Positions 1 through 64,000 of a stretch of 64,000 bases of DNA are shown here, in pieces. Source of the DNA: Methanolobus chelungpuianus (GTDB lineage Archaea; Halobacteriota; Methanosarcinia; Methanosarcinales; Methanosarcinaceae); contig NZ_JTEO01000004.1 in NCBI RefSeq assembly GCF_024500045.1, positions 310,001 through 374,000 of the forward strand. Direction: 5' to 3'. The position numbers and the translations under genes were made by a program. Every line of letters begins with the position of its first letter. Positions within the stretch are counted from its first letter, which is position 1. The notes under the pieces were generated by a model that did no database searches, was not told where the DNA came from, and worked only from the letters and a program-made list of their open reading frames with translations.

Positions 1-349
1 GCTGGTCCATCTGGCTGGTTGTGATCTGCGTGGGAGTTGTAAAGGTGACTGCAAGCTCCCCATTGGCTGCATTTGCGCTTATGATATCGATATTATTACT
101 GATTTTATTCCCGAGGACTGCAGCAGACAACATGTTTGCATCTGCATCAAGCTGGGCAACTGCTCCCTTAAGCTGGACCTGCAGCCATGATCCTCCCTCA
201 AGATCAAGCCCGTAATTGAGCCCGGTGTTAAGACCTTCCCCGGAGGAATACCCCGGCTGGATGAAGATTATCGAGGCCAGTATAGCTATTATGAACACTA
301 TTACCCTGAAATCCCTGAACAGGCTCTGCTTTTCTTCATCTTCTCTCAT
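1..349 (-). CDS. secD: Preprotein translocase subunit SecD, N-terminal part (cut by window edge)
   Basis: Reading leftward from an ATG at 349 gives 116 residues of the SecD amino terminus before the window ends. A basic, acidic start is followed by a hydrophobic segment (residues about 15-32) and then the family motif GLDLEGGSWLQV. SecD works with SecF in the membrane to complete Sec-dependent export, probably driven by the ion gradient. Its ATG overlaps the secF stop by four bases (ATGA), so the two are translationally coupled in the order secF-secD. The remainder, with the large extracytoplasmic domain and five further helices, lies outside the window. Confidence 0.9.
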   Translation of the reverse strand, partial: MREDEEKQSLFRDFRVIVFIIAILASIIFIQPGYSSGEGLNTGLNYGLDLEGGSWLQVQLKGAVAQLDADANMLSAAVLGNKISNNIDIISANAANGELAVTFTTPTQITTSQMDQ

Positions 350-1248
350 GCTTTTCTCCCCCTCTGGCTTGGGCGGTTTACGTGCCACCTGAGGATTGAT
401 GTGTTCAGCATCCATGTGTTTATAATGTCAGCCACAAGTCCGAAGATCAATACTATCGATATGTTCGAAAGCAGTGTGATCTGCGAGAATGAGGGGATGA
501 CAAGATATGAATACGTAGAGACCACATACATCACGAAAAGTGCTGCAAGGGTTGTTGTTGTCATTGTTATGCCTGTCTGCATTGCATTGGAAATGTTCTC
601 CTGGACCGTGCCGCGTCTTTTGAGCACCCTTGTGGTGAGCAGGATGTCACTGTCCACCGAATAACCGATAAGCATCAGCAGTGCGGCAACTGTTCCCAGT
701 GAGAGTTCTATGCCTGCCACATTCATGAACGCGGCAGCTATCATTATATCCGACATCGCCGAGAATACCACGGCAGCGGACGGCACGAAGGTCCTGAATA
801 TCAGGAAGACCACAATTGCCATTCCTGCGAATGAAAGGAACACGGCTGTTACAGCCTGTTTCTGGAGGCTTGCCCCGTATACGGGACCTATCTGTTTTAT
901 CTCAACTTCAGTATAGGATGATGTCACTTCCTTTGCGAGCCGGTTCTGCTCCTCATTGCTCATGGGCCCGAATTGCATCACGACACGCGAGCCTGTCTCA
1001 CGGGCATCGCTGATGGGATAAGAGGAAAATTGTGCTTCAAGGGTTTCGGCACTCTGGGTAGTGGCCACTGATATCTGTGTTCCTCCCTTGAACTCCATAC
1101 CAAGTTTCACAGGCGCGCCGGTGCTTGCAAATGTAATTCCAAGTATAAGCGCAGATACGAGGAAAAGTGCAAGAGGTAGTGCCGCAAGCTGGCGGTTACT
1201 GTGATTTTTAACAAACGAATCTAAACGTTCGGTCAGACCGACTTCCAT
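346..1248 (-). CDS. secF: Protein-export membrane protein SecF
   Basis: A 300-residue integral membrane protein of normal archaeal SecF length. The first membrane helix is at about residues 19-41, then the SecF signature GMEFKGGTQI (residues about 50-60), an extracytoplasmic domain to about 130, and five helices to about 285. It pairs with SecD at the Sec61 channel and aids late steps of protein export. GGAG lies nine bases before the ATG. secD starts inside its stop codon. The 5' side faces a divergent deaminase gene, so the 1249-1320 gap holds the secF promoter. Confidence 0.93.
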   Translation of the reverse strand: MEVGLTERLDSFVKNHSNRQLAALPLALFLVSALILGITFASTGAPVKLGMEFKGGTQISVATTQSAETLEAQFSSYPISDARETGSRVVMQFGPMSNEEQNRLAKEVTSSYTEVEIKQIGPVYGASLQKQAVTAVFLSFAGMAIVVFLIFRTFVPSAAVVFSAMSDIMIAAAFMNVAGIELSLGTVAALLMLIGYSVDSDILLTTRVLKRRGTVQENISNAMQTGITMTTTTLAALFVMYVVSTYSYLVIPSFSQITLLSNISIVLIFGLVADIINTWMLNTSILRWHVNRPSQRGRKA

Positions 1249-1318
1249 GTTTCATACTCCGGAAAACTTTTTCAGCCCAAATGGTGCTAATAAAGTAGTT
1301 GCTATTCATACACTACAA

Positions 1319-1330
1319 CTTATATATACT
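1319..1330 (+). promoter_or_regulatory. TATA box for the deaminase gene
   Basis: The sequence CTTATATATACT is a good archaeal TATA element. Its centre lies about 29 bases before the ATG at 1354, which is the usual TATA-to-transcript-start distance, so the transcript is probably leaderless or nearly so. This argues for the ATG at 1354 over the in-frame TTG at 1333. Confidence 0.6.
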
Positions 1331-1353
1331 ACTTGTCGTTTTCTTTTGAACGA

Positions 1354-1803
1354 ATGACAGACAGACCAAGCATTGACGAGTATTTCCTTGAGATCGCTAC
1401 AGTGGTTGCCAAGCGTTCCACCTGCCTGAGGAACAGGGTTGGTGCTGTTATTGCCAGGGACAAGAGAATATTGTCCACAGGTTACAACGGTGCGCCGCGC
1501 AACATGGAACATTGCCTTGATATCGGATGCATACGGGAACAGAACAATATCGCATCAGGTACCCGCCATGAGAAGTGCAGGGCAGTGCACGCCGAGCAGA
1601 ACGCCATACTGCAGGCTGCCCTCCATGGAGTGAGCACTGATTCGGCAACACTTTACTGCACACACCAGCCCTGTATATTGTGTGCGAAGATGATCATTAA
1701 TGCAAATATTAAAAGGGTTGTCTACATCCAGCCTTATCCGGATACGGATGCGCTCGGCTTCTTTGCGGAAGCAGGTGTGGAAGTTGTAAGCATCCCCCTT
1801 TAG
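1354..1803 (+). CDS. Deoxycytidylate deaminase family protein (ComEB-like)
   Basis: A 149-residue zinc-dependent cytidine/deoxycytidylate deaminase-fold protein. The zinc site is visible as HAEQNAI (His ligand and catalytic Glu) and the PCILCAK motif (two Cys ligands); an upstream Cys/His-rich stretch ([10 protein letters not shown]) is typical of dCMP deaminases. Likely reaction is dCMP to dUMP for thymidylate synthesis, though ComEB-type proteins are also called dCMP deaminases only by similarity. The start at 1354 is chosen from the TATA box spacing. The stop codon overlaps the convergent cofE stop by four bases. Confidence 0.85.
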
Positions 1804-2561
1804 GGATGATTCAGGCTGCGCAGCCCTTTCCTGATAATATCCTGCCCGCTCTCCCTGTACATCTCTTTTACGGAGGCCGGGTCATCAGAGCGCATTTCAA
1901 GTCCTCTGAGGACGACCACAGGATAGCCACCATCCCCTTCTCCCATGAGAAGGTTAGCTGCGCCCGCGATCTCGTCCGCGATCGATTCTTCCGTTATCTG
2001 CAGTATGTTACCGAAAAGGTCTTTCTTCCCTTTCCAGTTCCTGATGGGGTGGATGCGGTAAAGGCCCACTGCAACGCCTGTCTGCCCTATCTTGAATGCC
2101 CTGCCGTTGGTATCGGTTATGATGACACTGATCTTCCTGCCTGTTATCTCCTCCATCCTCTTCCCGATGTTTGCAGCACTCAGGTCGGGGTCTTCCGGGA
2201 GGTCTGCAAGGAATCCGCTGTCAACATTGGATGCATCGATACCTGCCTTTATGCAGACATGGCCGTGCTTTGTCTCAACAAGGAATATGGGCCACTCGAC
2301 CAGCACGTCGCGGCTCCTGTCAAGCACAGCCTGTACAAAGCGGGGGTCCGTCTGGTGTTCATGTGCTATCCTCCCGGCCTCGTCACCGGGTACTATGTCC
2401 TCGAGCCTGAACATCCTGCCTTCGGCTTTTGCGACTATTGTTGAAGCAATAATGATAATATCATTGTCCATGAGCTGCGCATTCTCACAGATGATGGCGG
2501 CGATGTCATCTCCCGCCCTGATAAGCGGTACGTTCTCAACAGTAAAGGCTTCCATCTTCAA
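1800..2561 (-). CDS. cofE: Coenzyme F420:L-glutamate ligase
   Basis: A 253-residue CofE protein. It adds glutamates with GTP to F420-0 to give F420-2 and longer forms, in the cytoplasm. Family features include the N-terminal [12 protein letters not shown] region, a lysine-containing [11 protein letters not shown] stretch, and the metal/GTP-site segment [15 protein letters not shown] near residue 150. Length is normal. Two starts are possible: TTG at 2561, eight bases after GAGG, or ATG two codons later at 2555. F420 is the hydride carrier of methanogenesis, so the gene is housekeeping here. It stands alone, convergent with the deaminase. Confidence 0.93.
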
Positions 2562-2789
2562 GGGCTATTCCTCAGCAGATTAAACAGGAGTAGGAATAAA
2601 TAATAGTATCGTATAAAAGGGACTCGCGGCGATGATGATAGTTACCCCCACTGAGCAAAGGATGATGATAACTCTGACTGATGCCGCGTTAATAACTCAT
2701 TTTTACAAGATCAAAAAATGAAAGTGATATGTCCACTTTTAAGTGAACATCCGGTAAAGAACAAACTTGCTTTCCGGAATGCAGGATGC

Positions 2790-3251
2790 TTATTCTATCA
2801 TGATCCTGTGCTTCTCTTCCTCTTCCGCTTTCGGGAGCGTGATGGTAAGCACGCCGTCTTCCATCTTCGCAGTTGAACCCTGCTCCGTCACTGAAGCAGG
2901 CAGGCTGAAGGAACGTGCAAATCTCTTGAAGGAGCGTTCCTTCATGAGGTATCCTTCCTTCTCTTCCTCACTTTCCCTCTGGGTATTGGCACTGATCCAG
3001 AGCCTGTTACCCTTGATATCTATATTTACATCTTTCTTATCGATTCCCGGAAGGTCGGTAGTGACAATAATGTTATTCTCCTTTTCCTTGATATCGGCAA
3101 GAGGGCGGAATGTATCTATGTCCATCCATCCGCCGCCAGTCTCGCTTTCACCGAAGAGCTGGTTCAGGCGATCCTGCATGCTTCTCATTTCCTCGAACGG
3201 GTCCATCCTGTCAACTGCAGAAGGGCTCCACTTTGTAAGTCCAAATCTCAT
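2790..3251 (-). CDS. Small heat-shock protein, Hsp20/alpha-crystallin family
   Basis: A 153-residue Hsp20 protein. An N-terminal arm (residues 1-40, with PFEEMRSMQDRLNQLF) leads into the alpha-crystallin domain, including DLPGIDKKDVNI and the end-of-domain motif EDGVLTITLPK. It is an ATP-independent holdase that keeps unfolding proteins soluble. The ATG at 3251 is preferred to GTG at 3260 because AAGGAG lies eight bases before it. Upstream is a TATA element at 3335-3345, consistent with a monocistronic stress-regulated gene. Confidence 0.93.
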   Translation of the reverse strand: MRFGLTKWSPSAVDRMDPFEEMRSMQDRLNQLFGESETGGGWMDIDTFRPLADIKEKENNIIVTTDLPGIDKKDVNIDIKGNRLWISANTQRESEEEKEGYLMKERSFKRFARSFSLPASVTEQGSTAKMEDGVLTITLPKAEEEEKHRIMIE

Positions 3252-3334
3252 TGTGTCCACTCCTTATTCCTGGTACCTGTCTTAATGCGGAAGCCTTCAC
3301 TCTCAGCTTCCATCATCTCTATTATAGAGTGGTC

Positions 3335-3345
3335 TTATTTATACT
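3335..3345 (-). promoter_or_regulatory. TATA box of the Hsp20 gene
   Basis: On the minus strand the sequence reads AGTATAAATAA. It would place the transcript start near 3310 and give a leader of about 60 bases with a strong ribosome-binding site. No other gene uses this spacer. Confidence 0.5.
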
Positions 3346-3420
3346 TGATCAAAGACAGAGCCTATAGTATCTGAATTCCGGAATAATATAAAGGAGCAGG
3401 CTCACCCTCTCTTTTTTATA

Positions 3421-4626
3421 TCAGGTTTGCTGACCGGATCTGATCAGCATTCCTATCAGGTCTGCTGCATATACTGTGCCGAAAGATCCGTTCTTTACCG
3501 ACTCCTCATCAAATGCCTGTGCAGCATCCGGCTGTTTCTCTGCCGTGGAGAAGACTGCAAAGGGTATCGGGGCCGATGTGTGCGTTCTCAGGGCAACAGG
3601 TGTCGGATGGTCCGGCAGCACCATTATAGTTACATCCTCCGGATAATCCAGGGCCGCTTTCAGGACCGTGCCTACAACCTTCTCATCAAAATCCTCTATA
3701 GCCTGTATCTTGGCTTTCATATTACCCATATGGCCTGCCTCGTCCGGCGCCTCCACATGCACAAACACGAAGTCATGGTCATCCAGGGCCTTCATTGCGT
3801 ACTCGCCCTTACCCTTGTAATTGGTATCGAGATAGCCTGTGGCTCCCGGGACCTGTATCACGTCGAGCCCTGCATATATGCCTATTCCGTTCACAAGGTC
3901 CACAGCCGATATTATGGCTCCCCTGAGCCCGTAGAGCTCGCTGAAAAGAGGGAATGCCGGTGCGAATCCCTGGCCCCAGAGCCAGATGGAGTTCCCGGGG
4001 TTTTTGCCTTCCCTTATCCTCTTCTCATTGACCGGATGCTTCTCCAGTACCGGCATGGATGCCTCGATGAGCCTGCTCATGACCTCATTGTCCTTTCCCT
4101 TTGGCATGTGAAGAAGCCTGTCCTGGTCTATGACATCATGCGGGGGTGTACATAGTGTCTCAGCTCCAAGCGCACCCTTGCTCACCAGCAGGTGACGATA
4201 GCTGATCCCGGGATAGAAACTGAAGGCTTCGCTGCCAAGCTCTTTGTCAACGGCCTCGATAAGCTCCTTTGCCTCGGCGTTTGTGATATGTCCCGAACTG
4301 TAATCTGCTATGAGGCCGTCCTTTATTGTAATGAGATTGCACCTGAAGGCCACGTCATCTCCTTCAACTTTGATACCCATGCTTGCGGCTTCCAGGGGTG
4401 CCCTGCCGGAGTAGTATTTTCTCGGATCGTAGCCTATGATGGACATATTGGCAACATCACTGCCGGGATGCAGTCCTTCAGGCACTGTCCGGGCCAGCCC
4501 TGCACGCCCGTTCCTTACTATATAATCCATGTTTGGTGTGTTGGCTTTCTGGAGGACTGTCTTTCCGCTCAGTTCCTCAAGGGGTTCATCAGCCATGCCG
4601 TCTCCGATAAGTACTACATATTTCAT
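3421..4626 (-). CDS. apgM: 2,3-bisphosphoglycerate-independent phosphoglycerate mutase (archaeal ApgM type)
   Basis: A 401-residue alkaline-phosphatase-superfamily protein that interconverts 3- and 2-phosphoglycerate in gluconeogenesis and glycolysis. The N-terminal [13 protein letters not shown] carries a metal-binding Asp, NMSIIGYDP contains the nucleophile region, and [13 protein letters not shown] plus LPDHPTP carry metal ligands. Length fits the archaeal ApgM group (about 400 residues). GAGGTC lies six bases before the ATG. It is transcribed in the same direction as the Hsp20 gene but is separated by 160 bases. ThrH-like homoserine kinases of this fold exist, but overall sequence fits ApgM better. 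Confidence 0.9.
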
Positions 4627-4770
4627 GTTTTGACCTCAGTTAAGACTCCAGTAAATGGGAATTACTTATTAACGTTCTCTTAAGTATGTTTACTTTGCTG
4701 TCGTGTCCGGTGTACCTGCATGCACCTGGCCTATGGGAAAGGCTCCTGATATGCATCCTGAGGCCCGGTG

Positions 4771-5385
4771 TCAGAAATAACTGTATCCAAGCATCGCAAG
4801 CTCCATGAGGACCAGTATAAGCATGGATTTGCCAAGGATCAACGGAAGGACCATTTTCCTTATCGGGAAGGAGGATATCCCGAGCACTATCGAGATGGCA
4901 TCACTGGGGAGTGGCGTCATGGAGTAGAAGAAGATCAGTATGATCATTTTCCCATCGCTGTACTTCTCTGTCCGCCTCCTCAGACGGGCTACGATGCTCC
5001 CGTATCTTTCAGGAATGCACTGGCTCCCCGTTCTTGACAGATGGTATATTACAAGATCCCCTGAGAGAAGGCCCGTACTTGCAGACAGGGAAAGCCAGAC
5101 CGGATCGACCCCGCTAAAGGATATTGCTATCAGCGAGGTATAGAACAGGGTGGTAGTGAACAGGGACACTCCGCCAATCATCGCGAGCAAGAACACGAAA
5201 ATGTAAGCATTGCGGACTCCCAGCATCTTCACTATCTGCACAGGATCGTACAGAGACAGGAATACGGACCATAGCACTACGGCAAGAGCGATCACCAGAA
5301 ATATCCTTCTGCTTTTCTCCCTTCCGGGGTCACAGGATGATAATGCTGTATTGCGGCTATGCAAAATCGGGTCCTCTGATGTCAT
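4771..5385 (-). CDS. VTT-domain (DedA/YqaA-like) membrane protein
   Basis: A 204-residue integral membrane protein. After a hydrophilic 25-residue N terminus there are hydrophobic segments at about 28-48, 58-90 and 150-200. The VTT-type features are the GDLVIYHLSR segment, where DedA proteins have a glycine-rich re-entrant loop, and SMTPLPSDAISIVLG near residue 155. Members are lipid scramblases or transporters in some organisms; the substrate here cannot be told from sequence. It sits alone between the apgM gene and the divergent aspartate kinase. Confidence 0.75.
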   Translation of the reverse strand: MTSEDPILHSRNTALSSCDPGREKSRRIFLVIALAVVLWSVFLSLYDPVQIVKMLGVRNAYIFVFLLAMIGGVSLFTTTLFYTSLIAISFSGVDPVWLSLSASTGLLSGDLVIYHLSRTGSQCIPERYGSIVARLRRRTEKYSDGKMIILIFFYSMTPLPSDAISIVLGISSFPIRKMVLPLILGKSMLILVLMELAMLGYSYF

Positions 5386-5512
5386 TCTTCCTGTTATATT
5401 GACCCCAAGGTTCTTAATGGTTCTTTACCGTCTTTTGCTACTCATAATCTTTATATCAGTCCGTATCTTTATACTGCGAAAAGCGGTATTGATCAAAACA
5501 CGTGGTTGAACT

Positions 5513-6925
5513 ATGAGAATCGTAATGAAATTCGGCGGTACGTCGGTTGCAAACGGCGAGAAGATCCGTCACGTCGCAGAACTCCTGAAGAGGTATCATC
5601 AGGGCGGTAACGAAGTTATAGCAGTAACCTCGGCTCTTAGCGGTGTCACGGATGGCCTGCTCAACACGGCAAATGAGGTCTCTGTAAACGGAAAGGTCAC
5701 CCAGGTCAAAGAATTCATAGCCGATATAACAAAGAAACATTACGATGCCATAAATGTGGCCATGGACGGCGAGACTCTACGGGACCAGTGTATCGCAGCG
5801 GTGGACTGTCGGCTGGACGAACTCGAGAAGGCCCTCATCGGCATATGCTACCTGGGCGAGCTCACGCCACGCTCCATTGATTACATCTCATCCTATGGTG
5901 AACGCCTTGCAGCTCCCATTGTAAGCGGCTCCATACGCTCCGTGGGAATAAACTCGGTCTCGTTGACCGGCGGTGAGGCGGGCATTGTCACTGATTCCAA
6001 TTACGGCGATGCAAAGCCCCTCGAACAGAGCTATTCCCAGATAAAGGAAAAGCTGTGCCCCCTGCTTGAGGACTCCATACCAGTGGTCACGGGTTTCATT
6101 GCGCAGAACAAGCAGCAGATAATCACTACCTTGGGGCGCAGCGGTTCCGACTTCTCGGCATCCATTCTGGGCGCCGCAGTGAACGCTGACGAGATATGGC
6201 TCTGGAAGGAGGTCGACGGGATAATGACCACCGACCCCAAGATAGTCCCGGAGGCCCAGTCCATCCCGCTCATATCATATATAGAGGCAATGGAGCTCTC
6301 ATATTTCGGGGCCAAGGTGCTCCACCCACGCACAATAGAGCCTGCTATCACGCACAGGATCCCCGTACGTGTGAAGAACACCTTCGATCCTGAGTTCGAA
6401 GGCACTCTTATCGTTGCCGAGCAGAAGCAGAAGGAAGACGTAGTAAAAGCCGTGACCCTGATCAAGAAGGTCGCCCTGATCAATATATCAGGTGCCGGCA
6501 TGATGGGCACCATAGGCACTGCAGCAAGGGTCTTTTCCTCACTGGCCAGCGAGGGCGTTAATATTATAATGATCAGCCAGGGTTCCTCTGAGGCCAACAT
6601 GACCCTGATCGTTAATGAGGACCATCTAGAGAGAGCGGTAGCGGCCATAAGGCGCGAGTTCAGCAACAATGTTGTCGGAGATGTGGCATATGACCGGGAT
6701 GTCTGCGTAGTTGCAGTGGTAGGCGCAGGCATGGACGGCATTCCGGGTGTTGCGGGCAAGGTCTTCAATGCTCTTGGAAAGGCAGGCATCAATATTATCA
6801 TGATCAGCCAGGGCTCTTCCCAGCACAACATATCTTTTGCTGTCAGCTCGGATGATGCTATTGAGGCTGTAAGGGTCCTACACAGGGAATTCGAACTGGA
6901 CCGCCAATGCAGGGATCAACAATGA
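5513..6925 (+). CDS. lysC: Aspartate kinase
   Basis: A 470-residue aspartokinase catalysing ATP-dependent phosphorylation of aspartate, the first step to lysine, methionine and threonine. The N-terminal KFGGTSV motif, LGRSGSDFSAS near residue 208 and WKEVDGIMTTDP mark the kinase domain. Two C-terminal ACT domains (about 312-380 and 390-460) show the twin INIIMISQGSS motif and imply feedback control by an end-product amino acid. TATA-like elements occur at 5449-5457 and 5467-5476. The stop codon overlaps the purM start (ATGA), so it is coupled to a purine gene, an unusual partner. Confidence 0.94.
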   Translation: MRIVMKFGGTSVANGEKIRHVAELLKRYHQGGNEVIAVTSALSGVTDGLLNTANEVSVNGKVTQVKEFIADITKKHYDAINVAMDGETLRDQCIAAVDCRLDELEKALIGICYLGELTPRSIDYISSYGERLAAPIVSGSIRSVGINSVSLTGGEAGIVTDSNYGDAKPLEQSYSQIKEKLCPLLEDSIPVVTGFIAQNKQQIITTLGRSGSDFSASILGAAVNADEIWLWKEVDGIMTTDPKIVPEAQSIPLISYIEAMELSYFGAKVLHPRTIEPAITHRIPVRVKNTFDPEFEGTLIVAEQKQKEDVVKAVTLIKKVALINISGAGMMGTIGTAARVFSSLASEGVNIIMISQGSSEANMTLIVNEDHLERAVAAIRREFSNNVVGDVAYDRDVCVVAVVGAGMDGIPGVAGKVFNALGKAGINIIMISQGSSQHNISFAVSSDDAIEAVRVLHREFELDRQCRDQQ

Positions 6926-7923
6926 GTGATAAACATCTAACCTATGCAGAGTCAGGAGTAGACATCGAAGAGGAAGAGAAGACCATCAAGGCCCTCACTA
7001 AGGGCATGACCTATAAGCGTACGGGACTCGGTGCGCCACTGACCGATATAGGTCACTATGCAGGTCTTATAGACTTCGGGGAATATGCACTGGCACTTGC
7101 CACCGACGGGGTCGGCTCCAAGGTTCTCATAGCCAACGAGATGAAGCGCTGGAACACGGTGGGCATCGACTGCATAGCAATGAATGTCAACGACCTGCTG
7201 GCAATAGGTGCTGAGCCCATATCTTTTGTGGACTATCTTGCCCTCGAAGAGCATGACGAGGATTTTGCATCCCAGATAGGTGAAGGCCTCAGGAAAGGAG
7301 CAGAGTTCTCCCGCATGTCCATCGCAGGCGGTGAAACAGCCACCCTGCCGGATATAATCAACGGCTTTGACCTTGCGGGCACATGCCTGGGAATGGTCAG
7401 GAAGGAGAACATCATTACCGGTGAAAAGGTCCGCCTGGGAGATGCCATTGTAGGCATACCCAGCGCAGGCGTCCACAGCAATGGGTACACCCTTGTCAGG
7501 AAGATCGTCGAGAACTCTTCGTATTCATACCATGATCCTTTCCCTTATAACCCGTCAACGACCCTGGGGGACGAACTGCTGATACCCACGCGCATCTATA
7601 TGGAGATCCTTGATGTCATAAAGGAGTGCGACGTCCACGGGCTTGCTCACATAACGGGCAGCGGGCTTCTGAAACTCAGGCGTGTGACCGGCCTTGGATT
7701 TGATTTCCACGATCCTCTGGAGCCTCATGACATTTTCAAGTTCCTGCAGAAAGAAGGCAATGTCGATGACCTGGAAATGTACAGGACATTCAATATGGGA
7801 ATGGGCTTTGTCATTATACTGCCTCCTGAACAGGCACAGAAGGCTGCTTCCATGACCGGGGGCAAGATCGTAGGCAGGATAGTGGAAAGTGGTATAAAGG
7901 TTTCCGGCCTAGTTATTGTATAG
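6922..7923 (+). CDS. purM: Phosphoribosylformylglycinamidine cyclo-ligase (AIR synthetase)
   Basis: A 333-residue PurM that closes the imidazole ring of 5-aminoimidazole ribonucleotide with ATP in purine synthesis. Typical features are TYAESGVDI at the N terminus, LATDGVGSK around residue 60, a MNVNDLLAIGAEP motif and AGGETATLPD. The start at 6922 is chosen because ATG overlaps the aspartate kinase stop by four bases; an ATG 15 bases earlier is in frame but lies further inside the upstream gene. The family is related to ThiL, also in this window at 29.8 kb. Confidence 0.95.
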   Translation: MSDKHLTYAESGVDIEEEEKTIKALTKGMTYKRTGLGAPLTDIGHYAGLIDFGEYALALATDGVGSKVLIANEMKRWNTVGIDCIAMNVNDLLAIGAEPISFVDYLALEEHDEDFASQIGEGLRKGAEFSRMSIAGGETATLPDIINGFDLAGTCLGMVRKENIITGEKVRLGDAIVGIPSAGVHSNGYTLVRKIVENSSYSYHDPFPYNPSTTLGDELLIPTRIYMEILDVIKECDVHGLAHITGSGLLKLRRVTGLGFDFHDPLEPHDIFKFLQKEGNVDDLEMYRTFNMGMGFVIILPPEQAQKAASMTGGKIVGRIVESGIKVSGLVIV

Positions 7924-7953
7924 TATTGTCAAAGGTAAAAGGGAAAGTGACCA

Positions 7954-8235
7954 ATGGCCTGTATAAGCGACCTGCCTTACGAGATCCTCCTGAAAGGGGG
8001 CACGCCCGCCCAGTGTGAAGCACTTATCAGGGAAAACTCTGACGAGGTATACCATGTAGGAGGCGGCTATACCATACGCGGAGTTATCCTTAAGGGAGAC
8101 AATATCCCTATTGGCACAAAAGGAAATGATCTGTTCTTCCAGTATATCAAGCCCTGCTTCGGGCTCTTTGTCCTCAGACTGCCGGATGCGGCGGACGAGG
8201 TTGAGAAACTGCGTTCCAAGTTCGGGAAGAAGTGA
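7954..8235 (+). CDS. Conserved small protein of unknown function
   Basis: A 93-residue soluble protein that I do not recognise. It has two cysteines near the N terminus (ACISDL and AQCEAL), a glycine-rich turn (HVGGGYTIRG) and a hydrophobic core (YIKPCFGLFVLRL), with a basic end. There is no signal peptide or membrane segment. It starts 30 bases after purM on the same strand and could be cotranscribed with it. Codon use looks like its neighbours, so I take it as a real gene. The convergent gene downstream ends 20 bases away. Function cannot be inferred. Confidence 0.65.
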   Translation: MACISDLPYEILLKGGTPAQCEALIRENSDEVYHVGGGYTIRGVILKGDNIPIGTKGNDLFFQYIKPCFGLFVLRLPDAADEVEKLRSKFGKK

Positions 8236-8255
8236 GGCCATTCTTCCCATTTGGC

Positions 8256-8816
8256 TCAGAGCCTCGTGCTTTTTGCTTTCTGCAGCACCCACTTCAGGAA
8301 ATCCCCTGAAGGGAATTCGTGTATGGTTGTTACAATGATCATTCCGTCACCTGTTTTTTTGCTTACCATGAGAGCCCTGCCTTTCTTGTCCGTGAGCAGC
8401 ACATCCCCCTCTGCATTCTTCAAGTAACCATCGAACTCCACCCCTTCCAGCTTATCCACTATGCATTGTGACTCATCCTTAGCCTTGCAGATATCTGCAG
8501 ACATCTGCTTCTGCACGTATTTCAGTTCCATGGGAAGCCAGTCAAAATCATGTCCTTCCACCATTGGTCCGAATGCAAGCACGATCCCGCCCTTCTCTAC
8601 GAACCTCTCTATCTGTTTCTTGCTTCGCCTGAGCCCTCCCAGCACTTTCGTATAGGCCGGGTTTGCAAAGCCCGTGGGGACCACCAGGCATTTACATGGA
8701 GGCAGGAAAGGGGTGCCAATGGTCTCTGCAGTAATTCTCTGGCATTTTATGCCATGTTCGGCGAACAGTTTCTCAAAAAGCAGGGGGCTGTCCCAGAGCA
8801 GCATCACATCGGTCAT
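8256..8816 (-). CDS. Hypothetical protein, class I amidotransferase/ThuA-like fold suspected
   Basis: A 186-residue soluble protein of unknown function. The pattern MLLWDSPLLFEKLFAEHGI, then KCLVVPTGFANP and GGIVLAFGPMVEG suggests the alternating beta/alpha layout of ThuA- or glutamine-amidotransferase-like proteins, where a strand is followed by a glycine-rich loop; no catalytic Cys-His pair is evident. The ATG at 8816 is preferred over an upstream GTG at 8876 because a TATA-like element (8877-8884) abuts the GTG and would put the transcript start inside that longer frame. It lies between purM's follower and the end of the mtr operon. Confidence 0.65.
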   Translation of the reverse strand: MTDVMLLWDSPLLFEKLFAEHGIKCQRITAETIGTPFLPPCKCLVVPTGFANPAYTKVLGGLRRSKKQIERFVEKGGIVLAFGPMVEGHDFDWLPMELKYVQKQMSADICKAKDESQCIVDKLEGVEFDGYLKNAEGDVLLTDKKGRALMVSKKTGDGMIIVTTIHEFPSGDFLKWVLQKAKSTRL

Positions 8817-8883
8817 GGGTGGGAATATTACCTGCTGGTTTAATTGCCTTTCTTTTCTTGGCCCATGTCCGGACACATATTAT

Positions 8884-8972
8884 ACAGATTTAACACGGGT
8901 TTTATGTGGCAGAGGATTTCTAAACTCACTCTTTCCTGAATCTGTGTCATCCGTGCAAATCCCTGTCTTAGA
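8884..8972. repeat. Degenerate copy of a dispersed inverted-repeat element
   Basis: This intergenic stretch aligns over about 90 bases with the element at 55405-55501. Shared blocks in order are a CAGATTT/CCGATTT block, ACACGG, TGGCA, GGATTTCTAAAC, a T-rich loop, TGT-CACCCG/TGTCATCCG and ATCC-TGTCT. Its ends are imperfectly inverted. No gene crosses it. See the better-preserved copy at 55.4 kb. Confidence 0.55.
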
Positions 8973-9029
8973 GGGTATTATGAAAAAGAATCAGCCTTGA
9001 TGAAAAGAGGATCTCAAAAAAGAAAATAC

Positions 9030-9061
9030 AAAAGGAAAAAGCTGGTGGTTTAAACCAGCTT
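9030..9061 (-). terminator. Terminator of the mtr operon
   Basis: On the minus strand the stem AAGCTGGT (9061-9054) pairs with ACCAGCTT (9046-9039) across a seven-base loop and runs into TTTTTCCTTTTG. The mtrH stop codon TAA lies at the stem-loop junction, so the hairpin begins within the last codons. It fits a strong end to a highly expressed operon. Confidence 0.75.
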
Positions 9062-10006
9062 GAAGATGGGGTGGTTCGGGTCCTTGACCTCGAGGCCAAG
9101 TTCCTTTGCAGTCTCAGCCAGCATGATATCGACCATTGCTGTTGCAGGGAATACCTTGTCGGTGTTCTCTATAGGTCCGAACAGCTGGAAGTTTGAACCG
9201 AGCACCTGTGGCACAAGGTTTGTTCCGATATCTGAAGGCATGTAGATTGCCTGCTTCTCTTCCTTTGTCTCGAATTTCTTCTTGTAGTTCTTCATCCAGT
9301 CCCATGCGGATGCCATGTTGTGGTATCCACCGCCTACAGGCAGGCCGAGGTGGCCCTTGATGGCTACTACGGATCTCATGGATGCGCCTGCACCTGCTCC
9401 CAGAGGGGTTGCAGCGACGTCGATAAGGGGCTTTGTGATACCGCATTCCCTTGCGATCTCAAGCATACCCTTGCTCTGTCCGGTACCGCCGGTCTCGAGG
9501 ATCTCAAGCTTTCCTTTTACGCTGGGGTCTGTTGCATTGAATGCAAGGACGATGGAACAGTTGATGTCACTGTCTGCGATGGCTGTGATCTCGTCTGCGT
9601 GGACACTGGCATTGATGGAGTTGTAGATGGCCCTCTTGGCTACACCAATCTCGGTCACATACTCTGCTGCAGCTGCACGTACCTCGCCTGCTGAGGAGTC
9701 TATCAGGAATGGTGTCTTGTCGTCAAGCTCGACGAACCAGTCGATGTACTTCTTGATAGCTTCTGGTGTCTCACCCACGATCTGGTTGACGTATGGGTTA
9801 CCTGTGACCTCTCCCATGTCGACAATGTTCTGCCAGAGCTTGTCTGCTGCAGCCTTGTCGAAAACACCCTTGTCTTCATCAGTCACGATCTTGTGCCTGT
9901 TGTAGAACATTGTTCCTACAAGCACAGTTGGATATTCGCCGGGCTGTCCACCGAACTTGACGCCTCCGACCTCGAATACTTCTTGTTTCTTGTCAAATCT
10001 GAACAT
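9050..10006 (-). CDS. mtrH: Tetrahydromethanopterin S-methyltransferase subunit H
   Basis: A 318-residue soluble TIM-barrel subunit that moves the methyl group from methyl-tetrahydrosarcinapterin to the corrinoid of MtrA. N-terminal MFRFDKKQEVFEVGGVKFG and the GGTGQSKGML loop are typical, and length matches the family. It is the last gene of the operon and is followed at once by a hairpin terminator. The reaction is half of the complex's cycle; the other half, transfer to coenzyme M, is coupled to sodium export. An 18-base gap separates it from mtrG. Confidence 0.97.
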   Translation of the reverse strand: MFRFDKKQEVFEVGGVKFGGQPGEYPTVLVGTMFYNRHKIVTDEDKGVFDKAAADKLWQNIVDMGEVTGNPYVNQIVGETPEAIKKYIDWFVELDDKTPFLIDSSAGEVRAAAAEYVTEIGVAKRAIYNSINASVHADEITAIADSDINCSIVLAFNATDPSVKGKLEILETGGTGQSKGMLEIARECGITKPLIDVAATPLGAGAGASMRSVVAIKGHLGLPVGGGYHNMASAWDWMKNYKKKFETKEEKQAIYMPSDIGTNLVPQVLGSNFQLFGPIENTDKVFPATAMVDIMLAETAKELGLEVKDPNHPIFKLV

Positions 10007-10023
10007 ATGAATAACCTCTTGTT

Positions 10024-10272
10024 TTAGATCCTTATCCCTAGGCTTGCCAGGTACGGTGCTATGAACAGAACATATACCAGGAATATGAGTATCCCGGCTA
10101 CTGCTCCGTACAATATGCCTATGTCTCTGCCTACTTTCTTACCGATACGCTGTGAGATCTCACTGTTTACGAACTCTACCTTCTCATCGATCTTGTTGAG
10201 CCTGTCGAGCACAGCACTGAAATCTGCAGGATCGACTACAACGCTTGGTACCTTATCACTTGCATTGCTCAT
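10024..10272 (-). CDS. mtrG: Tetrahydromethanopterin S-methyltransferase subunit G
   Basis: An 82-residue subunit with a soluble helical N-terminal part ([21 protein letters not shown], split here by its charged pattern) and one C-terminal membrane helix at about residues 52-75. It is a small anchor subunit of the Mtr complex without a known catalytic role. Its ATG overlaps the mtrF stop by four bases, which sets the start. Length is typical. Confidence 0.94.
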
Positions 10273-10499
10273 ATCATCACCTGCCAGATAAACATCGGAA
10301 GTATGACTACTATGAACAGTATGAAGACAAAACCGGCTATGAATCCAGACACACCTGTTGCAGATACTCCTGAATCCAGTTTCTGGTTCCTGGCTATCAG
10401 CTGAGCTCTGTAGCGGATGTCCTCTATGACGGACTCGATGGGTCCCATCTGTGGATTAATGACCGTCGGTACTCCTTTTCCATATTCTTCTTCTGCCAT
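10269..10499 (-). CDS. mtrF: Tetrahydromethanopterin S-methyltransferase subunit F
   Basis: A 76-residue subunit. The N-terminal 45 residues are soluble ([17 protein letters not shown] is characteristic) and a single membrane helix occupies about residues 50-74. The soluble part resembles the N-terminal region of MtrA-associated domains and probably contacts the corrinoid protein. It follows mtrA after five bases and overlaps mtrG by four. Confidence 0.94.
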
Positions 10500-10504
10500 G
10501 TCAA

Positions 10505-11230
10505 TTACCTCCCGAACAACAACATTCCAAGCAGTGTCAGGGTGATGGCAAGACCTATCATGATCCCTTCCACCTTGCCTGCGTGTACACCGGAGTGGAA
10601 CTTGTTCAGGTTACCTATGTACATCATTTCCCTGTCGATGTCCAGTATCCTGTTCCTTATGGTTGCCAGCTCGGCAGCCATTGGCTTAAGTCCACCAGCC
10701 TCTGCACCTTCTTCCTCTTTGTCTCCACCGACTTCGATCACCAGCGGGTCGGCATCAAAGGCTCCGGGGTCCTTTGCAGCGTATTCCTTGATCTTGGCAA
10801 CGATGGCATTCATATCCTCCGTACCAATAAAGTCTATAGCCTCTACCTGTTCCTGGAATCTCTTGATAGCTGCATCGGTGAGGTTCTCAATGTAGGGGAT
10901 AGCGCCGGTTGCACCGACTATCCTGTTGTCCTTTATACCATTGCGGTGCAGGGACAGGAATGCCTGTCCGGTGATGTGCCCTTTTACCTCTGCACCTGTC
11001 ACTATCAGGTACCTGATGTTGGGGTTTGAGATGATGTGTGCAACGACCTTCTCAATACCCAGGTTCTCTGTCTTACAGGGACCTGTGATGGCCGCACCGG
11101 CTTCCAGCTGAGGTCCGGATGCAAGGTGGGAACCGCAGGTGATGACAGCGACACAGTTCTTTATGTTGCCGACATCATACTCTCCCTTGAGTATTGGCCA
11201 GTCAGGGGCTGCCTCTCTTTTTGTAACCAT
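10505..11230 (-). CDS. mtrA: Tetrahydromethanopterin S-methyltransferase subunit A (corrinoid protein)
   Basis: A 241-residue subunit carrying the 5-hydroxybenzimidazolyl-cobamide (factor III) that is methylated by MtrH and demethylated by coenzyme M. The N-terminal [24 protein letters not shown] and [15 protein letters not shown] segments form the corrinoid-binding domain; the histidine in this last region is the likely lower cobalt ligand region. A membrane helix closes the protein (about residues 219-240). The start at 11230 is chosen since GGAGG is eight bases upstream; a TTG five codons earlier is less likely. One base separates it from the mtrB stop. Confidence 0.96.
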
Positions 11231-11231
11231 T

Positions 11232-11546
11232 TTATATGCCTCCAAGTGCGCTCATCACAAGAAGCAACAGTCCTGCAACTCCCAGCCCAACTACAATACC
11301 GTAGAAGGCGTTCCCATAGAACCCTGCCTGCATGGATGTGTTCTCACGTCCCGGGAATGAGTTGAGCAATTCCCTGTCTGGTGAAAGGGAGTTTATCAGG
11401 TCTTCTGCGATCTTATCCAGTTCATCAAGCTGTGCCATGATGGGATCCATTGAATATGCTATGATATCCTCTCTCTCTGCAGCAAGCAAAGATGTGAGTG
11501 GATCCAGTACGAGGTGTGCCTCTGGGGCAACGTGAACCATGCTCAT
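11232..11546 (-). CDS. mtrB: Tetrahydromethanopterin S-methyltransferase subunit B
   Basis: A 104-residue subunit with a soluble N-terminal part (VHVAPEAHLVLDPLTSL is the family signature) and one C-terminal membrane helix at about residues 80-102. Its ATG overlaps the mtrC stop by four bases; a second ATG two codons on is also possible. GGAGG precedes the start. It contributes to assembly of the membrane part of Mtr. Confidence 0.95.
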   Translation of the reverse strand: MSMVHVAPEAHLVLDPLTSLLAAEREDIIAYSMDPIMAQLDELDKIAEDLINSLSPDRELLNSFPGRENTSMQAGFYGNAFYGIVVGLGVAGLLLLVMSALGGI

Positions 11547-12388
11547 TCCAGTTCCTCCTTGGATGGCAGAAGCCCTGTACCTGTTACCCTGTATGCATCT
11601 CTCTTAACACGCTTGTAGAACCCGCTGAAGGATATGTACCATATGGCAACTCCTATGAGGATTGTAAGTGAGCCTGATGCAAATGGTGTAATGGTGGCGA
11701 CTATTCCTGCAGTGATCATTGCTATCGCACCCTTCTCGAAAGCACATGCAAGTGTGCGGTCCTGTTTTTCATCAGGTCCGAGGTTTGCATTGTACGGGTG
11801 CAGAATTGCAAGTCCGCCTGCAATGAAAATAACTGCTATGTATCCTGTTGTCATGACTCCGGTGGCTACTCCCTGTGCAACGACCACGCCATTGACTACC
11901 TCGTCAAAGAACATGAACGTACCGATCATGGAAGTGCTGAGGCCGATAATGGTAATGGCACCAGCTGCCGCGATCTCTGTCATTGACTGCACCATTATGG
12001 GTATGCCCATATTGAGCACCTTGTTTGCAAGGATGCCTACTACAAGCCCTATCAGGGATGCGAAAATAACTGCAATTACAGGACCGGCTATTCCACCGAC
12101 TGCAAGACCGAATGTTGCTGCTATTATGCCTATACCAAGTGCAAGCATACCGATGGAAGGTACGCCGGTACCAAGGCCGTAATTTGCAACCCTTCTGACT
12201 GCTGCAGCGCCCCACACGATACCGCATAGGGCACCAAGGGCTCCCAGGAATGACATGGATGGTCCTATAATGTCAGTCAGGAAGTAAGCTGCGTATATTC
12301 CTATAAGGCCGCCTATTACTCCGAAGGCTATCAAGTTGTTCTGGGGAATTGCCGCGTGGGCTCCTCCGCCTCCTCCGCCTACTGACAT
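11543..12388 (-). CDS. mtrC: Tetrahydromethanopterin S-methyltransferase subunit C
   Basis: A 281-residue integral membrane subunit with about eight hydrophobic segments beginning near residue 20. The glycine-rich start MSVGGGGGGAH is followed by repeated small-residue helices. MtrC, MtrD and MtrE build the sodium-translocating core. The ATG at 12388 is preferred over a TTG at 12403 because GGAGGT lies seven bases before it. The stop overlaps mtrB. In the cycle it helps convert methyl-transfer energy to a sodium gradient. Confidence 0.96.
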   Translation of the reverse strand: MSVGGGGGGAHAAIPQNNLIAFGVIGGLIGIYAAYFLTDIIGPSMSFLGALGALCGIVWGAAAVRRVANYGLGTGVPSIGMLALGIGIIAATFGLAVGGIAGPVIAVIFASLIGLVVGILANKVLNMGIPIMVQSMTEIAAAGAITIIGLSTSMIGTFMFFDEVVNGVVVAQGVATGVMTTGYIAVIFIAGGLAILHPYNANLGPDEKQDRTLACAFEKGAIAMITAGIVATITPFASGSLTILIGVAIWYISFSGFYKRVKRDAYRVTGTGLLPSKEELE

Positions 12389-12389
12389 C

Positions 12390-13109
12390 TTACATACCTC
12401 CAATAGCTACTACACCCATGATCGCAGCCAGGAATGTTGCAACAAAGGATGCGATAACAGCTTTCGGGAATCTCTTGAATTTCGGGTCGTGGAATCCTTC
12501 GATGGTTCCTCCTATGTTGTATGAGGGGATGACCGCATTAACGAAGAAAAGACCAATTGCGAAAATGCTTGCTATTCCGACGAAATCCGCCTCGGGCAGC
12601 CCGTTTTCAATGCTGAGCAGGGCGTAATATATCAGGGATCCGCCGAGTCCGCCAAGTGCTGCGCCGATAACACCGCTGATGAAGGATGCAGTGGGTATGC
12701 CGTGACCCTCCGTACCCTGTGATACGTAGAGATCCTGCCTGTCCTTGGTTATCGGGTCGTACTTGACCTTTGCGGATGCCGCAGGACAACCTACGCCGTA
12801 GACGTAGATCCACTGTCCGACAAGCATTGTGACGGATATCATTATCATAGCACCGACTGTGCCGGATGCAAGGATGAGTGCCATGCTGTCAGTGACGTTC
12901 ATCATGAATCCTGCAGTCACAAGCCCCGTAAGGCCTGCTCCGGCAGCAAGCTGGACTGTACCTGTACCTACACCGGTTGCCTGCGCCATAGCTGCTGGGG
13001 CTCCACCTACAGGTATCAAGTGGACACCCATTGAAATAAGTATACCACCGAGGGTTATCAAAATTATATTAAGAAAATCTGCTGTAATAATTCCAACTAC
13101 ATCGATCAA
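12390..13109 (-). CDS. mtrD: Tetrahydromethanopterin S-methyltransferase subunit D
   Basis: A 239-residue membrane subunit with about six helices, starting [22 protein letters not shown] split by no charged residues after the first Asp residues. The central loop [18 protein letters not shown] is typical. It belongs to the sodium-pumping core with MtrC and MtrE. Its ATG overlaps the mtrE stop by four bases. Length is normal for Methanosarcinales. Confidence 0.96.
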
Positions 13110-14017
13110 GCTGCCACCTCTGCTTCTTCATCTTTCTTGTAAGCTCCGAATGCACCACGGGCAGCCACTTCGATCTTCCTGTTCCATATAACGAGCAGCA
13201 GTACAATGACGACACCTGCTATGATGGATTCCCATCCCAGGGATTCATTGATGGAGGGGTCGAATACGACAGTTATCCATCCGCTGAGGAAGACTACCAT
13301 ACCGAAGGCAATTCCTGTTGCAGGTCCTCCGAACTTGGCACAGAACCAGGAGTTGTCGATACCATTCCTGATACCAGACTCTGCTTTCCTCACGATCTTA
13401 CCGGAGTTTGCAGCGTTCAGACCTGATCCGAACTCCACGTTCTGGAATTCACGCTCTGCACCATAGTGGACGTCTCCTGTGGAAGATCCTATCGAACCGA
13501 CAGTGATTCCCCAGATGAATGCCAGCAGTGGAAGTGAGAACGGGTGTCCCATAACGGCTGTCATCAGATATGACACAACAAGTATACAGAATGTGGTAAT
13601 GAATGCATATCCCATGATGACGGGTGTGTGTGATCTTATTATATCAAGATAGATTGGTTGTTTGAAACGTTTTTGACTTGCACATCTGCCAAAATAACCT
13701 GTAACTGAGTAAGTACCATGCACGGCTGCCGCGACAATGGCTCCTACGGCCAGTGCCAGGATGACAGACGCACCAGTACTCATCAGGACGGAAGCAGTAG
13801 TTCCACCAATTGCACACATGAGTGCGTTCGATGGTGGTTCACCAGAAATAGCTTTGTTGTAGATCCTGTGTGGATACATCATCTGGGGCGCTAATTGCAC
13901 CTGGGAGTTCGGGTTACTCTGGGATCCTACGTCAGATTCAAGGTCCTCAGAGGCACCGGCAATAGTTGCCGCGGCTCCTATCAGTGCCATTACGCCCATA
14001 CTTGTGAGCGGTTCCAT
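13106..14017 (-). CDS. mtrE: Tetrahydromethanopterin S-methyltransferase subunit E
   Basis: A 303-residue membrane subunit and first gene of the operon. Helices occur at about 5-22, 70-105, 135-160, 170-190 and 230-285, with a large hydrophilic loop containing [19 protein letters not shown], the best conserved part of MtrE and a proposed sodium-path region. Order mtrE-D-C-B-A-F-G-H is canonical. A long leader with GGAGG eight bases before the ATG precedes it. Confidence 0.96.
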
Positions 14018-14267
14018 TCACATTTCCTCCTTTTTATCATTCTATAGAGTAAATCTCACCAGAAACACAACTAATCTTGTTATGTCTCTTATCATAATTG
14101 ATATGGCGTAAACTAACGTCAGGTGGTTTGCATTATATTAAATACTTATTAAACCTTTCGAATGACTTCCCATAAAAAGCCTCTATTCTCCGCCATAAAA
14201 GTATGAAAAAGGCATAAGTAAAATATAATTATGGCGTGATGTTTTACATTGGTGCATCAGATTGGAT
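14018..14267 (-). promoter_or_regulatory. Promoter and leader region of the mtr operon
   Basis: This 250-base spacer precedes mtrE. On the minus strand, CGAAAGG followed by TTTAATAAGTATTTAATATA (within 14138-14160) is an AT-rich BRE/TATA-like stretch. A transcript starting about 25 bases later (near 14115-14120) would have a leader of about 100 bases ending in AAAGGAGG. The exact TATA is uncertain because several AT-rich options overlap. Confidence 0.5.
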
Positions 14268-14654
14268 TCATTCCCTGCGGTCAAAGTTAAGTATATATAT
14301 ATCCGGTCTCGGCATTTTTCCGCTGCTTCGGGCAAAGTCCATATAGCACCTGCCGCAGAGCAGACGGGAATTGAGGGATGCTATTTCGGCAGTGCCCGGC
14401 ACAAGCCTTGCAAAAAGGAACGCTGGCTCAACTTCAAGGTCCTGGGATGCCGTTTTGAAATAGCCTGTGATATGCTCTTCGAATATCTCAAGGTCATCGA
14501 CCTGCAGTCCTCTTGTGTTCAGAGTAATGCCGCAGCATCCGCAGGGAAGTGAAAAGATATCCGCTTCTATAAGGAATACGGGTTTGGCAAGAATGTTCCG
14601 CAGTCTGTTCTCAAGTTGCCCGCGACTCTTTGATAATTTGTCCGCTATTGTCAT
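14268..14654 (-). CDS. Cysteine-rich conserved protein coupled to U32 protein
   Basis: A 128-residue soluble protein of unknown function. Two cysteine groups stand out: PCGCCGI near residue 38 and LCGRCYMDF near residue 108, a spacing that could make one metal or Fe-S site. A basic N terminus precedes them. Its ATG overlaps the stop of the U32-family gene by four bases, so the two are coupled, and the pair reads toward mtr. It may be an electron-transfer or assembly partner of the U32 protein; this is inference from context only. Confidence 0.75.
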   Translation of the reverse strand: MTIADKLSKSRGQLENRLRNILAKPVFLIEADIFSLPCGCCGITLNTRGLQVDDLEIFEEHITGYFKTASQDLEVEPAFLFARLVPGTAEIASLNSRLLCGRCYMDFARSSGKMPRPDIYILNFDRRE

Positions 14655-15682
14655 ATGTTTCCCTTCTTATGCAATGGCTGCAGTTCTTCCGGCGTGTTGC
14701 CTGCGGAATATACCTTTACCACTTTCTCTGCAAGTTTCCTGCAGTATCCGCATCTGATGCACACTTTGTCACAACGCTTCCACTGGGAGATGGCACCTTC
14801 CAGCTCTGTGTTCGGTATATAGAACAGGTCCCTTATGTCCTTGGGACAATCAAGAAGGTCCATCAGATTACCGTCATAGTGCCTCCCTGTATATGCCCTG
14901 ACGTTGTTGAGTATCCAGTTGGGGAAATGCGTCCTGCCTCCTATCTTAAAGGTGTCCGTGATGTGCTCGTATTCTTTCAGGTCTTCCGGCCTTATCCATG
15001 GAGATTTGATAAGCTGCTGGGGGTCGTTGATCCTGAGGGAGAGGCATTTGTAGTAATAATAATCGTCAAGCACGTTCAGTTTCGGTCCGGGTCCGTTGGC
15101 ATGGGAGAAGAAATTGAAATGGGCATACCTGAAAGGACACTGGTAGAGACATCCCTCGTTCACTAGCAGTTTCAGTCCGCAGGACACAGACTCTTTAATA
15201 GCTTCAAGTTTTCTGAAATCCCTGTTGATGGCGGGATCTATGACAATGGTATCTGCGCCCAGCTCCTCATAGAACTCAGCCTTCTGGGGAGAGTCCACGA
15301 ATGAAAGCACTGAAACGACCACTTCCATATCATATTCCCTTGAGAGCATTTCTACGAAGTACGGTTCTGCCACAGTGATAGAATCAATACCGATCTTGCT
15401 GAGCTGGCCGAAATACCAGCTGACCTTATTGAAGCCCTGCGGCGTAAGGTGCTGCCCGCCCATGCATGAGCTGTTGAGAACGACCTCCATCTTCACGCCC
15501 TTGTCATGCGCGTACTCTGTCTGCTCGCGTATATCCTCAAGGCCCGGCGCGCTGAGGTTCGTCCTTCCCGTCCCTACATAATCGGGTGTTCCGGCCATAT
15601 AGACTGCGTAGATGTCCTCAGGACCTTCCAGAAGATCCTGCAGTCCCTGCATATGTCCGACGTGCGGTACGTAAAGTTTCAT
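14651..15682 (-). CDS. U32-family (peptidase-like) Fe-S protein
   Basis: A 343-residue protein of the U32 family: TIM-barrel core beginning MKLYVPHVG, with AVYMAGTPDYVGTGR and VEVVLNSSCMGG-like strands, NEGCLYQCPFRYAHF near residue 180, and a C-terminal CIRCGYC group near residue 320. U32 proteins such as RlhA, TrhP and UbiU/UbiV use an Fe-S cluster in oxygen-independent hydroxylation of RNA or quinones; peptidase activity is doubtful. Cysteines at NEGCLYQC and later positions could bind the cluster. Substrate in methanogens is unknown. It is followed by the coupled cysteine-rich gene and then mtr. Confidence 0.8.
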   Translation of the reverse strand: MKLYVPHVGHMQGLQDLLEGPEDIYAVYMAGTPDYVGTGRTNLSAPGLEDIREQTEYAHDKGVKMEVVLNSSCMGGQHLTPQGFNKVSWYFGQLSKIGIDSITVAEPYFVEMLSREYDMEVVVSVLSFVDSPQKAEFYEELGADTIVIDPAINRDFRKLEAIKESVSCGLKLLVNEGCLYQCPFRYAHFNFFSHANGPGPKLNVLDDYYYYKCLSLRINDPQQLIKSPWIRPEDLKEYEHITDTFKIGGRTHFPNWILNNVRAYTGRHYDGNLMDLLDCPKDIRDLFYIPNTELEGAISQWKRCDKVCIRCGYCRKLAEKVVKVYSAGNTPEELQPLHKKGNI

Positions 15683-15766
15683 TGCTTGCTGGTAAGCCTG
15701 AATTTAGATAAGTATTTTGGTTTGAGCGGCCAAAAGTATATTATATTCCAGTCATGTCTTTAGGGT

Positions 15767-16579
15767 ATGATACTCGGTGCCTCCTCCTTTGCAGGCAGTT
15801 TTTCACAGATAGCTTCAGAAGTGGAATCCGTTGAGCTCTATATCCCTAAAATGGGAATCTATACTGATTCGCTGCTCAGGAAGGATCTTCTTGCCGGGAT
15901 AATTGATGAGCTGTCCACAGTAGACCTGTACACCTCCCTGCATGCTCCGTATTTCGCAACCTCACTCACGTATCCGCAGGATGTGCTGGTTGATACTGCA
16001 AATATGGACTCTTCAGCTTTTCGGCTTATCCGGGAATCCATAGAGATGGCCGGAGAGTTTGGCTCACGCGCAGTGGTACTGCATCCGGGCAGGGTGAACG
16101 GTGATCGGGAAAAGGCCTTCGGGGCCATGGTCCGCAATCTCGGGATACTCGCACAGGATGCAGAGGAGCACAGCGTGATACTGGGCCTTGAGAACAAGGA
16201 AGGTACCGATCAGGGAAATCTTTGCATTGAAGCTGAAGAGCTTATCAGGGCAGTAGAGGAGGTCAACTCCGACAACCTGGGAATCACCTTCGATATAGGG
16301 CACGCCAACCTGACCTGTGGTGGCAACATGATGAGACTGCGTGAGTTTGCAGGAAAGATAGCCCGTCATGTGGTGCACGTGCACGTGCATGACAACAGGG
16401 GCATCTGGCTTGAACAGTACGACGGCGACGAGCACCTGGCACCCGGGGACGGGATAATAGACTACAGGGTCCTCAGCGAACTGACAGGTTACAGAGGCAT
16501 CTTTAATATGGAGGTATTCTCAATGGAAGACGTTGTTAAAGGTAAAGGGACGATCCTTAATGCGGTCCGCATACCCTAG
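15767..16579 (+). CDS. Xylose-isomerase-like TIM-barrel protein (AP endonuclease 2 / sugar isomerase superfamily)
   Basis: A 270-residue TIM barrel. Metal-site motifs of the superfamily are visible: SLHAPYF near residue 47, VVLHPGR near 105, LGLENKEG near 142, TFDIGHAN near 179, HVHVHDN near 208 and a final NMEVFS. These would bind two or three divalent metals. It could be a sugar phosphate epimerase/isomerase or an endonuclease IV-like enzyme; the AP-site DNA-binding loops of Nfo are not apparent, so I favour an isomerase-like role. Its stop shares the bases CTAG with the convergent uspA-like gene. Confidence 0.75.
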   Translation: MILGASSFAGSFSQIASEVESVELYIPKMGIYTDSLLRKDLLAGIIDELSTVDLYTSLHAPYFATSLTYPQDVLVDTANMDSSAFRLIRESIEMAGEFGSRAVVLHPGRVNGDREKAFGAMVRNLGILAQDAEEHSVILGLENKEGTDQGNLCIEAEELIRAVEEVNSDNLGITFDIGHANLTCGGNMMRLREFAGKIARHVVHVHVHDNRGIWLEQYDGDEHLAPGDGIIDYRVLSELTGYRGIFNMEVFSMEDVVKGKGTILNAVRIP

Positions 16580-16998
16580 GGCTCTGTTATTATACTATAA
16601 TTAGGTGGGACAACAAGCACCAGCACATCAGATAACTGCAATACCTTTTCGGTCACAGTACCCACAAATTTCTTGATGCCGCTCTTTCCCTGAGTTCCCA
16701 TCACTATTCTGTCAACGTTGCGCTCCTTCGCCACCTCAACTATCTTTTCGGGAGCACTGCCATCCATGATGAGGGTCTCGATGAATTCCTCCCGGCACCC
16801 CATCCTTACAAGCGTGTCCTTGATGGACTGAAGCGCATTCTCAGCTCCCTGCTTGCGCCATGTCTTCCTTGAGACTCCTTTATCCGGCACCACGTGGAGC
16901 ACTATGAACTGGTACTCGTGTTTCATCGCGATCCTGGCTGCGACCTTTGCAGCGTTCTCCGCATATGCTGAGCCGTCTGTGGGGATCAAGATTCTCAT
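16576..16998 (-). CDS. Universal stress protein, UspA family
   Basis: A 140-residue UspA-fold protein. N-terminal RILIPTDGSAYAENA and the ATP-binding motif MGTQGKSGIKKFVGTVTEKV near residue 108 (G-2x-G-9x-G pattern) indicate an ATP-binding type. It is cytosolic and probably dimeric. Role in stress or growth arrest cannot be specified. It is single and convergent with the TIM-barrel gene, whose stop overlaps its own. Confidence 0.9.
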   Translation of the reverse strand: MRILIPTDGSAYAENAAKVAARIAMKHEYQFIVLHVVPDKGVSRKTWRKQGAENALQSIKDTLVRMGCREEFIETLIMDGSAPEKIVEVAKERNVDRIVMGTQGKSGIKKFVGTVTEKVLQLSDVLVLVVPPNYSIITEP

Positions 16999-17133
16999 TA
17001 CAAGGGGATATGTCGCGCAAATATTAAATATTTAGGTTTGTAATTCTTGTAATATACTGGCTGCAATACTGTTAACCGGGGAGCAGTCCTGTTCATGAGA
17101 TATCCGCATATATCCGGTTTAAGGAGTCTGAAG

Positions 17134-17598
17134 GTGAACAAGTATCAGAAATTCAAGAAAATGGATAGCAAGAGTTATTCAGATGTGACCCGCTTCCTCA
17201 AAAAGACCACACACCTCACTGCAAGGGAGTGGGTTACTGCCCGCCTGTGTGCAGATTTCAAGAACCTGTCCAACCAGTCCGAAATGACATGGATCGGTGA
17301 GAAGCTCCCTGAGCTGGTTCCTTTCATGGAGGAAACATATACCCGCCAGGAGGTATCCAATGCCCGCGCCACATTCAAGAAAAAGGTCCAGAAAAGCGGA
17401 ACAACTTTCTTCTACGCATATTATGCAGGTCTGATAAGCCAGGAGGAAATGCTTGAACTGATCCATCAGATAGTCAGGGACATCAAAAACCTCATGGCAA
17501 CGGAAGGGAGTGAGATTCCTGAGGAGCACGCAACAGAAGTGCAGTTGCTGATAGCTGAGGTGCTTCGCAGGATAAACGAGTCCCTTGACGAGGACTGA
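17134..17598 (+). CDS. DUF5806 family protein
   Basis: A 154-residue soluble helical protein. Recognisable segments are KYQKFKKMD at the start, FLKKTTHLTAREWVTARLCADF and PELVPFMEETYT, which I recall from a family shared by methanogens and haloarchaea (DUF5806). Function is unknown. The GTG at 17134 is preferred because AAGGAG lies seven bases before it, and homologous sequence starts there; an ATG 13 codons upstream would be in the leader. The protein has no cysteine motif or membrane segment. Confidence 0.75.
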   Translation: MNKYQKFKKMDSKSYSDVTRFLKKTTHLTAREWVTARLCADFKNLSNQSEMTWIGEKLPELVPFMEETYTRQEVSNARATFKKKVQKSGTTFFYAYYAGLISQEEMLELIHQIVRDIKNLMATEGSEIPEEHATEVQLLIAEVLRRINESLDED

Positions 17599-17608
17599 GG
17601 GGAATGTA

Positions 17609-17626
17609 GCAGCATGTGGATGCTGC
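17609..17626. other. Stem-loop between convergent genes
   Basis: GCAGCAT pairs perfectly with ATGCTGC across a four-base loop (GTGG). It lies between the stops of the DUF5806 gene and the small CxxC gene. No T-run follows on either strand, so it may be a transcript-end stabiliser rather than a classical terminator. Confidence 0.4.
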
Positions 17627-17664
17627 CGGTGACATCTGCAGGAATGATGTGCAGGAATGCCGAC

Positions 17665-17919
17665 TCACTTAAGTGATCGGAGATATTTCTCTATCATCCT
17701 CATTTCTATCTGTCTCAGGTACCTTGCCTGCACCCTGGATACGTAAAGGGTGCTGCTCCCCATTTTTATCACGATATCAGAGTCCTTCGGATCTGTATAC
17801 TCTACAGGATATATGGCAGGACCGCCGCATGTCGTACACAGCCTGAAATCCCTGCCGGATTTTTTTATGAATTCCTCTACTTCTTTCTCGATCGTGATAT
17901 GTGCAGGATTATCTGTCAT
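17665..17919 (-). CDS. Small CxxC protein of unknown function
   Basis: An 84-residue protein, MTDNPAHITIEKEVEEF at the start, one CTTCGGP cysteine pair near residue 30 and a basic, arginine-rich end (RYLRQIEMRMIEKYLR). A second, nearby CxxC is missing, so a metal site would need dimerisation. An upstream-extended frame exists to 18045, but it would run through the promoter of the divergent SRP19 gene and is rejected. It is divergent from SRP19 by about 95 bases. Possibly nucleic-acid-binding; unproven. Confidence 0.65.
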   Translation of the reverse strand: MTDNPAHITIEKEVEEFIKKSGRDFRLCTTCGGPAIYPVEYTDPKDSDIVIKMGSSTLYVSRVQARYLRQIEMRMIEKYLRSLK

Positions 17920-17982
17920 CGGCCTAAAGCGGCTTTTACAATACTTAAACTTTATCGTTTTCCTGAAATGGGTCAGGGCAAA

Positions 17983-18000
17983 TTTAAATTTAATGAGTTC
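17983..18000 (+). promoter_or_regulatory. TATA region of the SRP19 gene
   Basis: The stretch AAATTTAAATTTAATGAG contains a TATA-like TTTAAATTT centred about 26 bases before the ATG at 18014. This fits a leaderless or very short-leader SRP19 transcript. Confidence 0.45.
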
Positions 18001-18013
18001 CAATGTATGTCCC

Positions 18014-18316
18014 ATGTTGATGAAGGATAAGGGAAAACTGGTCATCTGGCCTGCCTATATAGATAAGAACAAGTCCCGGAGTAAGGGGCGCATCATATCA
18101 AGGAAGTCTTCCGTGAATGAACCCACTCTGCAGGAGATTGGCCTTGCAGCCCAGAAGCTTGGGATGAACCCGGAGATCGAAGAAGATAAGGCCTATCCGA
18201 GGTCATGGTGGGAATCAAAGGGCAGGATACTGATTGATGATAGTGCGCCCAAGACCGCATTGTCCAGAAAGATAGCTGCCATGATCAAGGACATGCGATC
18301 CGGTCAGGTAAAGTAG
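18014..18316 (+). CDS. srp19: Signal recognition particle 19 kDa protein
   Basis: A 100-residue SRP19. It binds 7S RNA and promotes SRP54 assembly in the cytosol. The conserved N-terminal LVIWPAYIDKNKSRSKGRII, and later PEIEEDKAYPRSWWESKGRI, are diagnostic. ATG at 18014 or at 18020 (two codons on) can start it; the TATA spacing favours 18014. A T-run (18319-18325) just after the stop may terminate it. Sec61-beta follows on the other strand, and SecDF lies at the window start, so export genes recur here. Confidence 0.93.
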   Translation: MLMKDKGKLVIWPAYIDKNKSRSKGRIISRKSSVNEPTLQEIGLAAQKLGMNPEIEEDKAYPRSWWESKGRILIDDSAPKTALSRKIAAMIKDMRSGQVK

Positions 18317-18416
18317 GTCTTTTTTACAGGCTTCTGTCAGCAGAAGAATAAAAACACAGAACACGAACAACTGAAAGGACCGGATGTGGCAAGAAAAGGA
18401 ATTGTTCCCTGAGAGA

Positions 18417-18596
18417 TCAGGGAAGCGGCCATATCCCAAAGCTGGCATCCAGTATGAGTATTGCCAGGCCTATTACCACGCCTGTGGCAACAACTGTTTT
18501 TGGATTGATGTGTATTGCTCTCTTGTCAGCCTCGTAATAGCGCATGAGGCCGGCCGATGACATCAGCCCGCTGCCGCTTGATTTCTTTTTAGTCAT
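18417..18596 (-). CDS. secG: Preprotein translocase Sec61-beta subunit (archaeal SecG)
   Basis: A 59-codon gene easily missed for its size. The protein starts [20 protein letters not shown], then [16 protein letters not shown], and ends in one membrane helix (about residues 35-54) and WPLP. This is the archaeal Sec61-beta pattern: a cytosolic tail with the conserved SSAGLMRYY segment and a C-terminal tail anchor. It is part of the SecYE-beta channel. GGAG sits six bases before the ATG. The gene stands alone, convergent with SRP19. Confidence 0.94.
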
Positions 18597-18703
18597 TATT
18601 ATCTCCGTCTGCCTTTGTTAAATGATATATCGATTATTATATTATATCTTGCTATTAGTTATTTGCTGTTAGTGATGCATTTAATGATTTAAAAGATTGT
18701 GCC

Positions 18704-19723
18704 CTACATAAGCACCTCATCCAGCAGGAACGGAGGATAGAACACGCCCTTCTCCGTAATGATGCCGCTGATATTCTCCATGGGTGTCGCGTCAAATGCA
18801 GGATTGTACACCTTCACATCCATGGGCGCGGTCTGCACACCCCTGCAGAACCTGAGCTCGTCCTCATCCCGCAGCTCGATGGTCACTGTCTCTTCCCAGC
18901 CCTCAAAGTCAAATGTAGAGACCGGTGCTGCAATGTAGAAAGGTATCTCGTGCTCTTTTGCAAGCACGGACAATGTGTATGTCCCTATCTTGTTGAAGAC
19001 TGCATCTCCTGTGATCCTGTCAGCTCCTACTATTATCTTGTCCACCATTCCTTTTCTCATCACATGGCCGGCCATGGAGTCAGTGATAAGGGTCACAGGT
19101 ATCTTGTCCTGCATGAGTTCCCATGCCGTTATCCGGCTTCCCTGGTTCAGGGGGCGGGTCTCACATGCTATGACGTTGATCCTCTTCCCGGACCCGACTG
19201 CCGAGCGCACTACCCCAAGGGCAGTTCCCCAGTCCACGCAGGCCATCCTCCCGGCATTGCAGTAGGTCATGACCGTATCGCCGTCCTTCAGCAGTTTTGC
19301 TCCGTGTTTGCCTATCATTTTATTTGTGGCCACGTCCTCGTCTGCTATTCTCCTGGCCTCGGACAGGACGATATCCCTGATGCCTTCCACATCGTATGCA
19401 TCCGCTGTTGCATCAATCACCCTGTCGACTCCCCAGGCAAGGTTCACAGCTGTCGGGCGCGTGGCTTTGATGGTATTTGCCGCCACATTAAGGTCCCTCA
19501 TCAGGTCATCCATATTGCCCGCGCTGCTCAGGCTTGCTGCAAGCGCTATCCCGAAAGCTCCTGCTGCACCAAGTGCCGGCGCCCCTCTTATGCGCAGGGA
19601 TCTGATGGCTTCGCAGAGGGAGCTAAGGGTATTGCATTCGATGACCTTATATTCCACAGGAAGGAGGGTCTGGTCTATCATTACGATAGAATCTGATGCA
19701 TCGTTCCAGTCTATTGTCCTCAT
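18704..19723 (-). CDS. mtnA: S-methyl-5-thioribose-1-phosphate isomerase family protein
   Basis: A 339-residue MtnA/eIF2B-like isomerase. It would convert methylthioribose 1-phosphate to methylthioribulose 1-phosphate in recycling methylthioadenosine. SLRIRGAPALGAAGAFG near residue 40, MTYCNAGRMACVDWGTALGV near 155 (catalytic Cys) and IVGADRITGDAVFNKIGTY near 233 (catalytic Asp) match. Length fits MtnA. In archaea related proteins include ribose-1,5-bisphosphate isomerase, but the N-terminal WNDASDSIVMIDQTLLPVEY favours MtnA. No other salvage gene adjoins it. Confidence 0.88.
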   Translation of the reverse strand: MRTIDWNDASDSIVMIDQTLLPVEYKVIECNTLSSLCEAIRSLRIRGAPALGAAGAFGIALAASLSSAGNMDDLMRDLNVAANTIKATRPTAVNLAWGVDRVIDATADAYDVEGIRDIVLSEARRIADEDVATNKMIGKHGAKLLKDGDTVMTYCNAGRMACVDWGTALGVVRSAVGSGKRINVIACETRPLNQGSRITAWELMQDKIPVTLITDSMAGHVMRKGMVDKIIVGADRITGDAVFNKIGTYTLSVLAKEHEIPFYIAAPVSTFDFEGWEETVTIELRDEDELRFCRGVQTAPMDVKVYNPAFDATPMENISGIITEKGVFYPPFLLDEVLM

Positions 19724-19786
19724 GATATCTACCGGATAAAGGACCTATATGGGATAAAAATGTAAAGGTTTACCGTTATCTGTGCA

Positions 19787-20848
19787 TCAGACTGCCTCAG
19801 CTTCATCAGGGATCTTTCTGAGCTTTGTTTCTCCCATCAGCTCTGCCAGCCAGTGTGTCTCCTCGAAGCTCCCCAGGATTGTCCTTACAACCATCGTAAG
19901 CGGAGTGCTCAGGAGTGCTCCCGCAGGTCCCAGCACGTATCCCCAATAGACCAGGGACAGGAACACAACGGATGGCGACAGTTCCAGGCCCTTGCCTGCA
20001 AGCGAGGGAAACAACACATTTTCCGAGAGGGCATTGATTATCAATATGGCTGCAATGATAGCCAGTGCTCCCAGCGGGCCGTACTGCAGCAGCGCAAGGA
20101 TGGCGGGAGGGATGACGGCAAGCAGGAGTCCGATGTATGGTATATAGCCCAGCACGAATGCCAGAAAGCCCCACAGGATGGCAAAATCAACACCGGCTAT
20201 CAGCAGGATGACCGCTGTCCCGATCCCCATCACAAGGTTCGTCTCGGTGCGTATCACCATGTAATCCACCACCTGCCGCCCAAGGTTCTTGATGTTGGCC
20301 GCAAGGACAAAGTGTTCTTCCACTTCCCTCTGGACCTTCTTTGAGACTCCCACGGCATCGATCAGCAGGAATGCCGTTGTGATGATTATAAGGCCCACGG
20401 TTGTGGCTGCATTCACGGTTCCTGTAAGTATTGATGCCAGAGAGCCCAGCAGGAACAGTGCAATATCGCGGGCAATGGTCCCAAGGGAGATATTCTCCAC
20501 GGAGGGCAGGTATATACTGAGGCTGTTGAGGGTCTCTATCAGCCGGCTCTGGTAGGTGGGGATGAGCTGATTGAACTGCAATATGGCACTGACGACAAGC
20601 AGGCCGATAGCTATGACCATGAGCAGGAAAAGCAGGATTACAAGTGCGACACTGACCACGGGATGTATCCCTTTTTTCTGGAGCTTGTGGATCAAAGGGG
20701 CAAGTATGAGTGTTGCGAACAGTGAGAACAGTATTGGTATCAGAATTGATGCAAGTTCGCTGATGCCTATTGTCAGGAGCACTGCAGCAGTAACGGTGAA
20801 CAAGAGCCTTGCCGGCATCGTGAATGTACCTGTGCTTATATCTCTCAT
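19787..20848 (-). CDS. AI-2E family transporter (PerM/UPF0118 type)
   Basis: A 353-residue membrane protein with about eight helices, starting at residues 12-55 and ending near 325. AI-2E family features include ILAPLIHKLQKKGI near residue 45, LGYIPYIGLLLAVIPP near 240 and a terminal GPAGALLSTPL segment. Members export small molecules or exchange ions; some act as sodium/proton antiporters. The substrate is not predictable. It follows the HdeD-like gene after two bases, so they form an operon. Confidence 0.85.
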   Translation of the reverse strand: MRDISTGTFTMPARLLFTVTAAVLLTIGISELASILIPILFSLFATLILAPLIHKLQKKGIHPVVSVALVILLFLLMVIAIGLLVVSAILQFNQLIPTYQSRLIETLNSLSIYLPSVENISLGTIARDIALFLLGSLASILTGTVNAATTVGLIIITTAFLLIDAVGVSKKVQREVEEHFVLAANIKNLGRQVVDYMVIRTETNLVMGIGTAVILLIAGVDFAILWGFLAFVLGYIPYIGLLLAVIPPAILALLQYGPLGALAIIAAILIINALSENVLFPSLAGKGLELSPSVVFLSLVYWGYVLGPAGALLSTPLTMVVRTILGSFEETHWLAELMGETKLRKIPDEAEAV

Positions 20849-20850
20849 GA

Positions 20851-21384
20851 TTAATGACCTGTGGACCTTTTACTTAAGGCTATATATATTGCAATCATGC
20901 CTTCCACGAGGAGCAGGCCGGCTATGACCCATAAAAACATCCGGGCACCTGCAATTATATTCGTGGCCAGGGCCGCGCCTATGATAATACTGATAATGCC
21001 GAAAGCCCCAATCCCCCATCCTTCGCCGGTGACCCCGGCCAGCAGTGATGTGATGCCTGTGGCCATTCCCATAATACCAAGTACGAATACAAGGGTCCCG
21101 GGCAATATCAGGGCACTCTGTAACGGATGCTGCAGCACAAGGATACCCGCAAGTACTCCGATGATGCCGCTGAGCAGTTTCCAAATTCGGCGCTTTCTGT
21201 CGATAAAGACGTTGAGTATCAGGAACAATCCCTGGATCAGCCACCAGAGCCCTAGAAGCAGTGCGATCACAGTCAAAGTAACTCCGGTCCATGTGATGAG
21301 CAGGATCCCGAAAATAAGGGAGCTCATGCCTCCCAAAAGCAGGGCCCGGTCATTTATACTGTATTCATAGATCGTAGTTGCCAT
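20851..21384 (-). CDS. HdeD-like (DUF308) membrane protein
   Basis: A 177-residue protein with six membrane helices in three hairpins, typical of the HdeD/DUF308 family. Residues 15-35, 38-58, 70-88, 94-115, 125-145 and 150-170 are hydrophobic, with few charged residues between. The bacterial homologue HdeD is linked to acid resistance at high density; in archaea the role is unknown. It precedes the AI-2E permease by two bases, and a possible 36-codon reading frame lies directly upstream. Confidence 0.8.
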   Translation of the reverse strand: MATTIYEYSINDRALLLGGMSSLIFGILLITWTGVTLTVIALLLGLWWLIQGLFLILNVFIDRKRRIWKLLSGIIGVLAGILVLQHPLQSALILPGTLVFVLGIMGMATGITSLLAGVTGEGWGIGAFGIISIIIGAALATNIIAGARMFLWVIAGLLLVEGMIAIYIALSKRSTGH

Positions 21385-21393
21385 TCCACTCCC

Positions 21394-21504
21394 TCATTTG
21401 ATATCCTTTCCCCGTATCTGGTACGCCAGCCACTTCTTAATCTCATTCCTCTTCAAGGACATACGCAATTTTCTCCTTTCAGTGGCAGCTTGTACTCCTG
21501 CCAT
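21394..21504 (-). CDS. Possible small basic protein upstream of the HdeD-like gene
   Basis: A 36-codon frame starting at 21504, or a 22-codon one from an inner ATG at 21462 that has AAAGGAGA about nine bases ahead. The product is lysine/arginine-rich (NEIKKWLAYQIRGKDIK). A TATA-like TTTATAATG on the minus strand lies just upstream and would favour the inner start. It ends ten bases before the HdeD-like ATG, so it would be first gene of that operon. Real translation is unproven. Confidence 0.35.
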   Translation of the reverse strand: MAGVQAATERRKLRMSLKRNEIKKWLAYQIRGKDIK

Positions 21505-21628
21505 TGTTTGTCATTATAAACTTATGTCTTTCAGTAGATAAAAAATACACTTATATAAAGCTTAGTAGCTATATTATTGCATTCCTTTTTCCTATGTTTA
21601 TATATTCTAACATTAGATATTATCTTAT

Positions 21629-23455
21629 ATGCAAAAGTCCCTGCTTATCCATGACCCTGTGCACAAGACCATCATCCTTGACGAGTTCGAGCAGATGCTT
21701 GTCAATACAAGGCATGTGCAGAGGCTAAGGAACATACAGCAGCTGGGGCTTGTGGACACTGTCTATCCGGGTGCCAATCACACCCGTTTCGAGCACAGTA
21801 TCGGCACTATGCATATGGCTTCTGTCATCGGCACCTCCCTGGGCCTGGAGCCCGATGAGATCCGCATGGTCAGGGCGGCGGGACTCCTGCATGACGTAGG
21901 TCACTCAGCCTTTTCTCATGTAGTGGAAGGGGTCTTGAAAAGGAATCCATCCCTGCAGCCTGACATCAATGGCAACAGGCTCGTCAAGCACGAGGCCTTC
22001 ACAAGAGATATTATTTCCCGCAGCCTGCCGGAGGACACTTTCATTGCAAGATATGTGGAAAAGGAATTCGGTTCAGACCCGCATGAGTTCTTCGGGGAGA
22101 TAGCGAAGATAGCCACAGGTGATACCTCCCTTAAGAAGCCGTATCTTGCGCAGGTTATAGCAGACGATGTGGATGCCGACCGTATAGACTTCATGCTGCG
22201 CGATTCCTACCATACAGGTGTTTCCTTCGGAATGATCGACGTGGACCAGATAGTGCGCAGCCTTGTTATAAGGAACGAAAACATCGTTCTGGGCAGTCCT
22301 GACGGCTCGGGCTATGGGGAGGACATGGCACTCACGGCGGCAGAGTCCCTGCTGATATCCAGGGCTCACCACTATACTGCCATTATCCACAATCCAAAGA
22401 CCCAGGCATCCCGGGTCATGCTCCTGTACGCGCTTGAGGACGCCCTCGGGAGCTATGAGAAAAAAGCAGGTCTGGAAAAAGCCAGGGAGGAGGTCGTACT
22501 CTTTTTCAAGACCTATAATGACACTGACCTTCTGGACTTCATAAGGTCGCATGCATCAGAGAAGTCCCTCCATCTGCTTGCTGATATCCGCGACGGCAAC
22601 ATCTATGCACCTGTTGCAAGGCTCAGCCAGAAGACCATTCCTCCTTCCGTCAGGATGGCCCTGTCCACGATTGCGCGCCATGGGGTGGCTACGAAGAAAC
22701 TGGAGAGCCTTCTTTCCCGGAAGCTCGGGGACGTGCTTGTGGACCTGAGCGTTGCCTCCGGTATTCCCAAGAGCATGCGTATCTCCCTGGGAAAAGAGGA
22801 CGCTTTCTTCTATGATGAGTCGGCTCTTGCCAACGGCCTTGTGCGTGCGATTTCAAGGCAGCTTTCCCTCACGGCATTTGCCCATCCATCTGTTGTCACG
22901 GAGATGGACAACGAGGCAGTCTCCCTGAGGCTGCGGGAGGCGGTCGACGATCTTTCCCCAAAGCTCCTTCACTTCATACGCACGGAACAATATCTTCCGA
23001 TAGAAGGTGTGATGCTGCTCTTTTATGGCGTGCACAGCCTTTTTGAAGACAAGGAGGATGGTTTTTTATCCATTCCGAGGCTGAGGCACATCACCTGGCT
23101 GTATCGTACCATAAGACAACTGCGTGGGTCTACAAGACTTAGGAACCTCTTTGACTATTCTTTCCATGAGAAGTACGGCTTCCCTTACAGCGACAGGCTC
23201 TTCGAGGATATACAGATACTCGTTGCCATGGGCATAGTGGACGAGGACCTGAGGTACTATGAGAAGGGTGGCAGGTTCCGGCAGAGTTATGAATATGTGC
23301 TGACATGGGATGGTGTCGAGTACGCAAGGATGCTTGCGGATGCCTACAGGCCGGAATTCGAGGAGATAAGGAATTACCTTGTAATGAACAAGCACTCCAT
23401 CCCGCGTGACATTGTCACTATCCCGGCTAACAGGTACGTTACTAAAAAACGCTGA
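21629..23455 (+). CDS. HD-domain phosphohydrolase (SAMHD1/dGTPase-like)
   Basis: A 608-residue protein. The HD metal site is near the N terminus: HTRFEHSIGTMH and HDVGHSAFSHVVEG provide His and Asp ligands, with a third His in the following HEAFT region and DDVDADRIDF as the late Asp. The layout resembles YdhJ/SAMHD1-like nucleotidases, though the roughly 300 C-terminal residues are not recognisable and may be regulatory. Substrate is unknown; dNTP hydrolysis is plausible. It is 14 bases ahead of the tRNA methyltransferase gene on the same strand. Confidence 0.85.
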   Translation: MQKSLLIHDPVHKTIILDEFEQMLVNTRHVQRLRNIQQLGLVDTVYPGANHTRFEHSIGTMHMASVIGTSLGLEPDEIRMVRAAGLLHDVGHSAFSHVVEGVLKRNPSLQPDINGNRLVKHEAFTRDIISRSLPEDTFIARYVEKEFGSDPHEFFGEIAKIATGDTSLKKPYLAQVIADDVDADRIDFMLRDSYHTGVSFGMIDVDQIVRSLVIRNENIVLGSPDGSGYGEDMALTAAESLLISRAHHYTAIIHNPKTQASRVMLLYALEDALGSYEKKAGLEKAREEVVLFFKTYNDTDLLDFIRSHASEKSLHLLADIRDGNIYAPVARLSQKTIPPSVRMALSTIARHGVATKKLESLLSRKLGDVLVDLSVASGIPKSMRISLGKEDAFFYDESALANGLVRAISRQLSLTAFAHPSVVTEMDNEAVSLRLREAVDDLSPKLLHFIRTEQYLPIEGVMLLFYGVHSLFEDKEDGFLSIPRLRHITWLYRTIRQLRGSTRLRNLFDYSFHEKYGFPYSDRLFEDIQILVAMGIVDEDLRYYEKGGRFRQSYEYVLTWDGVEYARMLADAYRPEFEEIRNYLVMNKHSIPRDIVTIPANRYVTKKR

Positions 23456-23469
23456 ACAGGAGTTTAAAA

Positions 23470-24222
23470 ATGTTATCAGGCGAACTGATTATGCTGAAGA
23501 CCTCCCATCGGGGAAAGGTAAGGGAGTTCATTGTGAACGTTTCCGAAGACGGGTTTCATACGGATTTCGGGATAATCGACCTGTCACTGCTCCTGGAGAA
23601 GGAAGCTGGTGATACTGTGGTCTCGCACATGGGCCAGGAGTTCACAATACAGCGCCCGCGCATGCCTGATTTCTTCAATCATGCTAAGCGTTCGGGAGCA
23701 CCCATGATGCCTAAGGACATAGGTCCCATAATAGCCTATACAGGCCTTAATACGAATGATACTGTGCTGGATGCAGGCACAGGTTCAGGCGTGCTTGCCA
23801 TGTACCTTGGTTCCATTGCAAAACGCGTGCTCAGTTATGAGGTACGTGAGGATTTCGCGCAGCTCGCCCGGCAGAACATTCTCAGTGCAGGACTTGGTAA
23901 TGTGGAGATACGCTGCGGGAACATTGTCGACGAGATAGTTACTCTTGAAGAGCGCTTTGATGTGGTCACCCTGGATACTCAGGATTCGAAGGATGTTATT
24001 CCCCATGTAAGAAGGGTGCTGAATCCAGGGGGTTTCCTTGTAACGTATTCTCCGTTCTTCGAGCAGACCAAGGACATCCGTCAGGCAATTGATGCCGCCG
24101 AGTTCTATGATGTCAGGACCATGGAGTTCTCGGAACGTGAGATCTCATTCTCTGACCGGGGCACCCGCCCGGCAACAGCAAGGGTCGGACATACCGGTTT
24201 CATAACAATAGCACGAAAATGA
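23470..24222 (+). CDS. trmI: tRNA (adenine-N1)-methyltransferase, TrmI family
   Basis: A 250-residue class I methyltransferase. An N-terminal beta-rich domain (residues 1-75, HRGKVREFIVN) precedes the SAM-binding motif LDAGTGSGVLAMYLG near residue 97 and the acidic VLSYEVREDFA. RPRMPDFFNHAKR and LDTQDSKDV are typical of TrmI. It makes 1-methyladenosine at position 57/58 of archaeal tRNA, stabilising the T-loop. AGGAG is seven to eight bases before the ATG. Cotranscribed with the HD protein; convergent with radB. Confidence 0.92.
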   Translation: MLSGELIMLKTSHRGKVREFIVNVSEDGFHTDFGIIDLSLLLEKEAGDTVVSHMGQEFTIQRPRMPDFFNHAKRSGAPMMPKDIGPIIAYTGLNTNDTVLDAGTGSGVLAMYLGSIAKRVLSYEVREDFAQLARQNILSAGLGNVEIRCGNIVDEIVTLEERFDVVTLDTQDSKDVIPHVRRVLNPGGFLVTYSPFFEQTKDIRQAIDAAEFYDVRTMEFSEREISFSDRGTRPATARVGHTGFITIARK

Positions 24223-24230
24223 ACCGGGAT

Positions 24231-24899
24231 CTATCTCAGGCCTTCGTTAGTTATCCTGAAATCGCGTGACCTGCCTTCGGGGAGCGAGCGGTGCTTCCAC
24301 AGCTTTGCCCGTCTTGTCCCCTCACCGGTCTTTTCCAGCTGGATGATGGTCTTGGATATGTGTTCTATCCCGCTGCCTCCTATGGGTTTCAGGGTACCTG
24401 TGGCAACATCGCTGTAGACCTGGTTGGTTATCACGACCGCAAGTTTATACTTGCGTGCTATCCCGTGCAGGAAACCTATCTGGTTAGAGAGCTCCCTTCT
24501 TGACCTGATGCTCGAGTCGTCCTGATCAAGCTCGAAACGGTAGAACGCCGTGGCAGAATCCACAATGATAAGTCCTATCCTGTCAGAAATGAGCTTCTCT
24601 ATTTCCTTTACTGCAGCATATTGTTCCTCAAAGCTGGTGGGTTCAAAGATTATTATCTCCCGGGCTATCTCCTTTGCATTCTCTCCGGCGATCTGCCTGA
24701 ATCTCTGGGGTGAGATGGCTTCGGTATCTATATATATTACTTTCTTGCCGCTCTTCACGCATTCAACAGCGAGCTGCATACACAGATTTGTCTTGCCGCT
24801 GCCGGCCTCTCCGAATACCTGGGTAACGATGCCGGTCTCAAAGCCTCCCTCCAGGAGCTCATCGATGGACTGGCTTCCGGTCGATAGATGTCTGGTTAT
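24231..24899 (-). CDS. radB: DNA repair and recombination protein RadB, with an AUA start
   Basis: A RecA-fold RadB paralogue of RadA, involved in recombination control. It has Walker A GEAGSGKT and Walker B LIIVDSA, and ends KHRSLPEGRSRDFRI. Conserved sequence (LSTGSQSIDELLEGG) begins upstream of the first available ATG, at 24779. In frame before that there is no ATG, GTG or TTG, only a stop at 24903-24905. The only sensible start is ATA at 24897-24899, six bases after GAGGTG, giving 222 residues, a normal RadB length. It may be a rare AUA start or a sequence error (AUG to AUA). No upstream partner. Confidence 0.85.
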   Translation of the reverse strand: MTRHLSTGSQSIDELLEGGFETGIVTQVFGEAGSGKTNLCMQLAVECVKSGKKVIYIDTEAISPQRFRQIAGENAKEIAREIIIFEPTSFEEQYAAVKEIEKLISDRIGLIIVDSATAFYRFELDQDDSSIRSRRELSNQIGFLHGIARKYKLAVVITNQVYSDVATGTLKPIGGSGIEHISKTIIQLEKTGEGTRRAKLWKHRSLPEGRSRDFRITNEGLR

Positions 24900-25253
24900 C
24901 TTTTACACCTCTTGCCTGAAATACCTATAATAGAACTCCTGATATACATCTTTTGGCAAAGTGTCTGTATTCAGATGTGTATCCATCTCAGATTAATTAT
25001 TATTACCATTACTGATATATATTGTCTGCAATATATTATCTGTTCAAGCATTATAACCGTCATTTCTGTTACCAGAGAGAGTCTGAAAAAGCATTATTAA
25101 GCTGGAAGTCATTTTATAATTTACCTCACGGTGAAAAGGACAAGTCAAAATACAATGCCAGCAGAATGTTATTTTTTTCAGTTGGCATTGTAGTTCCTCT
25201 CCACTGGAGATTAATATAATAATTCGTTTATATGCTCGAAGGGACGCGAGAGA
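24900..25253. other. Intergenic region between radB and nrdH with divergent promoters
   Basis: This 354-base, AT-rich spacer holds no gene I can support. On the minus strand a TATA-like AATATATATC (about 25013-25025) may drive radB with a leader near 90 bases. On the plus strand TTTTATAATT (about 25111-25120) and TTAATATAATAATT (about 25210-25222) may serve the nrd operon. A large hairpin at 25151-25192 lies between the two plus-strand boxes. Confidence 0.5.
25151..25192 (+). promoter_or_regulatory. Stem-loop in the nrd leader region
   Basis: TACAATGCCA (25151-25160) pairs perfectly with TGGCATTGTA (25183-25192) across a 22-base loop that contains ATTTTTTTC. If transcription starts near 25140 from the upstream TATA, it would fold in the leader of nrdH. 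It could equally be an operator palindrome on DNA. Confidence 0.45.
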
Positions 25254-25505
25254 ATGGCTGATGTAACTATATATACAACAAAAACATGCCCAAAATGTGA
25301 ACAGTTGAAAAAGGTGCTGCAATCAAAAGGTATTCCTTTCAGGACTGCAGACATGTCAACTCCTGAAGCACTCACTGAACTGAAGTTCAATGGTGTATTC
25401 ACAATGACCGCACCGGTACTCCAGATCAACGATGAATTTTTAACCCATAAAGACCTCTTCAAGGGTCCTGATGTGAACCTGGAAGCCCTGAGCAGCCTGC
25501 TCTGA
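25254..25505 (+). CDS. nrdH: Glutaredoxin-like NrdH redox protein
   Basis: An 83-residue glutaredoxin-fold protein with the redox motif CPKC at residues 12-15 (TTKTCPKCEQLK) and the cis-proline region TAPVLQI. It is the likely electron donor for the class III ribonucleotide reductase encoded next. This agrees with published work on Methanosarcina barkeri, where NrdH reduces class III NrdD. It begins the nrdH-nrdD-nrdG operon, 25 bases before nrdD. Confidence 0.9.
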   Translation: MADVTIYTTKTCPKCEQLKKVLQSKGIPFRTADMSTPEALTELKFNGVFTMTAPVLQINDEFLTHKDLFKGPDVNLEALSSLL

Positions 25506-25530
25506 AGTTTATGGGTGCTGAGGTGGGAAG

Positions 25531-27939
25531 ATGGAAGGATGCACTACTGTAACTAAGGCTGATGCCAGGGAAGATGATCACGAACAGGCCGATCTGGCCT
25601 GTGATGCTCAGGTTCAGTCCGGGGAAAAGAAAGGGACGCCGATAAACATGACACAGACAAGCAAGCCACTTGCTATTCAAAAAACGCTTGATGGTCACAC
25701 CATATCCATTATGCCCAAGGTCCGCACCACAGCAGGGCACATGGTAGAGTGGGACCGCAATATCATAATTAACCAGTTAATAAAAGAGACAAAGCTCTCT
25801 GAACGCTTTCACGGGATGCCTGGCATGCAGAAGGAAGAAGCCCAGGACATTGCAAAAGAGGTGGAGCGCCGTATCAGGAGCCTTGAGCTCAAGTTCCTTT
25901 CCGGCCCCCTTATCAGAGAAGTTGTCAACATAGTGCTCCTTGAGAGAGGCCACACTGAATGGAGGAACATCTCCACCAGAGTAGGTACCCCTGTGTACGA
26001 TGCCTGCGAGATAGACCTTGGCAGCGGTTTCGAAGCAAAGGACAACGCTAACTTGCAGGAGAATGCCGAGACCTCCCACAAGAAGAAGGCGGATAAGATC
26101 TCCAAGGAACAGTACCTTCTCCTCCTCCCGCCAAAGACTGCGGATCTGCATCTTAACGGTGACATCCATATCCACGACCTCGAGTACCTGGGTACCCGTG
26201 CGTTCTGTCAGGACTGGGATCTCAGGTACTTCTTCTACTACGGGCTCATGCCTGACGGCTCCGGTGCCAAGGCAAGTGTCGCTGGCCCGGCCATGAAGGC
26301 GGAAGTAGCAATGCTGCACGCTGTAAAGGCCCTCGGAAGCGCCCAGACCAACTTTGCAGGCGGTCAGGGATTTTACAATTTCCTTACCTTCATTGCTCCA
26401 TACTTCGAAGGTAAGGGCTACCTTGAGATCAAGCAGCTCATGCAGATGTTCGTGTACGAGATGACCCAGATGATGGTCGCCCGCGGAGGGCAGGTCGTCT
26501 TCTCCTCTGTGCAGCTCTCCCCGGGAGTACCAAAGCTCTGGAAGGATAAGCCTGCGGTCTACAAGGGCAGGGTTCACGATGGCACCAATGGCACCGAGAA
26601 GCGCACATACGGAGAATTCGAGCGTGAGGTGCGCCTGGCGTTCAAGGCACTCATGGATGTCATGATCGAGGGTGACAACTGGGGCAAGCCCTTCAATTTC
26701 CCAAAACCCGAGATATCCATCGAGCCTGATTTCATGGAAGAGGACGGTTTCTTCAACAGGGCACACCCTGAGCTTCCGACCTACGAGCAGCTTTACGATA
26801 TGACCTTCGAGCTGGCCGCCAAGTTCGGTACGCCTTACTTCGACAACCAGCTGCCGGAGTACAGGGGCGCAGGCGAGGGCATATCATGCTACCAGTGCTG
26901 TGCTTACCAGTTCTCGGCAAATGCTGATGCTGATGCCAGCTTTGAGGACAAGCTAATGTTCAAGGACGGGAAGCACTTCTCAATGGGTTCCTGGCAGGTC
27001 GTATCCCTTAACTGTCCCAGGGCTGCCTACAGGGCCAAGGGAAATGATGAGGCACTGTTCGCCGACCTCAAGAACCTCATGGACCAGAGCATCAAGCTGT
27101 TCAAGACAAAGCGCAGCTGGATGGAGAGCATCATCGAGAACAACAGGATGCCTTTCGCGACCCAGAGGCCGAAGGACCCTGTGACAGGCGAGAAGGGTGC
27201 AATAGCTGTCGATATCGATGCACTGGTCTACACCATAGGTGTGATCGGTATCAATGAGATGGTGCAGTATCATGTAGGCTCCCAGATACATGAATCAAAG
27301 GAAGCCTTCAAGTTTGCCATCAGGGCAATGACCGAGATGGAGATGTACGGCAAGGAGCTAAGCCAGAAACACGGCATGGAAATTGCACTCGCCCGTACTC
27401 CTGCAGAAACCACATGCCAGAGGTTTGCGGTGTCGGACATGCTGCATGAGGAATATAAGGATGCCGTCCTGCAGGTAGTCAAGGGCGACAAGGAAGCAGC
27501 CCTTGCAAATATCAAGCGTACCCATGACCTGCCTGTCTATTACACCAATGGCACCCATGTTCCTCCGGGTGCCAACGTATCGCTGATAGACCGGATAAAC
27601 ATAGAGCATGTGTTCTTCCCAATAGTGGACGGAGGCAATATCTGTCATATATGGATGGGTGAAGGCTCTCCGGATGCAAAGGGCCTCAGGGAGTTCGCGA
27701 TGAATATCGCAAAGAACACGCAGATAGGCTATTTCGCCTTCACCAAGGATATGACTGTATGCCTCAACGATTTCCATATCATGTCCGGCCTGAAGGAATG
27801 CTGCGAGAACTGCGGCTCCGGTGATGTGGAGCAGCTCTCAAGGGTAACCGGCTATGTCCAGGCCGTGCACGGCTGGAACGCTGCCAAGAGGCAGGAGCTG
27901 GCAGACAGGATGCGTTACAGTTCAAGTGACATGATCTGA
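25531..27939 (+). CDS. nrdD: Anaerobic ribonucleoside-triphosphate reductase, class III
   Basis: An 802-residue glycyl-radical enzyme that makes dNTPs without oxygen. An ATP-cone-like N-terminal domain (IIINQLIKETKL onward) precedes the reductase core, with the active-site region SCYQCCAYQFSANA near residue 453. The C terminus shows RVTGY with the radical Gly774, and a preceding CCENCGS motif. The start at 25531 follows GAGGTGG by five bases; a later ATG at 25648 would trim 39 odd residues. Electrons probably come from NrdH. The Zn-site cysteine pattern is reduced to a single pair-like group, unlike the four-Cys form of E. coli NrdD. Confidence 0.94.
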   Translation: MEGCTTVTKADAREDDHEQADLACDAQVQSGEKKGTPINMTQTSKPLAIQKTLDGHTISIMPKVRTTAGHMVEWDRNIIINQLIKETKLSERFHGMPGMQKEEAQDIAKEVERRIRSLELKFLSGPLIREVVNIVLLERGHTEWRNISTRVGTPVYDACEIDLGSGFEAKDNANLQENAETSHKKKADKISKEQYLLLLPPKTADLHLNGDIHIHDLEYLGTRAFCQDWDLRYFFYYGLMPDGSGAKASVAGPAMKAEVAMLHAVKALGSAQTNFAGGQGFYNFLTFIAPYFEGKGYLEIKQLMQMFVYEMTQMMVARGGQVVFSSVQLSPGVPKLWKDKPAVYKGRVHDGTNGTEKRTYGEFEREVRLAFKALMDVMIEGDNWGKPFNFPKPEISIEPDFMEEDGFFNRAHPELPTYEQLYDMTFELAAKFGTPYFDNQLPEYRGAGEGISCYQCCAYQFSANADADASFEDKLMFKDGKHFSMGSWQVVSLNCPRAAYRAKGNDEALFADLKNLMDQSIKLFKTKRSWMESIIENNRMPFATQRPKDPVTGEKGAIAVDIDALVYTIGVIGINEMVQYHVGSQIHESKEAFKFAIRAMTEMEMYGKELSQKHGMEIALARTPAETTCQRFAVSDMLHEEYKDAVLQVVKGDKEAALANIKRTHDLPVYYTNGTHVPPGANVSLIDRINIEHVFFPIVDGGNICHIWMGEGSPDAKGLREFAMNIAKNTQIGYFAFTKDMTVCLNDFHIMSGLKECCENCGSGDVEQLSRVTGYVQAVHGWNAAKRQELADRMRYSSSDMI

Positions 27940-27944
27940 TAGCA

Positions 27945-28730
27945 ATGAAAGTGAATTACGGTAGTTGTGTTCCCATCTCTACTGTGGACTGGCACGGTCA
28001 TGTGTCAGTCGTCCTCTTTTTAAGGAACTGCCCCTTCCGCTGTCCCTATTGCCAGAACCACGAGCTTCTGAACGGTTCAGGGCTGACGGATATATCCGTT
28101 CTTGAAGCTGCAATAAAGAAATCAAGACCTTTTGTCAGCAGCCTTGTTCTGCTGGGAGGTGAGCCCCTCATGCAGAAGCAGGCTGTAATGCATCTGTCAC
28201 GTTTTGCCAAACAGAACGGGCTGCTCGTGGGAGTACATACCAACGGGTTCTATCCGCAGGTTCTTGATGAGATGATAAAGGAAAAGCTGCTTGACAAGAT
28301 ATTTATTGACATCAAGGCGCCTCTGGATGATATTGAGGTATACGGCAGGGTAACTGGCTGCGACACCTCGCAGGTAAGGGCAGATCCGGCTGATGCCGTC
28401 AGGAACGTATCGGAATCTGTGTTACTTGTCATTCGTGGTGGCGTTGAACTGGAACTGCGGACAACGGTGTTCAGGGGCTTTATGGGCGATGCTGCTGACA
28501 TTGGTAGAATAGCTGCCTCCATTCTCTCTCTTACAGGTGACAGGCAGGTTCATTATGTGCTTCAGCAGGGGCTTGCGGAAAATGCAGCACTTGAAAGCAT
28601 GCGCTGCATAAAGCCTTTCAGCAGGGATGAGATGCTTGAGCTGGCCAGGTCTGCCCACGGGTCGCTGGAGAATATATGGATAAGGACCAGGGAGCAGGGG
28701 AACGAGAAGCTTAACTTCGAACCAGTTTGA
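27945..28730 (+). CDS. nrdG: Anaerobic ribonucleotide reductase activating protein (radical SAM)
   Basis: A 261-residue radical SAM enzyme that generates the glycyl radical on NrdD. The motif CPFRCPYC near residue 26 (CX3CX2C) holds the 4Fe-4S cluster, and LLGGEPL is the SAM-binding glycine region near residue 70. It is the longer archaeal form (NrdG2), rather than the 155-residue E. coli type. It starts five bases after nrdD ends. Without it NrdD cannot turn over. Confidence 0.92.
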   Translation: MKVNYGSCVPISTVDWHGHVSVVLFLRNCPFRCPYCQNHELLNGSGLTDISVLEAAIKKSRPFVSSLVLLGGEPLMQKQAVMHLSRFAKQNGLLVGVHTNGFYPQVLDEMIKEKLLDKIFIDIKAPLDDIEVYGRVTGCDTSQVRADPADAVRNVSESVLLVIRGGVELELRTTVFRGFMGDAADIGRIAASILSLTGDRQVHYVLQQGLAENAALESMRCIKPFSRDEMLELARSAHGSLENIWIRTREQGNEKLNFEPV

Positions 28731-28798
28731 AGTTTAAAGAATTATTATATAGTCCTGATACAATCACTCAGTAATACACGCCAAATGGAGCGATATGA

Positions 28799-29644
28799 GT
28801 GAAAAGAACATACCTTCTATCAGCATTATTGCTTGTGTCCATCGCTATTCTCGTAAGCGGCTGTGCGAGCCTGGATAGGGATGCAGGCTCTTCATCTTAT
28901 ACTTCCAATGAAGCCATATCTGAATATGATACTGTGACAGAAGAATCTGCGAGGCAGGTATCAGGCGCGGTAAATACGGCTTCCATGGATCGGAAGACCA
29001 TAACTACCGTGGATATGTCCCTTGAGGTTGAAGACGTCCCTGCAGCCATAGAACAGATAGCTGCAACAGCAAGAGCTTCGGAAGGCTATGTTTCCGGTTC
29101 TTCAGTGTATGCGCACACCTATGAGCAGAACACCTGGAGGGACGGATATATCACTGTAAGGGTCCCTGAGGCCGGGCACCCGCAGTTCATAGATGAGGTA
29201 AGCCAACTGGGAGAGGTCACTTCCAGAAGCGTATCCGCCCAGGATGTCACGGAAGAATATATCGATGTCACTGCCCGCCTGGAGAACCTGAAGAGGCAGG
29301 AGCAGCGTCTCCATGAGGTTCTGAACATGAGCAGTACCGTGGAGGAAGTACTGAGCGTGGAGAAGGAGATCGAGCGTGTCAGGGGCGAGATCGACAGCCT
29401 GACCGGCCGCCTGAACTATCTCAATGACAGGGTCGAATATTCGACCATCAGCATCCGCCTCACGGAGTCCGACCGCATGGTTTACTCATGGGGACTCGGG
29501 GATGCGTTGTCCGAGTCGGTCAGGGGTTTCATATCGATGGTCAATGCACTGATCATACTTGCAGGTTACATGCTTCCCATAGTTATTCTTCTGACCCTGT
29601 TCGGTGGCCTCTTCGTAGCGTTGAGGAGGATGGCACGCCGGTGA
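28799..29644 (+). CDS. DUF4349 lipoprotein
   Basis: A 281-residue membrane-attached protein. A lipoprotein signal is seen: hydrophobic residues 4-20 followed by LVSGC, with the Cys at residue 22. The DUF4349 domain (about residues 65-225) contains paired strands (ISVRVPEA-type segments) and a coiled-coil region ENLKRQEQRLHEVLNMSS, then a TM helix near residues 250-272. It starts with GTG at 28799. Function is unknown; members are envelope proteins. It is 68 bases after nrdG with its own TATA-like TTATTATATA, so it may be separate. Confidence 0.8.
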   Translation: MKRTYLLSALLLVSIAILVSGCASLDRDAGSSSYTSNEAISEYDTVTEESARQVSGAVNTASMDRKTITTVDMSLEVEDVPAAIEQIAATARASEGYVSGSSVYAHTYEQNTWRDGYITVRVPEAGHPQFIDEVSQLGEVTSRSVSAQDVTEEYIDVTARLENLKRQEQRLHEVLNMSSTVEEVLSVEKEIERVRGEIDSLTGRLNYLNDRVEYSTISIRLTESDRMVYSWGLGDALSESVRGFISMVNALIILAGYMLPIVILLTLFGGLFVALRRMARR

Positions 29645-29778
29645 TATAGGTGCCTGGGAGCTGAATGAGGGGTAGATGCCTTCATTCATACAGTCCTAGA
29701 AACCGGTCATTTTAAATAAAAAAATATTGTTACTGCATAAGTACATAATGTTATAAGCTGACCCTTCAATGTGAGATC

Positions 29779-30768
29779 ATGAGATCCGGACCTGTATCAG
29801 AGATTGGAGAGCGCCCTCTTATCGGCCTTTTGACTGGCATATTTAACAAGACCAGGAACCCTCATCTTATAGTCGGCCCCGGTCATGATGACTGCGCAGT
29901 GCTTGAGATATCGGAGGACGAATACCTCGTGGTGACAACTGACATGCTCCACCGGAAAACGGATTTTCCTCTGCAGATGACCGGGTGGCAGGTCGGATGG
30001 ATGTCTGCGGCTGTCAACCTGAGCGACATTGCATCCATGGGTGCAAGCCCTGTGGGCTTCCTTTCAGCTATCGGTCTTCCCAGAGATACGGATGTTGCCT
30101 TTGTTGAGGATATAGCCCGTGGGATGGCGGACTGCGCAAAAGCCTGTGGCACTTCCGTCATAGGCGGTGATATAGACACCCATGACGAGCTGACCATCAC
30201 CGGAACCGCCCTTGGGACTGTCAGGAAGGAAGAACTGCTCACCAGAAAGGGTGCCAGGGTGGGAGACAAGGTTTGCGTAACAGGTTTTGCCGGCTCAGCC
30301 GGTGCTGCGCTGCACGCCATCGAGCATGCAATCCCGGTGCCCGACCGGTTGGTGAACGCTCTTCTTGAACCGTATCCGCGGGTAGCCGAAGCAAGGGAAC
30401 TTGCACGCTCCGGCCTTGTGACGTCCATGATGGATACCAGCGATGGCCTTGCATTATCCCTTCACGATCTTGCCGACCTCAACAAGGTGGGATTCCGCAT
30501 CCATGAGTCGGCACTTCCAGTACATGATGACGTCAGGAAGTATGTAACATTAGATCCGGACAAGCTGAAGGACCTTGCTCTCTATACAGGCGGGGATTTC
30601 GAATTACTGTTCACGGCTGCTCCTGATATACTTGATGAAGTATTTAAAGGATTTAATTTAAGTATAATCGGTGAAGTAGTTGAACAATCAGTTGGTATGA
30701 TCATTGAACGCAAGGACGGGTCAAACCTGTCGATTAATAGAAAAGGTTATCTACAATTAGGAAATTAG
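29779..30768 (+). CDS. thiL: Thiamine-monophosphate kinase
   Basis: A 329-residue ThiL that phosphorylates thiamine monophosphate to thiamine diphosphate with ATP. GPGHDDCAVL near residue 35, VVTTDMLHRKTDF and NLSDIASMGA with GGDI and MMDTSDGLALSL are family motifs for metal and ATP binding. Length is typical. It has its own upstream spacer of 134 bases with a TATA-like TTATAAG. The large S-layer gene follows after 49 bases but has a separate function. Confidence 0.94.
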   Translation: MRSGPVSEIGERPLIGLLTGIFNKTRNPHLIVGPGHDDCAVLEISEDEYLVVTTDMLHRKTDFPLQMTGWQVGWMSAAVNLSDIASMGASPVGFLSAIGLPRDTDVAFVEDIARGMADCAKACGTSVIGGDIDTHDELTITGTALGTVRKEELLTRKGARVGDKVCVTGFAGSAGAALHAIEHAIPVPDRLVNALLEPYPRVAEARELARSGLVTSMMDTSDGLALSLHDLADLNKVGFRIHESALPVHDDVRKYVTLDPDKLKDLALYTGGDFELLFTAAPDILDEVFKGFNLSIIGEVVEQSVGMIIERKDGSNLSINRKGYLQLGN

Positions 30769-30817
30769 AATTATGCACGATTAGTTTACACTATTCAGGA
30801 AAAAGGATGGAACAAAA

Positions 30818-33800
30818 ATGAATAAAAACATTCGACTGCTTCTATTTGGATTTATACTGCTCATGCTCACGGGGGCCGCTATGGGTCTATCCGGCCCGAG
30901 TGGTCTTTCTGATACTGCTACCGGCCCTACCTGGATCACATGGAGCTGGACCAACCCTACAGACGCTGACTTTAACAGAACCAACATCTATATAGGCGGT
31001 TCCCAGGTAGCGACTTTAGGAAACGCAGTTTCAACTTATAATGCAACCGGTCTCTCTCCCAGCACCTCTTATGAGATACGCGTTGAAACCGTAAATACTA
31101 CCGGCGTTGTGGGAGGTTCTCTGACCGATTCCGCATTAACCACTCCTGCGACCGACACTGTTGCTCCTGGCCCGGTAACGGGTCTAGCTGAATCCTCCAC
31201 AGGCCCTACGTGGATCACATGGAGCTGGACCAACCCTGGTGATTCTGATTTCAATGGGACTATCATTTATATAGGAGGCTCCCAGGTAGCAACTCTGGGG
31301 AACTCTGTTTCAACTTATAACGCAACCGGCCTCAATGCAAGCACTTCCTATGTAATTGGTGTTGCCACTGTAGATATTGCCGGTAATGTGGGAAGCTCAG
31401 TCTCTGATTCTGCATTGACCACTTCTGCGACCGATACAATTGCTCCGGGTCCGGTAACTGGTCTTACTGCATCATCCATCACTGGAAGCAGTATCACATG
31501 GGGCTGGACAAATCCAGGCGATGCTGACTTTGCTGGAACTATCATTTATATCGATGGCTCACAAGTTACCACTCTCGGAAATACAACCAGTTCCTATACT
31601 GCCACCGGCCTGTCATCCAGTGCATCTCATTCAATCGGGGTCAGGACCAAAGATCTGAGTGGAAACCTTGGTAACTGGGCAAACGCCTCAGCTACAACGA
31701 CCGCTGACACTGGTGAGCCTGGAAGCATAACTTCTTTAAGTGTGGATTCTAAAGGTTCTGACTGGATAAAGTGGAAATGGACAAATCCTACAGATTCTGA
31801 TTTCGATCACGTAATGGTCTACATCAACAACGCCTTTGCTGCAAATGTATCGGCCAACTCTTATACGGCCACCAACCTGAGTGAAAGCACCAGCTATACA
31901 ATAAAGCTTCACACGGTTGACGATGCAGGTAACATAAACAATGCAGATGTCACAAACACAACAAGTACATATCATAAATCCTATCTCACAGGTGACCGCA
32001 TCTGGGATGAAAACGCAAACCAGTCAACAACTTATAAATGGGATGCAAAGAGTTTCTCCGGTTTCTTCTATGATCTGGAAACCGGTTTCAGTTCTGAAAC
32101 AATGACGATCACTGACATTTCAAGGACCATAGGTGATGGGGATCTCGTCTACCGTACCGAACCTGTAGACAGTAACTTCGAGCATTCCGGCTGGGGTAAA
32201 TACCAGGTCATCGGTTTCATGGCCGAGAAGTACTTTGCAGGATACACTTCCAATACTACCATCACTGGAGTTGACAGAGTCAGCCTGATATCTTCCGGTC
32301 AGCTCTCCAAGGTCCTTATTGATAATGATGACAAGAAATCAGTGTATTCCGGGTCTTCACTCACCCTTGAGGACGGGTACAAGCTCAACATCGTCCAGGT
32401 TGACAGGAACGGTGACAAGGTATTCGTGACCCTCACTAAGGACGGTGACGAGCTTGACAGTGCAGTGATCAGCGGAAGCGGTGACTACATCTATAAGACC
32501 GACCTCGGGGACAGCGATGACGTTGTTATCGTAGCTGTTCGCTTCACATCGATCTTTAGTGGTACCGAATCCAATGCTGTTACAATCCAGGGTATCTTCC
32601 AGATATCCGAGGACTACATCGAGATGGAGGACGGCGCAAGTTACGGCAAGATGGAGATCACAGGCTTCAGCGATGACTATATCGAGATGAAGAACGACGG
32701 CTCGATCTCTCTCTCCAAGGGGAAGACCATCCCTATCATGGGTAAGATCAAGTTCATAGTGGCTGACTCGAACACCCTGCGCTTTGCACCGTTCGTAGAC
32801 ATGTCCGCTCCGGGCAAATACGAGCTCCGCGGCACTGTAGCTGAAGAAACGGAATTACTCACATGGACTCCTCTGAATTTCGAAGGATTCTACTATGACA
32901 TCGATGAGGGTATCCAGACAGAAAAGCTTGAGCTGAAAGAGATTAATGGAAGAACCATACCGAAGAACAAGCTGATCTATACAAGCACTCCGGCACAGGT
33001 ATCATTCGAACATTCATCATGGGGTAAGTATAATGTGATCGGTTTCATGGCCGACAAGTACTTCGCAGGATACCCCTCGAATGCTTTCGGTAGCAGCAGC
33101 AGTGTGGATATCCTTTCGGACGGCCTGCTCTCAAAGGTCCTTATCGATGAGGATGATAAGAAGTCCGTGTATTCCGGTTCCTCACTCGTTCTTGAGGAAG
33201 GATATGCTCTCAACATCGTCCAGGTTGACAAGAACGGTGACAAGGTAATGGTGACACTTACAAAGGATGGGGATGAGGTAGACACTTCAATCATCAGTGG
33301 CAGTGGCACTTACATCTATGAGAAGGATCTTGGCGATTCCGATGATGTCCCGATAATCGCAATTAATTTTGACTCCATATTTGCCGGTACTGAGTCAAAT
33401 GCAGTATTTGTCAAGGGTATCTTCCAGATATCGGAGGATTACCTCGAGATCGAGGACGGTGACACCTTTGGCAAGATGGAGGTCACAGGCATAGGTGGCA
33501 GCATCACGATGTCTAACAAGGATTCCATATCCCTGTCAAAGGGCAAATCCATAGCAATTATGGGTGATGTCAGCATCAATGTAGCAGATTCCAATACTGT
33601 AAGGTATTACCCATACGTGGAGGTTTCCACCAAGCCATCCCAGACACTGAGTGTGGACCTGGATCAGTCCATTGTCGCAAAAGGAAGCGATGTCACAGTC
33701 ACCGTAACTTCCCGTGGTGCAGCAGTAAGTGAAGCCACCGTGAAAGCAGGCAGCTCGACAGTCGGAACGACAGACGATGAAGGCAGAATAACCTACACAG

Positions 33801-34576
33801 CCTCAAAGATAGGGACCTTTAAGATCACCGCAGAGAAGGACGGTTATGCGGAAGGAAGCAGTGAACTGGAAGTTATCTCTCCTGATGACGATTCAAGGAA
33901 GATAATCCTCGAGGTTTCCCCGCAGGAGGTCTATGAAGGTTCCTCTGTGACGTTCTTTGTCCTCAAGGCAATAGGAGGAGACCCTGTGGAAGGTGCAACA
34001 GTGAGCTATGACGGCAAGTCCATCGGTTCCACGTCTTCCCAGGGAACGGTCACATATACGGTAACCAATCCGGGCATGCACAAGCTAACGGCAGTGAAGA
34101 GCGGTTTCCTCGATGCTTCGATGAACCTTGAGGTCAAGGAACTTGCAGCCAAGTTCGAATTCACCAACCTGGTCATAACTCCGCTTGATGTCAGGCAGGG
34201 CAAGGAAGCGACTTTCAGTGTCGATGTAAAGAACGTGGGTACGGCAGCAGGCAATTATACTGTCGACCTCAAGGTCAACGATACTGTCGTTGGCACCAAG
34301 ACCGTAAGCCTTGACATAGGTGAATCCGAAACCCTCGAGTTCAAGCATGCTGAAAAGGAACCGGGCACTTACACTGTAAAGATCGCTGATCTTACCACGA
34401 CCTATGAAGTGTTCGAGAGATCAGGCTTTATCTGGTATGCCCTCGGAGCTATTGCAGTAGTGATTGTAGGAGGACTTGGATACCTGTTCACGGCAGGAGG
34501 CTGGACCGTTGATATGGCTCAGGCAAAAGTAGACGAAGCAATACAGACCATACAGGAGCTTGTCAGCAAGCGCTGA
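30818..34576 (+). CDS. S-layer-type surface protein with four fibronectin-III-like repeats
   Basis: A 1252-residue secreted protein. Order: signal peptide (1-23); four fibronectin-III-like repeats of about 93 residues (about 26-385), each with WTNP-D-DF and TYNATGL-like motifs; two S-layer-related duplication domains (about 387-660 and 665-940), as in Methanosarcina S-layer proteins, with shared KVLIDNDDKKSVYSGSSL-like motifs; two Ig-like domains (about 947-1025 and 1030-1110); a CARDB-like domain (1110-1200); a membrane helix (about 1203-1228) and a basic tail. Repeats one and two are nearly identical in DNA. It is probably a surface layer or accessory component; a strong terminator follows. 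Confidence 0.9.
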   Translation: MNKNIRLLLFGFILLMLTGAAMGLSGPSGLSDTATGPTWITWSWTNPTDADFNRTNIYIGGSQVATLGNAVSTYNATGLSPSTSYEIRVETVNTTGVVGGSLTDSALTTPATDTVAPGPVTGLAESSTGPTWITWSWTNPGDSDFNGTIIYIGGSQVATLGNSVSTYNATGLNASTSYVIGVATVDIAGNVGSSVSDSALTTSATDTIAPGPVTGLTASSITGSSITWGWTNPGDADFAGTIIYIDGSQVTTLGNTTSSYTATGLSSSASHSIGVRTKDLSGNLGNWANASATTTADTGEPGSITSLSVDSKGSDWIKWKWTNPTDSDFDHVMVYINNAFAANVSANSYTATNLSESTSYTIKLHTVDDAGNINNADVTNTTSTYHKSYLTGDRIWDENANQSTTYKWDAKSFSGFFYDLETGFSSETMTITDISRTIGDGDLVYRTEPVDSNFEHSGWGKYQVIGFMAEKYFAGYTSNTTITGVDRVSLISSGQLSKVLIDNDDKKSVYSGSSLTLEDGYKLNIVQVDRNGDKVFVTLTKDGDELDSAVISGSGDYIYKTDLGDSDDVVIVAVRFTSIFSGTESNAVTIQGIFQISEDYIEMEDGASYGKMEITGFSDDYIEMKNDGSISLSKGKTIPIMGKIKFIVADSNTLRFAPFVDMSAPGKYELRGTVAEETELLTWTPLNFEGFYYDIDEGIQTEKLELKEINGRTIPKNKLIYTSTPAQVSFEHSSWGKYNVIGFMADKYFAGYPSNAFGSSSSVDILSDGLLSKVLIDEDDKKSVYSGSSLVLEEGYALNIVQVDKNGDKVMVTLTKDGDEVDTSIISGSGTYIYEKDLGDSDDVPIIAINFDSIFAGTESNAVFVKGIFQISEDYLEIEDGDTFGKMEVTGIGGSITMSNKDSISLSKGKSIAIMGDVSINVADSNTVRYYPYVEVSTKPSQTLSVDLDQSIVAKGSDVTVTVTSRGAAVSEATVKAGSSTVGTTDDEGRITYTASKIGTFKITAEKDGYAEGSSELEVISPDDDSRKIILEVSPQEVYEGSSVTFFVLKAIGGDPVEGATVSYDGKSIGSTSSQGTVTYTVTNPGMHKLTAVKSGFLDASMNLEVKELAAKFEFTNLVITPLDVRQGKEATFSVDVKNVGTAAGNYTVDLKVNDTVVGTKTVSLDIGESETLEFKHAEKEPGTYTVKIADLTTTYEVFERSGFIWYALGAIAVVIVGGLGYLFTAGGWTVDMAQAKVDEAIQTIQELVSKR

Positions 34577-34598
34577 TAGCTCCGAACCCTCTTTTCCA

Positions 34599-34631
34599 AA
34601 AGCGGATTTCTTTTTCCGCTTTCCATTTTTT
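34599..34631 (+). terminator. Terminator of the S-layer-type gene
   Basis: AAAGCGGA (34599-34606) pairs with TCCGCTTT (34615-34622) over an eight-base, T-rich loop, then CCATTTTTTA. The T-run overlaps the stop codon of the convergent regulator gene at 34630. Confidence 0.75.
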
Positions 34632-35151
34632 ACCCTATCTTTTTGGCCACAAGCTCTATAGCTTCTATGAGACTGTCCTTTGGCATGATCGTGGCGACAG
34701 GTATCCTCAATATCTTCTCTACGGTAGGGCTTACAATAGGTGCGCACACGAGGGCCTTGGCACCATCCCTTTCAGCCCGCACGGCCGCAATGATAGCTTC
34801 CTCCATGGAGGTTGCTGAATACTCCCTGATAGTACAGAGGTTCCCGCATATCTTTCTCTTTGTTTCGCTAATATTATCCAGCACCGGCCGGGCGGCAATC
34901 ACAGCTATGAAGTTCCCTTTTTCAGACCCTTCTATTTTCTTGATGGTTTTTATTATCTGGCGAAGGGTCTTCATATTTGGCTCTCTTTTACCTGACATTA
35001 CCTTGTACAGTGTGCTCTGCGGTATGTCGGCCTTTTCTGCGAACTCCAGCGCAGTAAGCCCAAGTTCGTCCTTGATCACCTTTGAGAGAGTCTCTCTGAA
35101 CCTGTCGTCGGACTCCAGCACGGCATCGATTATTTTGTCAGCTGCGTTCAT
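34630..35151 (-). CDS. HTH transcriptional regulator with a C-terminal sensor-like domain
   Basis: A 173-residue regulator. A Cro/Xre-type HTH covers about residues 28-68 (LTALEFAEKADIPQSTLYKV is the helix pair). Residues about 75-170 form an alpha/beta domain (IAVIAARPVLDNI, GAKALVCAPIVSPTV, RIPVATIMPKDS) that resembles the sensory domain of PrpR-type proteins, so it may bind a ligand. The gene is divergent from the ABC importer by 160 bases and may control it. Target is inference. Confidence 0.8.
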   Translation of the reverse strand: MNAADKIIDAVLESDDRFRETLSKVIKDELGLTALEFAEKADIPQSTLYKVMSGKREPNMKTLRQIIKTIKKIEGSEKGNFIAVIAARPVLDNISETKRKICGNLCTIREYSATSMEEAIIAAVRAERDGAKALVCAPIVSPTVEKILRIPVATIMPKDSLIEAIELVAKKIG

Positions 35152-35311
35152 TTATTCCACTCTTTACTCCTTAACTACTATCCTCTAAAGGCAATGTAGT
35201 GTGATATATTAATACCTTTGGGTCATCAATGCGAACTTAACGGTAATTTATATAATCTATATTGTCATGCTTTCAAAAAAAGAACAAAAAAGAGGAACAA
35301 TTGGTGAGAAC

Positions 35312-36331
35312 ATGCATTCTAAAGGACATCGAAACACATATGCACTTTTGCTTTTAGTCATTATTGTTGTTTCAGCCGTACTTATATCCGGCTGTACCGA
35401 ACAGGATACAGGGGATGAACAGCAGCAGGAATTGTCTTCCCTTACATTCGGATACCAGCCCAGCACCCATCAGATAGCCTACCTGACCGCAAAGGACCAG
35501 GGCTGGTGGAATGAAAGCCTTTCTCCTCTGGGAGTGCAGAGGATCAACGACAGGTTATTCCCTACCGGAGCTCCTGAAATGTCTGCAATGCTCGCAGGAG
35601 AGATAGATGTGGCCTATGTGGGAGCTGCGCCGGTTGTAGCAGCTGTTGCGAACGGGCTTGACGCCAAGATCGTTGCAACTGCACAGATCCAGGGCTCTGA
35701 CATTGTGTTGCGTAACGGATTGCCTTATGAGGGTCCTGAGGACCTAAGAGGCTTAAGGATAGCGACTTTCCCCCCGGGAACCATACAGGATACCCTTTTG
35801 AGAGAATGGCTCGCAGCTAATGGTATCAATCCCGAAAGAGATGTAACCATTTTGCCAATGGGGCCGGGCGATGCCGTAACAGCGCTTTCTGCAGGACAGG
35901 TTGATGCAGTATTCCTCCCTCATCCCTCACCCACTGAGATAGAAGTACAGGGTATTGGCCGATCAGTCGTCCAATCCGGGGAAATGCTGGAAGACCACGC
36001 ATGCTGCGTCGTCTTAGTAAGTGGAAGACTCATCAGAGAACATCCTGATGTAGTGCAGCAGATCGTTGCAACTCATGTGCGTGCGACAGAGTATGATAAC
36101 GGGCATGTCAGTGAAGCAGCAGCAACTTTTGCCGCCGACCAGGACATGGATGTAGCGGTTGTGGAGAAGTCCCTTCAGGACTGGGACGGTACCTGGATAG
36201 CTGATCCGAACGTCATCATAGACTCAACTATCGAGTATGCACAGGTCCAGTATGACCAGGGCACCATAAACAAGCAACTCACACAGGACGACCTTTTTGA
36301 TCTGAGCTTCTATGAAGCTCTTGATCAGTAA
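35312..36331 (+). CDS. ABC transporter substrate-binding lipoprotein (NitT/TauT/SsuA-like)
   Basis: A 339-residue lipoprotein. It has a hydrophobic signal (residues 8-25) ending in LISGC with the Cys at residue 27, then the periplasmic-binding fold with FGYQPSTHQIAYLTAKDQG, AMLAGEIDVAYVGAAPVV and LRGLRIATFPPG motifs typical of the SsuA/TauA/THI5 group. The ATG at 35312 follows GGTGAG by four to five bases; an ATG 15 codons upstream lacks this. Substrate could be a sulfonate, nitrate-like anion or thiamine precursor; I cannot tell. Confidence 0.88.
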   Translation: MHSKGHRNTYALLLLVIIVVSAVLISGCTEQDTGDEQQQELSSLTFGYQPSTHQIAYLTAKDQGWWNESLSPLGVQRINDRLFPTGAPEMSAMLAGEIDVAYVGAAPVVAAVANGLDAKIVATAQIQGSDIVLRNGLPYEGPEDLRGLRIATFPPGTIQDTLLREWLAANGINPERDVTILPMGPGDAVTALSAGQVDAVFLPHPSPTEIEVQGIGRSVVQSGEMLEDHACCVVLVSGRLIREHPDVVQQIVATHVRATEYDNGHVSEAAATFAADQDMDVAVVEKSLQDWDGTWIADPNVIIDSTIEYAQVQYDQGTINKQLTQDDLFDLSFYEALDQ

Positions 36332-36411
36332 TTTTTTGAACCGCAAGTTGAATAAGCATAAAAACGTTGAATAACTGCTTACAGAACCTTCGTTCTATAT
36401 GCGGAGAGATC

Positions 36412-37239
36412 ATGGCCAGAGGACGCTTTCAAAAATTAAAGAATAAGGGTGTGGAGATATTATCAGTAATCTCTGCAGTTATAATATGGCAACTTGTAGC
36501 TGATTACATTGTCCGGAACAGGTTTTTCCTTCCCAGTTTCACTGATGTTGCTGAGGCATTTCTTATCACTGTTTCAAGACAGGGCATATTCCCTTTCATG
36601 GGAATGGATATGGAACTTCCGGTTCTGTTGGTTGATACCCTTTACAGCCTCATGCACTTCTCAATTGGTCTTGTGGCTGCTCTTGTCATAGGCATACCGG
36701 TAGGTATGATCATGGGATGGTTCAGGTCACTTGAAAGGGTCTTTGACCCTATTATAGAGATAATACGCCCGATACCTCCTCTGGCATGGATCCCCTTTGC
36801 AATAATATGGATAGGCCTCAACCCATTCGGAGCAGGCTTTGTTATATTTGTAGGCGCCCTCTTCCCTATAATAATAAACACTTTCACCGGGTTCAAAAGT
36901 GTTCCGAGGATATATGTTGAAGCTGCAAAGGTGCTGGGTTGTACCGCTGACCATGATCTTATAAGGCGCATAGCAATACCGTCAGCCCTTCCGTCCATTG
37001 CGGCAGGCATCAGGATAGCCATGGGCGTAGGCTGGATGTGCCTTGTTGCGGCTGAGATGTTCGGCGTTAGCAGGAACGGTCTCGGTTTCAAGATATGGCA
37101 CAATTATTACCTTCACCGCATGGATTTTGTGCTCGTCTATATGCTTGTCCTGGGATTCCTGGGACTCTTGATCGACAGGGCATTCAGATCATACCTTGAG
37201 GAAAAGTTCTTCAAGTGGCGCACAGGGGTGGTGATGTAA
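36412..37239 (+). CDS. ABC transporter permease (NitT/TauT-like)
   Basis: A 275-residue inner-membrane permease of the SsuC/TauC group. Helices occur at about 15-35, 70-100, 105-125, 130-155, 200-225 and 240-262. The EAA motif is EAAKVLGCTADHDLIRRIAIPSALPSI, starting near residue 171, which docks the ATPase. The ATG at 36412 is used since GGAGAG lies just upstream. It ends one base before the ATPase gene. Confidence 0.9.
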   Translation: MARGRFQKLKNKGVEILSVISAVIIWQLVADYIVRNRFFLPSFTDVAEAFLITVSRQGIFPFMGMDMELPVLLVDTLYSLMHFSIGLVAALVIGIPVGMIMGWFRSLERVFDPIIEIIRPIPPLAWIPFAIIWIGLNPFGAGFVIFVGALFPIIINTFTGFKSVPRIYVEAAKVLGCTADHDLIRRIAIPSALPSIAAGIRIAMGVGWMCLVAAEMFGVSRNGLGFKIWHNYYLHRMDFVLVYMLVLGFLGLLIDRAFRSYLEEKFFKWRTGVVM

Positions 37240-37240
37240 A

Positions 37241-37999
37241 ATGGGCAGGGTGAACATCAGGGGAGTATCCAGGAAATTCGTGAAAGATGAAGCATCCCAG
37301 ACCCTCGCTCTTGACAACGTAAGCCTGGACATCGCGGACAAGGAGTTTGTCTGTTTCATAGGTCCGTCAGGGTGTGGAAAGACAACTTTGCTCAGGATAG
37401 TATCGGGTCTTGATCTTCCCGATGCCGGTGAGGTCTTTGTGGATAATGAGAGGATCCTCTCTCCCGGACCCAAGAGGGGCATGGTCTTCCAGGAGTATTC
37501 CCTTTTCCCCTGGAAGTCGGTAATGGACAACATCATATTCGGTCCGCAGATGAGAGGGATCAGGAAGAAGGATGCCATTGAAGAAGCGCAAAAGTATCTG
37601 GAACTTGTAGGTCTTGAACAGTTCAGGGACAGTTATCCGCATGAGCTCTCAGGAGGTATGAAGCAGAGGGTTGCCATAGCCCGTGCTCTTGCAAATGAAC
37701 CTGAGGTGCTCCTCATGGACGAACCCTTCGGCGCCCTCGATGCCCAGACGAGGAACACGCTACAGCATGAGCTCCTCAGCATATGGCAAAAAAAGAACAT
37801 CACGATCCTCTTTGTCACTCACAGCGTGGATGAGGCAGTCTTCCTTGCAGACCGGATCATGATAATGACAGCAAGGCCGGGCAAGATAAAGGAAGTAATA
37901 AAGGTCGATATACCGAGGCTGCGTGACAGGACGAGCCTGGAAGTCAACCAGCTGCGCAACCGTGTCCTGAGATTGCTTGCAGAAGAACAGAAAAAGTGA
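37241..37999 (+). CDS. ABC transporter ATP-binding protein (NitT/TauT-like)
   Basis: A 252-residue ABC ATPase. Walker A is GPSGCGKTT near residue 41, Q-loop VFQEYSLFPW near 85, signature LSGGMKQRVAIARAL near 136, Walker B LLMDEPFGALD near 157 and the H-loop LFVTHS near 190. It powers the importer formed by the two preceding genes. Its stop overlaps the 5' arm of a hairpin terminator. Confidence 0.93.
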   Translation: MGRVNIRGVSRKFVKDEASQTLALDNVSLDIADKEFVCFIGPSGCGKTTLLRIVSGLDLPDAGEVFVDNERILSPGPKRGMVFQEYSLFPWKSVMDNIIFGPQMRGIRKKDAIEEAQKYLELVGLEQFRDSYPHELSGGMKQRVAIARALANEPEVLLMDEPFGALDAQTRNTLQHELLSIWQKKNITILFVTHSVDEAVFLADRIMIMTARPGKIKEVIKVDIPRLRDRTSLEVNQLRNRVLRLLAEEQKK

Positions 38000-38014
38000 T
38001 TTAATGCACTTTTT
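37991..38014 (+). terminator. Terminator of the ABC importer operon
   Basis: AAAAAGTG (37991-37998) pairs with CACTTTTT (38007-38014) over an eight-base loop. The 3' arm itself provides the T-run on the plus strand. On the opposite strand the symmetrical arm may end the convergent bactofilin-like transcript too. Confidence 0.65.
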
Positions 38015-38021
38015 CCCGGTT

Positions 38022-38450
38022 TCATTCCCCGCGGACGATCACCTTTGTGCCTGATTCTATTTCCTTTATATGGACCTGGCCTATCAGTTCAAGCGTTGTG
38101 CTGGCCTTAGCAAAATTTATAGAGCATCCGGGACGTATCGAGATAGTTCCTCCTGCTATGGCCGAACCTTCCACATTTACGCGGTCAAAGAGCTTAAGAT
38201 CATTGTATGCTTCAACATCGCCCTTGATCTCGCATCCGGGTCCTATGACAATATCGTCTGCTTTGATTCTCCCCTTTACTGAAGAGTTCTTGCCTAGCTT
38301 CAGAGTACCTTTTACAGTGAGATCTTGCCAGAAAGAGGATGCTGCACCTGCGATGAAGTTCCCGTCAATGGTTACATCGTCTTCAAAGTATGATCGTCTC
38401 CTGGCAATATATGTGTTTGAAGCCTTATGATATCTAAGATCCGCACTCAT
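38022..38450 (-). CDS. Bactofilin-like polymer-forming protein
   Basis: A 142-residue protein with a right- or left-handed beta-helix pattern of short repeats: FEDDVTIDGNFIAG, LTVKGTLKLGKNSSVKG, IVIGPGCEIKGDVEAY and INVEGS-like turns, every 15-20 residues. This is the bactofilin/DUF583 (polymer-forming cytoskeletal) pattern. In bacteria such proteins form membrane-bound filaments; in archaea the role is open. ATG at 38450 has AGGTG six bases ahead and is preferred to a GTG three codons up. No membrane segment. Confidence 0.75.
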   Translation of the reverse strand: MSADLRYHKASNTYIARRRSYFEDDVTIDGNFIAGAASSFWQDLTVKGTLKLGKNSSVKGRIKADDIVIGPGCEIKGDVEAYNDLKLFDRVNVEGSAIAGGTISIRPGCSINFAKASTTLELIGQVHIKEIESGTKVIVRGE

Positions 38451-38522
38451 CTCATTCACCTGACCTACTCTATACTTTAGTTGATTATAAATTCATTGTA
38501 TCTGACTATCCATTCCAATGTT

Positions 38523-38534
38523 CCTGCATGCAGG
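38523..38534. other. 12-base palindrome in a 240-base spacer
   Basis: CCTGCATGCAGG is a perfect palindrome in the divergent spacer (38451-38690) between the bactofilin-like gene and the histidine kinase. A weaker ATGCTT...AAGCAT inverted repeat follows near 38580-38600, then AT-rich TATA-like sequence around 38600-38630. The palindrome may be an operator, or chance. Confidence 0.3.
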
Positions 38535-38690
38535 GCCGGGGATGCTCTTTCCCTTATACTATAACAGGTGTTTTCAGCATGCTTCTAATAACAAGCATTA
38601 TATATAACAACATATATACAATTATGTATTTCCGGGCTTTTGAATAATAATTCAGAGATCTGGTTAGTTTTCATGGATTGGGGTGGATGA

Positions 38691-40700
38691 ATGGTCAATA
38701 CTAGTAAAGAACATCAGTTAACAGAGAACATTGGTACTGGTCGATCACCCGGGCCTGTTCCTCTTCCCCTATTACAATGTAATCCTATCTCTGGAAATCT
38801 GGGTGAGGCGAAGAGATTTTTCGACACCCTGAACGTGCCTATCCTTGTAGTGGATAATGAGCATACGGTCCTGTCCGTTAACCGTATGGCTGAATCCCTG
38901 TTTGGCCGCAAGGATGATGAGCTTGCAGGCAGAAACTGGCTGGACACACTGGTCCATGAGAGCTCCAGGGAACTCCTAAAACATGCTTTCCATAATCTCC
39001 TGTCCGGAGACACTGTCCTTTCCGAGCCTCCCTGCTCGAAAATGGCCGTTAAGGATATTCCCGAAATGATAATCTCCTGGAACATTACTTCCCTGAAGGG
39101 GGATAATGGTTCTCCTTCAGGCTTCATACTGGCAGGCACCGATATCACCAGCCAGAAGTCAGCAGAATTGGGGGCAGTGCGCGAAAAGGAAAAACTGCTG
39201 GCATTTCTTCGATCAGCCACCTATGCAGTGATCTTCTCGGATCGCTCAGGCATGATCACTTTCTGGAATAAGATGGCAACCGCCCTTTTTGGCTATGAGG
39301 AAAGTGAGATACTTGGTGAACCTCTCACTCTTATCATGCCAAGGCGATACAGAAAAGCTCATGAGGGCTGGGACCAGATCATATCCATTGGCAATTCCCC
39401 TGTGATGGGCAGGCTCTTTGAGGCCTCAGGACTGAGGAAGGATGGCAGCGAGTTCCCTCTTGAAATTGCAGTCACCACCACAAGGCTCAACGGGGAGGTT
39501 TTTCACACAGCCTTCCTGAACGATATATCCAAGCGTAAGATGAAAGAGCGGCTCACAACTATTTCCAAGAACAAGTACCGCATGATCTTCCAGAAATCCC
39601 CTCTTGGTATCTTCCATTTCAACGAGAAAGGAGTTATTACCCAGTGCAATGAGAAGTTTGTGAAAATTGTGGGAGCTGCGCACGAGAACGTTATCAGCAC
39701 AATTATCAATTTCAATATGCTTGACTCATTCAGGGATGAATCGATGGTCAGGTGCATAAAGCAGGTACTTTCAGGCATACCTGCAAGGTATGAGGACGAT
39801 TTTGTATCTCCCTTCTCTGACAAGATCGTGCCTATCAAGGCGGAGTTCAGTCCTGTGATCTCTGACGAGGGCAAGCTCATGGGCGGTGTTTGTGTTGTCG
39901 AGGACTTCACGGAACGCAAGGCTGCAGAAAAAGCCCTTAACAAGTATGCAGAGGATCTTGCAAAGGCTAATACGGAACTAAAGTCCCTCGACCGCATGAA
40001 AGACGAGTTCCTCTCCAATCTCAGGCACGAACTTAAGACGCCTCTCATTCCCATACGCGGCTACAGTGAATTGATGTTTGAGGGTGCCCTTGGTGAGCTT
40101 AACGAGAGGCAGAAGGATGCCATGGAAAAGGTCATGCTCAGTTCTGAAAGACTGAAAAGGCTGATAGATTCCCTTCTCTATGTCAGCATCACGGAGGGCG
40201 GTAATGTTGATTATACCTTTGTCCCCCTTCGTGTGACCGAGGTTATCGAGTCTGCGATATGCGATCGCTCACCTGAACTGGTAAGTAAGGGCCACACAAT
40301 AGAGACAGACTTCTCCCCCAACATCCCTCTTATAGAAGGTGACCTGGAGTATCTGACAGATGTATTCGTGAACATCATTGACAACGCGATAAAGTTCACG
40401 CGTGCAAAAGGTCACATCCGCATTTCTGCAGCTTTCGAGGATGGCTGTGTCCATGTCCGGATATCGGATAATGGCATTGGAATCTCCGAGGCGAACATGC
40501 CTAAGATCTTCTCCCGGTTCTATCAGGCTGACGGCTCATCAACCCGCAAGTATGGTGGCAACGGGCTTGGGCTCTATATATGTAAAAAGATAGTCGAGGC
40601 TCATAAGGGAAGCATCAGGCTGGAAAGCGTCGAGAACAAGGGCACCACTGTCCATGTATATCTTCCCGGACTGACCGTTCCTATATGCTCATGTGAGTGA
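38691..40700 (+). CDS. PAS-domain sensor histidine kinase
   Basis: A 669-residue cytoplasmic kinase. Three PAS domains are at about 42-160, 168-290 and 300-420, followed by HisKA with phospho-His 446 in LRHELKTPLIPI and an HATPase domain with NIIDNAIKFT (N box), RISDNGIGIS (G1) and GNGLGLYICKK (G2). No membrane helix or receiver domain is present. The signal and partner are unknown; no response regulator adjoins it. It may act through stand-alone receivers as in other methanogens. Its 3' end overlaps the convergent toroid gene by 20 bases. Confidence 0.92.
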   Translation: MVNTSKEHQLTENIGTGRSPGPVPLPLLQCNPISGNLGEAKRFFDTLNVPILVVDNEHTVLSVNRMAESLFGRKDDELAGRNWLDTLVHESSRELLKHAFHNLLSGDTVLSEPPCSKMAVKDIPEMIISWNITSLKGDNGSPSGFILAGTDITSQKSAELGAVREKEKLLAFLRSATYAVIFSDRSGMITFWNKMATALFGYEESEILGEPLTLIMPRRYRKAHEGWDQIISIGNSPVMGRLFEASGLRKDGSEFPLEIAVTTTRLNGEVFHTAFLNDISKRKMKERLTTISKNKYRMIFQKSPLGIFHFNEKGVITQCNEKFVKIVGAAHENVISTIINFNMLDSFRDESMVRCIKQVLSGIPARYEDDFVSPFSDKIVPIKAEFSPVISDEGKLMGGVCVVEDFTERKAAEKALNKYAEDLAKANTELKSLDRMKDEFLSNLRHELKTPLIPIRGYSELMFEGALGELNERQKDAMEKVMLSSERLKRLIDSLLYVSITEGGNVDYTFVPLRVTEVIESAICDRSPELVSKGHTIETDFSPNIPLIEGDLEYLTDVFVNIIDNAIKFTRAKGHIRISAAFEDGCVHVRISDNGIGISEANMPKIFSRFYQADGSSTRKYGGNGLGLYICKKIVEAHKGSIRLESVENKGTTVHVYLPGLTVPICSCE

Positions 40701-41394
40701 AATATCCGAGCGTTATCAGGGACAGGGAGGTCGCAGTGACATCTCCTGCGTTTTTGCCCCATGAGCCGTTATTGTTCATCAGGGAGAGTAAACGCTGCTT
40801 TGAAGCATCCAGCTTCCGGCCATATCCGGCAAGTATCAAAGCCTGCATAACGAGGTTGCTTGTGGCAATAGTCTCCCAGTCCCCCTCCGGGCTACGTCGG
40901 GAAAGCAGCCATTTAGCCCTGTCATGGATGAACTCGTTCTCATCCGGCACCTCTGTCACTCCAAGCTTTCCCTGCAGCAGGAGGGACTGGAGTACAAGTG
41001 ACGTTGTACCGGGATATTCCCAGGAAGGGCCGTAGTTATCAATAAGCCACGAGCAGCCCTCAACGTTCCGGATGCCCATATCTGCAAGGGCAATTAGTGC
41101 ATAGGTCGTGTCGTATACGTCTTTGTTCCAGGAGCCCTCTTCCTGTGATGAAAGCATCCATTTGCCCACATCAGGAAAAACTATGCCTATGGCTGCAAGG
41201 GATGAGGCTGCTCTGGCAGTATCTCGCAGGGAGTGATCCCAGTTGCCTTCTTTCTTGAGCCTTATCAGCCTGGGTGCCAGTTCATTCTCCACGTCCCATA
41301 CATGGCATGCGAGTATGGCACGTGAGAGTTCTTTTACTTGCGTGATGTCCTGTGAAAGGAGCCAGTCAAAAGATAGTTCACTATTGAAGTGCAT
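40681..41394 (-). CDS. Alpha/alpha-toroid repeat protein (squalene-cyclase/prenyltransferase-like fold)
   Basis: A 237-residue soluble protein with at least four similar repeats of about 40-50 residues. Each shows a G-x-W then D/T-rich helix: EGNWDHSLRDTARA, EGSWNKDVYDTTYALIAL, EGDWETIATSNLVMQAL and NGSWGKNAGDVTATSLSLI. This resembles the QW-type repeats of terpenoid cyclase/prenyltransferase toroids. The catalytic DXDD of squalene cyclase is absent, and the Zn ligands of protein prenyltransferases are not evident, so activity is doubtful. It may be a binding scaffold. It shares 20 bases with the convergent kinase gene. Confidence 0.7.
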   Translation of the reverse strand: MHFNSELSFDWLLSQDITQVKELSRAILACHVWDVENELAPRLIRLKKEGNWDHSLRDTARAASSLAAIGIVFPDVGKWMLSSQEEGSWNKDVYDTTYALIALADMGIRNVEGCSWLIDNYGPSWEYPGTTSLVLQSLLLQGKLGVTEVPDENEFIHDRAKWLLSRRSPEGDWETIATSNLVMQALILAGYGRKLDASKQRLLSLMNNNGSWGKNAGDVTATSLSLITLGYFTHMSI

Positions 41395-41549
41395 GCCGGC
41401 ATAGATGACAGCGAATTATTTATTTATTTGCAGGCAGGCCTGGGAAAGGCTTGCATGTTCCAGTTTGTGTGTCAGTGACAGAATCCCCTGAAAAGAAGTA
41501 GGGATAGTTGAAACGGGAACAGGGGTATACCTGTTCTCCGACGGTCATA

Positions 41550-42380
41550 TTATTTGAAATTCTCCACAGCATCTGTGATGCGGCTGAATTCCCGGAACCA
41601 TTCCAAGTCTGCGTTACCTTCGAGATGCACCCTGCCCTGATCCTCTATCTCCGCAAGTGCAGGATCAATGGGCAGCTCACCCAATACCGGCACGTTGAAA
41701 TCGGCTGCAGCCCTCTCAACTCCTCCGGTTCCGTAAATATCTATCTTCTCATTGCAGTGAGGACATTTCATGCCGCTCATGTTCTCCACGATACCAATCA
41801 CCGGTACTTTGAGCATACTGGCGAAGGTGAGGGATTTCCTCACGCTGAGCAGGGCGACATCCTGCGGTGTCGTCACAACCACGGCACCGTCCAGCTTTTC
41901 GATCAGCTGTGCGATGCTGAGGGGCTCGTCACCTGTTCCGGGTGGCAGGTCTATAAAAAGATAGTCCAGCTTACCCCACGACACTTCCTGCAGGAACTGC
42001 TTGATAGCTCCCATCTTAGCAGGCCCTCTCCATATTATTGGTGAATCCTTGTCTTCGATCAGGAGTGCTATTGACATCACTTTCAGGTTCTCGGTGACCT
42101 GTATGGGAACGATGCCATTCTCATCGACCCCGGGTCTCTGGTCTTCTATACCGAACATCTTGGGGATGCTGGGTCCGTGGATATCCGCGTCAAGAAGGCC
42201 TACCTTATACCCGCGGTCAGCAAGGCGTGCGGCAAGGTTGGCAGCAACAGTGCTTTTGCCCACGCCTCCTTTTCCGCTCATTACCATAATCTTCTTCCTG
42301 ATGGATCTCATCTGCTTGATAAGCCTGGATTCCTGGGGTTTCTGCAACAGGTCCTGGGGGCTCTGTATAGTTTGTGCCAT
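41550..42380 (-). CDS. Mrp/NBP35-type Fe-S carrier ATPase
   Basis: A 276-residue P-loop ATPase (ApbC/Mrp/NBP35). The deviant Walker A SGKGGVGKSTVAANLA is near residue 36, switch motifs DADIHGPSIPKMFG follow, and CPHCNEKID near residue 212 is the CxxC that binds a bridging 4Fe-4S cluster in a dimer. It loads clusters into apo-proteins in the cytosol. The gene lies in the neighbourhood of the DUF134 and NifX-like genes, often associated in archaea. The 86-base gap suggests a separate transcript or weak coupling. Confidence 0.92.
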   Translation of the reverse strand: MAQTIQSPQDLLQKPQESRLIKQMRSIRKKIMVMSGKGGVGKSTVAANLAARLADRGYKVGLLDADIHGPSIPKMFGIEDQRPGVDENGIVPIQVTENLKVMSIALLIEDKDSPIIWRGPAKMGAIKQFLQEVSWGKLDYLFIDLPPGTGDEPLSIAQLIEKLDGAVVVTTPQDVALLSVRKSLTFASMLKVPVIGIVENMSGMKCPHCNEKIDIYGTGGVERAAADFNVPVLGELPIDPALAEIEDQGRVHLEGNADLEWFREFSRITDAVENFK

Positions 42381-42466
42381 TTGATTACCTCTTCCTGATC
42401 ATGCTATTGGGATCGCATACTAAGTATAGATTCTTCTGAGATGCAATATATTCTCAGGAAGCAGTG

Positions 42467-42778
42467 CTACTCTTTTCCGAGCCTGACATAGCTGCCACCT
42501 GATATCTCTATTGCCTTACCGGTCGTCAGTGCCAGTGCGACTTTCCTTCTTGCACTTTGCAGGTCTTCCCAGAAGGCGCGCCTTGAAACGCCCATTCTGA
42601 AGGCAGCGTCTTCCTGCAACATGCCTTCGAGATCCACAAGTCTCAGAGCTTCCAGCTCCTCGATCGCAAGAGCAACTGTCTCAAGTTCACTTAACGGTAC
42701 TCCCCTTGGTTTGAAATAGAGCACTTCCGGAGAGCACTCCACTCTTCTTGGGGACTTGGGTCTCCCTCTGCATTTCAT
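42467..42778 (-). CDS. DUF134 family protein (putative DNA-binding)
   Basis: A 103-residue protein. It starts [13 protein letters not shown], then a segment [23 protein letters not shown] and [24 protein letters not shown], which looks like a sigma-4-like HTH and marks DUF134. A C-terminal [11 protein letters not shown] closes it. The ATG at 42778 is preferred because conserved sequence starts there. DUF134 often neighbours NifX-like and Mrp genes, so a role in Fe-S or metal regulation is possible but unproven. Confidence 0.8.
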
Positions 42779-42864
42779 TAAGCATATTGATGGAGGTGCC
42801 AATATTTATTGCTTGCCGGTAAAGTTCATATATTTCTTCCCAAATGTACCTCATTCCAGGAGTT

Positions 42865-43665
42865 TCATATGAAGTAGGCGGCCATGCTTAGAACACCAAT
42901 CCCTATGCAGAATTTTGCAAAATCGAATCTCTGGGCTATCCGGATGAATGCGTCAATGGTGAACAGGCCGAAGACGAAAGCAAAGAATGTCGCCAGAATC
43001 GCATTCATGTCCAGGGTCAGCATTCCCATTGCAGCGATACCTATGTCTGCGGCCAGGACGGCAGGTATGCTCATGAGGAAACTCAGTTTTATGGCTTCCG
43101 ATGCATTGAAGTTTCTCAGGAGCAGTGATGAGACCGTGATGCCGGATCTGCTGACTCCCGGCAGTGCAGCAAAACCCTGGGCTATGCCTGTCACGAGTGA
43201 ATCTGTGAATGAGGGTACGCTTTTCCTGATCTCTCTCCCTGAAGCTGCTTTCTGCAGCATTCCGGTGAATATAAGAAGCACTCCGATAAGAGCTGTCGCT
43301 ACCTTGCCTGAGAACTCCGTGAGACTGGCAGCAAACAGTATGAGTGGAAGGCCAATGATGCCTGTGATCAGGGTGGAGACTGTAAGGAAGTTTATCACTG
43401 CATGAGTGTTCTCCCTGCGGGACAGAAGATTGCGGATGTATTGGGGTATATTGTCCAAAATCTCCTTTATGTCTTCCCTGAAGTAGATGACTGCCGAGAG
43501 GAGGGTGCCAGTGTGGAGCCATATGGACATTGGCAGGGCTTCTGAAAGTGTTTTATCAAAAACATTGATCATTACGAGAGTGGTCATCCCTTCGCTGCTT
43601 ATCGGGAGCCATTCAGCTATGCCCTGAACTGCTCCTATTATTGCTGCCTCATAAAACGTTAACAT
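42865..43665 (-). CDS. uppP: Undecaprenyl-diphosphatase family protein (UppP/BacA)
   Basis: A 266-residue membrane protein with about eight helices. It has the BacA motifs GIAEWLPISSEGMTTL near residue 15 and ALPGVSRSGIT near residue 169. In bacteria BacA removes phosphate from undecaprenyl diphosphate; in archaea the likely substrate is dolichyl diphosphate for S-layer glycosylation. The His of the bacterial SSTGH motif is replaced by Met here (SSEGM), so activity or mechanism may differ. It is divergent from the NifX-like gene. Confidence 0.85.
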   Translation of the reverse strand: MLTFYEAAIIGAVQGIAEWLPISSEGMTTLVMINVFDKTLSEALPMSIWLHTGTLLSAVIYFREDIKEILDNIPQYIRNLLSRRENTHAVINFLTVSTLITGIIGLPLILFAASLTEFSGKVATALIGVLLIFTGMLQKAASGREIRKSVPSFTDSLVTGIAQGFAALPGVSRSGITVSSLLLRNFNASEAIKLSFLMSIPAVLAADIGIAAMGMLTLDMNAILATFFAFVFGLFTIDAFIRIAQRFDFAKFCIGIGVLSMAAYFI

Positions 43666-43721
43666 TGCGCCAATATGTGATTTTTTTGTATATATATTGG
43701 ACGGTCTTTTTTGAAAGGTTC

Positions 43722-43764
43722 TTGTAACCCTTATATATAAAGGCTTTTGTAAACGCTTATATAT
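43722..43764 (+). promoter_or_regulatory. Tandem TATA-containing direct repeat before the NifX-like gene
   Basis: Two related units occur in tandem: TTGTAACCCTTATATAT (43722-43738) and TTGTAAACGCTTATATAT (43747-43764). Each carries a full TATA-like box with the same upstream half (TTGTAA). Spacing is about 25 bases. They may be duplicated promoter elements or operator sites; leader to the ATG at 43822 would be about 35-60 bases. Confidence 0.5.
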
Positions 43765-43821
43765 TATATCTCATATGTGTGTTATATCCTTAAATTTAAG
43801 ATAGGATCTTCAGGTGATAAT

Positions 43822-44226
43822 ATGAAACTAAGCGTACCATCAATCGGAAAAGGCGGGATGGATGACACAGTCAGCCAGCATTTCGGAAGAGCTCCTGCCT
43901 ATACTGTCTTTGACACTGAGACCGGGAATTATTCGGTTATGCCGAACACAAGCGATCATAATGGCGGTGCTGGTCTTCCTGTTGACCTTCTGGCTGAGGC
44001 CGGTGTCAATATAATGCTTTGCGGAGGCATCGGCAAAGGTGCTGCGGTAATGTGCCAGCGGTCAGGGATAGAAGTATTCATCGGTGCATCGGGAACTGTC
44101 AGGGATGCCATCAACTCATGGAAGTCCGGCACCCTCTCAAAGGCACCGCAGGAGGGGAATTGCGATAGCCATAGCCACAGCAGTCACTGCCAGGGTGGCT
44201 GTCATAGTCACATTGCTATCAACTGA
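43822..44226 (+). CDS. NifX/NifB-type Fe-Mo cofactor-binding domain protein with His/Cys-rich tail
   Basis: A 134-residue protein. The dinitrogenase cofactor-binding fold (NifX/VnfX) begins MKLSVPSIGKGGMDD and HFGRAPAYTVFD, with LLAEAGVNIMLCGGIGKGAA. The end (residues about 114-132) is rich in His and Cys (SHSHSSHCQGGCHSH), a likely metal-binding tail. ATG at 43822 follows AGGTGAT. No nitrogenase gene is in view, so the protein probably serves general Fe-S or metal handling, as with the DUF134/Mrp group. A terminator follows. Confidence 0.85.
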   Translation: MKLSVPSIGKGGMDDTVSQHFGRAPAYTVFDTETGNYSVMPNTSDHNGGAGLPVDLLAEAGVNIMLCGGIGKGAAVMCQRSGIEVFIGASGTVRDAINSWKSGTLSKAPQEGNCDSHSHSSHCQGGCHSHIAIN

Positions 44227-44242
44227 CCCTACAATCCCTTCC

Positions 44243-44288
44243 AGGCAAAATAATTAATACAGATACAGGTTATTCTTTGCCTTTTTTT
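44243..44288 (+). terminator. Terminator of the NifX-like gene
   Basis: AGGCAAA (44243-44249) pairs with TTTGCCT (44276-44282), and the flanking ATAA/TTAT pair extends the stem with a small bulge. Seven Ts follow (44282-44288). The loop is large. Confidence 0.6.
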
Positions 44289-44390
44289 CCTTTATTGCCG
44301 CTCATATGCAGGATTTGTCCCTGTCGATTGGTAATTATAAATAATTATAGATATTCGAAACCCTTTTATTTAAGCAGGACAGAGAACTAC

Positions 44391-44582
44391 ATGGAATTAG
44401 TTATGGCTCAATCAGTGAACAAGGGTTCAGGGAGCTTTGCACATGCCCTGCAATCGATTCCTGACTTCTCTGAGATCCTCGTCCTGCTCCTGATAATGGC
44501 TTTGCTGGCGATGTCCTCTGATGAGGTAGTGGACTTCTTCGACATAGTACGCGGAGTGTTCACTTATTCCGTATCTCCCTGA
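44391..44582 (+). CDS. Small hydrophobic protein
   Basis: A 63-residue protein from ATG at 44391 (or 59 residues from ATG 44403) with a single hydrophobic stretch near residues 24-40 (FSEILVLLLIMALLAM) and an acidic end. TATA-like CTTTTATTTAAG lies at 44362-44373. It precedes a DUF1622 membrane protein by 84 bases and may work with it. I cannot name a family; it may be translated but evidence is limited to context and a plausible promoter. Confidence 0.5.
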   Translation: MELVMAQSVNKGSGSFAHALQSIPDFSEILVLLLIMALLAMSSDEVVDFFDIVRGVFTYSVSP

Positions 44583-44665
44583 CCGGGCATGGGGGCTGAT
44601 GGTCGGCTGTATTCAGGGTCATTCATGGCATTGTTCACAGAGGCCCGGTTAATGGAGTGTTTGGT

Positions 44666-45019
44666 ATGTCTGTTTACTCGGTAACCTTGTTTGAGTGGGG
44701 TTTCCTGGCACTTGGCCTTTTCCAGTTGTTCTTAACAATGGTCGGACTTGCCATGATCATATATGGCGGCATCGTTGCAACTATAGAGATAATCTTCCAT
44801 GAAACCCGGAAGAAAAACTATACTTATGCCCATATCCGGCATCAGTTCACGGATAAGATCCTGTTCGGCCTGGAGTTCCTCATAGCTGCAGATGTGATCC
44901 GGACGATCCAGGACCCGACCCCCGAGGAGATTCTGACCCTGGGGGCCATTGTCCTGATCCGGACCGTCATGGGTTATTTCCTCAGTAAAGAAGTCCAGGA
45001 GTATTCTTTCCTTGAATAG
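44666..45019 (+). CDS. DUF1622 membrane protein
   Basis: A 117-residue protein with helices at about 8-38, 65-80 and 90-108. The family pattern is FEWGFLALGLFQLF...MIIYGGIVAT followed by a polar loop and FGLEFLIAADVIRTI. DUF1622 proteins are membrane proteins of unknown function, often in stress-related contexts. The ATG at 44666 is preferred because GGAG lies eight bases before it; the GTG at 44657 would lack that. Confidence 0.8.
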   Translation: MSVYSVTLFEWGFLALGLFQLFLTMVGLAMIIYGGIVATIEIIFHETRKKNYTYAHIRHQFTDKILFGLEFLIAADVIRTIQDPTPEEILTLGAIVLIRTVMGYFLSKEVQEYSFLE

Positions 45020-45073
45020 GTCTCATGATGTCTTTTCTACTCAAGATTTTACAGTTGCGAGCCGGAGTTCATA

Positions 45074-45088
45074 TTGGTATCATGCCAA
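45074..45088. promoter_or_regulatory. Operator-like site upstream of the DtxR-like gene
   Basis: TTGGTATCATGCCAA is palindromic in six of seven pairs. Related sites lie before the metal-importer genes at 45593-45607 and 45613-45628. It sits upstream of an AT-rich TATA-like region before the regulator gene, a usual place for autoregulation. Confidence 0.5.
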
Positions 45089-45154
45089 ATTTTGACTATC
45101 CTGTCCGCCTAAAATCCAAAAGAATAAATATCTCCGGTTTGTAATCCTTGCTCT

Positions 45155-45577
45155 ATGCAGGAGATCACAGGACTTGAGCTTTCACCAAAGAAAGTAGAAT
45201 ACTTGAAGTTCCTTTTTAAGAAAGGGGGTCTTGTAAGGACTACGGACATCTCTTCCCAGTTACAGGTAGACCCTTCCACATCGACCAAGACGATAGCAGA
45301 CCTTGCCGGGACAGGGCTTGTTGAACACATTCCCTACAGGGGTGTGAGGCTGACGGAGAAAGGCCAGCTGTATGCCGAATTCCTTGTCAACAGGCACAAT
45401 ATCCTGAGCCTTATGCTGAGCCACTACGGTCTGTCGTCCGAGGAAGCATGTGCTGAGACCGCAAGGTTCGAGTCTTTCGTTTCCAAGGATGCCGTGGACA
45501 AAATATGCAGTTCCATGGGTCACCCGCAGACCGGGGTTTGCGGCAAGATCCGGCATATATCCTGTGGCATTCTCTGA
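45155..45577 (+). CDS. DtxR/MntR-like metal-dependent regulator
   Basis: A 140-residue regulator. A winged-helix HTH (residues about 1-62, VRTTDISSQLQVDPSTSTKTI) leads to a dimerisation domain (EEACAETARFESFVSKDAVDKI). This is the DtxR/MntR pattern, but the Glu-His ligand pair usual after EEAC-x2-AC-x2-E is replaced by Glu-Ser. A tail with Cys and His (SSMGHPQTGVCG and SCGIL) may add metal contacts. No SH3 domain is present. It lies just before a metal importer and shares operator-like sites with it, so metal-responsive repression is likely. Confidence 0.85.
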   Translation: MQEITGLELSPKKVEYLKFLFKKGGLVRTTDISSQLQVDPSTSTKTIADLAGTGLVEHIPYRGVRLTEKGQLYAEFLVNRHNILSLMLSHYGLSSEEACAETARFESFVSKDAVDKICSSMGHPQTGVCGKIRHISCGIL

Positions 45578-45592
45578 TTGATATGCAGAATG

Positions 45593-45607
45593 TTGGTATA
45601 TGGCCAA
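45593..45607. promoter_or_regulatory. Second operator-like site, before the metal importer
   Basis: TTGGTATATGGCCAA matches the 45074 site in most positions (TTGG, TAT, CCAA) with four outer pairs inverted. It lies 70 bases before the substrate-binding-protein ATG. Confidence 0.45.
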
Positions 45608-45612
45608 AATCA

Positions 45613-45628
45613 GTGGTATCAATCCAAA
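45613..45628. promoter_or_regulatory. Third operator-like site, overlapping the importer TATA region
   Basis: GTGGTATCAATCCAAA closely matches the 45074 site plus its flank (TTGGTATCATGCCAAA). The following AATTTAAAG is a TATA-like element, so protein bound here would hinder transcription of the importer. Confidence 0.45.
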
Positions 45629-45663
45629 TTTAAAGTATTAGGTAAAAATGGAGGTAGTATTGT

Positions 45664-46584
45664 ATGAGAAAATTGTGTATGGCGTTCGTTCTGTTATTAT
45701 CCCTGGGTCTTGTCCTCACCAGTGGTTGTACTGACGGGCCGGAAGCATCCGCTTCCCTGGATAAGCCTATTGTTGCAGTGAGCATCCTTCCGCAGGCTGA
45801 GTTCGTTGAAAAGATCGCAGGGGATAATGTAAAGGTGCTTGTTATGGTTCCTGCAGGCGCTGATCCGCATACTTATGAGATAACATCCGGGCAGCTTAGG
45901 GATCTGAGCAAGGCCCGGATGTATGTAAAGGTGGGCTCCGGGCTGGATTTTGAGAAAGTGTGGATGGACAGGCTGATAGCCCAGAATCCGGATATGCTTA
46001 TAGTGGATTCATCAAGTGGCATAACGCTCAGGACAATGGAGGCTCATGATGAAGGGTCTGATGAGGAATATGAAGCCGGGGAGTACAATGAAAGTCTCAC
46101 CAAGGATCCTCATATCTGGACATCCCCTCAGCAGGCAAAGGTAATGGTCAACAATACCTATGCAGGACTTGTGGAGATCGACCCGGATAATCAGGAACTG
46201 TACATGCAGAACAGGGACGCCTATCTCGCAGAGCTGGATGCGGCAGATGCCACGATCCGGGAAACCCTTGCAGGTAAGGAAGGCAGCAGTTTTATAGTGT
46301 ATCATCCTTCCTGGGGATACTTTGCGGATACCTACGGCTTGGACGAGATCTCTGTGGAGATTGAGGGCAAGGAGCCAAGTGCGAAGGATATGCAGCGCCT
46401 GGTAGATGCTGCAAAGGAAAAGAATGTCAAGGTGATATTCGTGCAGCCCGGTTTCAGTACCACAAGCACCAAGGCTATCGCTGCTGAGATAAATGCCGAG
46501 GTAGTAGCGGTCGATCCCCTTGCAAAAGATTATATAGATAACCTTGCAAAGGTAACCGCAGCATTTGAAAAAGGGCTGGCTTAA
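45664..46584 (+). CDS. znuA: Metal ABC transporter substrate-binding protein (ZnuA/cluster A-I)
   Basis: A 306-residue lipoprotein with a signal ending LTSGC (Cys residue 22). The zinc/manganese-binding fold has metal ligands in VPAGADPHTYEIT (His near 64), the KDPHIWTSP motif (His near 143), YHPSWGYFADTYG (His near 204) and a late Asp (VDPLAKDY). An acidic loop (residues about 120-140, HDEGSDEEYEAGEY) replaces the His-rich loop of classic ZnuA. The GGAGGT ribosome site is before the ATG. It captures a divalent metal for the importer; zinc or manganese is likely. Confidence 0.9.
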   Translation: MRKLCMAFVLLLSLGLVLTSGCTDGPEASASLDKPIVAVSILPQAEFVEKIAGDNVKVLVMVPAGADPHTYEITSGQLRDLSKARMYVKVGSGLDFEKVWMDRLIAQNPDMLIVDSSSGITLRTMEAHDEGSDEEYEAGEYNESLTKDPHIWTSPQQAKVMVNNTYAGLVEIDPDNQELYMQNRDAYLAELDAADATIRETLAGKEGSSFIVYHPSWGYFADTYGLDEISVEIEGKEPSAKDMQRLVDAAKEKNVKVIFVQPGFSTTSTKAIAAEINAEVVAVDPLAKDYIDNLAKVTAAFEKGLA

Positions 46585-47334
46585 ATGGCTGAAGTGATCG
46601 ATCTCAAGGATGTCTGGGTAAGTTATGGCAATACTCCCGTGCTCGAAGCAGTGGATCTTGTGGTAGAGGACAGGGACTTCCTTGCAATAATAGGTCCCAA
46701 CGGGGGAGGCAAGAGCACCCTCCTGAAGGTGATCCTTGGATTGGTCAAACCTGACCGCGGTTCGGTCAGGCTCTTGGGTGACGATCCTAAAAAGACCCGC
46801 AAATACGCGGGTTATGTTCCCCAGTATATCTCTTCTAACCTTGATTTCCCCATAAGCGTGTGGGAAGTCGTCCTCATGGGATGCCTTGGTCACAAGGGTC
46901 CCTTCAGGGGATACAACGAAGATGACAGGAAAGCCGCCTATGAGGCCCTCAAGGTCGTGGATATGCTGGATTACAGGGACCGCCAGATAGGTGAGCTTTC
47001 CGGCGGACAGAAGCAAAGGGTTTTCATTGCCAGGTCACTTGTCACGCGCCCCAGGCTGCTGATCCTGGACGAGCCTTCCACAGGCATAGATTCAAAACGG
47101 CAGAGGGAGTTCTATGAGCTTCTCAACCGGCTCAAGTCCGAAATTGCTATTTTGCTTGTTACCCACGACATGAGCGCCCTGTCGGTCTATGTGGACAAGG
47201 TCGCCTGCCTTAACAGGAGGCTGCATTATCACAACTCCAAAGAGCTCAGCCCGAAGGACCTTGAAGCAGCTTATCAGTGCCCTGTGGAACTGATAGCACA
47301 CGGTGTCCCTCACAGGGTCCTGAAGATCCATTGA
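46585..47334 (+). CDS. znuC: Metal ABC transporter ATP-binding protein (ZnuC-like)
   Basis: A 249-residue ABC ATPase. Walker A GPNGGGKSTLLK near residue 36, signature LSGGQKQRVFIARSL near 139, Walker B LLILDEPSTGID near 157 and LVTHDMSAL near 191 are clear. It starts right at the stop of the binding-protein gene. C-terminal CPVELIAHGVPHRVLKIH may include metal-sensing His residues typical of the group. It energises metal import. Confidence 0.92.
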   Translation: MAEVIDLKDVWVSYGNTPVLEAVDLVVEDRDFLAIIGPNGGGKSTLLKVILGLVKPDRGSVRLLGDDPKKTRKYAGYVPQYISSNLDFPISVWEVVLMGCLGHKGPFRGYNEDDRKAAYEALKVVDMLDYRDRQIGELSGGQKQRVFIARSLVTRPRLLILDEPSTGIDSKRQREFYELLNRLKSEIAILLVTHDMSALSVYVDKVACLNRRLHYHNSKELSPKDLEAAYQCPVELIAHGVPHRVLKIH

Positions 47335-47348
47335 AACGCGAGGATCCC

Positions 47349-48167
47349 ATGTTAGAAATACTACAATACGGCTTCATGAGGAATGCCATCATGGCAGCGA
47401 TCCTTGCAAGCATTGCCTGCGGCATTATAGGCGTATATGTCGTTGTCAAAAAGGTTGCCTCCCTGAGCGGCGGCATCTCTCATGCATCCTTTGGCGGAAT
47501 AGGCCTGGGATACTATCTTGGTGTGAATCCCATGTATGGGCTGGTGCCTTTCAGTCTCCTGTCTGCCATTGCAATGGGTATAACAAGTAAAAGGACCAAG
47601 GTTGCAGAGGATACTGCAATTGGTATCCTGTGGTCGCTGGGTATGGCTATAGGCATCATCCTGATCTACCTGACTCCCGGGTATGCGCCGGACCTGATGA
47701 CCTACCTTTTCGGGAACATACTTACGGTGCCGCTCTCTGACATTTACCTCATGCTGGCTCTTGATGCGGTCATTATCCTGGTGGTCTATGCCTATTATAA
47801 GGAATTCATGTCCCTGTGCTTTGACGAGGAGTTCGCCACGGTGGCAGGGATCAATGTGGAGCGCCTTTATCTCTTACTGCTCTGCCTGATAGCACTGACG
47901 ATAGTCCTGCTCATCAAGGTGGTGGGAATAATCCTTATAATAGCACTGCTTACCATGCCGGCTTCTTTGAGCAGCCATTATACGAAAAACCTCAGAAAGA
48001 TGATGTACATGTCCATGTTCCTTGGCGCGCTCTTCAGCATTACCGGCCTGGCACTCTCATATATCTATGACGTGCCTTCAGGGGCCACTATCATCCTTGT
48101 GATGTCAGCAGTGTACCTGCTGCATTTTGTGTACCATGCTGTCAGGCCAAGGATCGTACGTGCCTGA
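47349..48167 (+). CDS. znuB: Metal ABC transporter permease (ZnuB-like)
   Basis: A 272-residue membrane permease with about eight helices. It has the ABC-3 family features SLSGGISHASFGGIGLGYYLG near residue 38, LTMPASLSSHYTKNLRKMMYMS near residue 200 and a long C-terminal pair of helices. ATG at 47349 is 15 bases after the ATPase stop. It completes the importer znuACB. Confidence 0.92.
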   Translation: MLEILQYGFMRNAIMAAILASIACGIIGVYVVVKKVASLSGGISHASFGGIGLGYYLGVNPMYGLVPFSLLSAIAMGITSKRTKVAEDTAIGILWSLGMAIGIILIYLTPGYAPDLMTYLFGNILTVPLSDIYLMLALDAVIILVVYAYYKEFMSLCFDEEFATVAGINVERLYLLLLCLIALTIVLLIKVVGIILIIALLTMPASLSSHYTKNLRKMMYMSMFLGALFSITGLALSYIYDVPSGATIILVMSAVYLLHFVYHAVRPRIVRA

Positions 48168-48174
48168 TGCTGTC

Positions 48175-48846
48175 CTATTCGCTGCTCTCGCCCAGCAGCT
48201 CTTTCATTTTCTCAAGGACCATTACTGCATCCTGTCTCTTGATGTCCGCTTCATGCTCCCTGCAGTAATCAAGAAGTTCTGCTGCTTTCTGTTGAGGTAT
48301 GATCCCATTCCTGGCGGCCTCTTTTGTTAACCAGAAATAGTTTCTCTCTGCGTAGTGCATCCTCTTGGCAAGGCCTGTCAGCCCGGTGCAGCTTTCCTGG
48401 TCAATTATGCCTTTTGCGGAAGCAGCCAGCAGTGTCTCTCTTATGTTCACCATGGGGCTTGAGACGGGCTCAAAGGTGTCCGGATTGGTTGCCACTGCAA
48501 CTTCGTCATCATCCTCGATCACCCCGTCCCTGTACCATTCATATATCCTTCCCACTCCTATCATCCCGTGAACGTCAAGCTCCGAGGCCCTCAGGGCTCC
48601 CATGCTGCACCCGCCCACCACTGTCACCCCCTCATCCATCGCCCTGATTATCTCCTTGTGGGCAACGGCTGCACGGCTGAAGAAGACCCCGTCAATGATG
48701 CCGACCAGCGTGTATCCTGCCCTGACTGCTTCTTCCATGTTCCCCCGGAACACCGGCGGACGGTAGTCAATGCCGAGTATCTTTCTTGCTTCCTCGTGGC
48801 TGATGCTCGTGCCTGTGAACACCAGCGCTTTCCTGGGACTGCTCAT
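48175..48846 (-). CDS. tfuA: TfuA-like protein, partner of YcaO
   Basis: A 223-residue TfuA-domain protein. FTGTSISHEEARKIL near the N terminus, VGIIDGVFFSRAAVAHKEI and VVGGCSMGALRASELD mark the family. In methanogens TfuA with YcaO is required for thioamidation of a glycine in McrA, by genetic evidence in Methanosarcina acetivorans. Its ATG overlaps the ycaO stop by four bases, confirming a coupled pair. A Ser nucleophile in GGCSMGA is suggestive of a hydrolase-like role, unproven. Confidence 0.9.
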   Translation of the reverse strand: MSSPRKALVFTGTSISHEEARKILGIDYRPPVFRGNMEEAVRAGYTLVGIIDGVFFSRAAVAHKEIIRAMDEGVTVVGGCSMGALRASELDVHGMIGVGRIYEWYRDGVIEDDDEVAVATNPDTFEPVSSPMVNIRETLLAASAKGIIDQESCTGLTGLAKRMHYAERNYFWLTKEAARNGIIPQQKAAELLDYCREHEADIKRQDAVMVLEKMKELLGESSE

Positions 48847-50120
48847 TTCCTGGGCCTCTGTCTCCAGGGTCTTTCCTCCGGAGATAGTTTCTTTTTCTTT
48901 CCTGCCCTTAACCGGCTTCCCATCCTTTCCCTGTCAAGGGTGTACATCTCGAAGGCAGGTACTACGGCCCTGATCACCGGGATGGGTATGCTCTTCCTTG
49001 ACAGGTCCACTATTGCTGCTATATCCACAACATTACGAAGCTCCTGCAGGACTGTTCCGATATTCTCAGCAGGACTGCTTCCCGAGAGATCCTCAATATC
49101 GCTCACAGCGACCTTTTCTCCCTCGTCGTACCAATACCTGTTCATGCGCCTGATCCTGTCATAGCCGATCTGCCTGACAAAGTTCTCGCGGTCGGTATCC
49201 TCGCGTGCTCCGTGTATCTGTACCACCCTGGACTGGGCTGCTTCCGTCAGTGCTCTTTTCACTGCAATTTCCGGCTTAAGGTGGGCCCCCGCTCCCATAA
49301 CAAGCAGCGCAGCATCCCTGAGCTTTATGTCATCAGTGGCTGCAACAACAGTGGTGACCCGGGTGTCGTGGGGCAGTAACCATAGCCTGACATCGACTTC
49401 ATTGTCCCGGAACCTGCGCAGCAGTTCATAGTTTTCCCCGTCTTCCGGTGTAAGTATGATCTCTTTGCCGGGGGACCGGTTATACTCGGCAATACTCAGG
49501 GCGTCCCTCTCGATCACTTCCAGCAGGCCATGGAGGATCGCTTCTTCGGGCGTGTTGCCCGCAGCAAGGCCGTTGGTATTGGACCTGAACAGTTTTGCAG
49601 CTCTTCCGGGTGCGTTATATGGATGGAAGACCGCATTTGCAGGGACAGCGACCTCTTCGTTTCTGAGGAGGTCCCATCCGGTCGTCCATTCCACCAGGTG
49701 CTCCGGGGTGTAGGCTTCGGACAGAAGAAGGGATACTGGATCGACTGCAGCGCCCCTGGCAGAAGCTCCCTCGAATGTATCAATGAAGTAAGGAGAAGAG
49801 ATGTCTTCCTCTATGTCCTTGTTCAGGCCGCTTCTCTCGGCAAGGCATCTTTCATAACTCTCCATCATTGCGGATATACGTGCCTGGTTCTCATTGCTCC
49901 CTTTTCCCGAATATACGGAAATAGCTCCCTCTGCGGCACTCGGCCTGACAGTTGTGATCACGGGTATGCCTATCCTGTCAAGGTCCGTTATGCCTGCAAC
50001 CCGGGTAACCCCTATCCTCTCAAGTTTGCTCTTTGCATTTTCAAGGGTGGCTTCCTCACTGAGCACCCGTTGTGTGCCCTTGATGTATCGGAGCGATCTG
50101 TCTATTGTTATCTCTGGCAT
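48843..50120 (-). CDS. ycaO: YcaO-type McrA glycine thioamidation enzyme
   Basis: A 425-residue YcaO protein. Conserved parts are GKGSNENQARISAMMESYERCLAE split near residue 75 onward, GLAAGNTPEEAILHGLLEVIERDALS near 195 and EAAQSRVVQIHGAR near 295, with Glu/Gln/Arg residues that bind ATP-magnesium. It activates the McrA glycine amide with ATP so sulfide or a sulfur donor can form thioglycine. Paired with TfuA. It is divergent from a small ORF and cysteine desulfurase, which could supply sulfur; this is an inference. Confidence 0.9.
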   Translation of the reverse strand: MPEITIDRSLRYIKGTQRVLSEEATLENAKSKLERIGVTRVAGITDLDRIGIPVITTVRPSAAEGAISVYSGKGSNENQARISAMMESYERCLAERSGLNKDIEEDISSPYFIDTFEGASARGAAVDPVSLLLSEAYTPEHLVEWTTGWDLLRNEEVAVPANAVFHPYNAPGRAAKLFRSNTNGLAAGNTPEEAILHGLLEVIERDALSIAEYNRSPGKEIILTPEDGENYELLRRFRDNEVDVRLWLLPHDTRVTTVVAATDDIKLRDAALLVMGAGAHLKPEIAVKRALTEAAQSRVVQIHGAREDTDRENFVRQIGYDRIRRMNRYWYDEGEKVAVSDIEDLSGSSPAENIGTVLQELRNVVDIAAIVDLSRKSIPIPVIRAVVPAFEMYTLDRERMGSRLRAGKKKKLSPEERPWRQRPRK

Positions 50121-50262
50121 GTTTAGGCAGAGTTTCCTGCAGGTATTAATTTCTTACGACAATGTATGCACTCAGAATTCTGGAGGCTCTTTCCTTTCAT
50201 CAGTCTGCACAGGGATATATTTATATATAAGCTTCGCTAATTTTAAAGTTCCATCGGATAGG

Positions 50263-50288
50263 CGTATAAAATATCAAATATATATTTG
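50263..50288 (+). promoter_or_regulatory. TATA region and 14-base palindrome before the small ORF
   Basis: GTATAAAATAT (about 50263-50273) is a TATA candidate. It is followed at 50275-50288 by the perfect palindrome CAAATATATATTTG. The palindrome would sit near the transcript start for the small ORF at 50335, a place used by archaeal repressors. Confidence 0.45.
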
Positions 50289-50334
50289 AAGTGCTTATCT
50301 GGTCAAATAAGTAAAACGAGAGACAGGAGGAATC

Positions 50335-50490
50335 ATGAGAGACCAAAGTAAAGCTAAGACCAGATCTGACAATGTCGGGTGCTTCCTGGAAAGGTTCCAT
50401 ACAGTTGTGGATGGTGTTTCACCGGATAATCTCAGCGATGAGGATATGGATCTCTGCCGCTTCATGATAGGCGGCCTGCAGGCGAAGTAA
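50335..50490 (+). CDS. 51-residue protein preceding the cysteine desulfurase
   Basis: A 51-codon gene with a near-perfect ribosome site AGGAGG five bases before its ATG. The product is soluble and acidic in its second half (NLSDEDMDLCRFM), with two Cys (DNVGCFLERF and DLCRFMI). I do not recognise a family. It is 41 bases ahead of the desulfurase on the same strand, sharing its promoter, so it may be an accessory sulfur-transfer or regulatory peptide. The strong ribosome site is the best sign it is translated. Confidence 0.65.
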   Translation: MRDQSKAKTRSDNVGCFLERFHTVVDGVSPDNLSDEDMDLCRFMIGGLQAK

Positions 50491-50531
50491 GCCTGCAAAA
50501 CTATTTTTATTTTCTTGACGTAGGAAGCCCT

Positions 50532-51713
50532 ATGTACGATGTTCATTCCATCAGGGAAGACTTTCCGGTACTTAAAGAGGTTATCTACCTGGATAATGCA
50601 GCCACCACTCAGACACCTGTACCTGCGGTCAGGGCAATGGAAGAGTACTTTTTCAGGTATGCGGCCAATCATGGCAGAGGAGCTCACAGGCTTGCCCGCG
50701 AGACCACCAATCATTATGAAGATGCCAGGGAGACTGTGGCAAACTTCCTGAATGCAGATGTGAAGAAGACCATCTTCACCGGGAATGCAACCGAGAGCGT
50801 AAATACCGTCGCAAGGGGCTTCCCCTGGGAAGAGGGCGACCACATCATTGTCACTCTTGTGGAACACCATTCCAATCTTCTTCCCTGGATGCGGCTCAGG
50901 GAGCATGGAGTGGATCTCACCATCGTCAGACCTGACATCACAGGTGTTGTTGATCCGGAGGATATCAGCTCTGCAATTACCGGGAGGACGCGCCTCATAG
51001 CTGTCACACAGGTCTCCAATGTTTTTGGTTCCGTACAGGATGTCGGCAGGATTGTTAAAGCAGCTCACAGGGAAGATGTGAGGGTGCTGGTGGATGGTTC
51101 CCAGTCCACAGGCCACATGCCTGTGGATATTGGTTCATTGGATCCCGACTTCTTTGTGGCCCCGGGACATAAGGGTCTTCTGGGACCGCAGGGCACCGGT
51201 ATCCTCTATATCCGGGAGCCGGATATGATAGAGCCGATGTTCCTGGGCGGGGGAATGGTACGCGCGGTGTCTGACTCCGGTTATGAGATAGAGGCAAGTC
51301 CTGCAAAGTTCGAGGCCGGAACTCCCAACATGCCCGGTGTCATCGGGCTTGGAAGGGCAGTGGAATATGTGAAGGGTATCGGTGTGAAGAAAATAGAGAA
51401 GCATGAGCTTATGCTTGCGAGGGACGCTGCCCGCAGGCTTGCGGCAATAGAGGGAGTTGAGGTCTACGGTCCCACTGACAGGTCCTCCGTTGTGCCTTTC
51501 AATGTCACGGGCATGAATGCGCATGATGTTGCCATGATACTTGACCAGACAAAGAAGATATGCGTGCGCAGCGGTTACCACTGCGCTATCCCGGGGATCG
51601 ATTTCCTGGGGGTGGACGGTACCGTCAGGGCTTCGTTCGCATTATATAACACCCAGGAGGAGGTCAATAAGCTCGTTGAGACCGTCCTGAACATAGCCGC
51701 ATTCGTTGCATGA
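50532..51713 (+). CDS. Cysteine desulfurase, SufS/CsdA group
   Basis: A 393-residue PLP enzyme. It takes sulfur from cysteine as a persulfide. The start YLDNAATTQTPVPAV is typical; the PLP lysine is Lys214 in APGHKGLLGPQGTG, and the catalytic Cys351 is in RSGYHCAIPG, the group II (SufS) form. It belongs with Fe-S and thioamide sulfur supply. Methanogens often lack a classic desulfurase, and a partner such as SufU/E is not adjacent, unless the small upstream ORF serves. No SufBC genes are in this window. Confidence 0.92.
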   Translation: MYDVHSIREDFPVLKEVIYLDNAATTQTPVPAVRAMEEYFFRYAANHGRGAHRLARETTNHYEDARETVANFLNADVKKTIFTGNATESVNTVARGFPWEEGDHIIVTLVEHHSNLLPWMRLREHGVDLTIVRPDITGVVDPEDISSAITGRTRLIAVTQVSNVFGSVQDVGRIVKAAHREDVRVLVDGSQSTGHMPVDIGSLDPDFFVAPGHKGLLGPQGTGILYIREPDMIEPMFLGGGMVRAVSDSGYEIEASPAKFEAGTPNMPGVIGLGRAVEYVKGIGVKKIEKHELMLARDAARRLAAIEGVEVYGPTDRSSVVPFNVTGMNAHDVAMILDQTKKICVRSGYHCAIPGIDFLGVDGTVRASFALYNTQEEVNKLVETVLNIAAFVA

Positions 51714-51764
51714 GGACTCCCGGCATGTGGCTGGCGATGAGAAAGCAAAAAGTTATTATGGGCA

Positions 51765-51805
51765 GGTTATATTTATATAATTACAAAGCTGGCTTACATA
51801 CCAGC
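51765..51805 (+). promoter_or_regulatory. TATA box and inverted repeat at the cdc6 promoter
   Basis: TTTATATAA (51772-51780) is a strong TATA element. GCTGG (51788-51792) and CCAGC (51801-51805) form an inverted repeat that overlaps the expected transcript start, about 25 bases after the TATA. It could be an operator for autoregulation or part of a replication-origin box. Confidence 0.45.
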
Positions 51806-51849
51806 ATATCTTACTGATACATCTTATTTCATCAAAAGAGGGGCTACAA

Positions 51850-52962
51850 GTGACCAAGGACATGCTGCTATGGGATGAGACCATATTCAGGAACGGTGAG
51901 GTTCTTGAACTGGACTACCTTCCTGAGTATTTTGCTCACAGGGACTCCCAGATGCAGGCCCTCAAGTTCAGCCTCAGGCCTGCGATGCGGGGGATGAGGC
52001 CCGTGAACTGCCTTGTCAGGGGTCCTCCCGGAACAGGGAAGACCACCGCTGTCCAGAAAGTGTTCAACGAGATGAAAGAGCACACAGAGAACGTGGTCTT
52101 TGCCAAGATAAACTGCCAGATAGATTCCACCCGCTTTGCGGTAGTGTCCCGGATATATGAGAAGCTTGTCAATATCAAGCCGCCTACATCCGGTGTTGCT
52201 TTCAGGAAGCTCTTTGAGAAGGTGCTCAAGCAGCTTGTGGACAGCAATAAGATACTGGTAGTTGCCCTTGATGATATTAACTATCTTTTCCATGAAGGAC
52301 ATGCTGATGAGGTCATGTATTCCCTGCTGAGGGCCCATGAACAGTATCCCGGGGTAAAGGTCTCTGTCATTGCCATCATCAGTGACGTGGGAACTTCCTA
52401 CAACTTCGATCCCAGGGTAGGTTCCGTGTTCTTGCCGGAGGAAATAAACTTCCCCAGGTACGGGCCGGATGAGATAAGGGATATCATCAGGAACAGGATA
52501 CAGCACGCTTTCTTCCAGAACGTTGTGCCTGATGAGGTATGCGAGCGTATAGTGGAGTATGTAAGCACCACAGGCGATCTCAGGGTGGGCATCGATCTTC
52601 TCAGGCGCTCAGGCCTGAATGCCGAGCGCAGGGCGAGCCGTACCATTTCCATCGAGGATGTCGAAAAAGCCTATGATGCATCCCGCCTCATATATCTCTG
52701 CCGCAGCATCCGCTCCCTGTCAGAGCATGAGAGGACCCTGCTTGGCCTGATAGCAAAGGGCGGCGACCTGCAGACCGGTGACCTTTACAAGTCCTTCCAC
52801 GAACTTACCGGGCTTGGGTATACGCGCTTTTACGAGATCATCGAGAAGATGAACTCTTCCCAGTTCCTTGATGCCGATTTCTCCGGGAAGGGCATGCGAG
52901 GCAGAACGCGGGTCATAAAGGCAAGATACGCTCCGCAGGATATACTGAAATGTCTTGAGTGA
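51850..52962 (+). CDS. Orc1/Cdc6 family replication initiator-like protein
   Basis: A 370-residue AAA+ protein. Walker A is GPPGTGKTT (from residue 58), Walker B LDDINYLF near 141 and sensor-like IAIISDVGTS near 177, with the Cdc6 Sensor-2/lid region GDLRVGIDLLRRSG near 240. A winged-helix domain (about 290-370) ends the protein. The second acid of Walker B is Asp, not the usual Glu, so it is a divergent Cdc6 and could be a non-initiator paralogue. It starts with GTG. The TATA and inverted repeat are upstream. Whether an origin lies here is not shown. Confidence 0.85.
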   Translation: MTKDMLLWDETIFRNGEVLELDYLPEYFAHRDSQMQALKFSLRPAMRGMRPVNCLVRGPPGTGKTTAVQKVFNEMKEHTENVVFAKINCQIDSTRFAVVSRIYEKLVNIKPPTSGVAFRKLFEKVLKQLVDSNKILVVALDDINYLFHEGHADEVMYSLLRAHEQYPGVKVSVIAIISDVGTSYNFDPRVGSVFLPEEINFPRYGPDEIRDIIRNRIQHAFFQNVVPDEVCERIVEYVSTTGDLRVGIDLLRRSGLNAERRASRTISIEDVEKAYDASRLIYLCRSIRSLSEHERTLLGLIAKGGDLQTGDLYKSFHELTGLGYTRFYEIIEKMNSSQFLDADFSGKGMRGRTRVIKARYAPQDILKCLE

Positions 52963-53042
52963 TCCTTGTCTGCGGGTCTTTGCCTGCAGAACAACGAAAC
53001 TGCAATCAGTGAGTATTTTGATGCCGCTCTTTGGGGCCGCTT

Positions 53043-53076
53043 AAAAAAGAAGGTGCAGCGCAGAATGATCTGCGCT
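53043..53076 (-). terminator. Terminator of the thermosome gene
   Basis: AGCGCAGA and TCTGCGCT form a perfect eight-base stem with a four-base loop (53057-53076). On the minus strand it is followed by CTTCTTTTTTAA. It sits between convergent cdc6 and thermosome genes. Confidence 0.75.
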
Positions 53077-53102
53077 TTAGATTGTTTTCACTTACCTTAC
53101 AC

Positions 53103-54749
53103 TTACATGTCCATGCCGGGCATTCCGCCTGGTGGCATGTTTGGCACCATGTCAGCACCGGATGGGCCTGCAGGTCCCTGTCTGGATGCGATGATATCGT
53201 CGATCCTGAGGATCATGACTGCGGATTCTGCAGCAGCGTTGATCGCCTGGGTCTTTACCCTGAGTGGCTCAACTACGCCGGCTTCCCACATGTCGATGAC
53301 CTTGCCCTCGTAAACGTTAAGGCCTGCAGTCTTCTGGCCCTTCTCGTGGTGTGCACGGAGTTCCATGAGCATGTCTATGGGGTCAAGACCTGCATTCTCT
53401 GCAAGGGTCCTCGGGATTATCTCAAGGGCTTCTGCGAATGCCTTTACAGCAAGCTGCTCTCTGCCACTGAGGGTTGATGCGAATTCCTGGAGCCTGAGTG
53501 CGACCTCTACTTCAGGGGAGCCGCCGCCGGCTACGAGCTTCTCGTCCTCGATGGCAACGCCGACCACTCTGAGGGCGTCGTTCAGTGCCCTTTCGATGTT
53601 GTCGATCACATGCTCTGTGCCGCCGCGCAGGAGGATGGATACTGCCTTGGGGTTCTTACAGCCAGTGACAAAGGTCATCTCGTCGCCGCCGATCTTCTTC
53701 TCCTCAACGAGTGCAGCGTTACCGAGGTCTGCCTGTGTGATCTCATCAAGGTTTGTAACGAGCTTGCCGCCGGTCGCCTTGGAGAGTTTCTGCATGTCGC
53801 TCTTCTTGACACGCCTTACTGCAAATACGCCTGCCTTTGCAAGGTAGTGCTGTGCCATGTCGTCGATACCCTTCTGGCAGAAGACCACATTAGCACCGCT
53901 CTTTGATACCTTGTCGACCATGTCCTTAATCATCTTCTCTTCCTGGTCAAGGAAGGACTGGAGCTGTTCAGGGGATGTAATGGATATCTCTGCATCGACC
54001 TCTGTATCCTTGAGCTCGATGGCAGTGTTGATGAGAGCGATCTTTGCGTTCTCAACTTTCTTTGGCATGTTGGTGTGGACACGTTCCTTGTCGATGATCA
54101 TGCCCTCGATGAGCTGTGACTCTTCTATGCGGGCACCGACCTTCTTCTCGATCTTGATGTTGTCCATGTCGACCTTGTTGTCCTCGTCAACAATGCTTGT
54201 AATGGCTGAGACGACGATGTTTGAAAGCACGTCTTTGTTTGCCTCTGCACCCTTGCCGGTCATTGCAGTGCCGGAAATGCTCATAAGAACGTTCCTGTCT
54301 GCTTTTGTGACCGACCTTGCCAGTGTCTTGACAATACCGCCGGCCTTCTCGGATGCGAGCCTGTACCCGGATGCAATGATGGTGGGGTGGATGTCCTGGT
54401 CGATAAGCTCCTCGGCTTTCTTGAGGAGTTCTCCTGCAATGACTGCTGCAGTGGTTGTTCCGTCCCCTACCTCTGCGTCCTGGGTCTTTGCAACCTCTAC
54501 GATCATCTTTGCTGCAGGGTGCTCGATATCCATCTCTTTGAGAATGGTTGCACCGTCATTGGTGATGACGACATCTCCGAGGCTGTCGACAAGCATCTTG
54601 TCCATACCCTTGGGACCAAGTGTTGTCCTTACAGCTTCAGCGACTGCCTTTGCAGCCATGATGTTGTTGCTCTGAGCTTCTCTGCCTCTTGTTCTCTGGC
54701 TTCCTTCTCTTAATATGAAAATCGGCTGTCCAGCCATCTGTCCTGCCAT
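53103..54749 (-). CDS. ths: Thermosome subunit (group II chaperonin)
   Basis: A 548-residue group II chaperonin subunit that folds proteins in an ATP-driven double ring. Conserved motifs include [10 protein letters not shown] near residue 42, [10 protein letters not shown] near 60, GDGTTTAAV near 97 and late [13 protein letters not shown] near 408. The C terminus is Gly/Met-rich (GGMPGMDM), typical. A strong promoter precedes it, and the hairpin terminator follows, so it is a single transcriptional unit, probably heat-responsive. Confidence 0.96.
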
Positions 54750-54820
54750 TTATTTCTATCCTCCTGTTATTGGAAATTATGGAATGATTATTAATTCCTG
54801 ACGTTTTCTAATGAATGTTG

Positions 54821-54833
54821 TTCTATATAATCG
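54821..54833 (-). promoter_or_regulatory. TATA box of the thermosome gene
   Basis: On the minus strand CGATTATATAGAA is a good TATA element. It gives a leader of about 50 bases, with AGGAGG about ten bases before the ATG. Confidence 0.6.
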
Positions 54834-54930
54834 TATCGGTGCTCCCGGATAATGTACCGGAACAGCTGCTTGAGCTAAAATGAACAGCAAACCCACTCAG
54901 GGAATGATCGGGTCAATTGAAAAAAGTAGG

Positions 54931-54954
54931 AAAAAAGAGTGAGTTGAACTCACT
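54931..54954 (-). terminator. Terminator of the DUF5350 gene
   Basis: AGTGAGT and ACTCACT (54938-54954) pair over a three-base loop. The stop codon of the gene lies in the stem. Six Ts on the minus strand (54931-54936) follow. Confidence 0.7.
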
Positions 54955-55123
54955 TGACAAGCGCTTTCGGAGATCTCTGCATGAATCTCCTCTTGGTGCC
55001 GTTTGAGGCGTACCTCTGTGCCGGACCCGGATGAGCCTTGATCTCTTTTGATTTCTGCACTTTTATCGTTCTACCCTTGCGGCCTTTTACCTTGACCCAT
55101 TCAATACTGCCAGTCTTACCCAT
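54950..55123 (-). CDS. DUF5350 family small basic protein
   Basis: A 57-residue, strongly basic protein. It begins [20 protein letters not shown] and includes [22 protein letters not shown] recognise it as the DUF5350 family of methanogens, of unknown function; the charge suggests RNA or ribosome binding. The ATG at 55123 is preferred because GAGG lies eight bases ahead and an upstream extension would add a spurious hydrophobic segment. It is monocistronic with its own terminator. Confidence 0.85.
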
Positions 55124-55615
55124 TATAAGTCCTCTGTGAAATTTGATTATGAGATAAACAAGATAAGCAATGATGCCTAACAGGACCAGCCATATCAATA
55201 TTAAGGCTGTCTATTCTCGTTCTAAGTTTACCCTTAGATGTGATGCTTGTTATTAAACCTTACGGGAATATATAATCGATGAGAAGAGGATATTAAACCG
55301 GCTCCTGCCCCTAACTCAAATTTGGTGACAGGCTCCGTAACTTAAAACCCGTTCAGGTCTTTGTCCTTGAATTAAAATGAGTTGTACCTCCTGATTTATC
55401 TTTCAGACATGGATTCACACCGATTTACACGGATTAAGATGGCATGGATTTCTAAACCAGTGATTTTTGAAATCCATGTTCACCCGCGAACATCCATGTC
55501 TCAGGAGAGATCGCGAAAAGTATCAGTCTAAATGTAAAAGAAGACGGTATTTCCAGATCCGAATCAAAATCTTATGTTTTCAGAACACCACAATTGCTTT
55601 TAAGCCGGAGCATCT
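55124..55615. other. Intergenic region with promoter, repeat element and no gene
   Basis: This 490-base spacer holds the promoter of the DUF5350 gene at its left and an unassigned promoter for the YkgJ-type gene at its right, where TTTTAAG (55597-55603) is a weak TATA candidate. The dispersed inverted-repeat element occupies 55405-55501. No reading frame here is convincing. Confidence 0.6.
55405..55501. repeat. Dispersed inverted-repeat element, well preserved copy
   Basis: Nested perfect inverted repeats frame it: AGACATGGAT (55405-55414) with ATCCATGTCT (55492-55501), and CATGGATTTC (55443-55452) with GAAATCCATG (55469-55478). Between them are CACCGATTTACACGGATT-like motifs. A degenerate relative lies at 8884-8972. 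It carries no gene and may be a miniature mobile or a remnant element. Confidence 0.6.
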
Positions 55616-56350
55616 ATGCAGGTATGCGTTCCGCATATCCCGCAGGAGTTGGTCACCATAGGCAAATCAATAGACGTACAGATGGAATTAGCAGCAGAGG
55701 AACTGAGATTGCTGCAGGCGTATCCAGACGAGGAGCTCATTTCGATCATCAGGGAGGTAGGCTTCCGGTGTGACCTTTGCGCACGTTGCTGCACCCGGGA
55801 GTTCAATGATCACGTATTCCTGCTGGAACAGGATCTGAAGGTGATCAGGGAAACAGACCCTGGCGTCATCGAGCCTGCACCATATTACGAGCTATGTGAC
55901 CAGCACGGGAACTTTTACGTTTCCGGCTACGCGTTAAAGATACAGGACGACGGCTCATGCATCTTCCTTAATGAGAAGCGATGCAGGATATACGAACAGC
56001 GCCCACTCATATGCAGGCTTTATCCCTACATGTTGCACCTGGAGGCCGACGAGGACGGTAATGTCGGGTGGAGGCAGATAAGCGGCCTTGACCTTCATGG
56101 GTGCTATCACAACGAGATAAGCGACGAGGAGTGTGAGGCGATCGCAAGGGAAGTCAGGTCATATGAGGAAGCTTTCCTGCACCAGAAACTGGAGTTCTTT
56201 AAGGCGGCCAGGAAGTATTTCCAGAAGCACGGTCTCAAGCATGTCCAGAGTGTCTATGACCGGGAAATGAGAAAAATTAACAAAGGCGGGCAGGCAAAAG
56301 TGTTTGTTTTCTGTAACGGCGGTTTCGAGGAGCGCATGGCCAGGGAATGA
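55616..56350 (+). CDS. YkgJ-family cysteine-cluster protein
   Basis: A 244-residue protein with the zinc- or iron-chelating domain of the YkgJ/UPF0153 group. Cysteines are at FRCDLCARCC near residue 58, a later CIFLNEKRC and LICRLYPYM near 130-145. These usually bind a 2Fe-2S or Zn-type centre. The N terminus (about 40 residues) is helical. Function is unknown. The start at 55616 is the first ATG; a second at 55682 would also keep the domain. Convergent with the radical SAM gene. Confidence 0.8.
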   Translation: MQVCVPHIPQELVTIGKSIDVQMELAAEELRLLQAYPDEELISIIREVGFRCDLCARCCTREFNDHVFLLEQDLKVIRETDPGVIEPAPYYELCDQHGNFYVSGYALKIQDDGSCIFLNEKRCRIYEQRPLICRLYPYMLHLEADEDGNVGWRQISGLDLHGCYHNEISDEECEAIAREVRSYEEAFLHQKLEFFKAARKYFQKHGLKHVQSVYDREMRKINKGGQAKVFVFCNGGFEERMARE

Positions 56351-56357
56351 AACGGCA

Positions 56358-57473
56358 TTATCCCTCCCTCCCCCATGACCCCGTAGCCTTACCTCCCAGC
56401 GCCAGTTTGCCGAGCACGCGCCTGAAGCGTTCGCTCACCTGGGATGGTACGGCATGCTCATAGGGTGTCCCGGGCAATGAGGTGAGGTAGTGGGCGTGAA
56501 TATTACCTCCTTTTCTGCATATCCATTCTATCATGTCCAGGCTTTTGTCCTGGTCATCCTCGCTCTCGCCGGGAAAACCTACTATGAAATCGACCACAGG
56601 GGTGATGCCACTCTCAAAACAAAGCTCGATGCCGCGGTAGGTATCCTCTACGGTGTGGCCTCTCTGTATATCCCGCAGCACTTCGTCGCTGCCGGACTGT
56701 GCGCCCAGGTTAAGCTTTGTATTGCTGCAATACCTTGTGATAAGCCCGATGGATTCTTCGGTAATGAACTCCGGCCTGACCTCGGAGGGGAAAGTGCCAA
56801 AATAGATGTTCCTGTCCCCTATCCTGCGCAGTTCGCAGAGCAGTTTCTCCACCTTGTCAAACCGGGGATGGATACCGTCACTCCCATAGGCAAGTGCGTT
56901 GGACGAGGTGAATCTGAGGTCATTGTAGTACTTCGCCCACTTCAGGATCGAGTCAATGCTCCTGTGCCTGAGCCTGCCTCCGAAGATACGCGGGGTCTGG
57001 CAATATTTGCACCTGAAAGGACACCCCCTGCTGATCTCCAGCGGCGCCATGGCGATATCCGGATCGAAGCAAGGATATTGGTTCAGGTCCACCGGCTCCC
57101 GGGGGAGAGTGAGAACGACCTTTCCACTCTCATTTTTATATGCGATGCCTTTAACTCCAGTAACATCTCCGCCTGAATTTATAGTCTCTATAAGCTCGGG
57201 AAGGGTTTCTTCTCCTTCCCCAATTACCGCATAGTCAAAAAAACGAAGTGTCTCCTCAGGTGCGCCTGAAGGGTGAGGACCGCCTGCAATGAACACGGAA
57301 TCCGTGCCCGCACCTGCGACCTCCTCAAAAACAGACTGCTTCTGCCTGCTTGCAAAGCTGTAGACCATTATCCCGTCTTTTGGGCACTTAGTTATGTGAG
57401 CCCCGGGAAGAAGCGGTGCAAGTGCGGCTAAGCTATATGAATTCTTGTTATTCCAGCGAAGATTGATGTCCAT
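56358..57473 (-). CDS. B12-binding-domain/radical SAM protein (MJ1487 family)
   Basis: A 371-residue radical SAM protein. A B12-binding-like Rossmann domain spans about residues 1-120 (VFIAGGPHPSG, DYAVIGEGEETLPEL), then the cluster motif CPFRCKYCQ near residue 156 and a TIM-barrel with LNLGAQSGSD and DFIVGFPGES. The fold resembles methylthiotransferase-like and MiaB-like enzymes but without a TRAM domain. The reaction is unknown. It is placed 17 bases before the mevalonate-pathway genes on the same strand, but as the downstream member. Confidence 0.85.
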   Translation of the reverse strand: MDINLRWNNKNSYSLAALAPLLPGAHITKCPKDGIMVYSFASRQKQSVFEEVAGAGTDSVFIAGGPHPSGAPEETLRFFDYAVIGEGEETLPELIETINSGGDVTGVKGIAYKNESGKVVLTLPREPVDLNQYPCFDPDIAMAPLEISRGCPFRCKYCQTPRIFGGRLRHRSIDSILKWAKYYNDLRFTSSNALAYGSDGIHPRFDKVEKLLCELRRIGDRNIYFGTFPSEVRPEFITEESIGLITRYCSNTKLNLGAQSGSDEVLRDIQRGHTVEDTYRGIELCFESGITPVVDFIVGFPGESEDDQDKSLDMIEWICRKGGNIHAHYLTSLPGTPYEHAVPSQVSERFRRVLGKLALGGKATGSWGREG

Positions 57474-57489
57474 ATGCCACTATTGATGT

Positions 57490-57891
57490 TCATTCGATTG
57501 TCTCTACGACACCGTTAGTGCCGTCAACCCTGACAGTATCTCCGTTCTTAAGTAACTTAAAGGGGTCCTGCTCCATCCTGTCAACCAGGGGAATGCCTGA
57601 TATAATGGCTCCGACAGCCACTATGGGTTCGGACTCGGAGTTTATCATGGCTGCAGGTGCAACGTTGTTCTTTATCAGCTGGTACAGCACATACGAGCCT
57701 ACAGTGGACCCTTTCCCGTGAGGGAACACCAGCACCCTGTCCTTGATGCACTGTCCGAAGAGTTCGTGCTTTGGCTCGACGATCACACCGGTCTTCGGGT
57801 CCACGTTGCCAAGGAAGGATATGGACTCGCAGGTAAGGAGCACCTGTCCCTCCGCTATTCCCCTGGAGATCTTCCTGCAATTAACTCTCAT
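57490..57891 (-). CDS. Phosphomevalonate dehydratase small subunit (aconitase X swivel, DUF126)
   Basis: A 133-residue swivel domain of aconitase X. It begins MRVNCRKISRGIAEG, then GQVLLTCESISFLGNVDP and VLVFPHGKGSTVGSYVLYQL, where the Ser and Gly loop completes the active site. With the large subunit it removes water from 5-phosphomevalonate to make trans-anhydromevalonate 5-phosphate in the archaeal mevalonate pathway. It overlaps the large-subunit gene by 11 bases. Confidence 0.9.
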   Translation of the reverse strand: MRVNCRKISRGIAEGQVLLTCESISFLGNVDPKTGVIVEPKHELFGQCIKDRVLVFPHGKGSTVGSYVLYQLIKNNVAPAAMINSESEPIVAVGAIISGIPLVDRMEQDPFKLLKNGDTVRVDGTNGVVETIE

Positions 57892-59071
57892 CCTGTACAG
57901 CCTCCCTTACGCACTGTTCAATGCTGCCGTATCTTGAGGCGACACCGCACATGCTGGGCACATAGGCAAGGGCCTTGCCGGAATTGACCATCATGCAGCG
58001 ATAGTTATTAGTGGCCGGGGACACCACCATGCATGTGTCACATACTATCTTGGCCCCGCTCTTCTCAATATCCCTCACAAGATCGGGATATCTTTCTGCC
58101 ACCTCCCTGGAGGTGCATATCCACATTTCCTTACGGACGTTCTTGCCTGCAAGCAGCCTTGCGATATCCTTCAGTTCCCCGGGTGAACAGTGAGGACATC
58201 CCACGGTGATTATGTCCGTTTCTTGTTCTTCTTTGCATTCAGTCTCGGATTCGTAGACTTCCAGTATCTGTTCTCTCTCAATGGTCAGATTCTCGTCAGG
58301 TCTCTTAAACTTCGACCTGATCGCCTCGGGTGTAACGCCTTCAACATGATACAGTGCAACCGCCCCGGAAGCAGCCAGCGCGGCGCCGAGGGACTTTAAC
58401 TCGTCACCCGAAGGCTTCCCCTTCAGGTAGAATATCGGCACCCTGTTCCCGATAACCCTGCCTGCCACATATCCCAGTGCCCCGTAATCAGCCCCGGAAA
58501 GGTCAATATCCACTGTCACTGCCATGACAGGTTCGCGCATCTCGTCAAGGTGATATCCATAGTTTGCGGTCTTGCCCACAAGCGCGGCTGAGAGTGCCGA
58601 AGGCCCGCCTTCTCTGTTTGTCCGCGCCCCTATCACCGAATTGGCATAGCATACGGCTGATGACTCGCTCCATGCCAGGTGATCGCCGTAGCCTGCATCG
58701 AAGCCTTCCAGATAGTACGGAGTGCAGGTGCACTTTGTGCGGATGCCAAGGTTCTCATAAGCCGTGATGATCTCCTGCTGCTTTCCGGCAAACTCCGGCT
58801 CAATACCCATATCCTGCCAGCGCATCATGTCCATGCCTGCAGGATTGAGTATGGCAGGTATCCTTGCCTTGCCTTTGAGGTCGGATATCCATTCAAGTCC
58901 GGCATCTCCTATTGTCTTGTAGGACACGCCTGCTATCTGGGCGCTCTTGACGGGTATCAGGCTGTCCGCACCGTAAATGTCCCCCAGGGCCACAAGGATC
59001 TCTATGGCCTTGCGCAGGGTTTCGCCGTACTCGCCTTCCAGGGTCTTCTCTTCTTTCTTTGTAAGATACAT
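57881..59071 (-). CDS. Phosphomevalonate dehydratase large subunit (aconitase X, DUF521)
   Basis: A 396-residue catalytic subunit of aconitase X. Cysteines for the Fe-S cluster are likely among CPHCSPGE near residue 293, CDTCMVVSP near 340 and a late SMCG. The N-terminal KKEEKTLEGEYGE is typical. It acts with the small subunit just downstream (11-base overlap) and with the UbiD-type enzyme just upstream. These three genes are the archaeal variant of mevalonate processing to isopentenyl phosphate for membrane lipids. Confidence 0.9.
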   Translation of the reverse strand: MYLTKKEEKTLEGEYGETLRKAIEILVALGDIYGADSLIPVKSAQIAGVSYKTIGDAGLEWISDLKGKARIPAILNPAGMDMMRWQDMGIEPEFAGKQQEIITAYENLGIRTKCTCTPYYLEGFDAGYGDHLAWSESSAVCYANSVIGARTNREGGPSALSAALVGKTANYGYHLDEMREPVMAVTVDIDLSGADYGALGYVAGRVIGNRVPIFYLKGKPSGDELKSLGAALAASGAVALYHVEGVTPEAIRSKFKRPDENLTIEREQILEVYESETECKEEQETDIITVGCPHCSPGELKDIARLLAGKNVRKEMWICTSREVAERYPDLVRDIEKSGAKIVCDTCMVVSPATNNYRCMMVNSGKALAYVPSMCGVASRYGSIEQCVREAVQDES

Positions 59072-59086
59072 GGGAACCTGCCGCTA

Positions 59087-60349
59087 TCACTCAGGGGGCA
59101 TTCTTGCCCTTTTGAAGCTCTCGGACTCTGCCAGTACTTTTGTTGCGTCGATGCCGACCTTTGTGGTCGTTCCGTCCGGCGCGCCCCTGGGATCAAGGGA
59201 ACTGCCCCTGACGTGGGGTACTATCATGATGTCCATATCACCCTTCACCCTGGTGGCAATGGCAAACTCCACATCCTTCATATCAAATATGTCGATATCG
59301 TCATCCACCACGACCACATGCTTGAGGCTGGTGTGGCTTGCAAATGCCGCCATGATGGCATTCTTACCGTCGCCCTCGGTCTGTTTCTCTATCTGGACCA
59401 CAGCATGCAGGTAGCAGCATCCGCCCTCGGTGAGCACTACATTCTTCACAGTGGTCACTTCGCTCACGGCCTTGAATATCCTGGGCTCGTAGGGCACTCC
59501 CATCATGAGCAGGTGCTCAGGCCCCGCTGGAAGGATGCCGTGATATATTGGGTCCTTCCGGTGCAGTATCCTGGTAATATGAATGACGGGCTCTTTCCTG
59601 ACAACATCGTAAGTGCCGGTGATATCGACAAATGGACCCTCGTCCACGCGCTCTTTCGGGTCGATGTACCCTTCGAGCACTATCTCGGCATGCGGGACCT
59701 TTATTCCGTTGCTGCACTCGAACACCTCCAGCGGCTTACCCATGAGCGCGGCTGCATAGTTGAATTCTTTTCCTGCAGGCACCCTTGTGGTGGAAGCGTA
59801 TGTGACTGCCGGGTCGGCGCCTATGACTATTGCCACAGGCAGTTTCTCTCCCTTCTCAGCAGCCTTCCTGTGCATTACATAGGTATGCCTGGGAGCCACC
59901 AGTCTTGCAGCAAGTCTGGTCCTGTCCACGACCAGAAGCCTGTGGATGGCAGCGTTCATCACTCCGCCGTACTCGGTCACAACCACACCAGCGGTAATGT
60001 AGGGTCCTGCATCCTTTTCAAAATGCGTCATAATGGGAAGCTTCGTGAGATCCACTTCCGTCTCTACCACTTCTTTTGTGGGCGAGTCCTTTACCGGCAC
60101 GACCTCTCCGTCGGGGTCGACCTCGGAAAGCTTCTGTATGATCCTGTCCTTATCAACACCGAACATCGCTGCAAGTTCATCCCTGGACCCAAGGACATTC
60201 ATAATAGCACGGCTCCCGTCGACATTATGGAAGAGCACAGGAGCAGGTGTCTGTTTTGCTATCCTGGGAGCTTCGAACACCCTTGAGACAGGACGTGAGA
60301 TCTCGACCAGTTTACCGGCCTTTTTGAGTTTTTCGATAAATTCCCTCAT
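59087..60349 (-). CDS. Anhydromevalonate phosphate decarboxylase (UbiD family)
   Basis: A 420-residue UbiD-type decarboxylase that needs prenylated FMN. It would turn trans-anhydromevalonate 5-phosphate into isopentenyl phosphate. Features include HNVDGSRAIMNVLGSRDEL near residue 40, VEIVLEGYI with EGPFVDITGTYD near 240, and a terminal GSSLDPRG. In Methanosarcinales this gene with aconitase X is known to serve mevalonate conversion, so I favour that over a phenolic acid decarboxylase. A TATA candidate (60373-60386) lies just before the ATG. Confidence 0.9.
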   Translation of the reverse strand: MREFIEKLKKAGKLVEISRPVSRVFEAPRIAKQTPAPVLFHNVDGSRAIMNVLGSRDELAAMFGVDKDRIIQKLSEVDPDGEVVPVKDSPTKEVVETEVDLTKLPIMTHFEKDAGPYITAGVVVTEYGGVMNAAIHRLLVVDRTRLAARLVAPRHTYVMHRKAAEKGEKLPVAIVIGADPAVTYASTTRVPAGKEFNYAAALMGKPLEVFECSNGIKVPHAEIVLEGYIDPKERVDEGPFVDITGTYDVVRKEPVIHITRILHRKDPIYHGILPAGPEHLLMMGVPYEPRIFKAVSEVTTVKNVVLTEGGCCYLHAVVQIEKQTEGDGKNAIMAAFASHTSLKHVVVVDDDIDIFDMKDVEFAIATRVKGDMDIMIVPHVRGSSLDPRGAPDGTTTKVGIDATKVLAESESFKRARMPPE

Positions 60350-60458
60350 ACTATCATCCGTATTACAATTATGGATAGATAAAGGGAATTGTGCCTTAAA
60401 TCATTATCTTTAACGCCACCGATAAAAAGGGAACCGTCCTTTCATCAGGATTTGAAAA

Positions 60459-61277
60459 TCAGTATATTGCATGATAATAGCCGTTAATCCTGCTTACTTT
60501 TACAGGAAGGCCGAACAGATCTGACAGCTTGCCCTCGCTCAGGATCTCTTCCTTCTTCCCCTCTGCGAATACCTTCCCATCCTTCAACAGTATTACCCGG
60601 TCTATCTCCGGTATGATGTCCCCAAGGTCATGTGTCACAAGGACTATGTTCTTGCCGGCCGCTGCCACCTTCCTTGTCAGTTCACGGAACTGGTGATGGC
60701 TTTTCATATCGAGGCTGTTGGCGGGCTCATCCAGCACGAGAATCTGCGGATCGTGGACCAGGGCCCTTCCGATGAGTATTCTCCTTGCTTCGCCTGCGGA
60801 CATCTCCGATATCAGTTTACCGGAAAGGTGAGGTATCTCAAGGAACTTCATCACCTCATAGGCCGTCGCAACCATTTCAGGTCTGACCCTGTGGTTGGCA
60901 TATATCCCGATACTGCTGAAAAATCCTGACAGGACTACCTCCATACCGCTGATATCCCTCATGTAATCTAACTGGAGGTCACCTGATACTATACCAAGAA
61001 GACCACGGAGGTCAAAGATGTTCCAGCTTTCTTTGCCCATTATCCTGAAAACCATGCCGCTGCTGTCAGCACGGGGACGGTAATCGCCTGTGATCACTTT
61101 TATAATGGATGATTTTCCTGAGCCGTTGGGCCCTATAATTGCAATGTTCTCTCCCTGGCGGATATACATCCCGACAGAATCCAGTATCTTCCTGTCATTT
61201 CTGGATACTGTCACATTCCTCATTTCAAGGAGTGGCACTTCCTGTCCAGTTGTTTCTTCAGCAGAGGGCATCTTCAT
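60459..61277 (-). CDS. ABC transporter ATP-binding protein, orphan
   Basis: A 272-residue ABC ATPase. Walker A is GPNGSGKSS near residue 50, signature MSAGEARRILIGRAL near 164, Walker B LVLDEPANSLDMKS near 184 and VTHDLGDI near 218. It resembles ModF- or YusV-like ATPases. No permease or binding protein gene adjoins it, so transport is unproven; it may work with a distant permease. It is in the same direction as the kinase gene behind it, separated by 150 bases, and with UbiD ahead. Confidence 0.8.
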   Translation of the reverse strand: MKMPSAEETTGQEVPLLEMRNVTVSRNDRKILDSVGMYIRQGENIAIIGPNGSGKSSIIKVITGDYRPRADSSGMVFRIMGKESWNIFDLRGLLGIVSGDLQLDYMRDISGMEVVLSGFFSSIGIYANHRVRPEMVATAYEVMKFLEIPHLSGKLISEMSAGEARRILIGRALVHDPQILVLDEPANSLDMKSHHQFRELTRKVAAAGKNIVLVTHDLGDIIPEIDRVILLKDGKVFAEGKKEEILSEGKLSDLFGLPVKVSRINGYYHAIY

Positions 61278-61433
61278 TCACGCATTTACACTCAGGTTAG
61301 CTTTTAAGGATGGCTTTTTTTCCAGATTAACCATATCAATGCTGATAAATCTTTGCAGGAATGTAAGGAAAAGACCATCTGTTCAGCCACAGGCAGACGC
61401 TATCTGGATAAGCCGCCGGTGCATCGCTCTTTT

Positions 61434-63857
61434 TTATGGTGGGATGAAGGGTATTGTAAAACTGAAAGTGCTCCCTTTTCCCGGCTCGCTCTCAACAGTT
61501 ACATTGCCGCCATGCAGCTCCACAAGCTCCTTCACAATGGACAGTCCAAGACCGCTGCCGCTATACTGGCGCGAGAGCTGGCTGTTTATCTGTTTGAAAG
61601 GCATGAACAGTTTGTCAAAGTCACTCTCAGCTATACCTATTCCGGTATCTGTCACGGAGACCCGGACTTTATTCCCGCTTGCAGTTGCACTAAGGGCCAC
61701 CCTGCCGTTATCCGGAGTGAACTTGATGGCGTTGCTCAGAAGATTGTATATTATCTGCTTGACCTTGATCTTGTCTGCAAGCAGTTCTATGTTCTCAGGC
61801 TTGATGACGTGCAATTCAATTTTCTTCTTTCTGGCCAGGTGACCGGTCAGTTTCTCTGCATCCTCGAACACTTCATTCATGTTGAAAGGTTCCAGCTCCA
61901 GTTCCATCTTTCCGCTCTCTATCTTCGCAATGTCAAGTATATTATTGATAAGCGTCAGCAGGTACTTTCCGCTTGTTGATATGTAATTAGTATATTTCTG
62001 CTGTGTTTCGCTCAGGGGTCCCGCATAGCCTTCTGCAAGCATGTCCGAGAAGCCTATTATGGAGTTAAGTGGTGTCCGCAGTTCGTGGCTCATGCTGGCA
62101 AGGAACTCGCTCTTGATACGGTTTGCCGACTCAGCCTCCACCTTTGCCCGGAGCATGGCCTCTTCTGCTCTCTTTCTCTCTGTAATGTCCCTGACAACAG
62201 CCTGGGTAATATCCCTATATCCGTCAAGGAGTGATGCATTGATCTCAACATCGATGATATCGCCTTTTCCGGTAAGGTACTTTGTTTCCCCATGAATGAA
62301 GCTCTGTACCTTGAGCAGTTCCATTACCTTCTCCCCCTCCGGTCTCAGTTCCGGTATCAGAAGGTCTACAACCGACATCTGTTTAAGCTGCTCCTTTGTA
62401 TACCCCATGATCTCGCAGGCCTTGCTGTTGACCTCAACGATCTGTCCATCTGTCCTGTTTATAAAAATCCCGTCGCTTGACTGTTCTACGAGTGACCTGT
62501 ATCTCTTCTCACTCCTGGCAAGTTCCTCTTCAGCAAGTTTTTGTTTTGTAATGTTGCGGGCGGTGCCCAGCAGTTGTACATTCCCGTTTTCTAGTACATA
62601 GGCGGTTCCTGTGGAGTTCACCCACTGGATACTGCCATCGCCGCACACCAGCCGGTAATCTACGTTCTTTGTGACTCCGGCGTGTAGAACAGTATATTGT
62701 ATTATATTAAAGAGCTCATCCTTGTCCTCCGGATGTATGCAGGCGAAATAGTCGTCCCAGCTATGGATGGTTGTTTCAGGCAGGCCGAGTACTTTGTCAG
62801 CAGGCGCGGAGATTTGAGGGTTGATATAATTCCACTTCTCATCAATATCCGTTCTCCAGATGAGGGTGTCTATTGAAGTGACAAGTTTCCTGTAATCCTC
62901 CTCTTTACCTATGAGGCGGCTTTCTGTATACTTGCGCTCAAGAAGACTTGTTATCATTTCCCCTACAAGCTTCACCAGATAGATGCCAGATTCGTTCCAT
63001 TGCCTTTTTTCACCGACCGTGTTTATTTCAAGAAAGCCCTTGAAAGTAGATTTATAATATAAGGGAACCACCAGTACTGAAGCAATATCCATTTTTCTGA
63101 GGCTTTCTTTGATCCCTTTCCCTTCATCATTGAACTCTTCAAGGTCCGGTATATCGATGATGGCCCGTCTGTGGAATTGTTCTGATGCCCATTTGTTGTT
63201 CTTGACAGTCTCCTCTATGCCCATGCAAGAAGCGATGTTCTGTGTATTCCATCCATAGGTCCTTGTCATGCAGTCCTGGCTTTTGCTGTCAGAGTACAGG
63301 ACAGCATGGTGTGCATCCAGGAACCGGGCTACTTCCCCGAGGGCTTTTCTAATTTCACCATCTATCTCATTCAAGGTGCTATTTATCAGCCGGCTGGAGA
63401 TATGTGATATCAGTTTTTCCTTACGCAACTTCCTTTCAAGCGCTTCTTTAGCCTCTATCACTTTTGTGGCGTCCTCGACGATGCAACAGCAACCTATAAT
63501 GTTTCCCGTACTGTCGTGCAGAGGCGTTGTCTTCAAATGCATGAAAAGGGATTTTCCCCATATGGAGTAGTAAGGGATCTCTATTGTATTGATAGTTCCA
63601 TTTTCCAGAGTTTTCCTTATGGGTGCAGATATCCCTGACTCGATTATTGCCGGTGATGACAGCATATTAATTCTGCTTTTTGATTTTTCGGCAGAAGGAG
63701 ACCCCATCAGGTTAAGAAGGAATCTATTTACATATACTATATTTCCTTCCCTGTCACATGAAAGTATCCCGACGGGTAATTCTTCCATAAGTTTCAGGTA
63801 ATTATCCTCTAAGGCATACTGCTGTAACAAGGATTTCTCATGCTGCTTATCTATCAT
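61434..63857 (-). CDS. PAS/GAF sensor histidine kinase
   Basis: An 807-residue cytoplasmic kinase from the ATG at 63857. Order: PAS domain (about 20-135), GAF domain (about 160-320), PAS (about 325-450), PAS (about 455-575), HisKA with phospho-His 591 in SMSHELRTPLNSI, then HATPase with NLLSNAIKFTP, VSVTDTGIGI and GSGLGLSIVKEL. A TTG 69 bases upstream is in frame but overlaps a TATA-like GTATATAC, so it is rejected. No receiver or membrane helix. Partner and signal unknown. Confidence 0.9.
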   Translation of the reverse strand: MIDKQHEKSLLQQYALEDNYLKLMEELPVGILSCDREGNIVYVNRFLLNLMGSPSAEKSKSRINMLSSPAIIESGISAPIRKTLENGTINTIEIPYYSIWGKSLFMHLKTTPLHDSTGNIIGCCCIVEDATKVIEAKEALERKLRKEKLISHISSRLINSTLNEIDGEIRKALGEVARFLDAHHAVLYSDSKSQDCMTRTYGWNTQNIASCMGIEETVKNNKWASEQFHRRAIIDIPDLEEFNDEGKGIKESLRKMDIASVLVVPLYYKSTFKGFLEINTVGEKRQWNESGIYLVKLVGEMITSLLERKYTESRLIGKEEDYRKLVTSIDTLIWRTDIDEKWNYINPQISAPADKVLGLPETTIHSWDDYFACIHPEDKDELFNIIQYTVLHAGVTKNVDYRLVCGDGSIQWVNSTGTAYVLENGNVQLLGTARNITKQKLAEEELARSEKRYRSLVEQSSDGIFINRTDGQIVEVNSKACEIMGYTKEQLKQMSVVDLLIPELRPEGEKVMELLKVQSFIHGETKYLTGKGDIIDVEINASLLDGYRDITQAVVRDITERKRAEEAMLRAKVEAESANRIKSEFLASMSHELRTPLNSIIGFSDMLAEGYAGPLSETQQKYTNYISTSGKYLLTLINNILDIAKIESGKMELELEPFNMNEVFEDAEKLTGHLARKKKIELHVIKPENIELLADKIKVKQIIYNLLSNAIKFTPDNGRVALSATASGNKVRVSVTDTGIGIAESDFDKLFMPFKQINSQLSRQYSGSGLGLSIVKELVELHGGNVTVESEPGKGSTFSFTIPFIPP

Positions 63858-64000
63858 GATCTGATTAACCCGGAAGTTCCCGTTCCCACAATTGACTTCT
63901 GGAAAGCGTATTCTGTATATACACAAAATTATTATATTACAAGATATTTATAATTTGACATCATACGCTTCTTTGACACTGGGAACTAGAATAAGCAGGA

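Follow-up and report, generated by a model that had tools for sequence, protein, structure and literature searches.

Genes and sites at the locus

The locus consists of a small regulator gene followed by the three genes of a metal ABC importer. It lies in a 64-kb stretch of Methanolobus DNA that was analysed as a whole (the window); its features are collected in Table 1. The order regulator, binding protein, ATPase, permease is found in nearly all Methanolobus loci. In Methanosarcina and Methanomethylovorans the importer lies close downstream of the regulator. At 48175-50120 lie a TfuA and a YcaO gene convergent with the importer, a neighbourhood kept in nearly all Methanolobus loci.

Table 1. 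Features of the locus, in window coordinates
Feature	Position	Strand	Details
Operator 1, distal, 5' of regulator, ATTGGTATCATGCCAAA	45073..45089	+	-82 from regulator ATG; matrix score 12.5
Decayed operator 2, 5' of regulator, TCCGCCTAAAATCCAAA	45104..45120	+	-51 from ATG; matrix score -2.7
Likely regulator promoter, TATA-like, AGAATAAATAT	45121..45131	+	directly 3' of operator 2; inferred
zntR-like regulator of the DtxR family, 140 aa, no SH3 domain	45155..45577	+	PF01325 and PF02742 above cut-off
Operator 3, 5' of importer, GTTGGTATATGGCCAAA	45592..45608	+	matrix score 15.4, top score of the window
Operator 4, 5' of importer, AGTGGTATCAATCCAAA	45612..45628	+	matrix score 13.0; 20 bp past operator 3
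znuA, metal-binding lipoprotein, invariant H69, H150, H214	45664..46584	+	PF01297, E 3e-70
znuC, ABC ATPase	46585..47334	+	PF00005; gene order kept
znuB, permease	47349..48167	+	PF00950, E 9e-83; gene order kept

The initial annotation had described three copies of one operator-like motif: TTGGTATCATGCCAA (45074-45088), TTGGTATATGGCCAA (45593-45607) and GTGGTATCAATCCAA (45613-45627). These were scored with a 17-bp weight matrix iterated from the sequences on either side of the regulator in 25 further genomes, omitting the window genome and its 99% twin L060. The matrix comprises 94 sites and holds 15.7 bits. It describes a 17-bp dyad whose left arm is strongest at TTTGG and whose right arm is strongest at CAAA. 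Scanned over the window, it ranks the three copies first to third, the fourth-best place scoring 11.1. The copies are confirmed where they had been placed, and their conservation among relatives (see below) makes them look like genuine regulatory sites.

A fourth, decayed copy (about 45104-45120) had been missed. Its right half-site alone is left in the window; relatives have an operator there. In the place of the TATA-like element directly following it, relatives carry, for instance, AAAAAGCATATATA. The third copy had been thought to lie over the TATA region of the importer, which is unproven: TATA-like bases occur within the second copy and just 3' of the third.

The regulator and its likely metal

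The regulator combines the N-terminal winged-helix domain with the dimerisation and metal domain of the DtxR/MntR family. Its AlphaFold2 model (mean pLDDT 88) plainly predicts the fold of this family, whose structures match it over nearly the full length with Z scores of 13-18. The best PDB match is the manganese repressor DR2539 (Z 18.1, rmsd 1.8 over 129 residues). The first search covered 24 genomes of the genus, and each has an orthologue of 74-99% identity. They are also found in Methanosarcina (65-71%, adjoining the importer), in Methanomethylovorans (71%) and in one Methanoregula (55%).

Ligands were mapped by a gapless alignment to Bacillus subtilis MntR, extended by two residues to reach D8. 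The MntR metal ligands, which we take to be D8, E11, H77, E99, E102 and H103, correspond to K12, E15, H81, A103, E106 and S107. Three of the six are replaced, so that the regulator lacks the full ligand set of the manganese subfamily. As had been proposed, it is a small, ligand-altered protein of DtxR type (140 aa). The replacements are K for D8, A or S for E99, and S or A for H103. The NCBIfam MntR models reach 56-69 bits with the regulator, below their cut-offs. Across 30 regulator orthologues, H81, C99, E106, C118, H123, C129 and C137 do not vary, and H134 is nearly invariant. If the alignment is anchored on the conserved Glu, C99 would align with His98 of DtxR, an ancillary ligand.

The binding protein shows the histidine set that was counted as marking ZnuA: H69, H150 and H214 are invariant in an alignment of 38 sequences. 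A His-rich loop between H69 and H150 is present in most ZnuA relatives; in the window species this metal loop (46040-46110) is mostly acidic. The binding-protein family also takes in manganese and zinc/manganese members, and NCBIfam matches of both kinds were obtained, all below cut-off.

As to the metal, the initial annotation had left manganese, zinc and iron open. One alternative is that the regulator is of the MntR/IdeR type and answers to manganese or iron, controlling an importer of that metal. It would agree with the nearest solved structures, which are manganese and iron repressors, and with the top NCBIfam match of the binding protein, a manganese-importer model that stays below cut-off. 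It is nevertheless improbable, given the replaced ligands, the invariant C99, C118, H123, C129 and C137, the HHH-type binding protein with the His-rich loop, and the COG0523 genes that share the operator (see below). Zinc, and not manganese or iron, is most likely the signal metal, since the histidines of the binding protein, the invariant Cys and His residues of the regulator, the COG0523 targets, an operator before a second ZnuA-family gene and the published prediction of ZntR all favour it, if indirectly.

The operator across genomes

The positions of the sites are conserved. Among 27 Methanolobus-type loci, a site at -79 to -82 from the regulator start gives 24 matches and one at -50/-51 gives 22, the -51 site touching the TATA-like box of the regulator. 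Both regulator-promoter sites occur together in 19 of the 27, and an importer pair spaced 19-21 bp is likewise found in 19; shuffled controls gave neither arrangement (0).

More distant relatives carry the operator too. Within the order, two genomes from a different family have the perfect dyad TTTGGAGTNACTCCAAA just 5' of the regulator-importer operon. Eleven order relatives have a ZnuA homologue, and an operator stands before that operon only in the two with a closer regulator (47-49%); in the other nine it was not found close upstream of the homologue. In one genome (L069/L143) the importer has been lost, while the regulator and the sites are kept. There (L143, G020:C43) the sites remain beside a convergent TfuA gene. 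In another genome (G006) a second regulator copy with its own operators (L136:3021-3446) is located between two CbiX-type chelatase genes.

The sites might belong to another DtxR paralogue, the adjacent gene being a bystander. The window genome does contain two further DtxR-like genes; the motif was found near neither of them, and across families it follows the adjacent regulator even where the importer is gone. This makes a paralogue a very unlikely owner. The co-occurrence of site and regulator, the survival of the sites where the importer is lost and their absence near the paralogues are evidence, though not proof, that the motif is bound by the adjacent regulator. Autoregulation together with repression of the importer by this DtxR-type protein, as first suggested, is the best reading of the conserved operator that both promoters share.

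The number of sites in the genome is a different matter. The initial annotation had named a random genome-wide frequency of the motif as grounds for refutation. Single dyads with two mismatches do occur at background level in the genome (2.6 Mb in 71 contigs), with 68 matches against 64 in the control, which formally is that outcome. A regulon of one locus is not refuted by such a count. Since single sites are common genome-wide, the evidence lies in clustering, position and conservation, not in the count. In the window, TTGGTATNNNNCCAA with one mismatch allowed has 5 matches against 1.03 expected, and none of 100 shuffles reached 5. Three sites with matrix scores as strong as those of the three copies, placed in the two gaps, did not arise in any of 2000 dinucleotide shuffles. 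A paired-site search of 27 genomes recovered the importer promoter in most of them, with chance matches besides. Strong matches elsewhere in the window genome (C4:217475, C4:675535, C6:260740 and C4:36024) were dropped, as they lie inside open frames. That these dyads arose by chance in intergenic DNA rich in A+T, as the control-level frequency of single sites might suggest, is hardly credible, being contradicted by the shuffles in the two gaps and by positions and spacing that are fixed in most of the 27 loci and in none of the shuffled controls.

Beyond the locus, matrix matches led to COG0523/G3E GTPase genes in sister species, whose promoters were outside the training set. In 10 of 12 genomes a COG0523 gene of zinc-chaperone type (MDAIIIGGFLGSGKTTTVINVGK) is preceded at -81 to -85 by a site scoring at least 13; in one more the site lies at -284. 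An operator also precedes two additional COG0523 genes of roughly 238 aa, at -89 and -82. It was not found before any of the 20 genes sampled from a different COG0523 type, marked by MKVIIIGGFLGSGKTT-LRNL or a close variant of it. The claim that the sites stand only before the regulator and the importer holds for the window genome, as far as tested, where no COG0523 gene with an operator was found; sister species have more targets.

Several of these places show features of their own. COG0523 genes of one GTPase type with a strong operator at a fixed distance of -81 to -89 occur in other Methanolobus genomes (L146, L147, L150, L160, L164, L167, L192, L197 and L200-L202), and DUF169-like genes lie near some operator-bearing COG0523 genes. 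In G006 a 702-aa second ZnuA-family protein with two matched stretches (L151:1862-3970) has operators at its upstream end. In G021 several operator-like sites lie in the gap between two SBP_bac_5 binding-protein genes of nickel/peptide type (L137:2236-6130). Similar dyads also occur in five Methanolobus genomes in a divergent promoter of a pilin-anchored PBP_like_2 and PhoU pair (L131-L135). Opposite this pair lie further genes, which in two genomes are an MgtE pair, and the dyads there are not attributed to the zntR-like regulator.

A probable zinc-uptake control unit and its known counterparts

Taken as a whole, the locus can be read as a zinc-uptake control unit, zntR-znuACB, in which the regulator represses the importer of zinc; we give this reading a probability of roughly 0.8. 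In this model, a zinc-loaded, dimeric DtxR-family repressor would bind the dyad TTTGG-N7-CCAAA. Paired dimers would sit 20 bp (two helical turns) apart on the importer promoter and, in relatives, 30 bp (three turns) apart on the regulator's own promoter, probably on one face of the helix. There they may block TBP/TFB or polymerase and hinder promoter recognition. When zinc is scarce, the repressor would be released, and importer and regulator would be expressed.

A more specific proposal, which we hold at even odds, is that the repressor has abandoned the usual MntR/DtxR activating site. Zinc would instead be sensed at a rebuilt site of Cys and His residues drawn from H81, C99, C118, H123, C129, H134 and C137, with repression by paired dimers at a clade-specific spacing.

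Zinc is needed by the methanol:CoM methyltransferases of methanogens. Archaeal DtxR-family regulons were reportedly surveyed by Leyn and Rodionov in 2015, with zinc regulons named ZntR among them; their regulator family and approach are the same as here.

The closest known counterpart comes from Methanosarcina. In M. acetivorans, the MntR/DtxR-like ZntR (MA0022) was predicted in 2009 to control znuABC and the COG0523 gene MA4381 (PMC2770081). Both systems have an MntR/DtxR-like regulator linked to a znu importer, and candidate sites before zntR, znu and one COG0523 gene, the last here in sister species only. They differ in spacing: 20 bp separate the importer pair in Methanolobus, against about 40 bp in Methanosarcina, and the two sites of the Methanolobus regulator promoter lie 30 bp from each other. 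Also, an operator-bearing COG0523 gene was not found in the window genome. The system is most likely the already predicted archaeal ZntR zinc control in another genus, and the regulatory link is not new. Here a ZntR-type system has been followed across the genus Methanolobus.

Bacterial Zur is a zinc-responsive regulator of znuABC and of COG0523 genes (PMC2770081). Zur belongs to the Fur family and the regulator here to the DtxR family, so the two are analogous in role only. Since the archaeal genomes sequenced by 2009 reportedly lacked a recognisable Fur or Zur (PMC2770081), a DtxR-family zinc sensor would be the equivalent.

Within its own family, the regulator shares the two-domain DtxR fold without SH3 with MntR of Bacillus subtilis (1on1/2f5f) and with DR2539 (8pw0), at 26-31% identity. 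It differs from both in the replacement of D8, E99 and H103 and in its Cys/His tail. The locus opens a change of metal specificity inside one repressor family to precise testing.
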